DNA from: Actinomycetes bacterium | Lineage (GTDB): Bacteria; Actinomycetota; Actinomycetes; Propionibacteriales; Propionibacteriaceae | Assembly (NCBI GenBank): GCA_021803025.1 | Contig: JAJZQV010000017.1 | Span: 1-38,575 of the forward strand | Direction of reading: 5' to 3' | Length of the DNA: 38,575 nt | Shown here: positions 1 through 38,575 of the stretch, in pieces | Position numbering within the stretch: position 1 is the stretch's first letter | How the letters are laid out: each line of letters begins with the position of its first letter | Program-made: the position numbers and the translations under genes | Notes under the pieces: model-generated | Database searches by the model: none | Seen by the model: only the letters and a program-made list of their open reading frames with translations | Told to the model about the DNA's origin: nothing

Positions 1-1010
1 AGGAAGTTGACGTACCAGACGTTGATGAGCCCCATGAGCGCCGGCACGTTGCGGAACAGCGGCGTCTCCCCGAAGTGCAGGTCGATCTGGTGGAACCCGT
101 CGAGGAACTCGGCGAAGCGCTCCGGGCCGATCGCGACAGCCACGGCGGTGCCGACCGCGGAGTCGACCGAGTAGCGGCCGCCGACCCAGTCCCAGAACCC
201 GAAGGCGTTCTGAGGGTCGATGCCGAAGGCGGCGACCTTGTCGAGCGCCGTGGACACGGCGACGAAGTGCTTCGCGACGGCATCCGTACGGGACGCCTCG
301 CTGCCGTCGATGGCCCCCGCCTCCTGCAGCGTGCGCCAGAGCCACTCGCGGGCGAGGCGCGCGTTGGTGAGCGTCTCGAGCGTCGTGAACGTCTTCGAGG
401 CGACGATGAACAGCGTTGTCTCGGGGTCGAGGTCGACCGTCTTCGCGTACATGTCGGTCGGGTCGATGTTGGAGACGAAGCGGCAGCTGAGGCCGGGCTG
501 CACGTACGGCTTGAGCGCCTCGTAGACCATGACGGGGCCGAGGTCGGACCCTCCGATGCCGATGTTCACGACGGTACGGATCGGCTTGCCCGTGACGCCG
601 ACCCACTCCCCGCTGCGTACCGTGTCGGCGAACGCGTACATCTTGTCCAGCACCTCGTGGACCTCGACGACGACGTCCGTCCCGTCGACGGTGAGGCTGT
701 CGCCCTTCGGCCGGCGCAGCGCCGTGTGCAGTACGGACCGGTTCTCGGTCACGTTGATGCGGTCGCCGCGGAGCATCGCGTCACGCCGCCCCTCGAGGCC
801 GACCTGGTCCGCGAGCGCGAGCAGCGCATCCAGAACCTCCCTCGTGACAAGGTTCTTCGAAAGGTCGACGTGGAGCTCCCCGACTCCGAAACTGAGCGCG
901 TCCACACGGTCGGCGTCGGACAGCCACGCCCTCAGGTCCGGGGTGAACCCGTCAGCGAGACGCGAGAGCTCGGACCAGGCAGGGGTCGTGGTGGGGTCAA
1001 CGATGGTCAT
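1..1010 (-). CDS. pgi: Glucose-6-phosphate isomerase, 3' end beyond the window
   Basis: Catalyses interconversion of glucose 6-phosphate and fructose 6-phosphate in cytosolic glycolysis and gluconeogenesis. Read on the minus strand from ATG at 1010, the frame stays open to the window edge and gives the first ~336 residues of a protein that is normally ~550 aa. Seen: the sugar-phosphate-binding GIGGSDLGP (residues ~151-159), [10 protein letters not shown] (~204-213) and the family signature WVGGRYS (~275-281). The start is fixed because a second ATG 12 nt upstream runs into TGA after four codons. No strong Shine-Dalgarno is visible. It is divergent from the DUF2339 gene, with a small tandem repeat between them. 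ppgK, ~30 kb away, would supply its substrate. Confidence 0.95.
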
Positions 1011-1050
1011 GGTCCGAGCATATGGGTCGCCGTCGAGGTCGGCGGTGGCA

Positions 1051-1099
1051 GCAGTAGTACCCGCAGTAGTACCCGCAGTAGTACCCGGAGTCAGTACCC
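1051..1099. repeat. 12-bp tandem repeat between divergent genes
   Basis: Three perfect head-to-tail copies of gcagtagtaccc (1051-1062, 1063-1074, 1075-1086) are followed by a degenerate copy ending in cagtaccc at 1099. The array lies in the 125-bp gap between pgi and the DUF2339 gene, where both promoters should be. Function unknown; replication slippage or iterated binding sites are both possible. Confidence 0.85.
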
Positions 1100-1135
1100 G
1101 GCAGCCCTACCCGGCGCACCACGAGGAGCCGCACG

Positions 1136-2944
1136 ATGACCCAGACGCCCCCGGACGAGCAGCTGCGCCGCCTGCTCGCGCAGCATGACCGGCTCCTCGC
1201 TGAGACCGCGCAGCAGAACCGCGAGCTGCACGAGTGGGCCGTACGGTACGGGCCGCGGCCGACGACGGCAGCCCCACAGGCCGCCCCTTTCGTCCACCCG
1301 CCAGCGCCTTCGTTCGCGCCGCCGGTGGCCTCTGGGCCCGTCGGCGGCGCAACCGCACCGCCCGGAGCCGGCGGTCCCATGCCGACACCCCAAGCGGGTA
1401 CGCCCCAGCCACCCGCGAGGACTCTGTCCACGACCCAGGTCGTCGCGCGAGTGCTGGCCGGCCTCGGAGCGCTGGTGACGCTGGTGGGCATCGCGTTCAT
1501 CCTCGTCCTCGCGGCCCAGTACGGGTACTTCGGTCCGGCTGCCCGGACGGTCAGCGCGGCCGGTCTCGGCGTCGTCCTCGCCGGCGGCGCCTTCCTGCTC
1601 CACCGCCGGGACCCGGACAACGCCGGCGGACCGGCGCTCCTCGCGACCGGCATGGCGGCCGGTTTCCTGTCCCTCGTCGCCGGCACGACGCTCTACCACT
1701 TCGTGTCGGGCGCCGTCGGGCTCGTCCTGGCCGGCCTCCTCGGCGTCGCCGTGAGCGTCGTGGCAGTTCTGTGGCGCAGCGAGTGGCTCGCCTGTCTCGC
1801 GATCGCATCGGCCCTCGTCATCGGTCCCTGGGTGAGCGGGGACGCCCGCCCGGGTGCGGCGTTCATGGTCGCGCTGTCGGCGGTCGCGTCGGTCGCCCAC
1901 CTCCGGATGCGCTGGCCGGTCTTCCACGTCGCTCGCACCCTGCCCACGACCCTCCTGCTCATCGGCCTCGCCGGTACGTACGGGCTGTCGGCAGCCGACG
2001 CGTGGCTGCTCGTTGCCCTGGCCGGGGTCCATGCCGTCATCGCAGCGATGTCGGCCCTGATCGGCCGCCGGACCCCGAGCCTGGAGCAGTGGGCGCTGGT
2101 GTCCGTGTTCGTCGGCCCGGCGGTGCCGGTGCTCATGCTGGCGCTGGGCCCGCTCCCCCGCATCGAGGGCGCATGGGTCGCCGTGGGCGCGTCGGTCCTG
2201 TACCTCGTCGTCGCGCTGTCCCGGGACGGCAGGGACTGGCTCCGGGCGACCGCTGTCGCACTCGCCGGTGTGTTCGCCGTCGCCACGCTCGGGCTCGCCA
2301 CGGACCTGAGCCTCGTCGACGTGCTCCTTCCCGGCGTCGCCGTGGCGTACACGGCCGCAGCGGCCTCGCTGCGGAGCCGCGGGGTCGGGCTCGTCGCGCT
2401 GCTCGCCTCGGTGCTCGGCGTCGGCGGCTGGCTGGGTGCCGGCGTCCCCGCGGCCTTCGGCGTCCGCTTCCGCGACATCCTCGTCGGGAGCCTCATCATC
2501 GTGGCGCTCGCGGCTGTCGGCCGCTGGGCCGCCGGACGTCTCCTGGCCGAGCGGCCGCCCTGGCTCCGATACGTCCCCATAGCCGTCGGCATGCTCGGCG
2601 GGGCCGCTGCGGTGACGTCCATCGGCGCCCTCCTCGGCCGTACGTCCGCGTCTCCCGTCGCGATCCACCAGGCCTCGTCGGTGGTCGTCACGGTCGGGTG
2701 GGCGCTGGCCAGCGTCGTCGTGCTGCGACAGCCGCTGCGCAGCGCCGACCACTCAGGCGGGTGGATCCGGCTGGGGCTGGGACTGGCCGCGGCGGCGACC
2801 GGAAAGCTGTTCCTCGTCGACCTCGCCCTGCTACCGGGCCTGGCGCGAGGCATCGCCTTCCTGCTCGTCGGCCTGCTGCTGCTGGCCCTCGGCATCTCCT
2901 ACGCCAAGGCGTACGAGCGCGCGCGGGCGCCCCAGCAGAGCTGA
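1136..2944 (+). CDS. DUF2339-family polytopic membrane protein
   Basis: A 602-aa integral membrane protein of unknown function. Residues 1-40 are charged and heptad-like, likely a short coiled coil (QLRRLLAQHDRLLAE). Residues ~45-98 are a Pro/Ala/Gly-rich linker. The rest is a run of many hydrophobic helices separated by short Arg-containing loops. The last segment (GKLFLVDLALLPGLARGIAF...) matches what I recall of the DUF2339 C-terminus, where a KLFL(V/F)DL helix is followed by the final membrane span. The ATG at 1136 has a gaggag Shine-Dalgarno 7 nt upstream. The gene is monocistronic and ends facing a perfect 12-bp hairpin. DUF2339 is a by-eye assignment. Confidence 0.8.
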   Translation: MTQTPPDEQLRRLLAQHDRLLAETAQQNRELHEWAVRYGPRPTTAAPQAAPFVHPPAPSFAPPVASGPVGGATAPPGAGGPMPTPQAGTPQPPARTLSTTQVVARVLAGLGALVTLVGIAFILVLAAQYGYFGPAARTVSAAGLGVVLAGGAFLLHRRDPDNAGGPALLATGMAAGFLSLVAGTTLYHFVSGAVGLVLAGLLGVAVSVVAVLWRSEWLACLAIASALVIGPWVSGDARPGAAFMVALSAVASVAHLRMRWPVFHVARTLPTTLLLIGLAGTYGLSAADAWLLVALAGVHAVIAAMSALIGRRTPSLEQWALVSVFVGPAVPVLMLALGPLPRIEGAWVAVGASVLYLVVALSRDGRDWLRATAVALAGVFAVATLGLATDLSLVDVLLPGVAVAYTAAAASLRSRGVGLVALLASVLGVGGWLGAGVPAAFGVRFRDILVGSLIIVALAAVGRWAAGRLLAERPPWLRYVPIAVGMLGGAAAVTSIGALLGRTSASPVAIHQASSVVVTVGWALASVVVLRQPLRSADHSGGWIRLGLGLAAAATGKLFLVDLALLPGLARGIAFLLVGLLLLALGISYAKAYERARAPQQS

Positions 2945-2949
2945 CGCGG

Positions 2950-2978
2950 ACGCTGAGCCCCGGAACGCTGAGCCCGGA
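2950..2978. repeat. Short tandem duplication just after a stop codon
   Basis: acgctgagccccgga (2950-2964) is repeated at 2965-2978 with one C deleted. It starts 5 nt after the TGA of the DUF2339 gene. Confidence 0.6.
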
Positions 2979-2982
2979 CATG

Positions 2983-3016
2983 CGTACGGCTCCTCGTGGG
3001 GGCAAGGAGCCGTACG
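2983..3016. terminator. Bidirectional hairpin terminator
   Basis: A perfect 12-bp stem, cgtacggctcct (2983-2994) and aggagccgtacg (3005-3016), encloses a 10-nt loop. It sits between the convergent DUF2339 gene (+) and the SH3/M15-like gene (-). There is no U tract, as is common in actinomycetes. Confidence 0.8.
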
Positions 3017-3029
3017 GGTCTGGGTGGGT

Positions 3030-3989
3030 TCAGGCGACGAGCACGTGGATGTGGTCGTCGTGGTTGGCGGTGACGCTGCCGCGGTCCGGCATGGGCCGCC
3101 ACCCCTCGGAGGCGCGCTGCGTGGTCCAGATCTGCTGCTGGTAGATGATCTCGACGACTCCGAGCTTGCTGTAGTTGGCCCGCAGCCAGGCGGCGATCTG
3201 CTGGCCGCGGCCACCCGACGTCATGATGTCGAGCGCCTGCCCACTCGCGTGCTCGCTGCCGTCACCCCGGATCCCGCCGTACCTGGTGATGTCGGGGAAC
3301 GTCGTGCAGATCGCACGGTGCACGAGGATCGCGTTGGCGACGAGCCCGGCCTCCACGGCCGAGCCGGAGGCGCAGGCAGGGTACGAGGAGGCGGCGGCGC
3401 CTCTCGTCGAGACGGGCTTCTTCGTGGTCGCGGGTGCAGTCGTCGTCAACAGCGAGCTCTTGATGAACCCGGTCTTGGAGCCTGCCGCGACGGGCTGCCA
3501 ACCGCCGGCCGCGACGCCCGTGGCGGTGACCCGCGCGCCGGCTTCGAGCGTCGTGAGGACCGTACCCGCCGTCGAGGCGGTGGCGCGGACGTTGGCGGCG
3601 CTGAGGAGGTAGAACACCGCTGGGGCTGTCGACGTGTCGGCAGTCGCGGGCGGCGTGTCCGTCGCATCCGGCGTCTGGCTCGCAGCCTCGCGGTCGACGT
3701 AGGCACGGCTCAACGTCTGGACGTCACGGGCCATGGTCCCGGTGCTGGCTGCCGGCGTGGCCACCGCACCCTGTCCGAGTGGGGCCGCACCCTGTCCGAG
3801 TGGGGCCGCACCCGAGAGGACGATCCCGGCGCATACCGCGGCAGCCACCGCAGCCGCGCTCCTCGACCACAGCCGCGGACGTCGCCCGAGGAAGGCGAAC
3901 CGGCCGGAGAGAGCGCGCTTGGCCTCAGGACGTTCGCCGCCGCCAGCGCATACCGCGCCCGCGCTGCGCCGTGCCTGACCTGCCACCAT
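3030..3989 (-). CDS. Secreted SH3-domain protein with an M15-like C-terminal domain
   Basis: A 319-aa exported, probably cell-wall-acting protein. After a basic N-terminus there is a signal anchor (~43-62). A linker contains a duplicated LGQGAAP. A bacterial SH3 domain (~127-182) follows, then a Cys-bounded C-terminal domain (~204-319). The C-terminal domain carries SEHASGQALDIM (H247, D254) and DHIHV (H313, H315), the zinc-ligand pattern of the LAS/M15 D-Ala-D-Ala carboxypeptidase fold. Many actinobacterial proteins with this domain are uncharacterised. ATG at 3989 has a gaggtgga Shine-Dalgarno. A candidate promoter lies ~60-85 nt upstream. The inference is peptidoglycan cleavage or binding; the substrate is unknown. 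Confidence 0.8.
   Translation of the reverse strand: MVAGQARRSAGAVCAGGGERPEAKRALSGRFAFLGRRPRLWSRSAAAVAAAVCAGIVLSGAAPLGQGAAPLGQGAVATPAASTGTMARDVQTLSRAYVDREAASQTPDATDTPPATADTSTAPAVFYLLSAANVRATASTAGTVLTTLEAGARVTATGVAAGGWQPVAAGSKTGFIKSSLLTTTAPATTKKPVSTRGAAASSYPACASGSAVEAGLVANAILVHRAICTTFPDITRYGGIRGDGSEHASGQALDIMTSGGRGQQIAAWLRANYSKLGVVEIIYQQQIWTTQRASEGWRPMPDRGSVTANHDDHIHVLVA
3766..3807. repeat. 21-bp in-frame tandem duplication inside the SH3/M15-like gene
   Basis: A 21-bp unit beginning gcaccctgtccgag occurs at 3766-3786 and again at 3787-3807, plus a six-base partial third copy. On the minus strand it encodes two LGQGAAP heptapeptides in the linker after the signal anchor. The period is the same as that of the intergenic 21-bp family, but the sequence differs. 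Confidence 0.8.
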
Positions 3990-4045
3990 CAGCTTCCACC
4001 TCGAGTCGAACGAATCCCCATGCCTTCACCCTGAGACTTTCTCAG

Positions 4046-4074
4046 TTTAAACTCAGGAACATGGGTGGAGTCAA
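4046..4074 (-). promoter_or_regulatory. Candidate promoter of the SH3/M15-like gene
   Basis: Reading the minus strand, TTGACT (4074-4069) is followed by a 17-nt spacer and TTTAAA (4051-4046), inside the one AT-rich patch of this gap. Just downstream, ctgaga/tctcag (4031-4045) can form a 6-bp hairpin near the expected transcript start. Assigned by pattern only. Confidence 0.4.
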
Positions 4075-4174
4075 GTGCGGCGGATGGCATGTCCTCGCGT
4101 ATTTGACCCTAGAATCCCTATTCGGTCCACCGTGACACGCTGACGAGACACGTCGGCCAGAGGGGAAACGCACC

Positions 4175-5200
4175 ATGAGCAGTCTCAGGTTTCTGCGGGG
4201 CCTCGCCCTCGCCGTGGCCGGGTCCGCTCTCGCCGTCGGCATGTGGACCGTCCCCAGGGAGGCGAACGCAGGCCTTCCCCAGGCGCCAGGACTCCAGCCC
4301 ACGTTGACGGTCGCCGCGCAGGTCCAGGGAGGGAACCTCGCCATCAGCGGCTCGCTCACCGCAGCGGGCGTGCCGATCGACAAGGCAAGCATCGCGATCT
4401 CCCTGGACGGACGCAACATCGGCAAGACCAACACGTCCGCCGACGGGACGTACTCGACCTCGACCAAGCTCCCGAATCCCGGAACCCACGTCGTCACCGC
4501 CACCTTCTCCGGTGACAAGACGTTCGCCGGGACCCAGGCGACGACCCAGTTCACCTACGCCCCGCCCCCGAGCACCGCACCGACCACGAAGGCACCTCCC
4601 ACCACGGCACCGCCGCCCACCACGACCATCTCCGCGACCCTGAGTCCCAACCCCGTGCCGGCCGGAGGAGTGCTGGGCGTCACGGGGACCGTCATGTCTG
4701 GCGGCATCCCCGTCGACTTGTCCGGCCTGGACATCACGTCCGACTTCGGGAATCTCCACACCCTCGGTGTCACCGACTCGACCGGCAGCTTCTCGGTGAG
4801 CCTCACGCTCCCTCCCACCGGACAGCCGCCGTCCCTCACCGTCACGGTCAGCTTCGCAGGGGACGCGCGGTTCCCCGCGGCGAAGGCCTCGTTCCAGAGC
4901 GCGGTCTCCGCCCCGTCCCCATCGACCGCGCCGACGCCGACGATCAGCGCGGACGCCTCCGCCCCGCCGGCCGCGTCGGTGAGCATTCAGCCGTCCGCGG
5001 GGGCGACCGGTGCGGCCGCGGCGCCCCGAGGCGACTCGACCCCTGCCGCGACGTTCGGGATCGTGTTCGGCATCGTGGGGGCCACGTCAGTGGCGGCGCT
5101 CGGGGTCCTGGGGGTGATGGCTCGACGGAGGCACCACCTCCTTCCCGGCGAGAGACGCGGCTTCGGGAGCGACTTCGGTCACCCGGGCAGGTCCGCGTGA
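4175..5200 (+). CDS. Surface-anchored protein with two Ig-like domains
   Basis: A 341-aa predicted type I membrane protein. It has a signal peptide (1-32), a first Ig-like beta domain (~41-128, SADGTYSTST... HVVTATFSGD), a Pro/Thr linker (129-150), a second Ig-like domain (~152-246, DSTGSFSVSL... VTVSFAGD), a Ser/Ala/Pro stalk, a membrane helix (~293-316) and a basic cytoplasmic tail starting RRRHH. The repeated 'Ter-Thr-AxFxGD' strand pattern is that of bacterial Ig-like (Big-type) repeats. There is no catalytic motif, so an adhesin-like or structural role is inferred. The ATG has an agagggg Shine-Dalgarno. The last codons and the TGA lie inside the first copy of a 29-bp direct repeat. Confidence 0.75.
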   Translation: MSSLRFLRGLALAVAGSALAVGMWTVPREANAGLPQAPGLQPTLTVAAQVQGGNLAISGSLTAAGVPIDKASIAISLDGRNIGKTNTSADGTYSTSTKLPNPGTHVVTATFSGDKTFAGTQATTQFTYAPPPSTAPTTKAPPTTAPPPTTTISATLSPNPVPAGGVLGVTGTVMSGGIPVDLSGLDITSDFGNLHTLGVTDSTGSFSVSLTLPPTGQPPSLTVTVSFAGDARFPAAKASFQSAVSAPSPSTAPTPTISADASAPPAASVSIQPSAGATGAAAAPRGDSTPAATFGIVFGIVGATSVAALGVLGVMARRRHHLLPGERRGFGSDFGHPGRSA

Positions 5201-5272
5201 CCGGGGCGCACGATCCCGTCTCCGGCCCGGACGCGGCCACCATCGGGCAGGTCCGCGTGACCGGGGCGCACG
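5184..5272. repeat. 29-bp direct repeat spanning a stop codon
   Basis: Two identical 29-bp copies, 5184-5212 and 5244-5272, have a 60-bp period. Both begin cgggcaggtccgcgtgaccg. Copy 1 contains the TGA (5198-5200) of the Ig-like gene; copy 2 lies in the 96-bp gap before the next gene. It looks like a recent segmental duplication of the gene's 3' end. Confidence 0.9.
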
Positions 5273-5296
5273 GCTGCGTACGGCAAGATGTGACCC

Positions 5297-5944
5297 GTGA
5301 CTGACTGCGGCCCCCTCGACGTGCTCGGGAGGACCCGGCTCATCGCGTCCTTCCAACGGGGCGCCACAGCTCGTACGGTCGCCATCGCGACCGTGCTCGT
5401 CGAGGAAGGCTTCGCGGCTCTCACCGTCGACGTGGGGGACCTCGACCTCGTCGAACGGCTCGGCACGCTCCTGGGGGGCCGGGCGGTACTTGGCGTCCAC
5501 GGGGTCCGTACCGACGAGGCCCTGTACCGTGCCCACGACGCGGGCGCCACGTACGCCCTGGCGCCGATCGGTACGGCCGGGCTCGTGCGGGCCGCCCAGG
5601 ACAACGGCCTCCCCCTCTTCGCCGGAGCGATGACTCCCGCTGAGATCTCCGCCGCCGCCGCGCTCGGTGGGGCCGGCGTCCTCGTCCATCCGGCGGAGGT
5701 CCTCGGGACGAGCTACGCGCCCCACGCCGTCGCCGCGGCCGGTGACAGCCGCCTCGTCGTCGGCGGGTCGAGCCCGTACGGGGTCACCCAGTGGCTCAAC
5801 GCCGGCGCGTTCGCGGTCGTCGCCGACTCCTCGCTGCTGTCCGACGCGCTCGATCACGGCGACCTCGGATTCCTGCGGGACCGCGCCCGCAACTACACCA
5901 GCGAGACGGAGCGGATCGGCCCGTGGAGCCCGCCGGCCCCATGA
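5297..5944 (+). CDS. KDPG-aldolase-fold protein lacking catalytic residues
   Basis: A 215-aa TIM-barrel protein that aligns by eye with 2-keto-3-deoxy-6-phosphogluconate aldolase (Eda). Shared landmarks are the strand before ...HPAE (131-134, Eda FPAE), VVGGSSPYGVTQWLNAGAFAV (Eda PTGGISPANYRDYL...) and overall length. The Eda Schiff-base lysine, three residues before that Pro, is Leu129 here. The catalytic Glu of Eda EVTLR is Thr43, and the Arg is Gly47. Aldolase activity is therefore unlikely; a sugar-acid-binding or regulatory role is inferred. GTG start at 5297 with a weak Shine-Dalgarno. Its TGA overlaps the ATG of the helicase by 4 nt (ATGA), implying coupled translation. Confidence 0.7.
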   Translation: MTDCGPLDVLGRTRLIASFQRGATARTVAIATVLVEEGFAALTVDVGDLDLVERLGTLLGGRAVLGVHGVRTDEALYRAHDAGATYALAPIGTAGLVRAAQDNGLPLFAGAMTPAEISAAAALGGAGVLVHPAEVLGTSYAPHAVAAAGDSRLVVGGSSPYGVTQWLNAGAFAVVADSSLLSDALDHGDLGFLRDRARNYTSETERIGPWSPPAP

Positions 5945-8496
5945 GTGCGGCCGGCCCGGGCCGCGGCCCCTTCGGTGATCTCCTCGACGCGGGGCTCGAG
6001 GACACCGATGCGGTGTACGAGGCGTTCTCCGGGTGGCTTGCCGACCAGGGGCTCGTCGCGTACAGCCACCAGGACGAGTCCATCCTCGAGCTGCTCAGCG
6101 GCGCCAACGTCGTCCTCGCGACACCCACCGGGTCGGGCAAGTCGCTCGTCGCGACCGCCCTGCACCTCGCGACGGTCGCCGCGGGCGGTCGTACGTTCTA
6201 CACGGCCCCGATCAAAGCCCTCGTCAGCGAGAAGTTCTTCGCGCTCGTCGACCTGTTCGGCGCCGAGCGCGTCGGCATGCTCACGGGCGACGCCTCGGTC
6301 AACCCGGAGGCGCCGATCATCTGCTGCACCGCGGAGATCCTGGCCAACCTGGCTCTCCGGCAGGGCCCCGACGCGGACGTCGCGAGCGTCGTCATGGACG
6401 AGTTCCACTACTACGGCGACCCGTCGCGCGGCTGGGCGTGGCAGGTGCCGATCCTCGAGCTGACCCGGGCCCAGTTCCTCCTCATGTCGGCGACCCTGGG
6501 CGACACCTCCCGGCTGAGGGCCGACCTCACCCGACGGACCGGGCGGCCGACGGTGCTCGTGGACGACGCCGTACGGCCCGTGCCGCTGTCGTACGAGTGG
6601 GTGACGACGGCCGCGCACGAGACGATCGCCGACATCGTCGCGGAGCACCGCGCCCCCGTGTACGTCGTGCACGCCACGCAGAAGGAGGCCCTCGAACGCG
6701 CCCAGTCGCTTCTGTCGGCCGACCTCGGCAACCGGAGCCAGCGGGACGAGATCGCCGATGTGGTCGCGCGGTTCCGGTTCTCGGCCGGCTTCGGCCGTAC
6801 CCTCTCCAAGCTCGTCCGGCGCGGCATCGGCGTGCACCACGCGGGCATGCTGCCGCGCTACCGGCGTCTCGTCGAGAGGCTCTCCCAGGCCGGGCTGCTG
6901 AGCGTGATCTGCGGCACGGACACGCTCGGGGTGGGGATCAACGTCCCGATCCGGACTGTGCTGTTCACGACGCTCGCCCGGTACGACGGGCGGCGGGTAC
7001 GGATCGTGTCCGCACGCGACTTCCACCAGATCGCCGGTCGGGCAGGGCGCGCCGGCTTCGACACCCTCGGCTACGTCGAGGTGCAGGCGCCGGAGCACGT
7101 CATCGCCAACGAGAAGGCGCTCGCGAAGGCGGGGGACGACCCGAAGGCCCGCCGCAAGGTGATCCGCAAGCAGCCACCGGCCGGCACCGCCTCGTACACG
7201 CGGGAGACGTTCGACCGCCTCGTCGCCTCGCCGCCGGAGCCGCTCAAGAGCCGGATGCAGGTGACGTACGGGATGGTGCTCGACGTGGTCGCACGCCCCG
7301 GCAACCCCGTCGAGACGTTGCGCCACCTGCTCCTCGACAACCACGAGGACGCCGCGTCACAGCGCCGGCTCGTACGGCGGGCGCTGGCCATCGGGCGCTC
7401 GCTGCTGAGGGCCGGGATCGTGGTGCCCCTGCCGGAGCCGGACGCGACCGGTCGTACCCACCGGCTCACGGTCGACCTGCAGCACGACTTCGCGCTCAAC
7501 CAGCCGCTCAGCGCGTTCGCGCTGGCCGTCGTCGACGTGCTCGACCCCGACTCACCGTCGTACGCGCTCGACCTCGTCAGCGTCATCGAGGCAACGCTCG
7601 AGGACCCGCTCCCCGTCCTGCTGGCACAGCAGTTCGAGGCGCGCGGCGAGGCCGTACGGCAGATGAAGGACGAGGGGATCGAGTACGACGAGCGCATGGA
7701 GCTCCTCGAGGACGTGACGTGGCCGACGCCGCTGGCGGAGCTGCTCGAGCAGACCCTCACGACGTACCGGCAGACCCATCCCTGGCTGCCCGACTCCGTC
7801 CGGCCGAAGTCGGTGGTGCGCGACCTGTACGAGCGGGGGCTGACGTTCACCGAATACGTCGCCCACTACCGGCTCGCGCGCGTCGAGGGCGTCCTGCTGA
7901 GGTACCTCTCGGACGCGTACCGGGCGCTGCGCCGGACCGTGCCGGCGGCCAGCCGCGACGAGATGTTCAGCGACCTCGTCGAGTGGCTCGGGGAGCTCGT
8001 GCGGCAGACCGACTCCTCGCTGGTGGCCGAGTGGGAGTCGCTGCTCGCCGGCCTGGCACCGGGCGAGGTCGCCGAGGTGTCCGAGCGACCCATCACCGCG
8101 AACACGCGAGCGTTCCGTGTGCTCGTACGGAATGCGATGTACAGGCGGGTCGAGCTCGTCGCCCGGGACGATGTCGATGGTCTGGTCGAGGCGGAGGAGC
8201 TGGCGGCGGCCGCCACGGACCCGCCCCAGACCGTCGTCATGGACCGTGCGGCGTGGGACGACGCGCTCGACGCGTACTACGCGGAGCACGACACGGTCCA
8301 GCTCGGCCCGGACTCGCGCGGTCCGGGCCTCCTGGTCGTGTCCGAGCTGGCGGGCCGGCGCTGGGAGGTTCGGCAGGTGATCGACGACCCGGCCGGAAAC
8401 CACGACTGGTCGATCCTTGCCGAGGTCGACCTCGGCGCCAGCGACGAGACGGGCGACCTCGTGCTGAGGACGCTCGCGATGGAGCGCCTCGACTGA
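5941..8496 (+). CDS. DEAD/DEAH-box helicase with DUF3516-type C-terminus
   Basis: An 851-aa SF2 helicase. Walker A ATPTGSGKS (60-68), a motif Ia-like TAPIKALVSEK (88-98), DEFH as motif II (153-156), SAT (183-185) and motif VI QIAGRAGRAG (363-372) are all present. This is the Ski2-like layout, with a long C-terminal region characteristic of actinobacterial DUF3516 helicases. Nucleic-acid unwinding driven by ATP is expected, and RNA is a likely substrate from the Ski2 resemblance. I chose ATG 5941 over upstream starts because it makes the classic ATGA overlap with the preceding gene and begins a natural N-terminus. One nucleotide after its stop begins a 21-bp tandem array. Confidence 0.92.
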   Translation: MSAAGPGRGPFGDLLDAGLEDTDAVYEAFSGWLADQGLVAYSHQDESILELLSGANVVLATPTGSGKSLVATALHLATVAAGGRTFYTAPIKALVSEKFFALVDLFGAERVGMLTGDASVNPEAPIICCTAEILANLALRQGPDADVASVVMDEFHYYGDPSRGWAWQVPILELTRAQFLLMSATLGDTSRLRADLTRRTGRPTVLVDDAVRPVPLSYEWVTTAAHETIADIVAEHRAPVYVVHATQKEALERAQSLLSADLGNRSQRDEIADVVARFRFSAGFGRTLSKLVRRGIGVHHAGMLPRYRRLVERLSQAGLLSVICGTDTLGVGINVPIRTVLFTTLARYDGRRVRIVSARDFHQIAGRAGRAGFDTLGYVEVQAPEHVIANEKALAKAGDDPKARRKVIRKQPPAGTASYTRETFDRLVASPPEPLKSRMQVTYGMVLDVVARPGNPVETLRHLLLDNHEDAASQRRLVRRALAIGRSLLRAGIVVPLPEPDATGRTHRLTVDLQHDFALNQPLSAFALAVVDVLDPDSPSYALDLVSVIEATLEDPLPVLLAQQFEARGEAVRQMKDEGIEYDERMELLEDVTWPTPLAELLEQTLTTYRQTHPWLPDSVRPKSVVRDLYERGLTFTEYVAHYRLARVEGVLLRYLSDAYRALRRTVPAASRDEMFSDLVEWLGELVRQTDSSLVAEWESLLAGLAPGEVAEVSERPITANTRAFRVLVRNAMYRRVELVARDDVDGLVEAEELAAAATDPPQTVVMDRAAWDDALDAYYAEHDTVQLGPDSRGPGLLVVSELAGRRWEVRQVIDDPAGNHDWSILAEVDLGASDETGDLVLRTLAMERLD

Positions 8497-8497
8497 C

Positions 8498-8623
8498 CTC
8501 CGGGAGAGGACCTATCCGCTCCAGGAGAGGACCTATCCGCTCGAGGAGAGGACCTGTGCGCTCGGGGAGAGGACCTATGCGCTCGAGGAGAGGACCTATC
8601 CGCTCGGGGAGAGGACCGTGCGG
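8498..8623 (+). repeat. 21-bp tandem array, six units, 3' of the helicase
   Basis: Six head-to-tail 21-bp units start at 8498, 8519, 8540, 8561, 8582 and 8603. Each begins ctc(c/g)(g/a)ggagaggacc, and the first five end tat/tgt plus (c/g)cg; unit 6 diverges in its last six bases. The array begins one nucleotide after the helicase TGA. The same unit recurs in inverse orientation at 8739-8801 and again at 37634-37697, so this is a dispersed family rather than a single slippage event. There are no spacers, so it is not CRISPR. Confidence 0.95.
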
Positions 8624-8670
8624 TTGCGAGAGAGCATTGGCGCACTGCACCCCAGGCAGCCCCCTGCCAC

Positions 8671-8726
8671 GAAAGGCCACGACACGCGCGGTCAGAGCGG
8701 CGTGTCTGCGCACGAACTGGCCTTTC
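8671..8726. other. Nested hairpin between the two 21-bp arrays
   Basis: Outer arms gaaaggcca (8671-8679) and tggcctttc (8718-8726) are perfect complements. Inside them lie gacacgc (8681-8687) and gcgtgtc (8700-8706), also perfect. The joining segments are 1 nt on the left and 11 nt on the right. It lies between convergent genes and could terminate either transcript. Confidence 0.6.
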
Positions 8727-8738
8727 GCAGCCGAACCC

Positions 8739-8801
8739 GGCACAGATGCTCTCCCCGAGCGCACAGGTCCTCTCCCCGAGCGCACAAGTCCTCTCCCCGA
8801 G
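8739..8801 (-). repeat. 21-bp tandem array, three inverted units, 3' of the anti-sigma gene
   Basis: Units at 8739-8759, 8760-8780 and 8781-8801 all end ctctccccgag. The middle one is the exact reverse complement of unit 3 or 4 of the upstream array, allowing for one variable base. On the minus strand the array starts 12 nt after the anti-sigma stop codon, so it has the same orientation to that gene as the first array has to the helicase. Confidence 0.93.
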
Positions 8802-8813
8802 CAGGCGTTACGG

Positions 8814-9467
8814 CTAGAGCTCAGCGACCGCGACCAGGGCGCCGGAGGACGTGACGAGCTCAACCTTCCGGATCTCCCCCAGCTGGCTGGAGCAGGCGGT
8901 GGTGAGCATGACCCTGCCCGACGGGATCGCCTTCCAGGTGGCCACCTGGGTGTCGCGACCGGCCGCGTCGTAGACCCACACCGTCATCTCGCCCGCCGTC
9001 GGGAGGTTGGCGCCCTCGACCTGCAGCTCGGTGCCCCACGCCTTCGTGATGAACGAGACCTGTACGGCCGCCTGCGAGCCGGTACCGGGCGTGGCAGTGA
9101 CCTTCGCCGCGGCGACGGGTGCAGGGGTACGGCCCATGGTCGTCCCCAGCGCCGCACCGGCGCCCAGCATCGCGACCGCCAGCACGACCGCAGCGACCGC
9201 CGTGAGGAGACGAGACCGGCGCCGTCGCGCCCGTACCAGCGCAAGCACCGGCTGGGGCACCGGCTCCGTCGTGGCGGGGACCTCCGCCAGTGCTTCCGGG
9301 CTCGCGAGGTCCAGCAGCCGCGGGATGCTGCTCACCTGCGCCAGCTCTCGTTGGCAGAGGGGGCATTCCCGCAGGTGCGCGGCGAAGGCCGCGTGGTCGG
9401 CGTCGTTGAGGCCGCCGAGCACGTACGCGCCCATGAGGACCTGCAGCTCGTCGTGGCCCGCGGTCAT
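8814..9467 (-). CDS. Anti-sigma factor, RskA-like, zinc-binding
   Basis: A 217-aa membrane-bound regulator. The cytoplasmic N-terminus has the zinc anti-sigma motif HLRECPLC (H31, C35, C38). A single membrane helix (~86-108) follows an RARRRRSR stop-transfer patch. The C-terminal ~105 residues are an extracytoplasmic beta-rich domain (GEMTVWVYDAAG...) like RskA/anti-SigK proteins. It would sequester the adjacent ECF sigma factor until proteolysed. Its ATG overlaps the sigma TGA by 4 nt, so the two are co-translated. There is no separate promoter between them. Confidence 0.9.
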   Translation of the reverse strand: MTAGHDELQVLMGAYVLGGLNDADHAAFAAHLRECPLCQRELAQVSSIPRLLDLASPEALAEVPATTEPVPQPVLALVRARRRRSRLLTAVAAVVLAVAMLGAGAALGTTMGRTPAPVAAAKVTATPGTGSQAAVQVSFITKAWGTELQVEGANLPTAGEMTVWVYDAAGRDTQVATWKAIPSGRVMLTTACSSQLGEIRKVELVTSSGALVAVAEL

Positions 9468-9967
9468 CGCCTGACTCCCATCTCGTCGAGGATCACGCGG
9501 AGCTGTCTCAGCGCGTAGAAGGCCCGGGACTTCACCGTGCCCTCCGGCACCCCGAGCGTGGTCGCGGCATCGGCGACGCTCATCCGCTGCACGTGGAGCA
9601 GCCGGACGACGGCGAGGTGGTCCGCCGAGAGCCTCGCGAGAGCCTGGTCGATCACCAGCGCATCCAGGGCACGGTCGATCTCGTCGGCGTCGATCGGCGG
9701 CTCGACGAGGTTCTCGTCCACCGACGTGACCTCCTTCGGCCGTCTCGCTGCGGCCCGGTAGCGGTCCACGAGAAGGTTACGCGTGGCCTGTGCGAGGTAG
9801 GCCGCCATGTTGTCGTCCTTCGGCGCCGCGCGCCACACCCTCACGATGACCTCCTGCACGACGTCCTCCGCCGCCGCTGCGTCGTGCGTGCCGCGCATCG
9901 CCATCCGGCGCACCATCGAGGCGTAGCCACGGTAGATCGCCGCGATCGCGTCGTCGTCGAGCGGCAT
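9464..9967 (-). CDS. ECF RNA polymerase sigma factor
   Basis: A 167-aa two-domain sigma-70 factor. Region 2 spans ~10-78, with AEDVVQEVIVRVWR and a YLAQATRNLLVDRYR helix for -10 recognition. Region 4 spans ~112-165, with SVADAATTLGVPEGTVKSRAF as the helix-turn-helix that reads the -35. Its length is normal for ECF factors without extra domains. The ATG at 9967 has a gaggagggg Shine-Dalgarno. Co-operonic and overlapping with the anti-sigma gene; divergent from a lipoprotein gene that is a plausible target. Most like the SigK/SigL type, but the subgroup is not certain. Confidence 0.93.
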   Translation of the reverse strand: MPLDDDAIAAIYRGYASMVRRMAMRGTHDAAAAEDVVQEVIVRVWRAAPKDDNMAAYLAQATRNLLVDRYRAAARRPKEVTSVDENLVEPPIDADEIDRALDALVIDQALARLSADHLAVVRLLHVQRMSVADAATTLGVPEGTVKSRAFYALRQLRVILDEMGVRR

Positions 9968-10053
9968 CCGTCCCCTCCTCGGTGGGCAGCGGCGCGTCCG
10001 AAGGTCCCTGGCGCGTGCCCGTCGTGAAGCACAACGTCGTGGAGGCTGGAAAT

Positions 10054-10065
10054 GTTCAGCTGAAC
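10054..10065. promoter_or_regulatory. 12-bp perfect palindrome, candidate operator
   Basis: gttcagctgaac is a perfect palindrome in the 161-bp gap between the divergent sigma and lipoprotein genes, about 64 nt before the lipoprotein ATG. No matching second copy was found. I could not fix convincing ECF-type -35/-10 boxes here. Confidence 0.3.
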
Positions 10066-10128
10066 CGGTACGGACGGGACCGCGTTCCTCTAGGTACCGG
10101 CTCGCCCGAGCCGCCGAAGGAGGGCAGC

Positions 10129-10689
10129 ATGTTCCACCCGATCACCCGGCGTACCACCCGCCGCGTTCTCGCGACCGTCGCAGCCGCGGCAAGCCTCGGC
10201 CTCGTGGCCGCCTGCTCCTCGACGAGCGCCACACCCGGCGGCTCGGCGACCACCGGGGGCTACGCCTCGAGCGCCCCCAGCACAGCCAAGAGCTCGGCAG
10301 CGAGCTCAGCCGCCAGCAGCGGCCCGGCAGCGAGCCTGGTCACCGAGCTCAAGACCGCCACCACCTCGCTCGGCACGATCGTCGTCGACGGCAAGGGCAT
10401 GGTCCTGTACATGTACACGAAGGACACCCAGGGCGCCCAGATGAGCGCCTGCACCGGCGCGTGCCTCACAGCGTGGCCCCTGGCCATGGCCGACTCCCAG
10501 CCCACGCTCAACGGCATCACCGGCACGGTGACGATGATCCCCACCGCGAACGGCGGCAAGCAGCTCGCCCTCAACGGCTGGCCTCTGTACTACTACGCGA
10601 AGGACAAGGCCGCCGGAGACACCCTCGGACAGGGCGTCGGGTCGGTCTGGTACGTCCTCGACGCGTCAGGGACCCCGAAGAAGGCATAG
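10129..10689 (+). CDS. Lipoprotein with two secreted repeats (PF03640 type)
   Basis: A 186-aa lipoprotein. It has a basic N-terminus with RRTTRR, a hydrophobic stretch and lipobox LVAAC (Cys29). A Ser/Ala-rich spacer (~30-68) leads to two copies of the 'secreted repeat of unknown function': VDGKGMVLYMYTKD...CTGACLTAWP (~86-117, with C108 and C112) and LALNGWPLYYYAKD...GDTLGQG (~146-170). The function of the family is not known. The ATG at 10129 follows a gaaggaggg Shine-Dalgarno. Divergence from an ECF sigma/anti-sigma pair suggests envelope-stress control; that link is an inference from position. Followed by a strong hairpin. Confidence 0.85.
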   Translation: MFHPITRRTTRRVLATVAAAASLGLVAACSSTSATPGGSATTGGYASSAPSTAKSSAASSAASSGPAASLVTELKTATTSLGTIVVDGKGMVLYMYTKDTQGAQMSACTGACLTAWPLAMADSQPTLNGITGTVTMIPTANGGKQLALNGWPLYYYAKDKAAGDTLGQGVGSVWYVLDASGTPKKA

Positions 10690-10722
10690 GCGACTGGCTA
10701 CCGCTGCCCCTTCACCCGGTCG

Positions 10723-10756
10723 GGCGTGCTCGGGATCCACTGCTCCCGAGCACGCC
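10723..10756. terminator. Bidirectional hairpin terminator
   Basis: A perfect 13-bp stem, ggcgtgctcggga (10723-10735) and tcccgagcacgcc (10744-10756), has an 8-nt loop and is followed by tt. It lies between the convergent lipoprotein (+) and amidase (-) genes. Confidence 0.9.
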
Positions 10757-10806
10757 TTCCCCGGAGCGAGGGGCGGCATCCCGTGAGGCCGGCAGTCGGC
10801 CTCGCG

Positions 10807-13422
10807 TCAGGCGATGTAGCCCTCGATGTCGGCGATGAGCTGGACGCTGCCGCCGGTCGAGCCGTTGTGCAGGGTGACAGCCCCGTCCGACCCCAGGGCG
10901 ACGACCACCTGGTTCGGCCTCGTGGCGCCGGGCGTGTAGTTGAGGTTCGACGTGCCCGGCCAGGATGTGCCGCTCGCGTACGCGCTCACGTACCCCGTCG
11001 AGGTGCAGTCGGTGACCGTGAGGTTCAGGACGACGGCTGTCACGCCCGTCGTCGGGACGCCGCCGCGTCCGGTGATCTGGAGGGTGACGTCCTGACCTGC
11101 AGGGACCGGCCCGAAGCGGCCGTTGCCGATCCGCGTGTCGAGGATCCGTACCGGCATATCGGCAGCCCGGAGGGCGTTGGCGGTGCCGCTGCCGGACACG
11201 TAGCCCATGATGTCCGCGACCACGGAGACCGAAGCCAAGGAGCCGTTCTGGATGGTGATGGCCCCTCCCGCTCCGACCTTGACGAGCGCGAGGTTCGCCG
11301 CGGTCTGGCCGGCCCCGAAGTTGACGTTCGAGACCAGGGGAGGTGTCACGCCGCTCGGGAACGCAGCCAGGTAGCCAGGAGAGGTGGGGTCGGCCGCCGT
11401 GAGGTTGACGAGGACGGCCGAGGCGTCCACGGGTACGGAACCGCCCGTCACCCTGAGCTGGAGGCTGCTCTGGGCCGCCAGTGGGCCGGTCGCGCCGATC
11501 CCGCTCCGCGTGTCCAGCACGCGACTCGGGGTGACCGTGACCGTGCCGCCACCCGCAGTCGGAGCTCCGGTCGCGTAGTAGCCGCCGAGGTCGACGATGA
11601 GGTCGAGCGGGGACGTGGAGCTGTTGTAGAGCGAGACCGTGCCGCTCGTGCCGACCTTGACGGTGACGAGGTTCGGCACGGTCTGGCCGGCGTCGACGTT
11701 GAGGTTGGACGCGACGGGCCTGGTGCCCCCGGTCGGCCACACAGTGACGAAGCCGACCGCCTTGGCGTTCGTCACGGTGACGTTGAGGGAGACGGCGGAC
11801 GCGTCAGCCGGTACGTTCTTCACGCCCGCGACCTGCAGCGTGATCGTGCTCTGGGCCGCCACGGACTGGGTCGCACGCGTGTCGAGGATCCGGACAGGCG
11901 TCATCGGCACGTAGTGGCTGGGGGCGGCGAACGTCGTCGTCGGAGTGGGGACGGGGAGGTCGCCGCCCTGGAAGGTCGCCCTGTCGTCGCCCGGGGCCAC
12001 CGCGAACTGGCTCGACGTCGGCCAGCCGTACGCACCGGTCGGGCCACCGTACGACACGTACAGCCCGTTGAGGGCGGACCCCAGCCAGAACACCTGGCCG
12101 TCCGGCCTCTGGTAGGCGGCGCCGTTCTCGAACGTCACGACGCTGCCCCCGGCGAGCGGGTGCTCGACCTCGTGGACGCCGCCGAGGGTGCCGGAGTCGC
12201 CGCCCATGCTCACCCACAGGTTGTACAGGGCCGTACGGGTGCCGATCAGGGAAGTCGAGGTGTCCCTGAGCTCCTGGATCCGGGCGTACAGGTTCGTCCC
12301 GGGGCAGTCGGTCTGCATGACGTCCCGGTGACCGAACAACACGGGGATGGCCGCGCCGACGAGCGTCGTCCAGCCGTTGGGGGTGCGGTAGCTGTTGCCG
12401 AGCTTCCAGGCCAGCAGAGCCTCGGCCGAGCTGATGGACGCGGCGGTCGGGTTCAGAGTGTTCGAGTTCATCATGAAGGACACGCCGACCGTGTCGGTGT
12501 TCCACGACGTCGCGTGCGCCCCGTGGACCGGGAGCGTGATGCCGCCGTACCGGCCCTCGAAGATCTGCCCGTACATGTCGACGAGGAAGTTGTAACCGAT
12601 GTCGCACCAGCCGTTGGAGATCACGTGGTAGGCGTAGATGCCGCGCACGATCGAGGCGGACTGCGACGGGCTGTACGAGTTGCTGCCCGCGGTGTGGTGG
12701 ATCACGGCCCCCTTCACGGTGGCGTCGATCCTCGGCGTGAGGCAGTCGGTCCCGTTGTAGGCGCGCAGGGACTCGTCGGCTCCCCAGCCGGCGCGGGAGA
12801 TGATGCCCGGCTGGGCGACGCCGCCGAAAGCGGTGGACTGTGCGGACACCTTGGCGAGCGTCGAGTCAGCCGCCACCGCCGGTGACGTCACCGTGGAGGC
12901 TGCGAGCGACACGACCGAGGAGCCGGGGCTGCCGACCGCGCGCAGCTCGACACCGGTCGAGTCACCCACGTACAGGGGCTCGGTCGCGTTGCGCGTGGAC
13001 GTGCCGTCCTGCTCCAGCGAGGGGTCGAGCTGCGACCACGTCGACCACGTGCCGCCGGTCAGCGTCCTGACCTGGAACGTCACCGAGCCCGTGGTCGACT
13101 TCCACGTCGCGCCGACGAGCTGGAAGGTGGAGACGGTGCGTGGCGCGACGGAGGCGAGGACGACGTTGCCGGAAGGCACGGAGTCCGGGACCGAGGCTGC
13201 GGACACCTTCGTGTCCGCAGGGATGCTCGTCACGCTCGGCGTGACAGCCGGCCGGGCGGCGGGTGCCGGGGCTGCGGGAACGGGCACCGCCGGTACGGGT
13301 GCGGCCGGTACGGGTGCGGCCGGGAGACTCGTCCCGGAGGCCACCGCCATGGGGGCGGGAGCTGCAAGGAGGAGGCCGACCGCGAGGATCAGGCCGAGGG
13401 GTCGAAGAGCGGCAGCGGTCAT
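10807..13422 (-). CDS. Secreted N-acetylmuramoyl-L-alanine amidase (PGRP type) with LGFP-like segment and triple 'DTR' repeat
   Basis: An 871-aa exported peptidoglycan amidase. It has a signal peptide (1-~29), a Pro/Ala/Val linker with tandem VPAAP, a beta-rich pre-domain (~85-180) and a PGRP/Amidase_2 domain (~205-385). The zinc ligands are visible: VIHHTAG (H242), FGHRDV (H365) and TDCPG (C373). Next come LGFP-like repeats (~405-475, GGPTGAYGWPTS). Three ~120-residue repeats (from ~509, ~633 and ~752) each open with P.R(I/V)LDTR and close with (V/I)xD(L/I)xGY. I chose ATG 13422 because ggaagg lies 10 nt upstream and it starts the signal peptide directly; an upstream ATG at 13446 would add 8 residues. 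Monocistronic, ended by the preceding hairpin. Confidence 0.88.
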   Translation of the reverse strand: MTAAALRPLGLILAVGLLLAAPAPMAVASGTSLPAAPVPAAPVPAVPVPAAPAPAARPAVTPSVTSIPADTKVSAASVPDSVPSGNVVLASVAPRTVSTFQLVGATWKSTTGSVTFQVRTLTGGTWSTWSQLDPSLEQDGTSTRNATEPLYVGDSTGVELRAVGSPGSSVVSLAASTVTSPAVAADSTLAKVSAQSTAFGGVAQPGIISRAGWGADESLRAYNGTDCLTPRIDATVKGAVIHHTAGSNSYSPSQSASIVRGIYAYHVISNGWCDIGYNFLVDMYGQIFEGRYGGITLPVHGAHATSWNTDTVGVSFMMNSNTLNPTAASISSAEALLAWKLGNSYRTPNGWTTLVGAAIPVLFGHRDVMQTDCPGTNLYARIQELRDTSTSLIGTRTALYNLWVSMGGDSGTLGGVHEVEHPLAGGSVVTFENGAAYQRPDGQVFWLGSALNGLYVSYGGPTGAYGWPTSSQFAVAPGDDRATFQGGDLPVPTPTTTFAAPSHYVPMTPVRILDTRATQSVAAQSTITLQVAGVKNVPADASAVSLNVTVTNAKAVGFVTVWPTGGTRPVASNLNVDAGQTVPNLVTVKVGTSGTVSLYNSSTSPLDLIVDLGGYYATGAPTAGGGTVTVTPSRVLDTRSGIGATGPLAAQSSLQLRVTGGSVPVDASAVLVNLTAADPTSPGYLAAFPSGVTPPLVSNVNFGAGQTAANLALVKVGAGGAITIQNGSLASVSVVADIMGYVSGSGTANALRAADMPVRILDTRIGNGRFGPVPAGQDVTLQITGRGGVPTTGVTAVVLNLTVTDCTSTGYVSAYASGTSWPGTSNLNYTPGATRPNQVVVALGSDGAVTLHNGSTGGSVQLIADIEGYIA

Positions 13423-13773
13423 GTCGAAAACACCTTCCGTCATCACGCACGGCGCCTCGGAGGGGGGCGGCGCGCGCCAGCGTGCAAACCCAAGACTGAG
13501 GGGCGACGGTACGGACGCGCAACATCGGCCTCGACCTCTGGTTCACGGTTCGGACAAGGGGGTTCACTGCGGAGGACCCGTGGACCCAGGACCCTGATCG
13601 GAAGGCCGGGGACGAACAGCCTCGGGAGGCTGGGGACGACAACCCTGGGGCGAACGGGACGACAGCCTCCCTCGAGCCACCGAGAAGATGCCCCTATGAC
13701 GCCGAGACCACAGCCCTAGGCGACCCGCGCACCTCCGTTCTAGGCTGACATCTCAACGGAGAGGAGGCTTTCC
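13423..13773. other. Intergenic region with an imperfect hairpin
   Basis: A 351-bp gap between divergent genes. The only structure seen is ctcgggaggctg (13621-13632) facing cagcctccctcgag (13663-13676), complementary apart from one or two inserted bases. No convincing ORF, tRNA or promoter pair was found. Confidence 0.4.
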
Positions 13774-14244
13774 ATGGAGCTGACGAGCGCGGCGGTCCCC
13801 GAGGGCTCGACCCTCGACATCCGTCACATCGAGCCCGGGATCGGGGGCAAGAACGTCAGTCCTGACCTGTCCTGGACGCCCGGCCCGGACGGTACCCAGT
13901 CGTACTGCATCACCTGCTTCGACCCTGACGCCCCGACCGGCTCCGGATGGTGGCACTGGCTGGTCACGGACATCCCGGCCTCGGTGACGAGCATCCCGGA
14001 GGGCGGCCCGCTGCCCGAGGGGGCGCGGACCTGGAACAACGACTACGCCTACCCGGGCTGGGGCGGCCCGTGGCCGCCGCCCGGCCCCGCCCACCACTAC
14101 GTGTTCACCGTCCATGCGCTCAACGTGCCCCGGCTCGACGCGAGCGAGGGCACCCCGCCCGCCATGGTTCGGCTCCTCATGCACTTCGCCGAGATCGGCC
14201 GGGCCTCCCTCACCGGGCTGTACGCCGCGCGGCCCGAGAGCTGA
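13774..14244 (+). CDS. YbhB/YbcL-family protein (PEBP / Raf-kinase-inhibitor-like)
   Basis: A 156-aa cytosolic protein of the phosphatidylethanolamine-binding family. The ligand-site motifs are clear: CFDPDAPTGSGWWHW (~48-62) and GGPWPPPGPAHHYVF (~97-111). NVSPDLSW near residue 27 is also typical. Bacterial members bind small anionic ligands; a physiological role is not established. The ATG at 13774 has a strong gagaggagg Shine-Dalgarno. Monocistronic. Length matches the family (150-180 aa). Confidence 0.92.
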   Translation: MELTSAAVPEGSTLDIRHIEPGIGGKNVSPDLSWTPGPDGTQSYCITCFDPDAPTGSGWWHWLVTDIPASVTSIPEGGPLPEGARTWNNDYAYPGWGGPWPPPGPAHHYVFTVHALNVPRLDASEGTPPAMVRLLMHFAEIGRASLTGLYAARPES

Positions 14245-14374
14245 GCGACGCAGGGTGGCCGAGCCTACCCTGGCCACTCGGTTGCCTCCCGCCGCTCACA
14301 TTCATGGCCACCCAGTCTCGTGGGCACGTACCCATCGGGGGTTCTCACCGCGTCGTTACCTGGCGCCGGCCCTG

Positions 14375-14541
14375 ACTTCCGTGAACCGGTCGTTATGAGC
14401 GCCGGCTGCACTCCGCCTCAGGTCGACTTCCGCGTGCGCGTGGATATGGGGCCGCCGCGGCGCCCGCATAACCACCAACCCACGGAAGTGAGGCTGGAGG
14501 GTGCAGACGCGCGCCACTCATAACCACCAGAACTCGGAAGT
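14375..14541. repeat. 167-bp palindromic element built from four copies of a 25-bp unit
   Basis: Four 25-bp copies of a unit reading acttccg...gttatg are present. Copies at 14375-14399 and 14426-14450 are direct; copies at 14465-14489 and 14517-14541 are inverted. Inner and outer pairs share a centre at ~14457.5-14458, which is also the centre of the perfect palindrome cgccgcggcg (14453-14462). The element opens acttccg and closes cggaagt. The stretches between copies (ctgcac... against gtgcag) are also partly complementary. It fills most of the 343-bp gap between the PEBP and DUF6895 genes. It resembles a small non-autonomous inverted-repeat element; no transposase is nearby. Confidence 0.8.
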
Positions 14542-14587
14542 CGCCCACGACGCGCCCTCAGCACGTCGGCACCATCGCCTCGCGCCG

Positions 14588-15844
14588 TCAGGACGAGAGC
14601 TCCTGGGCGCGCCTCAGCGCGCCCAGCATGTCACGGCTGCGGCGCTGCAGCGGTCCCTCGACCCCACCCCGGGCGGCGGTCTCGAGTACCGCGACCGCAC
14701 GGCGATAGTCGCGGCTCTCCAACGCGTCGAGCGTGGCCATGTCCGCGAGCATCGGCGTGAGGGACGCCCGCTCGTCGTCGTCGAGCGTCGCGAAGACTGA
14801 CTGCCAGTGTCCTCGCCCGTGGTCGACGAGCTCGTACAGCTCGGCCCACACGGGATGACGCTGTGCCACGGGGGCCGGCCTCTGCGAGGGCGGTCCGACC
14901 CGGAGTGCGGCGGCGCACGCGAAGCCCATCACGAAAGCGGTGTGGTACGCGGTCGCCAGCGTGTACCGGCGAGCCTCGGTCTCCTCCATCGACGCGGCGC
15001 GCCGCTGGTCCAGGTTGCCGCACGGCAGAAGACCCACGCGGTCCTCGACGTCGGCGAGCACGCGGAAGCCGAAGGACGACACGGGGTCCCACCCTGCGCG
15101 GAGCTCGGGCCACGCCATGAGCAGCTCGCCGGACAGGTCGTAGTCCTCGAGCCGCAGGTACCGGGCGACAAGCGCCCTTACGTCGTCCAGCACCGACACC
15201 CTCGGTCTACCCAGCGACCTCGCCGAGCGGCGCGCGAAGTCGCTGACGTAGAACAGGGCGTGGGTGAGTGCGTACGCGTCCTCCCGCTCCGCAGTGAGCA
15301 GGTCCAGGGGCCGTTCCAGAGCCGTGCCGCGGACGTCGAGCGGCGCGGGCCCGTACCTGCCCATCACCCACTGCCGCTCCATGCGGGCGACCGGTGGCAG
15401 GTCCGCCGCCACGCCCTGGGCCGCGGCGCACTGCCCCAGGAGGAAGTCGTCGACGCGCTCGTCGGGACGCCCGAGCGCGGTGAGAAGGGTGTGCGGGATC
15501 GCGTACTTGAACGCTCTGTACGGTCTCAGCGCCGCGTCGGCCAGCGCTCGCGGCGAGCGGCACAGCGGCACGAGCCGCTCCACCACCTCGTCCACGGCCG
15601 ACGCCAGGCGTCGTCCGGTCGTGGCGTTCGCGGCCGTGTACGCGAGCATCGCGCTCTCGGCGATCGGCTTGTCCGGCCCGAAGCCCAGCGCCTGCCGCTC
15701 GCGGTCCGTGAAGCCGGTCTCCCCGAGCTCGTCCAGGACGGTGACGGCGAGGCCCAGGGCTCGTACGACCCGGTCCTCCAGGTCGTCGTGCGGCCAGGCC
15801 ACGCCGAGGGGCGCGGCCTGGCTCACGAGAAGGACGTCGCTCAC
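14588..15844 (-). CDS. DUF6895-like protein, coupled to an 85-residue protein
   Basis: A 418-aa, mostly alpha-helical, soluble protein of unknown function. I assign it to the DUF6895 group by overall look (YRAFKYAIPHTLL, ALTHALFYVSDFARR, YHTAFVMGFACAAALR), not by alignment. No nucleotide-binding motif, signal peptide or membrane helix is visible. The two His-containing helix motifs could be metal or substrate sites. The start is GTG 15844, overlapping the stop of the upstream 85-residue gene (GTGA). The open frame continues upstream, but it does so as a shadow of the channel gene, so longer versions are rejected. The fixed overlap implies that the pair acts together. Confidence 0.7.
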   Translation of the reverse strand: MSDVLLVSQAAPLGVAWPHDDLEDRVVRALGLAVTVLDELGETGFTDRERQALGFGPDKPIAESAMLAYTAANATTGRRLASAVDEVVERLVPLCRSPRALADAALRPYRAFKYAIPHTLLTALGRPDERVDDFLLGQCAAAQGVAADLPPVARMERQWVMGRYGPAPLDVRGTALERPLDLLTAEREDAYALTHALFYVSDFARRSARSLGRPRVSVLDDVRALVARYLRLEDYDLSGELLMAWPELRAGWDPVSSFGFRVLADVEDRVGLLPCGNLDQRRAASMEETEARRYTLATAYHTAFVMGFACAAALRVGPPSQRPAPVAQRHPVWAELYELVDHGRGHWQSVFATLDDDERASLTPMLADMATLDALESRDYRRAVAVLETAARGGVEGPLQRRSRDMLGALRRAQELSS

Positions 15845-16098
15845 TGCTGGGTCCGGGTCACGTTCCCCGCGACCTGGCGGGCGATGCCGAGGTCGCCGAC
15901 GAGCTTGGCGACGTCGGCCGCCGGCATCATGCAGGCGAGGATGTTGTACCTGCCGAAGACGACTCCGTGCAGGCCGTCGTCGTGGCTGACGAGGTCGGGT
16001 CCGAAGTCGCTGACGAACTTCGCGAGACCGTCGAACTTCACGGCGTCGCTCGCAAGGAACTTCTCGGAGATCGCCTCGTGGGTGAGCTTCGATGGCAT
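15841..16098 (-). CDS. 85-residue protein of unknown function, partner of the DUF6895-like protein
   Basis: An 85-aa soluble protein starting MPSKLTHEAISEKFL. The ATG at 16098 has an agaaggga Shine-Dalgarno. It has a charged, helix-forming N-terminal half (LTHEAISEKF, LAKFVSDFGPDL), a central SHDDGLHGVVFGRYN segment and a single Cys56 in ILACMMPAADV. There is no signal peptide. Size, leader-like first half and coupling to a large enzyme-sized partner invite comparison with RiPP precursors, but there is no Cys/Ser/Thr-rich core and no recognised modification enzyme. It could equally be a small subunit or regulator. I do not recognise the family. Confidence 0.65.
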   Translation of the reverse strand: MPSKLTHEAISEKFLASDAVKFDGLAKFVSDFGPDLVSHDDGLHGVVFGRYNILACMMPAADVAKLVGDLGIARQVAGNVTRTQQ

Positions 16099-16124
16099 GA
16101 TGGGCTCCCTTCTGGATGGTGTCC

Positions 16125-16142
16125 GGGCCGTCCGGACGGGCC
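16125..16142. promoter_or_regulatory. Near-perfect 18-bp palindrome in a divergent promoter region
   Basis: The palindrome gtccggac (16130-16137) extends outward by two more pairs, one mismatch and two more pairs. It sits 27 nt upstream of the 85-residue gene and ~85 nt upstream of the channel gene, so it could be a shared operator. Confidence 0.25.
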
Positions 16143-16225
16143 CCTCTGTGGCCCACTGGTGAAGAGTCAGGAAGGGGCAGCCTGATACAGAGCCAGCGCA
16201 CGCGGCGAGCACTAGCATCACGGTC

Positions 16226-17239
16226 ATGAGGGGCCCTCGGGGGGTGACGCGGGCGAGGCGCTTGCAGAGCGTACGGCCCGTGTCGATGATCCTCACCTGG
16301 GTCGTCGTCGTGGCCGGCATCGCCGCGATCGGCGCCGCGGGCTACATGGTCCTGCAGGGCTGGAACCTGCTCGACTCCCTGTACATGGCCGTCATCACGC
16401 TGACGACGACGGGGTTCCGCGAGGTCCACCCACTGTCCCCCGCCGGGCAGGTGTGGACGATGATGATGTCGGTCGTCGCGATCGGCATCATCTTCGGCAC
16501 CGTCGGCATCGTCGCCGAGCAGACGGTCGGCGACGCGTGGACCGGCAGGAGAGGACAGCGACTCATGCAACGTCTTGTCGACTCGTTGAGCGGGCACTAC
16601 ATCATCTGCGGGTACGGCCGGGTCGGCTCGCTGGTCGCCCGCGACCTCACGGCCGCCGGTCACGACGTGGTCGTCCTCGACATCGGGGAGGACTCGCTGT
16701 CGAGGGCCGAGGCCGACGGCTACCCGGTCATCCACGGGGATGGCACGTCCGACACCGTTCTCCTGAGGGCCGGCATCACGAGGGCACGCGGGCTCGTGAG
16801 CTGCATCGACTCGGACGCGAGCAACGTGTACGTGACGCTGTCGGCGAGAACCCTCAACCCCGACCTGTTCATCGTCGGCCGCGCCGGCGACGAGGGGGTC
16901 GTCCAGAAGCTGCGGATCGCGGGGGCCGACCGGGCGATCTCCCCGTACACCATGGCCGGCACGACGATCGCCAACATGGCCCTCCGCCCCCGCGTCCTCG
17001 AGTTCATCGACGCGGCCCTGTCCCGCGGCGACCTGGCGTTCACGCTGGAGGAGGTGACCGTCGACGCCTCGCTCGCGGGGCAGACGGTCGCCGACCTCCG
17101 CGCCCGGAAGGTGTTCACCCTTGCCATCTCGCGCACCGAGGGAACGTACGAGGCGAACCCTTCGGACTCCCGGGTCCTCTCCCTCGACGAGCACCTCATC
17201 GTCTCGGGCTCATCGGAGGCTGTGGCCGCGCTCGGCTAG
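16226..17239 (+). CDS. Two-TM potassium-channel-like protein with RCK (TrkA) domains and an altered filter
   Basis: A 337-aa MthK-like protein. TM1 is ~21-43, the pore loop ~50-68 and TM2 ~75-97. A TrkA-N Rossmann domain starts at ~123 (YIICGYGRVGS, GxGxxG at 129-134; acidic LDIGED at ~151). A TrkA-C-like domain covers ~255-337. The pore reads ITLTTTGFREVHPL, so the canonical T-V-G-Y-G-D filter is T-T-G-F-R-E: the second glycine is Arg65. Potassium selectivity or conduction cannot be assumed. ATG at 16226 has a weak Shine-Dalgarno; an ATG at 16286 would start just at TM1. Divergent from the DUF6895 pair. Confidence 0.82.
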   Translation: MRGPRGVTRARRLQSVRPVSMILTWVVVVAGIAAIGAAGYMVLQGWNLLDSLYMAVITLTTTGFREVHPLSPAGQVWTMMMSVVAIGIIFGTVGIVAEQTVGDAWTGRRGQRLMQRLVDSLSGHYIICGYGRVGSLVARDLTAAGHDVVVLDIGEDSLSRAEADGYPVIHGDGTSDTVLLRAGITRARGLVSCIDSDASNVYVTLSARTLNPDLFIVGRAGDEGVVQKLRIAGADRAISPYTMAGTTIANMALRPRVLEFIDAALSRGDLAFTLEEVTVDASLAGQTVADLRARKVFTLAISRTEGTYEANPSDSRVLSLDEHLIVSGSSEAVAALG

Positions 17240-17318
17240 GTGCCGTCACTGACGCGTAACACGCCCGGCAGCGGGTGTAGCACGACGAGATGTAACACCC
17301 AGTCCCTACCGTTCCCCC

Positions 17319-17435
17319 ATGACGGCGTTGTTCGACGAGTACCCCACCGGCCGAGCGGCCTGGGACGAGATGCTCGTGGGTCCCGACCATCCGAGAGCGG
17401 CCCACGCGGGACACGTGTACGAGACGTTGCCATGA
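17319..17435 (+). pseudogene. Remnant of a circularly permuted ATP-grasp gene (N-terminus only)
   Basis: A 38-codon frame begins MTALFDEYPTGRAAWDEM and ends at TGA 17433-17435. That opening is the characteristic N-terminus of circularly permuted ATP-grasp proteins (LFD-YPTG-AWDEMF), which normally exceed 450 aa and are encoded with an alpha-E protein and a transglutaminase-like protein. Nothing of the remaining domain is visible downstream, and there is no Shine-Dalgarno. A second short frame (17432-17503, MTAAIPSRSAK) overlaps its end. Identification rests on ~15 residues. Confidence 0.45.
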
Positions 17436-17503
17436 CGGCGGCCATCCCGTCCCGGAGCGCCAAGGCAAAGGCCAGGTCAGCGGCCCGGTTCGCGGCTGTC
17501 TGA

Positions 17504-17885
17504 GGAGGCCCAGACCGGTACGTCACTCCCGTCTCGTTCGTCACATCTGTCACAGAATTGCGAACTCCTGGCGACCTGCGGATGACGGCGTTGTAACGTA
17601 TCGCCCGCGACCTACCCCAAACAGGTGATCGACGTGCTCTGCGCCGGACCCCCGGCGGCGGATCCCGCACCCGCTCGAGACCTCTCGAGGGCTGTGGCCG
17701 CTGCCGGGGCCGCGCTTTCTCCCAGCGGCTTGGACCGCGTCGGTCCCGCGTCCCGGAATCCATGCATCGAGTGGTGAGAAGCCCGGGCGAACGCTACTTT
17801 GGGCCTGTCAGAGGCACGGCCCGGGCAGGTCCCGACGTACCGCCGCGGGTACTTTCCGGCGCTTCGCTGGACGACTGGAGGACAC
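17504..17885. other. Intergenic leader of citrate synthase
   Basis: A 382-bp gap. I find no ORF with a Shine-Dalgarno, no tRNA and no convincing hairpin. The citrate synthase promoter must lie here, but no good -35/-10 pair stands out. Confidence 0.4.
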
Positions 17886-19193
<1,308 letters not shown>

Positions 19194-19207
19194 ACCTCCC
19201 GACGCGC

Positions 19208-19233
19208 ACCCGGTCGAGGCGTCTCGGCCGGGT
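19208..19233 (+). terminator. Hairpin terminator of citrate synthase
   Basis: acccggtcgag (19208-19218), loop gcgt, and ctcggccgggt (19223-19233) form an 11-bp stem with one U-G pair, followed by gtt. It lies 15 nt after the stop codon. Confidence 0.75.
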
Positions 19234-19258
19234 GTTCGCGTGCACGCAGAAAGACTCC

Positions 19259-20059
19259 ATGACTGACTCGATCACCCATCCGGAACCTGCCGGCTCGTTC
19301 ACGTCCTTCCCGCTGTACTCAGCGCCCCTCGATCCCGATGCGGTCCTGGAGCGACTGACGACCGCGTTCACCGACCAGAGCGTCGGACGGGGGCTGCCCA
19401 CGAAGACCGGCGAGCCGACGATCGTGGTGACGCTCCATGGCGTACGGATCGTGGTGGCCCTTTCCGATACCCCCGTCCCTGAGCAGGAGGCGACGCGGAA
19501 CTGCCACCCGGCGTACTGGAGCGACACCGCGCCGGTGGACAGCCACGTGGCGCACGCCGTCGTGCGGGCCGAGGCTGCCGACCGTCCCGACGACTCGCTG
19601 CTCGAGCAGACGCTCGCGGCGCACGTCACCGGGTCCCTCGTCGCGGCCAGCCTCGTGGAGGCGCCGGAGGCGGTCGCCCTGTACACGGCGTCGGCGGCCA
19701 CGACGCTGCCGCCCGAGGTGGTCTCGGACGTCATCCATGCCGCGTACGCCGATCCCGAGGACCCGCAGCTCCCGGTCGACCTGTGGCTGTCCGTATGGTC
19801 GTGGGGCAACGAGGTGACCGGTACGACCCTCGCCACGTTCGGCCTTCCCACCTTCGGCCACGCCGACCTCATGCTCGAGGCGACGCCGCTGGACCTCGCC
19901 GACTCCACGAACCTGCTTCTCGACATCGCGCGCTACGTCGTGACGACCGGTGCGCGTCTCCACCCGGGCGACGAGCTGGGGCATGCCGAGCGGCGTCTAC
20001 GGCTCGAAGCGACGATCAGCCCGAGCCACGGCGAGCCTGTGCTGGGGGTCGTGCTGTGA
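19259..20059 (+). CDS. DUF4261-family protein
   Basis: A 266-aa cytosolic protein of unknown function. Resemblance to DUF4261 comes from the mid-section (HVAHAVVRAE... LLEQTLAAHVTGSLVAASLVEAPEAVALYTASAATTLPP) and the C-terminal FGLPTFGHADLMLEA...LLLDIARYVVTTGARL. In the family this region is thought to include a domain implicated in stress or surface-associated operons, but no activity is known. The ATG at 19259 has only a weak aga-rich upstream; an in-frame GTG at 19232 is an alternative but overlaps the terminator. Its TGA overlaps the GTG of the next gene by 4 nt. Confidence 0.65.
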   Translation: MTDSITHPEPAGSFTSFPLYSAPLDPDAVLERLTTAFTDQSVGRGLPTKTGEPTIVVTLHGVRIVVALSDTPVPEQEATRNCHPAYWSDTAPVDSHVAHAVVRAEAADRPDDSLLEQTLAAHVTGSLVAASLVEAPEAVALYTASAATTLPPEVVSDVIHAAYADPEDPQLPVDLWLSVWSWGNEVTGTTLATFGLPTFGHADLMLEATPLDLADSTNLLLDIARYVVTTGARLHPGDELGHAERRLRLEATISPSHGEPVLGVVL

Positions 20060-20664
20060 GCGTCTCGTACTTCCATGCCGGGGACGGCGGCTCCCTCTCC
20101 CCCGAGGACGCACTGCGAGTCTGGGCGGCCGAGGCCTACGCCATCCTCGTGGAGACGGCCTCTCACTACGGGCACGTGATCTCGGCGGAACAGCTCGCCC
20201 AGGCCGTGCAGGACAGGACGTCCGTACGGTCCACGATGCATCGCGCTGCGTGGCTGGGACGGGTGCTCCTCCTGGTCGTCCACCGGTGCGTCGCGACCGG
20301 CGAGCCCCCGTTGACCTCGCTCGTCGTGAACCCGGCGACCGGGATGGTGGGGCCGGTGTACAGCGAGGTCCAGCGCGTCACGAAGCAGCCGAGTCTCAAC
20401 GACATGGCGCGCGAGAAGGCGGCCGCTCAGGGTCGGCTGGACTCGTACCGGCGCTACGCCTCCGACGTACCGGCGGGCGCCGAGCCGCGGCTGGCGACGA
20501 AGTTCGTCGAGACGTGGGAGAAGGCCAGGCGCACGGGCCGCGCAGCGGCAGCGCCCCGCCGCCCGGCTCCGGAGCCTGCCCCGCCGGACGTGCCGCTGAC
20601 CCGCATCTGCCCGCGCTGCTTCCTGGAGACCCCGATCAAGGGCGAGTGCCAGAACTGCGGCTGA
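20056..20664 (+). CDS. Uncharacterised protein with a C-terminal zinc ribbon
   Basis: A 202-aa protein. It starts at GTG 20056 inside the previous gene's stop (GTGA overlap). Residues ~20-105 form an alpha/beta module (HYGHVISAEQLAQAVQ... AWLGRVLLLVVHRCVATGEPPLTSLVVNP..G.VG) that recalls small actinobacterial proteins with a winged-helix-like 'YG.VIT..ELA' segment. A flexible Pro/Ala linker follows (~160-180). The end is a four-cysteine ribbon, CPRC...CQNC (C185, C188, C198, C201). Nucleic-acid or protein binding is a reasonable guess. Coupled to the DUF4261-like gene, so they probably act together. Confidence 0.65.
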   Translation: MSVSYFHAGDGGSLSPEDALRVWAAEAYAILVETASHYGHVISAEQLAQAVQDRTSVRSTMHRAAWLGRVLLLVVHRCVATGEPPLTSLVVNPATGMVGPVYSEVQRVTKQPSLNDMAREKAAAQGRLDSYRRYASDVPAGAEPRLATKFVETWEKARRTGRAAAAPRRPAPEPAPPDVPLTRICPRCFLETPIKGECQNCG

Positions 20665-20773
20665 GACGCACTGAACGGCACGACGCGCCGTCGAGTGTGT
20701 GAGCGCGGAACGCGCGCCGGGTGGAACGAGGAGAACCGCCGGGCCAGGCTCGGCGGCCCTCTCCCCATCGGTA

Positions 20774-20802
20774 GAAGCCGCCCTCCCCAAGCGGGCGTCT
20801 TC
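20774..20802 (+). terminator. Probable hairpin terminator
   Basis: gaagccgccc (20774-20783) and gggcgtcttc (20793-20802) pair over 10 bp with one mismatch around a 9-nt loop. It lies ~110 nt after the zinc-ribbon gene. Confidence 0.55.
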
Positions 20803-20957
20803 TGTGCCTGGTACAGACGATACCCACGCCGACCGACAACAATCTAGATCAAGTGCACATCAAGATGAGGATGTGGTTCGGTTTGGGTCTTGTCTGACCC
20901 GCCGCAGTCCCGATCCACTGCGACGCCTTCTTCCGCACGATCAGGCAGGATGCCGTC

Positions 20958-22010
20958 ATGTCCCTCAGCGAAGAGCAGCCACGCCCGACCCCGGCCCTCG
21001 AGGAGTTCATCGCCGGCCTGCCCAAGGCCGAGCTGCACGTCCACCACGTGGGGTCCGCGTCCCCAGCGATCGTCGCCGAGCTCGCCGCCCGCCATCCGGG
21101 ACGGGTGCCGTCGGACCCCGAGGCGCTGGCCGACTACTTCACGTTCACCGACTTCGCCCACTTCATCGACCTGTACCTGTCCGTGGTCGACCTCGTCCGC
21201 ACCCCCGAGGACATCTGGACCCTCACGCGCGGCGTTGCGGAGGAGCTCGCGCGCCAGCAGGTCCGCTACGTGGAGCTGACGTGCTCGCCCGTGACGAACG
21301 TCCGTGCGGGGGTGCCGATCGAGGCGTTCGTCGAGGCGATCGAGGATGTACGGGTCGTCGCCGAGCGCGACCTCGGGCTGACGATGCGCTGGATCTGGGA
21401 CATCCCCGGAGAGCTCGGTCTGCAGGCGGGGGTCGAGACGCTGAGGTACGCGCTCGACCACGGCCCCTCGACGCTCATCGGCTTCGGCCTGGGCGGCCCG
21501 GAGATCGGCGTCCCGCGTCCTCAGTTCGAGGACGTCTTCGCGCGGGCCCGTGCCGCGGGTCTCCACTCCGTCCCGCACGCCGGGGAGACGACCGGCCCCC
21601 AGACGATCTGGGACGCGATCCGGCTCCTCGGGGCGGAGCGCATCGGGCACGGCACGTCGGCGGTGCAGGACCCTGCACTGCTGGCCCACCTTGCCGAGCA
21701 CCGGATCCCCGTCGAGGTCTCCCCGACCTCGAACATCGCCACCCGGGCGGTCGCGACGTACGCCGAACACCCTCTCCGCGCCCTGGTGGACGCCGGCGTT
21801 CCGGTCAGCATCAACTCCGACGACCCGCCGATGTTCTCCACGACCTTGACCACCGAGTACGGGGTCGCGGCAGCCCTCCTCGACCTGGACCAGGCGGGCG
21901 TCGCCGACCTGGCCCTCGCCGCGGTCGACCACAGCTTCGCGCCGCCCGAGGTCAAGACCGCCATGCGTGACGAGATCCGGGAGTATGCAGCGTCGCGGTC
22001 GAGAGGCTGA
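20958..22010 (+). CDS. Adenosine-deaminase-family enzyme (adenosine or aminodeoxyfutalosine deaminase)
   Basis: A 350-aa zinc hydrolase of the amidohydrolase superfamily. Metal and catalytic residues are in place: HVH (H27, H29), HAGETTGP (catalytic Glu and zinc His), RIGHGTS and NSDDPPMF. The first motif reads ELHVHHVGS where classical adenosine deaminases have ELHLHLEGS or similar, so a substrate-pocket position is Val rather than an acidic residue. This variant is seen in actinobacterial homologues, some of which may act on 6-amino-6-deoxyfutalosine of the futalosine menaquinone pathway. No other mqn gene is in the window, so the substrate is open. ATG at 20958. Followed after 35 nt by the TIM-barrel gene. 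Confidence 0.88.
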   Translation: MSLSEEQPRPTPALEEFIAGLPKAELHVHHVGSASPAIVAELAARHPGRVPSDPEALADYFTFTDFAHFIDLYLSVVDLVRTPEDIWTLTRGVAEELARQQVRYVELTCSPVTNVRAGVPIEAFVEAIEDVRVVAERDLGLTMRWIWDIPGELGLQAGVETLRYALDHGPSTLIGFGLGGPEIGVPRPQFEDVFARARAAGLHSVPHAGETTGPQTIWDAIRLLGAERIGHGTSAVQDPALLAHLAEHRIPVEVSPTSNIATRAVATYAEHPLRALVDAGVPVSINSDDPPMFSTTLTTEYGVAAALLDLDQAGVADLALAAVDHSFAPPEVKTAMRDEIREYAASRSRG

Positions 22011-22045
22011 GAATCCGGTTCGGTGTCGGCGGGTACCGTCACGGC

Positions 22046-22879
22046 ATGGTGAGTCATGCCGTCCACGACTGGTCCCTCCACCGCACGCTCGGCCGCTTCG
22101 TCTCGGTCCACGCGAACCCTCCGGGCGCCTCGACCGGGATGAGCCCGGCCGACCCGGACCCGGGAGCGCTCGCACTGCTCGACCTGCCGGGTGAGCTCGC
22201 CGCACGGGGTTACGACACCGTTCAGCTCTGCCACTTCCATCTTCCGAGCCGCGACCGGTCGTACCTCGACGAGCTGCGCTCCGCACTATGCGACGCGGGC
22301 GTCGTCCTCGATGCCCTGCTGGTCGACTCGGGTGACCTCGTCGACCTCACGGACGCGGAGATCCACGAGAGGTGGATCGCCGGGTGGCTGGAGGACGCCG
22401 CTGCCCTCGGCGCACGGCGCGCCCGCGTCATCGCGGGGCAGTCCGAGCCGACTCCCCACCGTCTGGCTCAGAGCAGCCAGGCGCTGAGGCGGCTCGCTCA
22501 GGGCTCCGACGTCCGCGTCGTCACAGAGAACTGGATGGCTCTGCTCCCCACGGCCGCCGAGGTTCACCTGCTCCTCGACGCCTGTGAGGGCCAGGTCGGC
22601 CTCCTCGTCGACCTCGCGAACTGGACCGGCCCCGACAGGGACGCCCAGCTCGCCTCGATCGGCGGACGCGCCGAGACGTCGCACGCGAAGTGCCGGACGA
22701 CCGCGGAGGGTGTCCTGGACGTGGACGACTACCGGCGCGCTCTCCATGCGGTGCTCGGGGCGGGGTTCTCCGGACCCCTGTGCCTCGTGTACGACGGGCC
22801 GGACCCCGACGAGTGGGGAGCACTCGCCACGTGCCGCGACGTCGTCGACGAGGTCACCACACGCACGGCGACGGCCTGA
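22046..22879 (+). CDS. TIM-barrel protein, sugar-phosphate isomerase/epimerase-like
   Basis: A 277-aa protein resembling the xylose-isomerase-like/AP-endonuclease-2 TIM-barrel family. Strand-end motifs fit: FVSVHANPPG, GYDTVQLCHFHLP, ALLVDSGDLVDL, ARRARVIAGQSEP, VVTENWMALLP, VGLLVDLANW, TSHAKCRT and GPLCLVYDGP. The carboxylate/His set expected for the metal (E in VVTENW, D in LVDLANW, H in SHAK, D in VYDGP) is present, so an active metalloenzyme is likely. The substrate is unknown. It lies 35 nt after the deaminase gene on the same strand with no terminator between, suggesting one transcript. Convergent with the HAD gene. Confidence 0.85.
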   Translation: MVSHAVHDWSLHRTLGRFVSVHANPPGASTGMSPADPDPGALALLDLPGELAARGYDTVQLCHFHLPSRDRSYLDELRSALCDAGVVLDALLVDSGDLVDLTDAEIHERWIAGWLEDAAALGARRARVIAGQSEPTPHRLAQSSQALRRLAQGSDVRVVTENWMALLPTAAEVHLLLDACEGQVGLLVDLANWTGPDRDAQLASIGGRAETSHAKCRTTAEGVLDVDDYRRALHAVLGAGFSGPLCLVYDGPDPDEWGALATCRDVVDEVTTRTATA

Positions 22880-22918
22880 CGACGGGGAGCCGAGCCGCGG
22901 CCGACGGCCGGCAGCGAG

Positions 22919-23581
22919 TCAGCCCAGCGACCGCACGAGTTCCTCAGTGAGCTCGTCGAGCGTCGTGAGCACCGCTCCGCACAGCGCGAGGGTGTCCTCG
23001 GCGGGCGGGTGGAACGCGGGCGGGACGCAGACCACAGCCATCCCGGCCGCGTGGGCGGACCTCACGCCGTTCGTGGAGTCCTCGATGGCGACAGTCCTCG
23101 TCGCGTCCACGCCGAGCAGCTCACAGGCCCTGAGGTAACCGTCCGGGAACGGCTTGCCGCGCGGCACCTCCTCGGTGGAGACGGTGACGGCGAGCGCGTC
23201 GGACAGGTCCAGGCGCTCCACGACGAGGTCGATGAGCCGGCGCGGGGACGAGGACGCGATCGCGGTCGGAGCCAGCCCGGCCATCCGCCGTACGGCCTCC
23301 ACCGCGCCCGGCAGGACGGGGAGCCCGCCGTGCGCGTACTCGTCGGCCATCCCGCCGATCGTGCGCTGGGCGACCTCCTCCCAGGTGCCGCGGATCCCGA
23401 TGACGTCCCTCATGTGCTCGGCCCACTCGCGCGTCGAGAGGCCCATCATGATCGGCGTCGAGCTGTCGGGCCACTCGATCCCGTCCTCGGCCGCCATGCG
23501 ACGACGTACCCGGTCCCAGATCGGCTCGGTCTCGATGAGGATCCCGTCCATGTCGAAGACCACGGCGTCGGGAAAGGTCAC
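22919..23581 (-). CDS. HAD-superfamily sugar-phosphatase-like hydrolase
   Basis: A 220-aa subfamily IA haloacid-dehalogenase-type phosphatase. Motif I is VFDMDGILIETE (nucleophile D9 or so plus the second Asp), motif II ASSSPRR, motif III lysine in PRGKPFPDGY and motif IV AIEDSTNGV. The four-helix cap lies between motifs I and II. Closest by eye to hexitol/2-deoxyglucose-6-phosphatases or beta-phosphoglucomutase relatives. I chose GTG 23581 because gaggagc sits 5 nt upstream and it begins immediately before the first strand. It follows the subtilase stop by 20 nt and so may be co-transcribed with it. Confidence 0.88.
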   Translation of the reverse strand: MTFPDAVVFDMDGILIETEPIWDRVRRRMAAEDGIEWPDSSTPIMMGLSTREWAEHMRDVIGIRGTWEEVAQRTIGGMADEYAHGGLPVLPGAVEAVRRMAGLAPTAIASSSPRRLIDLVVERLDLSDALAVTVSTEEVPRGKPFPDGYLRACELLGVDATRTVAIEDSTNGVRSAHAAGMAVVCVPPAFHPPAEDTLALCGAVLTTLDELTEELVRSLG

Positions 23582-23601
23582 GGGAAGCTCCTCGGTGTCG
23601 G

Positions 23602-26145
23602 CTACAGGATGTAGCCGAAGATATCCGCCACGAGCTGCACGGTCCCACCCGACCCGTCGTACAGGGTCGCCTGGCCACCTGCGAGAGCCACCGTGGCCAT
23701 GTTCGGAACCGTCTGGCCCGCCACGAAGTTGACGTTGGAGACCAGGGGGAGGCATGCCTGCGTGGGGTAGGCCGCGACCCACCCTCCCGCGCGCGGCTCG
23801 GTGACGGTGAGGTTCATGAAGACGCCGTGAGCGTTGGACGGGACCGACCCGCCGGTCATCGTCACGACCACCCCGGAGCTCGGGGCGACAGGACCCTGGA
23901 CGCCGAGACCGATACGGGTGTCGACCAGGCGGCTGGGTGCGATCGGCCTCACGGACCCGGCGGCGACCGGGTCACCGGCGGTGAGGTAGCCCTCGACGTC
24001 GACGATGACCTGGGCCGGCCCGGTGCCCCCGTTGAGGACCGAGACCTTGCCGTTCGTCCCCACCTTGGCCAGCACCATGTTCGGCGCGGTGAGGTTGGGC
24101 ACGAAGTTCAGGTTCGACGTCGGCGGAGTGGGTTGCCCGGACGGGAACACCGTGAGGTAGCCCGTGCCCTGGGGCTGGGTCACCGTGACGTTGAGGAACA
24201 CGGCCGTGGCGTCCGCGGGAACGCCTGCGGACCCGGTGACCGAGACGTCCATGACCTTCCCGGCCCCCAGTGCGCCGGGGCCCTGCCGCGTGTCCACGAG
24301 ACGCTGCGGCGCGACCGGCATGACGGCGCCCGCGTCGGCCACGGTGCCTCCGGCGATGTACGACTGGATGTCGACGATGAGCTGGACGGACCCGCCCATC
24401 ACCGTGAGGGCGATCGACCCGTCAGCCCCGACGGGCACGAGTGCCAGGTTCGCGCTCGTGCTGCCGTACGTGAAGTTTGCGCTGGACGTGGCAGGCATCG
24501 TGCCGCCCGAGGCGTACGCGGTGACGTACCCGTCGGAGGTCACGTCCGCGACCGTGATGTTCACGAGCGCCGCGGACACCGAGCTCATGATGTCGCCGAC
24601 GCCCGCCACCGGGAGCCTGACGGTCTGTCCGCCCGCGACACGTCCGACGGGACCGGGGCCGAAGCGGGTGTCCATGAGCCTCGACGGGGTCATCGTCACC
24701 ACCGTGCCCGGGTCAGGACGCGCGCTGGGGACCACCGCCGCGCTCGTGCCCGTGACGCGGGCGTAGCCGGGGCTGCTGCCGGCGACCGTGACCGTCAGCG
24801 ACTGGCCGACGTCGTTGCTCGTCACGACGTACGTCGCAGCCGTGGCGTTGAGGATGGCGACCCCGTTGCGGTTCCACTGGTACGTCAGGTCAGCCGGTGC
24901 GGGGGTCCAGTGCTGCGCCGCGTGGAGCGTCTCGCCGACGTATCTGGCGCCCGAGATCGACGGATCCGCACCGACGAACATGCCCGTGGCGTGCAGCAGC
25001 TCGTTCGGTGAGCGCGCCGCCATGCCTCCCGGACCGGTCACGAGGCCGTTGAGGGACTGGCCCAGGAGCTCGGCCCGCACCTGGTCGGGGGTCCACGTCG
25101 GGTGGTCGTGCAGGATCAGCGCAATGGTCGCCGAGGCGAGGGGAGCGGAGAAGGACGTCCCGGATCCGATCCCGGTCGAGGTGTTCGTGGAGCCCAAGAG
25201 CGCGACGGTGTTACTGACCCCGGGAGCGTACAGGTCGACGCAGGAGCCGTAGTTCGACCAGGTGGGCTCGACATGGTTCTGGTCGACCGCCGCGACGGTG
25301 ACCGCGTCCGGCAGTCTCGCGGGGTCTTCGGTGCAGGCGTCCAGCCCGTTCCCCGCTCCGTCTCCGTTGCCTGCCGCGGCGACGACGCTGACCCCGGAGT
25401 TGATGAGGCCCTGGAGAGCCGTGTCGAGGGGCGAGGTCCCGCCAGACGCCGGTCCGCCGAAGCTGAGGTTGGCCACCGCGGGCGCGCCCGCGGCTCGGTT
25501 CGACGCGATCCAGTCCACGGCTCGGATGACGTCAGACCCGTAGCCGGAGCCGGTGCAGTCGAGGACCCGCAGCGGGACGAGCGTCACGCCCTTGGCGGCG
25601 CCGAACGTGTTCCCGGCGACCAGGCTCGAGACAGCCGTGCCGTGCCCCGCGCAGTCGGACGGGTCGGTGTCGTTGTCGACGAAGTCGTAGCCCGCGCCGA
25701 TCGTCGCGCTGCTGAACTGCGTGTGGGTCCGCTGGATGCCGGAGTCGATCACGTACACGGTGACCCCGCTGCCGTCGTTGGGGTAGGTGTACGAGCCGTC
25801 GAGGCCGGCTGTCGGACCGTCGAGCATGTCGATGTCCCAGGGTGCGTTCAGCTCAGTGGCAGAGGCCTTGACGACCGTGTCGGGCGTCACGGACCTGACC
25901 CGCGGGTTCTTCGCCAGGGCCGCGGCAGCCGTCGCGTTGAGCTTCACGATGGCGCCCTGGAAGACCTTGTGGACCACGTGTGCGGTCGGCCCCAGGAGCT
26001 GTGGCACGACCTTGTCCGCGGAGACGCCGCTCGCCAGCTGCACGATGTACGTCTGGGTCGTCGGGTCCCCGTGGGCGGGGACCACGGGCAGGACCACGAG
26101 AGCGGCGAGCACACCCATGGCGGTGAGGCTCCGACGTAGCCGCAT
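23602..26145 (-). CDS. Secreted subtilase (S8) with Ig-like and triple 'DTR' repeat domains
   Basis: An 847-aa exported serine protease. It has a signal peptide (1-~25), an I9-type propeptide (~32-94) and an S8 catalytic domain (~100-385) with Asp134 (VIDSGI), His168 (AGHGTAV), oxyanion Asn260 (AAAGNGDG) and Ser331 (GTSFSAP). An Ig-like segment follows (~405-480, YQWNRNG... ATYVVTSNDVGQSL). Three ~120-residue repeats then start RLMDTR, RLVDTR and RLVDTR, the same module that ends the amidase at 10807-13422. The ATG at 26145 follows aaggaga; an upstream ATG at 26220 is less likely. It lies 123 nt downstream of the mannosidase gene on the same strand. Confidence 0.9.
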   Translation of the reverse strand: MRLRRSLTAMGVLAALVVLPVVPAHGDPTTQTYIVQLASGVSADKVVPQLLGPTAHVVHKVFQGAIVKLNATAAAALAKNPRVRSVTPDTVVKASATELNAPWDIDMLDGPTAGLDGSYTYPNDGSGVTVYVIDSGIQRTHTQFSSATIGAGYDFVDNDTDPSDCAGHGTAVSSLVAGNTFGAAKGVTLVPLRVLDCTGSGYGSDVIRAVDWIASNRAAGAPAVANLSFGGPASGGTSPLDTALQGLINSGVSVVAAAGNGDGAGNGLDACTEDPARLPDAVTVAAVDQNHVEPTWSNYGSCVDLYAPGVSNTVALLGSTNTSTGIGSGTSFSAPLASATIALILHDHPTWTPDQVRAELLGQSLNGLVTGPGGMAARSPNELLHATGMFVGADPSISGARYVGETLHAAQHWTPAPADLTYQWNRNGVAILNATAATYVVTSNDVGQSLTVTVAGSSPGYARVTGTSAAVVPSARPDPGTVVTMTPSRLMDTRFGPGPVGRVAGGQTVRLPVAGVGDIMSSVSAALVNITVADVTSDGYVTAYASGGTMPATSSANFTYGSTSANLALVPVGADGSIALTVMGGSVQLIVDIQSYIAGGTVADAGAVMPVAPQRLVDTRQGPGALGAGKVMDVSVTGSAGVPADATAVFLNVTVTQPQGTGYLTVFPSGQPTPPTSNLNFVPNLTAPNMVLAKVGTNGKVSVLNGGTGPAQVIVDVEGYLTAGDPVAAGSVRPIAPSRLVDTRIGLGVQGPVAPSSGVVVTMTGGSVPSNAHGVFMNLTVTEPRAGGWVAAYPTQACLPLVSNVNFVAGQTVPNMATVALAGGQATLYDGSGGTVQLVADIFGYIL

Positions 26146-26268
26146 CGCGTCTCCTTGGCTAAGGCACTGTGCGTCCTGCACGGACTGGTCCGGACCCACG
26201 GACGGTGAGACGACGATCACCGGGGCGGGCTATCGGAGCGTACCTCAGCGACGCCGAGATCCCTCGCC

Positions 26269-29200
26269 TCACGAGGCCTTTCTCAGCCTGACCCTGAGGG
26301 TTGAGATCTGGAACGGACGCAGCCGCAGCCGTACGCCTCCCCCGTCCACCGCCTCGACCTCCGTGAGCGTCTCGGACTCCCCGTCCGTACGTTCGAGGAG
26401 GTTCACGACCGAGACGTCGTCGTGGGCGAACCCGAAGTTCAGGTCGGCCGAGGCGCGGGCTCCGCGCGACTCGTACACGCGGACGATGACGTCACCCGAG
26501 CGGTCGTCGGCCAGCTTGACGGCGCTCACGACGACGTCGGGGTTCGAGCAGGTGACGACCGGGTCCCAGCCGGTGCCCTGGACCGTACGGACCGGCAGCG
26601 CCTTCGCGTACCCCTCCCGGGTCGCGTCGCCGATGTCGCCCACGAGCAGCGAGCACTCGAACGTGTGCCGTCCCTCGTCGGCGAGGGGGTCCGGGTACAG
26701 GGGCCCGCGGACGAGCGAGAGGCGTACGACCGTGGGCAGCGCCCCTCGCGAGTCGCCGGTCGGGGGATGCGAGATGTCGTGCCCGTACGTGCCCTTGTTG
26801 ACGACGGCCACGCCGTACTGCCCCTCGGCCACGTGGACCCAGCGCTGCGCCGCCGTCTCGAACTTCGCGGCGTCCCAGCTCGTGTTCGCGTGCGTGGGGC
26901 GGGTCACGTGACCGAACTGGATCTCGCTGGTCGACGTCGTGGCGTGGAGGTCGAACGGGAACGCGAGCTTGAGCAGCCGCTCCCGCTCGTGCCAGTCCAC
27001 CTCGGTCGTGATGTCGATCCGGGGAGAGCCGGCGGCGAGCCGCACCCGCTGGACCGCTGTCGACGAGTCGAACGACCGGCTCACCACGACCTCGTCCCCC
27101 TCGACCGTGATGCCGTCGAGGGAGGTGAGGTCGGTCCGGGTGTGGCGGTAGTACTCGTCGATGTCCCACGCCTCGTACGTGATCGGGAAGTCGGGGTGGA
27201 GCTGCAGCACGTTGGCGGCCGCGCCCGCCGGGACGAGCTCGCGGTCCGCGACGAGGTCGAGGACCGACGTGATCGTGCCGTCCGGCCCCACGGTCGCGCG
27301 GACGAGACCGTTGTCGAGCACGTACGCGTCGCCTTCGCGGCGCACAGGGACGTAGCCCCAGGCCTCGGCCGGGCCGGCACCCAGGGCTGCGACGCCCGCA
27401 CGTGCGTGCGGAGCCGCATTCGCGACGACCGGTCCGCCGTCCGTGGTCTCCGCGGCGGTCCGGTCTCCTTGCCCGGTTCCTGTCGCCAAGGTCTCCAGCG
27501 ACCGGGCGACGAGCGCCTCCAGCCGCTCGTCCAGCGCGGCGTAGGAGGCGCGGGCATCGCGGTACACCCAGCGGATCGACGAGCCCGGCAGGATGTCGTG
27601 GAACTGGTTCAGCAGCGCCTCGCGCCACAGCTCGTCGAGCTCGTCGTACGGGTAGGGCGCGCCCGTGAGCAGCGTCGCCGACGTCGCCCACAGCTCCGCC
27701 TCGTACAGCTGGTGCTCCGTGCGGCGGTTGCCCTGCTTGACGTTCACGTGCGTCGTGTACGTACCGCGGTGGAACTCGAGATACATCTCGCCGACCCACA
27801 CGGGCGCCTGGCCGTACTCGGCCTCGGCCTTGGCGAAGAAGTCGCGCGGCTTCTCGACGACGACCCTCGGCGACCCCTCGAGGTCGGCGAGCCGTCGGGC
27901 TCGCTCCATCATCTCCCGGGTCGGGCCGCCGCCGCCGTCGCCGTGGCCGAAGGCCATGAGCGAGCGGTTCGCCGGCCCGGAGTCCTTGAAGTTGCGGGCC
28001 GAGCGGGCGACCTCGGACCCGAAGACCTGGGCGTTGTACGTGTCGGACGGCGGGAAGTGGGTGAAGATGCGCGTCCCGTCGATGCCCTCCCAGCGGAACG
28101 TGTGGTGCGGGAAGACGTCCGTGGTGTTCCAGCTCATCTTCTGGCTCATGAACCAGCGCCCCTCGGCGAGACGGGCGATCTGCGGCAGCGCGCCGGAGTA
28201 GCCGAACGTGTCGGGGAGCCACACCTCGTTGACCTCGACGCCGAGCTCGTCGGCGAGGAACCTCTTGCCGTACGTGAACTGGCGCACCATCGCCTCGCCG
28301 CCCGGCAGGTTCGAGTCGCACTCGACCCACATGCCGCTCACGGGCGCCCACGTGCCGTCGGCGACGGCCTTCTTGATGCGGCGGAACACCTCGGGGTAGT
28401 GGTCGCGCATCCACGCGTACTGCTGGATCTGGCTGCACGCGAACACGAGGTCCGGGTAGTCCTCCGCGAGGGTCGCCATGTTGGAGAACGTGCGGGCGCA
28501 CTTGCGCATCGTCTCCCGGATCGGCCACAGCCACGCCGAGTCGATGTGGGCGTGCCCCACTGCGGAGATCGTGTGCTCCCCGGCGTGGGCAGGGCTCGCG
28601 AGCGCCGGGGCGAGCTCGGCACGTGCGGCCGCGGCCGTGCCCGAGACGTCGCGGACGTCGAGCACGTCGAGGGCCCGCTCGATGGCGTCCCGGATCTGGG
28701 CCTTCCGCGGGCCGACCGGCAGCTCGGCCTGGAGCTCGAAGAGCACGGACAGGTCGAGGTCCAGGGCGAACACCTCCTCGTCCAGCTCCGCGAGCTCGGC
28801 CACCCGGAACGTGTAGAGCGGCACGTCCGGGGACGTGTCGAGGTCCGAGTAGAGGGTGTCAGGGTTCTCGTGGACGGGCGGGTTCGACGCCGCCTCGAGG
28901 AAGACCGTGTACGTCTCCCCGGGCACCAGGTCCGGCAGCGCGAGGTAGCCGTTGAGCGGGTTGAGGCCCTTGAGCGGCAGGCCGTCCGTGCTCCAGAACA
29001 GCCCCTCGGACTGGAAGCCGGGCATGTCCGTGTTGAAGCCGGGGTCGAGGACGAGCTCCCAGCGACCGTGCGCGTCGGCGGGCTTCGTACCGGTGATCTT
29101 GAACCAGGAGGTCCCCCAGCCCTTCCCCCACCTCGACCCGAGCGGGAACGGGACGAACTCGCCCGCGGTCGCCTCGTCGAAGCCCACCGGCTCTCCCGGA

Positions 29201-29310
29201 AGATGGTTCACGCTGAGCTCGACCGGGACGCGACGGCCGTACACGTTGGCCTTGATCCGGAAGAGCGTCTTGACAGTACGGGCGTCCAGCGAGGCGAGAG
29301 TCGAATGCAC
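26269..29310 (-). CDS. Alpha-mannosidase (GH38)
   Basis: A 1013-aa glycoside hydrolase family 38 enzyme. The catalytic domain shows GHAHIDSAWLWP (~252-263, zinc His and Asp) and WLPDTFGYSG with the nucleophile Asp (~365). A middle helical domain and a long C-terminal beta region follow, as usual for the family. There is no signal peptide, so it acts in the cytosol on mannosides or takes up oligosaccharide products. The start is GTG 29310 (VHSTLASLD); the open frame extends ~130 codons further upstream but shows no homologous content and overlaps the decayed fadH. First gene of a minus-strand run mannosidase, subtilase, HAD phosphatase. Confidence 0.93.
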   Translation of the reverse strand: MHSTLASLDARTVKTLFRIKANVYGRRVPVELSVNHLPGEPVGFDEATAGEFVPFPLGSRWGKGWGTSWFKITGTKPADAHGRWELVLDPGFNTDMPGFQSEGLFWSTDGLPLKGLNPLNGYLALPDLVPGETYTVFLEAASNPPVHENPDTLYSDLDTSPDVPLYTFRVAELAELDEEVFALDLDLSVLFELQAELPVGPRKAQIRDAIERALDVLDVRDVSGTAAAARAELAPALASPAHAGEHTISAVGHAHIDSAWLWPIRETMRKCARTFSNMATLAEDYPDLVFACSQIQQYAWMRDHYPEVFRRIKKAVADGTWAPVSGMWVECDSNLPGGEAMVRQFTYGKRFLADELGVEVNEVWLPDTFGYSGALPQIARLAEGRWFMSQKMSWNTTDVFPHHTFRWEGIDGTRIFTHFPPSDTYNAQVFGSEVARSARNFKDSGPANRSLMAFGHGDGGGGPTREMMERARRLADLEGSPRVVVEKPRDFFAKAEAEYGQAPVWVGEMYLEFHRGTYTTHVNVKQGNRRTEHQLYEAELWATSATLLTGAPYPYDELDELWREALLNQFHDILPGSSIRWVYRDARASYAALDERLEALVARSLETLATGTGQGDRTAAETTDGGPVVANAAPHARAGVAALGAGPAEAWGYVPVRREGDAYVLDNGLVRATVGPDGTITSVLDLVADRELVPAGAAANVLQLHPDFPITYEAWDIDEYYRHTRTDLTSLDGITVEGDEVVVSRSFDSSTAVQRVRLAAGSPRIDITTEVDWHERERLLKLAFPFDLHATTSTSEIQFGHVTRPTHANTSWDAAKFETAAQRWVHVAEGQYGVAVVNKGTYGHDISHPPTGDSRGALPTVVRLSLVRGPLYPDPLADEGRHTFECSLLVGDIGDATREGYAKALPVRTVQGTGWDPVVTCSNPDVVVSAVKLADDRSGDVIVRVYESRGARASADLNFGFAHDDVSVVNLLERTDGESETLTEVEAVDGGGVRLRLRPFQISTLRVRLRKAS

Positions 29311-29501
29311 GGGGTCGATCCAACCAGGACCTGCCGGCGGCGTCACGGGACGCGTGGGGGTTGCGGGGAGTTTCCGGCCGAGCCCCTCGCAGGAGCCGGG
29401 CGTCCGGGTCAGGAGCGGGTGGTCTGGTGAGGGGCGGGGTGTGGGGAGGGAGCGACGCGGCGTTTCAGGGTCCCCCCTGCGCCTCGTCCCCGGAGGGCGC
29501 C

Positions 29502-30263
29502 TCACAGCGCCGCAGCGACCTCGGTCGCCTCCCGGATGGCCCGCACCGCACCGAGCTCGACGGCCACATGCGCGCCGCCGACGAGGGCGACGGGGACCCC
29601 CGCGCCCTGCAGGCCCTCGTACAGGTCGCGCTGGGGCTCCTGGCCCGCACACACGACGACGGTGTCGACCTCGAGGCACGCCTGGTTGCAGGCGATGCAC
29701 GTGTTGATCCGGTCGGCGTGGCCGACGGCGGCCTTCGCGAGGAAGCGCGGGTCGGCGAGGAACGGGCGGGCCATGGACACGAGGTCGGCGTGGCCCCCGG
29801 CGAGGATCGCCTCCGCGGCCTACGGCGTGTTGATACGGTTCGCCGCGATGACCGGGACCGTCACCGCCTTCCGCAGTCCCGCCGTGACGCCCACGGACGC
29901 CCCGTGCGGTACCACGGCGATCGTGGGAACGCGCGACTCGTGCCAGCCGATGCCGGTGCTGATGACCGAGGCGCCAGCGGCCTCGACGGCACGGGCGAGG
30001 GTACGGATCTCGTCGGGACTCTGCCCGTCCTCGACGAGGTCGAGCATCGAGAGCCGGTACACGATGAGGAAGTCGGGGCCGACCTCGTGCCGCACCGCCC
30101 GTACGACCTCGACCGGGATCCGCATCCGGTTCTCGTACCGGCCGCCCCAGTCGTCGGTCCGACGGTTCGTCCGCGAGGCGAGGAACTCGTTGAGCAGGTA
30201 GCCCTCCGAGCCCATGATCTCGACCCCGTCGTACCCCGCGGCGCGCGTTATCGCGTCATCGTA
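29502..30263 (-). pseudogene. fadH: Decayed 2,4-dienoyl-CoA reductase
   Basis: Remains of an OYE-type NADPH 2,4-dienoyl-CoA reductase, normally ~670 aa. From 30263 down the frame reads GYDGVEIMGSEGYLLNEFL, YRLSMLDLVEDG, STGIGWHESRVPTIA and NRINTP, then hits TAG at 29820-29822 where homologues have Glu. The same frame continues with VSMARPFLADP and INTCIACNQACLE. It then jumps directly, near 29663-29675, to VDTVVVCAGQEP, the extreme C-terminus, losing roughly 260-270 residues (rest of the 4Fe-4S site, FAD and NADPH domains). About 150 N-terminal residues are also missing. At least three independent lesions, so non-functional. Confidence 0.9.
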
Positions 30264-30312
30264 CGGGCGCGACGACGACCCCGACATGAGACCGCCCTGT
30301 CCACGGTGGCTC

Positions 30313-30336
30313 CTGCCACGCCGCGGGCCGTGGCAG
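30313..30336. terminator. 8-bp perfect hairpin upstream of the DUF5302 gene
   Basis: ctgccacg (30313-30320) and cgtggcag (30329-30336) flank an 8-nt loop. It ends 9 nt before the DUF5302 ATG, so it would sit in that mRNA's leader or end an upstream transcript. Confidence 0.4.
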
Positions 30337-30345
30337 AGTGAGCCC

Positions 30346-30528
30346 ATGACTGACGAGACGACCGAGCCCGAAGCACTCGACCCGAAGGAAGCCATGCGGC
30401 GAGCGCTCGACGCGAAGAAGGGCCGCCAGGCGGTGGGCGAGCAGCACGGCGCCGACAGCAAGGTCGCCGGCGGTCCCCACAAGGCCGCCGCTGGCAAGCG
30501 CCAGTTCCGCCGGAAGGCCGGCGGCTAG
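30346..30528 (+). CDS. DUF5302-family small protein
   Basis: A 60-aa charged protein starting [21 protein letters not shown]. The acidic N-terminus, the central (R/K)-rich helix ([14 protein letters not shown]), a Gly/His segment and the basic end [10 protein letters not shown] are the hallmarks of DUF5302, a small family widespread in actinomycetes. Function unknown; the RRK tail suggests nucleic-acid contact. ATG at 30346 has only a gagtgag upstream. Confidence 0.8.
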
Positions 30529-30650
30529 ACCGTAGCCGCCCGCGAGACCGTACGAGTTCTGATCGCCCCAGTGATTGCAGGCGCACGACGCGTACGCAAG
30601 GATTCCGGCGTTGGCCGACTTCCCACGTCGGCCGCCCTCGAGGAGGACCC

Positions 30651-31412
30651 GTGGCCGAGAAGCCGACTGTTGCGCTGGGCATCGACATCGGTGGCAGTGG
30701 GATCAAGGGAGCCCCCGTCGATCTGGTGAAGGGCGAGTTCCTCGAGGACCGCTACAAGATCCCCACCCCGGAGAAGTCCACTCCTGAGGCCGTTGCCGAC
30801 GTCGTCAGGCAGATCGCCGAGAAGTTCCTCGAGACGCTCCCCCGCGACGCGCCCATCGGCGTGACGATCCCGGGCATCGTCAAGCGGGGCGTCGTGCGGT
30901 CCGCCGCGAACATCGACACGTCCTGGAAGGGCTGCGACGGCGAGAAGCTGTTCTCCGAGAAGCTCGGCCGGCACGTCCACCTCGTCAACGACGCGGACGC
31001 CGCCGGCGTCGCCGAGCTTCGGTACGGCGCGGCGAAGGGCAAGGACGGCCTCGTCATCCTCACCACCCTGGGCACGGGCATCGGGATCGGGCTCCTGTAC
31101 GACGGCGTGCTGATCCCCAATGCCGAGCTCGGCCACATCGAGCTCAACGGCCACGACGCCGAGACACGCGCCGCCGCCTCGGCGAGGGAGCGGGAAGGTC
31201 TCTCGTACGAGGAGTGGGCGACCGACCGGCTCCAGCCCTACTACGCGATGCTCGAGTTCCTCCTCTCCCCCGACCTGTTCGTCGTCGGCGGTGGGGTGAG
31301 CCGCAAGGCGGACAAGTTCCTGCCGCTGCTCAAGCTGGAGACCCCGATCATCCCGGCGACCATGAGAAATGCCGCAGGGATCGTCGGCGCCGCGGCGCTG
31401 GCCGCTGACTGA
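30651..31412 (+). CDS. ppgK: Polyphosphate glucokinase
   Basis: A 253-aa ROK-family kinase that phosphorylates glucose using polyphosphate (and usually ATP). Phosphate-binding [15 protein letters not shown] is at ~10-24. The ppgK signature [17 protein letters not shown] is at ~79-95. [15 protein letters not shown] (~138-152) and NAELGHIEL are the second phosphate and sugar-site motifs. GTG 30651 has a gaggagg Shine-Dalgarno. Just upstream, ggccgac (30613-30619) and gtcggcc (30627-30633) can form a 7-bp hairpin in the leader. Its product, glucose 6-phosphate, feeds pgi. Monocistronic. Confidence 0.93.
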
Positions 31413-31450
31413 GGCCCGCCCTTCACGCGGGCGCGGGCCGATCCTCGGCG

Positions 31451-31624
31451 GTCGTTCCATCGAACTGCATGTCATTCGCGACGGAGCCGAAGGAGCACCG
31501 CAGCGATTCCATCGGTGTGCAGGTTCTGGCGGAGCCTGTGGGCGTGAATGACATGCACCTTGGTCGAATGACATGCCGTCGCTCCCGACACCGGTCCTCA
31601 TAGCCTGCCATTCGATGGAATGAC
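31451..31624. repeat. 174-bp inverted-repeat element with internal tgcatgtcattc copies
   Basis: Ends are gtcgttccatcgaa (31451-31464) and its complement ttcgatggaatgac (31611-31624), 13 of 14 paired. Inside, tgcatgtcattc (31466-31477) recurs inverted as gaatgacatgca (31546-31557) and gaatgacatgcc (31566-31577). A further gattccatcgg at 31505-31515 resembles the terminal motif. It fills most of the 309-bp gap between ppgK and the MMPL gene, which holds no ORF. It could be a small inverted-repeat element or a cluster of operator sites. Confidence 0.7.
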
Positions 31625-31721
31625 TCCCCCAGCCTCCGATCCGGCGACCGCCAGACGGCCTGCATGTCGCGACCGCATCGATCGGACCTCGTCGTGACAC
31701 GGCCTGTGGAACAGTGAGCAT

Positions 31722-34001
31722 GTGTTCGCCGCGCTCGGCCGAGGGATCACGAGGCATCCGTTCCTCGTGATCGCCGCATGGCTGCTGCTCACGATCGCGT
31801 CAGCGGCGCTGGCGATCGGTGGTGTCGGCGGCCAGGCGATCTTCAGCAGGCTCGAGACCTCCGAGCCGCGAGTACCTGGGAGCGGGTCGGAGCGGGCGGC
31901 GGCGATCCTCGACGGCTCCTCCGGCGGCTCGTCCGTACGGCTCGCTGTGACCGGCGTCGACGTGTCGGACGCGGGGCTCATGACGAGGCTCGCGCCGAAG
32001 ATGGCGGCAGCCCGTACCGACCTGACGGCCATCTCCGGCGTCCGCACGGTGGTGGACCCCTGGAGCATCCCTCCGCCCGACCCACGGATCCTCCCGTACC
32101 TCGCCACGGACGCCCGCGGCTTCGTCGTCCAGGTCGTGCTCGCGGACGGGCTCGCCTCCGCCGACGAGCGCACCGCCAGCGAAGCGGTGGCGAACCGTCT
32201 CCGCGCCTTCGGCGCAGACGTCACCACCGCTGTTCCGGGCGCCACCGCCATCCCGTCGAGCAGCCACCTCGTCGTCGGCGCGATCAACCACGTCATGGAG
32301 AGCGACCTCGTCCGTGCCGAGGCGGTCTCGCTGCCGATCTCGCTCGTCGTCATGGTCCTGGTGTTCGGTGGCCTGCTCGCCGCCGCGATGCCGATCATCG
32401 GAGCGATCGCGTCCATCCTCGGAGGCTTCGGCGCTGTCCTCGCCCTCTCGTACTGGATGAAGCTCGACTCGGTCACCGTCAACGTCGTCACCGTCATCGG
32501 GCTGGGCCTGTCCATCGACTACGGCCTGCTCGTGGTGTCCCGCTTCCGCGAAGAGCTCGCGGTGGCAGGTGTGGCCATCATGGGCGGACCCTCGCGTCAC
32601 GACCCGCTCGTGCAGCTCGCCGTGCGTCGTACGGTCTCCACTGCCGGTCGTACGGTCGCGTTCTCGGCACTGACGATCGCCACGTCCGTGCTCGGCCTGC
32701 TCGCCATGTCCCCGACGATCCTGCGCGGCATCGGCGTCGCCGCGGCGAGCGTCGTCGTGCTGGCGCTGCTCTCCGCCGTCACGCTGCTCCCGGCCGTGCT
32801 GACGGTATCGGGCCGTCGGTTCGCGAGACCCAGCGTGCTGCGCCGAGTACCGGGATTCGGCACCCTGTTGCGTCTGCTCGGCGACGTCTCCACCGATGAA
32901 GGCGCCTTCTCCAGGCTCGCCCGCTGGGTGCAGCGGAGGTCGTGGTGGATCATCGCGGGCGCCCTGATCCTCCTCACCATCGCGATCGTGCCGCTCGGCG
33001 GACTCCAGCTGCGCAACAGCGGTCTCAGCCTGCTGCCGAAGGGGAGCGACCAGCGGGCCTACTTCCAGACGCTGGACGCGTCGTTCCCCCACCTGGCGGC
33101 TCCCGACGCGTACGTCGTCACCGAGACCGACCCCGGCGACGCCGCCCTCTCCGAGGTGTCTCGCCGGATCGCGGCGCTCGACCACGTCAAGAGCGTCGAT
33201 GCCCCGTACCGGCTCAAGGACGGCCACGTCCTGCTGCAGGTGCGCTTCGACCTGGCTGACGGCGGAGGCAAGGACGCGACGAGCATCGTCACCGGCATCC
33301 GGAACCTCGACCCGACGCTCATGGTCGCCGGCGAGGCGGCCGGCCAGCTCGACTTCACCCGAGCTCTCCTCCACGGCTTCCCGCTGGCCTCGGGCCTCGT
33401 CGTCACCGCGACGTTCCTCATGCTCTTCCTCATGACCGGCTCGCTGCTCGTGCCGCTCAAGGCGCTGCTCACCAACGCTGTCTCGATCGCCGCCTCGCTC
33501 GGGATCGCGACGTGGATCTTCTCGACCGCCCACGGGTTCGCCGTGACGGGCCTCGAGTCGTACATCGTCGCGATCGCCGTCGCGTTCGGCTTCGGGCTTG
33601 CGATGGACTACGAGGTGTTCCTGCTCGACAGGGTGAAGGAGCTGTACGACACGGGCAAGAGCAACGACGAGGCCGTACGGTTCGGCCTCCAGCGCAGCGG
33701 CCGCATCATCACGTCGGCCGCCTCCGTCATCGTCGTGGTGTTCATCGGGTTCGGGACCGGGTCGCTCATCCCCATCCAGCAGATCGGCGTCACGCTGGCG
33801 ATCGTCGTCGTGCTGGACTCGACGCTCGTCCGCATGCTGCTCGTCCCGGCGACGATGACCGTTCTCGGGGACCTGAACTGGTGGGCACCCGGGCCTCTGA
33901 AGTCGTTCGCGCAGCGCTTCGCGATCGACATCGCCCCTCGTCGCGCCGAGGATGCGGCAATGGCGGCCCGCTCGTCCGGGCAACCGCGCCACGCGCGCTG
34001 A
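31722..34001 (+). CDS. MMPL-family RND transporter
   Basis: A 759-aa inner-membrane transporter with ~12 membrane helices in two halves. Each half has one helix, a ~130-150-residue extracytoplasmic loop and then five helices. The RND/MMPL helix-4-type motif GLSIDYGLLVVSRFREE (~255-275) and its C-terminal equivalent GFGLAMDYEVFLLDRVKE (~620-640) carry the proton-relay Asp-Tyr pairs. Actinobacterial MMPL proteins export lipids or small molecules; the substrate here cannot be told. GTG 31722 (VFAALGRGITRHPFLV) places Met just before helix 1; no strong Shine-Dalgarno. A palindromic element lies directly upstream. Confidence 0.93.
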   Translation: MFAALGRGITRHPFLVIAAWLLLTIASAALAIGGVGGQAIFSRLETSEPRVPGSGSERAAAILDGSSGGSSVRLAVTGVDVSDAGLMTRLAPKMAAARTDLTAISGVRTVVDPWSIPPPDPRILPYLATDARGFVVQVVLADGLASADERTASEAVANRLRAFGADVTTAVPGATAIPSSSHLVVGAINHVMESDLVRAEAVSLPISLVVMVLVFGGLLAAAMPIIGAIASILGGFGAVLALSYWMKLDSVTVNVVTVIGLGLSIDYGLLVVSRFREELAVAGVAIMGGPSRHDPLVQLAVRRTVSTAGRTVAFSALTIATSVLGLLAMSPTILRGIGVAAASVVVLALLSAVTLLPAVLTVSGRRFARPSVLRRVPGFGTLLRLLGDVSTDEGAFSRLARWVQRRSWWIIAGALILLTIAIVPLGGLQLRNSGLSLLPKGSDQRAYFQTLDASFPHLAAPDAYVVTETDPGDAALSEVSRRIAALDHVKSVDAPYRLKDGHVLLQVRFDLADGGGKDATSIVTGIRNLDPTLMVAGEAAGQLDFTRALLHGFPLASGLVVTATFLMLFLMTGSLLVPLKALLTNAVSIAASLGIATWIFSTAHGFAVTGLESYIVAIAVAFGFGLAMDYEVFLLDRVKELYDTGKSNDEAVRFGLQRSGRIITSAASVIVVVFIGFGTGSLIPIQQIGVTLAIVVVLDSTLVRMLLVPATMTVLGDLNWWAPGPLKSFAQRFAIDIAPRRAEDAAMAARSSGQPRHAR

Positions 34002-34164
34002 GCCTCGACCTTCGCTGGTGCTCTCGCCGACGTCAGCCTCGACCACGGAGCCGTCCGGTTGTACGAGCAGGGCCGGGATGCGGCGTCGACACGGTCAACG
34101 GCGCCCCGGGCACAGCGAAGACGGGCACCATGGGTGCGTAGGAGTCGTGCGGCAAGGAGACGCG

Positions 34165-34794
34165 ATGGCGGGTACGTCGTTCGGGGTGGTCACTGCCCTC
34201 ATCGGGCTGCTGCTGGTGCTGAGGGGCTACCCGATGATCCGGGGGGTCATCAGCCTGTTCGGTGCGCTCGTGGGGTTCGTCGTCGGCGCGGCGGTGACGG
34301 CGCAGGTCATGCACACGGGGCTCTTCCAGACGCAGGCCGGCCTCATCGGCGGCGCCATCGGCGCGGTGGTGTGCGGGCTCCTGGCGTTCTTCGTCTACAA
34401 GGTGGCGATGATCGGCGGGCTCGCGGCGATCGGGTTCACGCTCGGCACGAGCCTCATGGTCGCGCTGCACGTCGCCAGCCGCGAGGCTTCGCTCGTCGCC
34501 GGCATCCTCGTGGCGCTCGCCCTCGCGGTCCTGGCCTGGCGCCTGGACCTGCCCGGCCTCATCCTCGTGGTCCTCACCGTGCTCACGGGCGCGAGCGTGG
34601 CGACGCTCGGCACCCTGGTGGCGATGGGCCGGGTGAGCTCCCCCGTCCTCGCGTCCGCGCAGGTCACGGCTGTCGTCGCCGACGGCTGGGGCTGGTACGC
34701 GCTGTACCTGGGCCTCGTCGTCCTCGGCCTCCTCGCGCAGGGCCGCTACCTCCGAGTTCGGCACCCGACCCGGGTGAAGTGGGGCAAGTCCTGA
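34165..34794 (+). CDS. DUF4203 / TMEM198-like membrane protein
   Basis: A 209-aa protein with about seven membrane helices and Gly-rich turns (GALVGFVVGAAV, GGAIGAVVCGLLAFFVYKVA). This is the DUF4203 pattern, related to TMEM198. It ends in a short basic tail (RVRHPTRVKWGKS). Function unknown. The ATG at 34165 has aaggaga 5 nt upstream; an in-frame GTG at 34147 would add six residues. It follows the MMPL gene by 163 nt and is ended by a perfect hairpin. Confidence 0.8.
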   Translation: MAGTSFGVVTALIGLLLVLRGYPMIRGVISLFGALVGFVVGAAVTAQVMHTGLFQTQAGLIGGAIGAVVCGLLAFFVYKVAMIGGLAAIGFTLGTSLMVALHVASREASLVAGILVALALAVLAWRLDLPGLILVVLTVLTGASVATLGTLVAMGRVSSPVLASAQVTAVVADGWGWYALYLGLVVLGLLAQGRYLRVRHPTRVKWGKS

Positions 34795-34803
34795 GGCCGG
34801 GTG

Positions 34804-34825
34804 GGCGGACGATGAACCGTCCGCC
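34804..34825. terminator. Hairpin terminator
   Basis: ggcggacg (34804-34811) and cgtccgcc (34818-34825) form a perfect 8-bp stem with a 6-nt loop, 10 nt after the DUF4203 stop. It would also terminate the small minus-strand ORF that ends at 34833. Confidence 0.8.
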
Positions 34826-34832
34826 GGCCGGG

Positions 34833-34919
34833 TCATCCGCACATCCCCTGTGCTCGGGAAACGCGGAGGCGCTCGCCGTCGACACCGTTCGCCATCGTGT
34901 AGCGCAGGACGTAGGTCAT
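34833..34919 (-). CDS. Possible 28-residue peptide
   Basis: ATG at 34919 is preceded by a strong ggggagg Shine-Dalgarno 5 nt upstream and opens MTYVLRYTMANGVDGERLRV, ending at TGA 34833-34835. A hairpin follows directly. Start signal, stop and terminator together make expression plausible, but 28 codons is too short to judge, and it could be the remnant of a longer gene. Homology not recognised. Confidence 0.3.
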   Translation of the reverse strand: MTYVLRYTMANGVDGERLRVSRAQGMCG

Positions 34920-35052
34920 CGCGACCTCCCCGTCGGCGACCCCGCGACGAGGACGGTGAATCTGCTCACACAACCATGGCGTTCGCACGGGCTGCGCGCT
35001 ACATTGCGGCCCGTACGAGGCTACCCCCTGCCTCCGAGAGAGCGGACGACTG

Positions 35053-35562
35053 ATGAACAAGATCGCCGTAACCATCGCCGCCAGCTGCGCCCTCATGGTC
35101 GGGCCCGTCGCGTTCGCCGCGGCGCAGGTCGAGGGTGCGCCGCTGCGCCCGCACGCGAGCGCGACACCCAGCGAGGTGTCGGAGTCCCCAGAGCCCAGCG
35201 AGTCGGTCGAGCCCGCGGAGTCGGCTGAACCCACGGAGTCAGTCGAGCCCGCGGAGTCGGCTGAACCCACGGAGTCGGTCGAGCCCAGCGAGTCGGCTGA
35301 ACCCACGAAGTCGGCTGACCCCACGGAGTCGGTCAAGCCCGAGGAGTCGGTCGAGCCCAGCGAGTCGGAGACGCCCGAGGCGGCAGACGCCGCGACTGCC
35401 TCGGCCGACCACACGTTCACCCACGGGCTGCCCGGTGCTCTCTCGGCTTCCGCGACGCCGGGCCACGACTTCGGCCAGTACGTCTCCGGCATCAACAAGA
35501 CCGGCGCCCCCGGCGCGGTCGCGTCGGCCATGGGCAAGGGCAAGGGCAAGGGCCACAGCTGA
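35053..35562 (+). CDS. Secreted acidic repeat protein (Glu-Pro-Ser/Thr)
   Basis: A 169-aa exported low-complexity protein. A signal peptide (1-~24, cut near AFAAA) leads to ~80 residues of PSESVEPAESAEPTE-type repeats. At the DNA level this is a 36-bp unit (encoding AESAEPTESVEP) present about twice in near-perfect form, plus degenerate copies. After ~115 there is a non-repetitive tail (HTFTHGLPGALSASATPGHDFGQYVSGINKTG) ending in MGKGKGKGHS. The tail resembles the end of small secreted actinobacterial proteins of unknown function. The acidic stalk and basic end suggest wall or polyphosphate/calcium interactions; this is a guess. ATG at 35053 has a weak Shine-Dalgarno. Confidence 0.65.
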   Translation: MNKIAVTIAASCALMVGPVAFAAAQVEGAPLRPHASATPSEVSESPEPSESVEPAESAEPTESVEPAESAEPTESVEPSESAEPTKSADPTESVKPEESVEPSESETPEAADAATASADHTFTHGLPGALSASATPGHDFGQYVSGINKTGAPGAVASAMGKGKGKGHS

Positions 35563-35609
35563 GCCGCCGCCGGGCACCTCACCGAACGTGACCCGGTGCG
35601 AGGAGACCG

Positions 35610-36881
35610 TCACCAGCCCCAGGCCGCCGCGAGGCGGCCGACGCCCTCGCCGATCGTCTCGGGTGAGTTCGTGACGAAGCTCAGCCGCATCGTCGTACGG
35701 TCGGGGTTGTTCGCGTAGAACGGCCAGCCCGGGACGAACGCGACGCCGCGGTCGACGGCCCGCGGCAGCACCTTCGCAGAGTCGACGTCGCCACCGAGAC
35801 GTACCCAGACGAACATCCCACCCTCGGGCCGCGTCGCCGTCGCTCCCTCGGGCAGGCGGGCGTCGAGGGAGGCGAGCATCGCGTCCCGCCTCACCCGGTA
35901 CACGTCGGCGACACGGGCGATGTGGGCGTCGAGGTCGTACGTGGCGAGGTAGTGCGCGATGGCCAGCTGGTCGGTGACCGCGGTCTGGAGGCCGACCCCC
36001 TGCTTGGCGATCTCAAGAGAGCGCAGCATCTGGCCCTCGGCACGGAGCCAGCCGATCCGCACGCCCGGGGCCATGACCTTCGACGCCGAGTTCAACAGGA
36101 CGGTCTGTCGCGCCATGCCCGGCTGTGCGGCGATCGGGGGCAGGGGGGCTCCCTCGAACCGCAGCTCGCCGTAGGGGTCGTCCTCGAGCAGCGGCACGCC
36201 GGCACGGACGAGGACCTCGGCGATGGCAGCGCGGCGCTCCGCCGACATCGTGTGTCCGGTCGGGTTCTGGAACGTCGGTACGAGGTAGACGAGCTTGGGG
36301 TCGTGGGTCTCGATCGCATCGGCGAGCGCGTCGGGCATCATCCCGTACTCGTCGCTGTCGACCCCCACCATGCGTGCCCCGACGAGGGTGAACGCCTGTA
36401 CGGCCGTGAGGTACGTGGGCCGCTCGACGAGGATGACGTCGCCGGGGTCGACGAGCGTGGTCGCCACGAGGTACAGACCCTCCTGCGACCCGCTGGTCAC
36501 CTGGACCTGGCCGGCCGTCGTCGGCAGGTGCCGGCAGAGCCGCTGGGCCGCCTGCTCCCGGAGCTCGGGCTCACCGATCGTCGACGCGTACTGGAGCGCG
36601 CGGGCCCCCTGCTGCTCGAGCACGTGCGCGAACGACTCCCGGAAGTCCGTCAGCTCGAACAGCGTCGGGTCGGGGATGCCGCCGGCGAAGGAGATGATGT
36701 CGCCGCGTCCGAGCACGGCGAGGATGTCGCGTACCGGCGACGACTTCATCTGGGCGAACCGGCTCGAGAGGCGGAACACGTCTTCAGTCACGAGCGCGAT
36801 GGTTTCACGTCCACGCCACGGGTCTGCGGCCGGTCTCGCCATCGCCGCCATGAGGTGTCCTGGGCCGTCTCTCGGGACCAT
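35610..36881 (-). CDS. PLP-dependent aminotransferase (class I/II, 2-aminoadipate/valine-pyruvate type)
   Basis: A fold-type I aminotransferase of up to 423 aa. Seen: FAGGIPDP near the N-terminus, TSGSQEGLYLV for PLP phosphate, VPTFQNPTGHT, EDDPYGELRF with the PLP-ring Asp, and the Schiff-base lysine in LNSASKVMAPGVRIGW. This is the free-standing relative of MocR-type aminotransferase domains (2-aminoadipate, Ywf-like); no DNA-binding domain is present. The start is uncertain: ATG 36881 has ggaggag 11 nt upstream, but homologues usually begin near VTEDVFRLSS (GTG 36791). ATGs at 36851 and 36842 are also possible. The ggaggag overlaps the right-hand end of a palindromic element. Confidence 0.9.
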   Translation of the reverse strand: MVPRDGPGHLMAAMARPAADPWRGRETIALVTEDVFRLSSRFAQMKSSPVRDILAVLGRGDIISFAGGIPDPTLFELTDFRESFAHVLEQQGARALQYASTIGEPELREQAAQRLCRHLPTTAGQVQVTSGSQEGLYLVATTLVDPGDVILVERPTYLTAVQAFTLVGARMVGVDSDEYGMMPDALADAIETHDPKLVYLVPTFQNPTGHTMSAERRAAIAEVLVRAGVPLLEDDPYGELRFEGAPLPPIAAQPGMARQTVLLNSASKVMAPGVRIGWLRAEGQMLRSLEIAKQGVGLQTAVTDQLAIAHYLATYDLDAHIARVADVYRVRRDAMLASLDARLPEGATATRPEGGMFVWVRLGGDVDSAKVLPRAVDRGVAFVPGWPFYANNPDRTTMRLSFVTNSPETIGEGVGRLAAAWGW

Positions 36882-36895
36882 CTCGCTGCGGGCTC

Positions 36896-36970
36896 CTCCA
36901 TTCAGTGGCGCTCAGCCGCACCACGTGGCCAAATACGCGTCGGCGTGCGTCTGAGTGCCACTGAATGGAG
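36896..36970. repeat. 75-bp palindromic element
   Basis: Two 20-bp arms, ctccattcagtggcgctcag (36896-36915) and 36951-36970, are complementary at 19 of 20 positions. After one mismatched pair the stem continues with cgcac (36917-36921) and gtgcg (36945-36949), leaving a 23-nt loop. It lies between the ybaK-like gene (ends at 37010) and the aminotransferase start (36881), on a shared strand. As RNA it would be an unusually long terminator or leader hairpin. Confidence 0.9.
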
Positions 36971-37009
36971 ATCCTTCGGCGGGCCCGAGTCGAGCGGGCG
37001 CGCGCGGCC

Positions 37010-37468
37010 TCAGCTGCAGACGTCCACCCATTCGGCCCCGGTGAGGCGGCCGAGCTCGTCGGGCGTGATGCGGAAGGCGCTCGAGCGGCTGCCCGCCGCC
37101 GGGTAGACGGCGTCGAAGTCGCGCAGTGACTCGTCGAGGAAGAGCGTCAACGGCTGGACGTGCCCGAACGGCCCGACGCCGCCGACGGGCTGGCCGGTGA
37201 GCTCGTGGGTCTCGTCCGGCGCCAGCATGCGGGGCTTGGCTCCGTACCGGTCCTTGAACTTGCGGTTGTCCACGCGTGCGTCCCCCCGTGCGACGAGCAG
37301 GAAGACACGCTCACCGGCACGGATCGCGAGCGTCTTCGCGATCTGGCCGGGCAGGACGCCCAGCGCCGCGGCGGCCGCCGGCACCGTGGAGGTGTCCTCC
37401 CCGGTCTCGATGACCTGGAGGCCCGTGCCGAGCGCGTCGAAGTACTCCTGGGTACGGGCGGTGCTCAC
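37010..37468 (-). CDS. YbaK/EbsC-family aminoacyl-tRNA deacylase-like protein
   Basis: A 152-aa single-domain protein of the YbaK/ProX editing family, which hydrolyses mischarged tRNA (for example Cys-tRNAPro). Family marks: IAKTLAIRAGERVFLLVARGDARVD with the conserved lysine, PDETHELTGQPVGGVGPFG and the VFLDESL-type LTLFLDESLRDFD. GTG 37468 has aggagga upstream at good spacing. Length fits the 150-170 aa family. No synthetase gene is near. Confidence 0.9.
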   Translation of the reverse strand: MSTARTQEYFDALGTGLQVIETGEDTSTVPAAAAALGVLPGQIAKTLAIRAGERVFLLVARGDARVDNRKFKDRYGAKPRMLAPDETHELTGQPVGGVGPFGHVQPLTLFLDESLRDFDAVYPAAGSRSSAFRITPDELGRLTGAEWVDVCS

Positions 37469-37570
37469 GCTCGCTCCTCCTGCTCCGCGCGATGTGGTCG
37501 ATGTCGATTCTCAGCCTGACACCGGCTCGGACCCTGCCGTGATCGCATCCTGGCGACCGATCCGAGGACT

Positions 37571-37697
37571 CCGCAGACTCCTCTCGCCGATGGCAAGATC
37601 CCCTCGCCTACGCATGTACCGCCTCTCGCGATCCGCACAAGTTTCTTTCCCCGAGTGCACAGGTTCTCTCCCCGAGCGCACAGGTTCTCTCCCCGAG
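37571..37697 (-). repeat. 21-bp tandem array, third copy of the family
   Basis: Clear units lie at 37634-37655 (22 bp), 37656-37676 and 37677-37697, each ending ccccgag on the plus strand. The last differs from a unit of the 8.7-kb array at one position in 21. Upstream of 37634, three or so degenerate units (...ctcctctcgccga..., ...cccctcgcctac..., ...gcctctcgcg...) extend the array to ~37571. On the minus strand it starts three nucleotides after the TGA of the following gene (37701-37703). Confidence 0.88.
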
Positions 37698-37700
37698 GGA

Positions 37701-38575
37701 TCAGTGGGACGTGAGCGCTCGCGCGGCCACGACCCAGGACTCCGCGTCCGCCTCCTTGGGGCGCCAGCGGCCCGCACCCTCCACGGACGCGGCGGCCTTG
37801 GCGTACCTGTTCACCACGGTCGCCGGCTTCATCCCCGCCAGGGCGGCGACGTCGTGGATGCCCGCCTCGTACAGGACCCTCGCCTTCGTCCCGTCGAGAC
37901 CGGGCACGGTGAGCAGGCCCGCCAGCAGCACGTACCGGCCGAGCTCCTCGCGGGTCACGCCCAGCATGCTCACCAGCTCCGCCGTGGCTGTGGCGTGCGT
38001 CGCGACGCGGGCCAGCTCCGAGGTGGTCGTGACGTGGGCGCCCCGCAGCGCATCCGCCTGCGCCGGCGACAGCCCGAGCGCCTCGAGGGGGCTGTCCGCA
38101 CCGCGCACCGCACGACCTCCGCCGGGCCCCGCAACCGCGACAGTCCCAGCCGCCGCAGGCCCGCCGGACGTGTCGACCGGGTCCGGAACGGGCTTCGGGA
38201 TCGGAACCACGGTGAGCGTGACCGTCGACAGCGCCGCGGCGTTGACCGCCTCGCCGGGCTTCACGAACTGGAACCCGATCGTCCCGAGCGCCGTGACGTC
38301 GACGTGGACCTTCGACTCGAGGGTGAACTCCCGTACGGCGAAGTTCGACGTCGTGTTCGTCATCGAGCCCAGCCTGTCCGCGAGCGAGTCGAGGGCGTTC
38401 TGCACGCCCTCGGCGAGGTTGTCCGCCGACCTGGGAGGTGCGGTCAGGGCGTCGAGCTTCGCCTGCAGTGCGGCCGCGCTGGACTTCGCCTCGGCGAGCT
38501 CCCCCCGGAGCACGTCGACGATCTTGCTGAGGTTGTCCGTGTTGTCGCCGCCCTTCGACGTGAGTGGCGTGAAGA
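37701..38575 (-). CDS. Coiled-coil protein with a C-terminal helix-hairpin-helix-like (DUF4332) region, 5' end beyond the window
   Basis: The last ~291 residues of a protein that starts outside the window; the frame is open to the edge. A coiled coil (LRGELAEAKSSAAALQAKLDAL) leads to a beta-rich middle (TSNFAVREFTLESKVHVDVTALG). After a Pro/Gly linker come two helical repeats: SPLEALGLSPAQADALRGAHVTTTSELARVA and LLTVPGLDGTKARVLYEAGIHDVAALAGM, which match the DUF4332-type HhH pattern 'PG(L/I)...A..L..AGI.....LA'. Such domains usually bind DNA or protein. Its stop abuts the third 21-bp array. Confidence 0.6.
   Translation of the reverse strand, partial: FTPLTSKGGDNTDNLSKIVDVLRGELAEAKSSAAALQAKLDALTAPPRSADNLAEGVQNALDSLADRLGSMTNTTSNFAVREFTLESKVHVDVTALGTIGFQFVKPGEAVNAAALSTVTLTVVPIPKPVPDPVDTSGGPAAAGTVAVAGPGGGRAVRGADSPLEALGLSPAQADALRGAHVTTTSELARVATHATATAELVSMLGVTREELGRYVLLAGLLTVPGLDGTKARVLYEAGIHDVAALAGMKPATVVNRYAKAAASVEGAGRWRPKEADAESWVVAARALTSH

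Follow-up and report, generated by a model that had tools for sequence, protein, structure and literature searches.

Arrays of a 21-bp unit between two convergent genes

The window, that is, the whole stretch of 38,575 nucleotides that was analysed, comes from a draft genome of 3.37 Mb in 191 contigs (G000). A helicase gene and an anti-sigma-type gene converge on a spacer that holds two arrays of a 21-bp unit, with a palindrome (the B element) between them, and a third array lies near the far end of the window:

5923..8496, plus strand: gene for a DEAD-box helicase with DUF3516 (PF00270, PF12029); start taken from a purpose-written gene caller
8494..8496, plus strand: TGA that ends the helicase gene, from which the distance of array A is measured
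8498..8623, plus strand: array A, six 21-bp units, of which the last is imperfect towards its 3' end
8670..8727, no strand assigned: B element, a 58-bp imperfect palindrome, one of 42 copies in G000
8739..8801, minus strand: array B, three inverted units that face array A
8814..8816, minus strand: stop codon of the anti-sigma gene, reference point for array B
8814..9467, minus strand: gene for a zf-HC2 anti-sigma-type protein, adjoining an ECF sigma gene (9464-9967)
37634..37697, minus strand: third array, three units, of which the position weight matrix (PWM) found two
37701-38573: DUF4332 gene, whose stop lies 3 nt from the third array

The six units of array A follow the helicase TGA directly, with 1 nt in between, and 12 nt separate the anti-sigma stop from the three inverted units behind it. 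These coordinates, first given in a sequence-only reading of the window, were confirmed, and the nested hairpin that it had placed between the arrays is present at 8670-8727. The consensus of the array A unit in G000 is CTCGGGGAGAGGACCTGTGCG, and the two 21-bp rows formed by arrays A and B received TRF scores of 188 and 105. The same reading had noticed that the units vary at only a few positions; across G000 most of the variation is indeed found at positions 4, 5, 12, 17 and 19.

The window also contains other repeats. A perfect 2.4-copy 21-bp repeat of unrelated sequence at 3764-3813 lies upstream of a called minus-strand gene (3030-3617) and may be coding N-terminal sequence; no exact copy of it was found in 174 fetched loci. 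Repeats of 18/36 bp at 35191-35391 lie within a called gene (35053-35562) and are probably coding.

Copies in the genome and distribution in the genus

A search of G000 that allowed up to three mismatches yielded 114 unit matches versus 4 for a reversed control, so that the family is beyond chance and not local to the window. Random scatter of the copies relative to genes, or their confinement to the window, would have spoken against the sequence-only reading, and neither was observed. A purpose-made scan of the fetched G000 loci revealed 127 units in 41 runs, which a spacer-level count assigned to 33 spacers. The run at L054, a low-scoring match inside a gene, is probably due to chance.

All six of the searched relatives in the genus contain the family, and the unit search matched 7 of 7 genus genomes and none of 30 others. 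Matches to the core pattern numbered 32 in G000, 28 in G005, 14 in G001, 96 in G003, 78 in G004, 2 in G002 and 0 in G006; a dialect pattern gave 237 matches in G002 (control 0) and a looser pattern 29 in G006 (control 3). The six core-pattern matches in 110 other genomes of the bacterial family, versus three for the control, are at the level of chance. An 18-base stretch of the unit had no exact match among viral contigs and matched three records among genome contigs: the Propionibacteriaceae MAG PMLO01000017.1 and, with one match each, an Oscillospiraceae MAG and a Gemmatimonadales MAG. Several relatives have arrays with N runs or at contig ends, and the G002 contigs C31, C64, C66, C78 and C80 end or start inside or beside arrays. 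The array lengths in these drafts are therefore likely underestimated.

Placement and orientation relative to genes

Genes were called with a codon-usage caller written for this analysis, and the placement counts pool orthologous loci and partner arrays. G000 has 36 arrays of at least two units, 18 in convergent and 14 in tandem spacers, 1 in a divergent spacer and 3 at contig edges; of the 33 that can be classified, 32 share their spacer with the 3' end of a gene and 1 is in a divergent spacer. A comparison of 169 spacers of at least 60 nt, all from fetched G000 loci that had been picked for arrays or B elements, revealed the convergent type in 13 of 28 array spacers versus 19 of 141 array-less spacers (p=0.0002) and the divergent type in 1 of 28 versus 47 of 141 (p=0.0009). 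Non-random placement at 3' ends, which had been set against random slippage on the strength of the window, was upheld genome-wide and between species.

The nearest stop lies on the sense side of 25 G000 arrays and on the antisense side of 7 (p=0.002), and 23 of the 25 sense-side arrays are no more than 30 nt away from it. The ratio for all arrays of at least two units, edges included, is 85 sense to 56 antisense (p=0.018), and 60 to 48 when G000 is left aside (p=0.29). Counts that exclude arrays with only one visible gene end are 17:10 in G005, 22:16 in G002, 4:3 in G003, 6:3 in G004 and 2:2 in G001, none significant alone; results for G001, G003 and G004 rest on 4, 6 and 9 loci, respectively. 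A plain sense excess is clear only in G000. The orientation to the gene that the sequence-only reading took to be conserved thus holds in G000 (25:7) and fails as a plain excess elsewhere (60:48), where it is retained only in the closer stop contact of sense arrays and in inward-facing pairs.

Stop contact depends on orientation: the nearest stop is at most 30 nt away for 63 of 85 sense arrays versus 24 of 56 antisense ones (six genomes, edges included; p=0.0003), and without G000 the corresponding numbers are 40 of 60 versus 20 of 48 (p=0.012). Arrays in the tandem-gene spacers of the six genomes are nearer to the stop than to the next start in 33 of 39 sense cases and 15 of 28 antisense cases (p=0.007); single arrays in tandem spacers are sense in 23 and antisense in 10 (p=0.035). 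Where one spacer has two opposed arrays, 29 pairs face inward and 5 outward (p=7e-5 for 28:5), a count that excludes five spacers with at least three arrays and three with two arrays of the same direction.

Contig edges give another picture. With strong single units included, the visible stop is on the sense side of 10 edge arrays and on the antisense side of 16; nine of these 16, among them all four of G004, lie within 30 nt of it, and single-array edge spacers are sense in 5 and antisense in 11. Unless the gene hidden beyond the contig end is the one to which the array belongs, these counts oppose a strict rule of orientation, and they lowered our confidence in the arrays as boundary elements and slightly raised that in a selfish minisatellite, both of which are discussed below. 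Single departures are also seen: 2 of 39 G005 arrays lie inside called genes, and an outward pair with both arrays antisense to their genes is common to G000 and G005 (L051 1153-1304, L090 2867-3024). At L039 the 3' end of a tRNA-Ser gene has a single unit 6 nt away, on the other strand.

Species dialects at common sites

The unit consensus differs from species to species. The dominant period, counted over unit-to-unit steps, is 21 bp for G000 (80 of 86) and G001 (4 of 7) and 22 bp for G002 (222 of 233), G003 (40 of 41) and G004 (29 of 32); G005 is mixed, with 80 of 104 steps at 21 bp and 20 at 22 bp. GAGAG is present in 93-100% of the units of each genome, a conservation that is partly built in, as the units were found by PWMs trained on the same loci. 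Mean mismatches between arrays within a genome are 3.8 (G000), 5.1 (G002) and 3.7 (G003), compared with 5.7-8.3 between genomes for the arrays of these three. The mean unit distance of the G000 arrays is 5.7 to G005, 7.0 to G002 and 6.2 to G003; the internal array diversity of G005 (6.3) is larger than its distance to G000. When the genome labels of 148 arrays were shuffled, the observed excess of 1.92 was never approached, the maximum in 2000 shuffles being 0.23. Units within one array are the most alike in all four genomes compared. Orthologous array pairs (n=14) differ by 4.5-8.9, and the ortholog is closer than the average non-orthologous array in 7 pairs and farther in 7.

Retention of arrays was followed in G005 and G002, with the C-terminal 60 residues of 33 G000 genes associated with arrays as queries; the 3% base rate used in this test is an estimate. 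Of 21 orthologous spacers in G005, units are present in 10 (just one scored unit in two of these) and absent from 11, one of which was reached through a match of 33 residues and is perhaps not orthologous; 5 of the 33 genes had no locus and 1 was cut by a contig end. G002 has an array in 8 of 19 orthologous spacers, one of the 8 being of a second unit type recognised by eye and by a later unit search, and none in 11; 10 of 33 had no locus, N masked 1, and another yielded no stop, its spacer being accounted for by c28. Since about half of the orthologous spacers are without an array, the array is not a general terminator. B elements occur instead in the array-less spacers L160 (G005) and L173 (G002), the latter with three copies. 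At L172 (G002), inspection revealed CTCCAA/TTGGAG palindromes behind both stops where G000 has facing arrays.

At gene end c6, each of three species has a unit sequence of its own, located 2-4 nt past the stop. The helicase end carries three units in G005 and, in G001, two units and a degenerate one, the first of which begins in the stop codon; in G002 no units were found there. A search with C-terminal residues did not find the anti-sigma gene in G002, so that the neighbour of the helicase gene there probably differs. Array sites are often common to species while the unit sequence, and even the period, is not; the site, the period and the GAGAG core outlast the remaining sequence of the unit.

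The dispersed palindrome and a second unit family

The B element has the ends TCGARAGGCCACGACACGCGCGG...CTGGCCTCTCG and a length of 58-59 bp. All 26 placed copies in G000 are intergenic, and for 8 of the 26 an array or unit is no more than 200 nt away, at loci partly picked for arrays. Its orientation shows no bias (8 sense, 11 antisense), and it lies farther from stops than the arrays do. B-like elements also occur in G002, G003 and G005; L173 has three consecutive copies at 1147-1385. The B element is separate from the 21-bp unit family. Two genes of G000, L030 2392-3240 and L036 1794-2645, have closely similar C-termini, and behind each come a B element and an inverted array, which suggests that the entire gene end was duplicated or converted.

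G002 possesses a second unit family, CCGAGAGACTTCCGCACCC, with 33 matches (control 1), often in 22-bp steps; none was found in the other six genomes. Sense runs of at least two units lie behind stops at distances of 3 nt (L166, where a further run lies farther on), 57 nt (L175), 12 nt (L176), 23 nt (L177), 13 nt (L178), 15 nt (L180) and 50 nt (L184). At L182 a run is located between two stops, the nearer of which (13 nt) is on the antisense side. Antisense runs are seen at L177, L179, L180 and L181; the ones at L177 and L180 are inward partners. The layout of this family is similar to that of the first. Six G002 arrays (L098, L115, L121, L124, L131 and L134) are preceded upstream by a hairpin element composed of CCCTTCGAGACG, a variable stem and CTCCTCAGGGACCCG. 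The letters of the stem vary while the pairing stays, which looks compensatory.

Comparison with known repeats

The Y1_Tnp domain of RAYT proteins (PF01797) was absent from four genus genomes, all drafts, and was detected in 5 of 14 control genomes; a REP family driven by RAYT was dropped as a candidate for this reason. Eight array loci, a set outside the window, had no Rfam match at the gathering score. Outside the 2-3 nt that adjoin the units, the flanks carry little information content above background (34 G000 and 39 G002 arrays). Alike flank pairs numbered 34 in G000 and 60 in G002; among flanks without unit-like or B-like motifs there was 1 alike pair among 43 in G000, from two paralogous gene ends, and 14 among 39 in G002, where the common upstream hairpin of the six arrays accompanies the remaining alike flanks. 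MITE ends were also dropped because the flanks are mostly not shared.

The MIRU of mycobacteria are likewise actinobacterial, intergenic and tandem, are oriented with the flanking genes and meet stop codons. Their units measure about 50-100 bp and lie within operons; unlike them, the units described here are 21-22 bp long and favour convergent spacers, and a Propionibacteriaceae MAG is among the matches. The minisatellite MITE BrickBuilt of Porphyromonas gingivalis, whose unit has 23 nt, is similar in that, according to its description (PMC4596501), it is tandem without spacers between the units, intergenic, multi-copy and confined to a narrow host group. The same description assigns to it leader and tail subunits with inverted ends, distances of 49-591 nt from genes and promoter activity; the flanks of the arrays here are mostly unshared, sense arrays abut stops and the units are species-specific. 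REP/BIME elements, as described in PMC2817692, are also short, intergenic and species-specific, with copies regularly spaced within clusters, and roles in chromosome organisation and termination have been proposed for them there. The units here differ from them in being non-palindromic and head to tail at 21-22 bp, with no Y1_Tnp gene in the four genus genomes. The DUS dialects of the Neisseriaceae resemble the family in combining a short motif, a conserved core and a species dialect at many sites, but PMC3630211 gives thousands of copies, versus tens to hundreds here, in tandem at gene ends. The TAACTGA repeats of the Beggiatoaceae form many intergenic tandem sets at a consistent position relative to genes, and PMC4679880 suggests that they are binding sites of a regulator; they are heptamers mostly just upstream of starts, in contrast to the 21-22-mers behind stops found here. 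No paper among the matches listed from the open-licence PMC literature describes a stop-anchored tandem array with species dialects.

Possible functions of the arrays

Facing arrays could form a long stem in the transcript and, as a terminator or a REP-like 3' stabiliser, block RNA polymerase or 3' exonucleases. The paired arrays of the window fold far below shuffles (z -10.6), gene ends with facing arrays have a mean z of -4.73 (n=10), and inward facing predominates. However, the single array is the commoner state in G000, and single arrays have a mean z of -0.51 (n=31) versus -0.88 for other gene ends (60 of 102). Moreover, the likeness of facing arrays does not exceed that of arrays taken at random from their genome, and is lower in G005 (5 pairs in G000, 9 in G005 and 11 in G002), and a U-tract was not seen behind the arrays inspected. 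Pairwise associations between positions within units were weak in G000 and strongest between neighbours in G002, and no stem emerged from them. The hairpin was dropped as a common mechanism on account of the background folding of single arrays and the mismatch of facing ones, and as an explanation of the family we consider it improbable. An intrinsic terminator was not recognised either, as single arrays fold like background and inspection revealed no T-run, even though facing pairs do fold. The RNA-level or transcription-end function suggested by the sequence-only reading may hold, but hardly as a plain RNA hairpin. Gyrase is one of the proteins that bind BIMEs. By analogy with what has been proposed for REP/BIME, the arrays might be sites at which gyrase or a nucleoid protein binds in regions that accumulate positive supercoils; their enrichment in convergent spacers, a period of about two helical turns and the binding of several proteins to BIMEs, reported in PMC2817692, are consistent with such an element. 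A symmetrical sink for supercoils would not be expected to give orientation-dependent stop contact, and we consider this quite improbable. Least probable are effects of composition or motif, such as a G-rich R-loop or pause, C-rich loading of Rho on the opposite strand, ribosome capture by a Shine-Dalgarno-like sequence or a DNA-uptake sequence. The sense strand in G000 is G-rich (GC skew 0.23) and contains GGAG, and the unit dialects recall those of the DUS as presented in PMC3630211. But the skew is -0.07 in G004 and -0.29 in the second G002 unit, and GGAG is missing from the consensus in G003, in G004 and in the second G002 unit. G-skew, R-loop formation and composition-based Rho loading were dropped because the base skew is not conserved, and Shine-Dalgarno-like capture because some dialects are without GGAG. 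The copies here are clustered and number tens to hundreds per genome, compared with the thousands that PMC3630211 gives for DUS.

A selfish or neutral minisatellite has to be taken far more seriously. Its units would spread, be homogenised by gene conversion and unequal crossing over, and persist mainly behind genes, as they would not be tolerated in promoters or coding regions. The greater likeness of arrays within G000, G002 and G003 than between genomes, never matched by label shuffling, points to such a process, as do the close likeness of units within arrays in four genomes and the finding that orthologous arrays are closer than non-orthologous ones in just 7 of 14 pairs. Tolerance would account for the avoidance of divergent spacers; about half of the orthologous spacers are without an array, the sense excess is not significant outside G000, and a bacterial precedent with a 23-nt unit exists in BrickBuilt (PMC4596501). 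On the other side, sites are kept although units are replaced, a second unit family in G002 has a similar layout, and the B element, also intergenic, is without orientation bias and farther from stops. Homogenisation is uneven as well, as seen in the internal diversity of G005 (6.3 versus 5.7 to G000). Tolerance predicts neither orientation-dependent stop contact nor inward pairs, and these two features narrowly favour reading the arrays as boundary elements, with which the minisatellite is almost level.

Our tentative preference, held at well below even confidence, is that the arrays are directional gene-end boundary elements read by a putative factor. Genus-specific tandem arrays of a GAGAG-centred unit of 21-22 bp, corresponding to two helical turns, would form a directional boundary at gene ends. 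A sequence-specific trans factor would read the repeated core, either as a roadblock bound to the DNA or on the nascent RNA, and would stop or mark transcription that enters the spacer from the upstream side of the array. Convergent or neighbouring genes would be insulated as the outcome, and unit and factor would have co-evolved, giving rise to the species dialects. The layout of the arrays, with 3'-end spacers, stop contact, inward pairs and shared sites, was observed; from it we infer the factor and the role in transcription. That the arrays represent a new class of hairpin-free directional boundary, in which stop-anchored tandem sites two helical turns apart would persist while the dialect and even the 21/22-bp period are rewritten, seems doubtful on the sequences at hand.

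Many of the dispersed bacterial repeats described are palindromic or MITE-borne, and their ties to genes are loose. In the present genus, a simple tandem repeat is linked to gene ends in different species, and its sequence is replaced from one to the next. This enables one to ask whether gene-end repeat families are kept for a function or merely tolerated, and it may point to an undescribed system of termination or insulation in the Actinobacteria.
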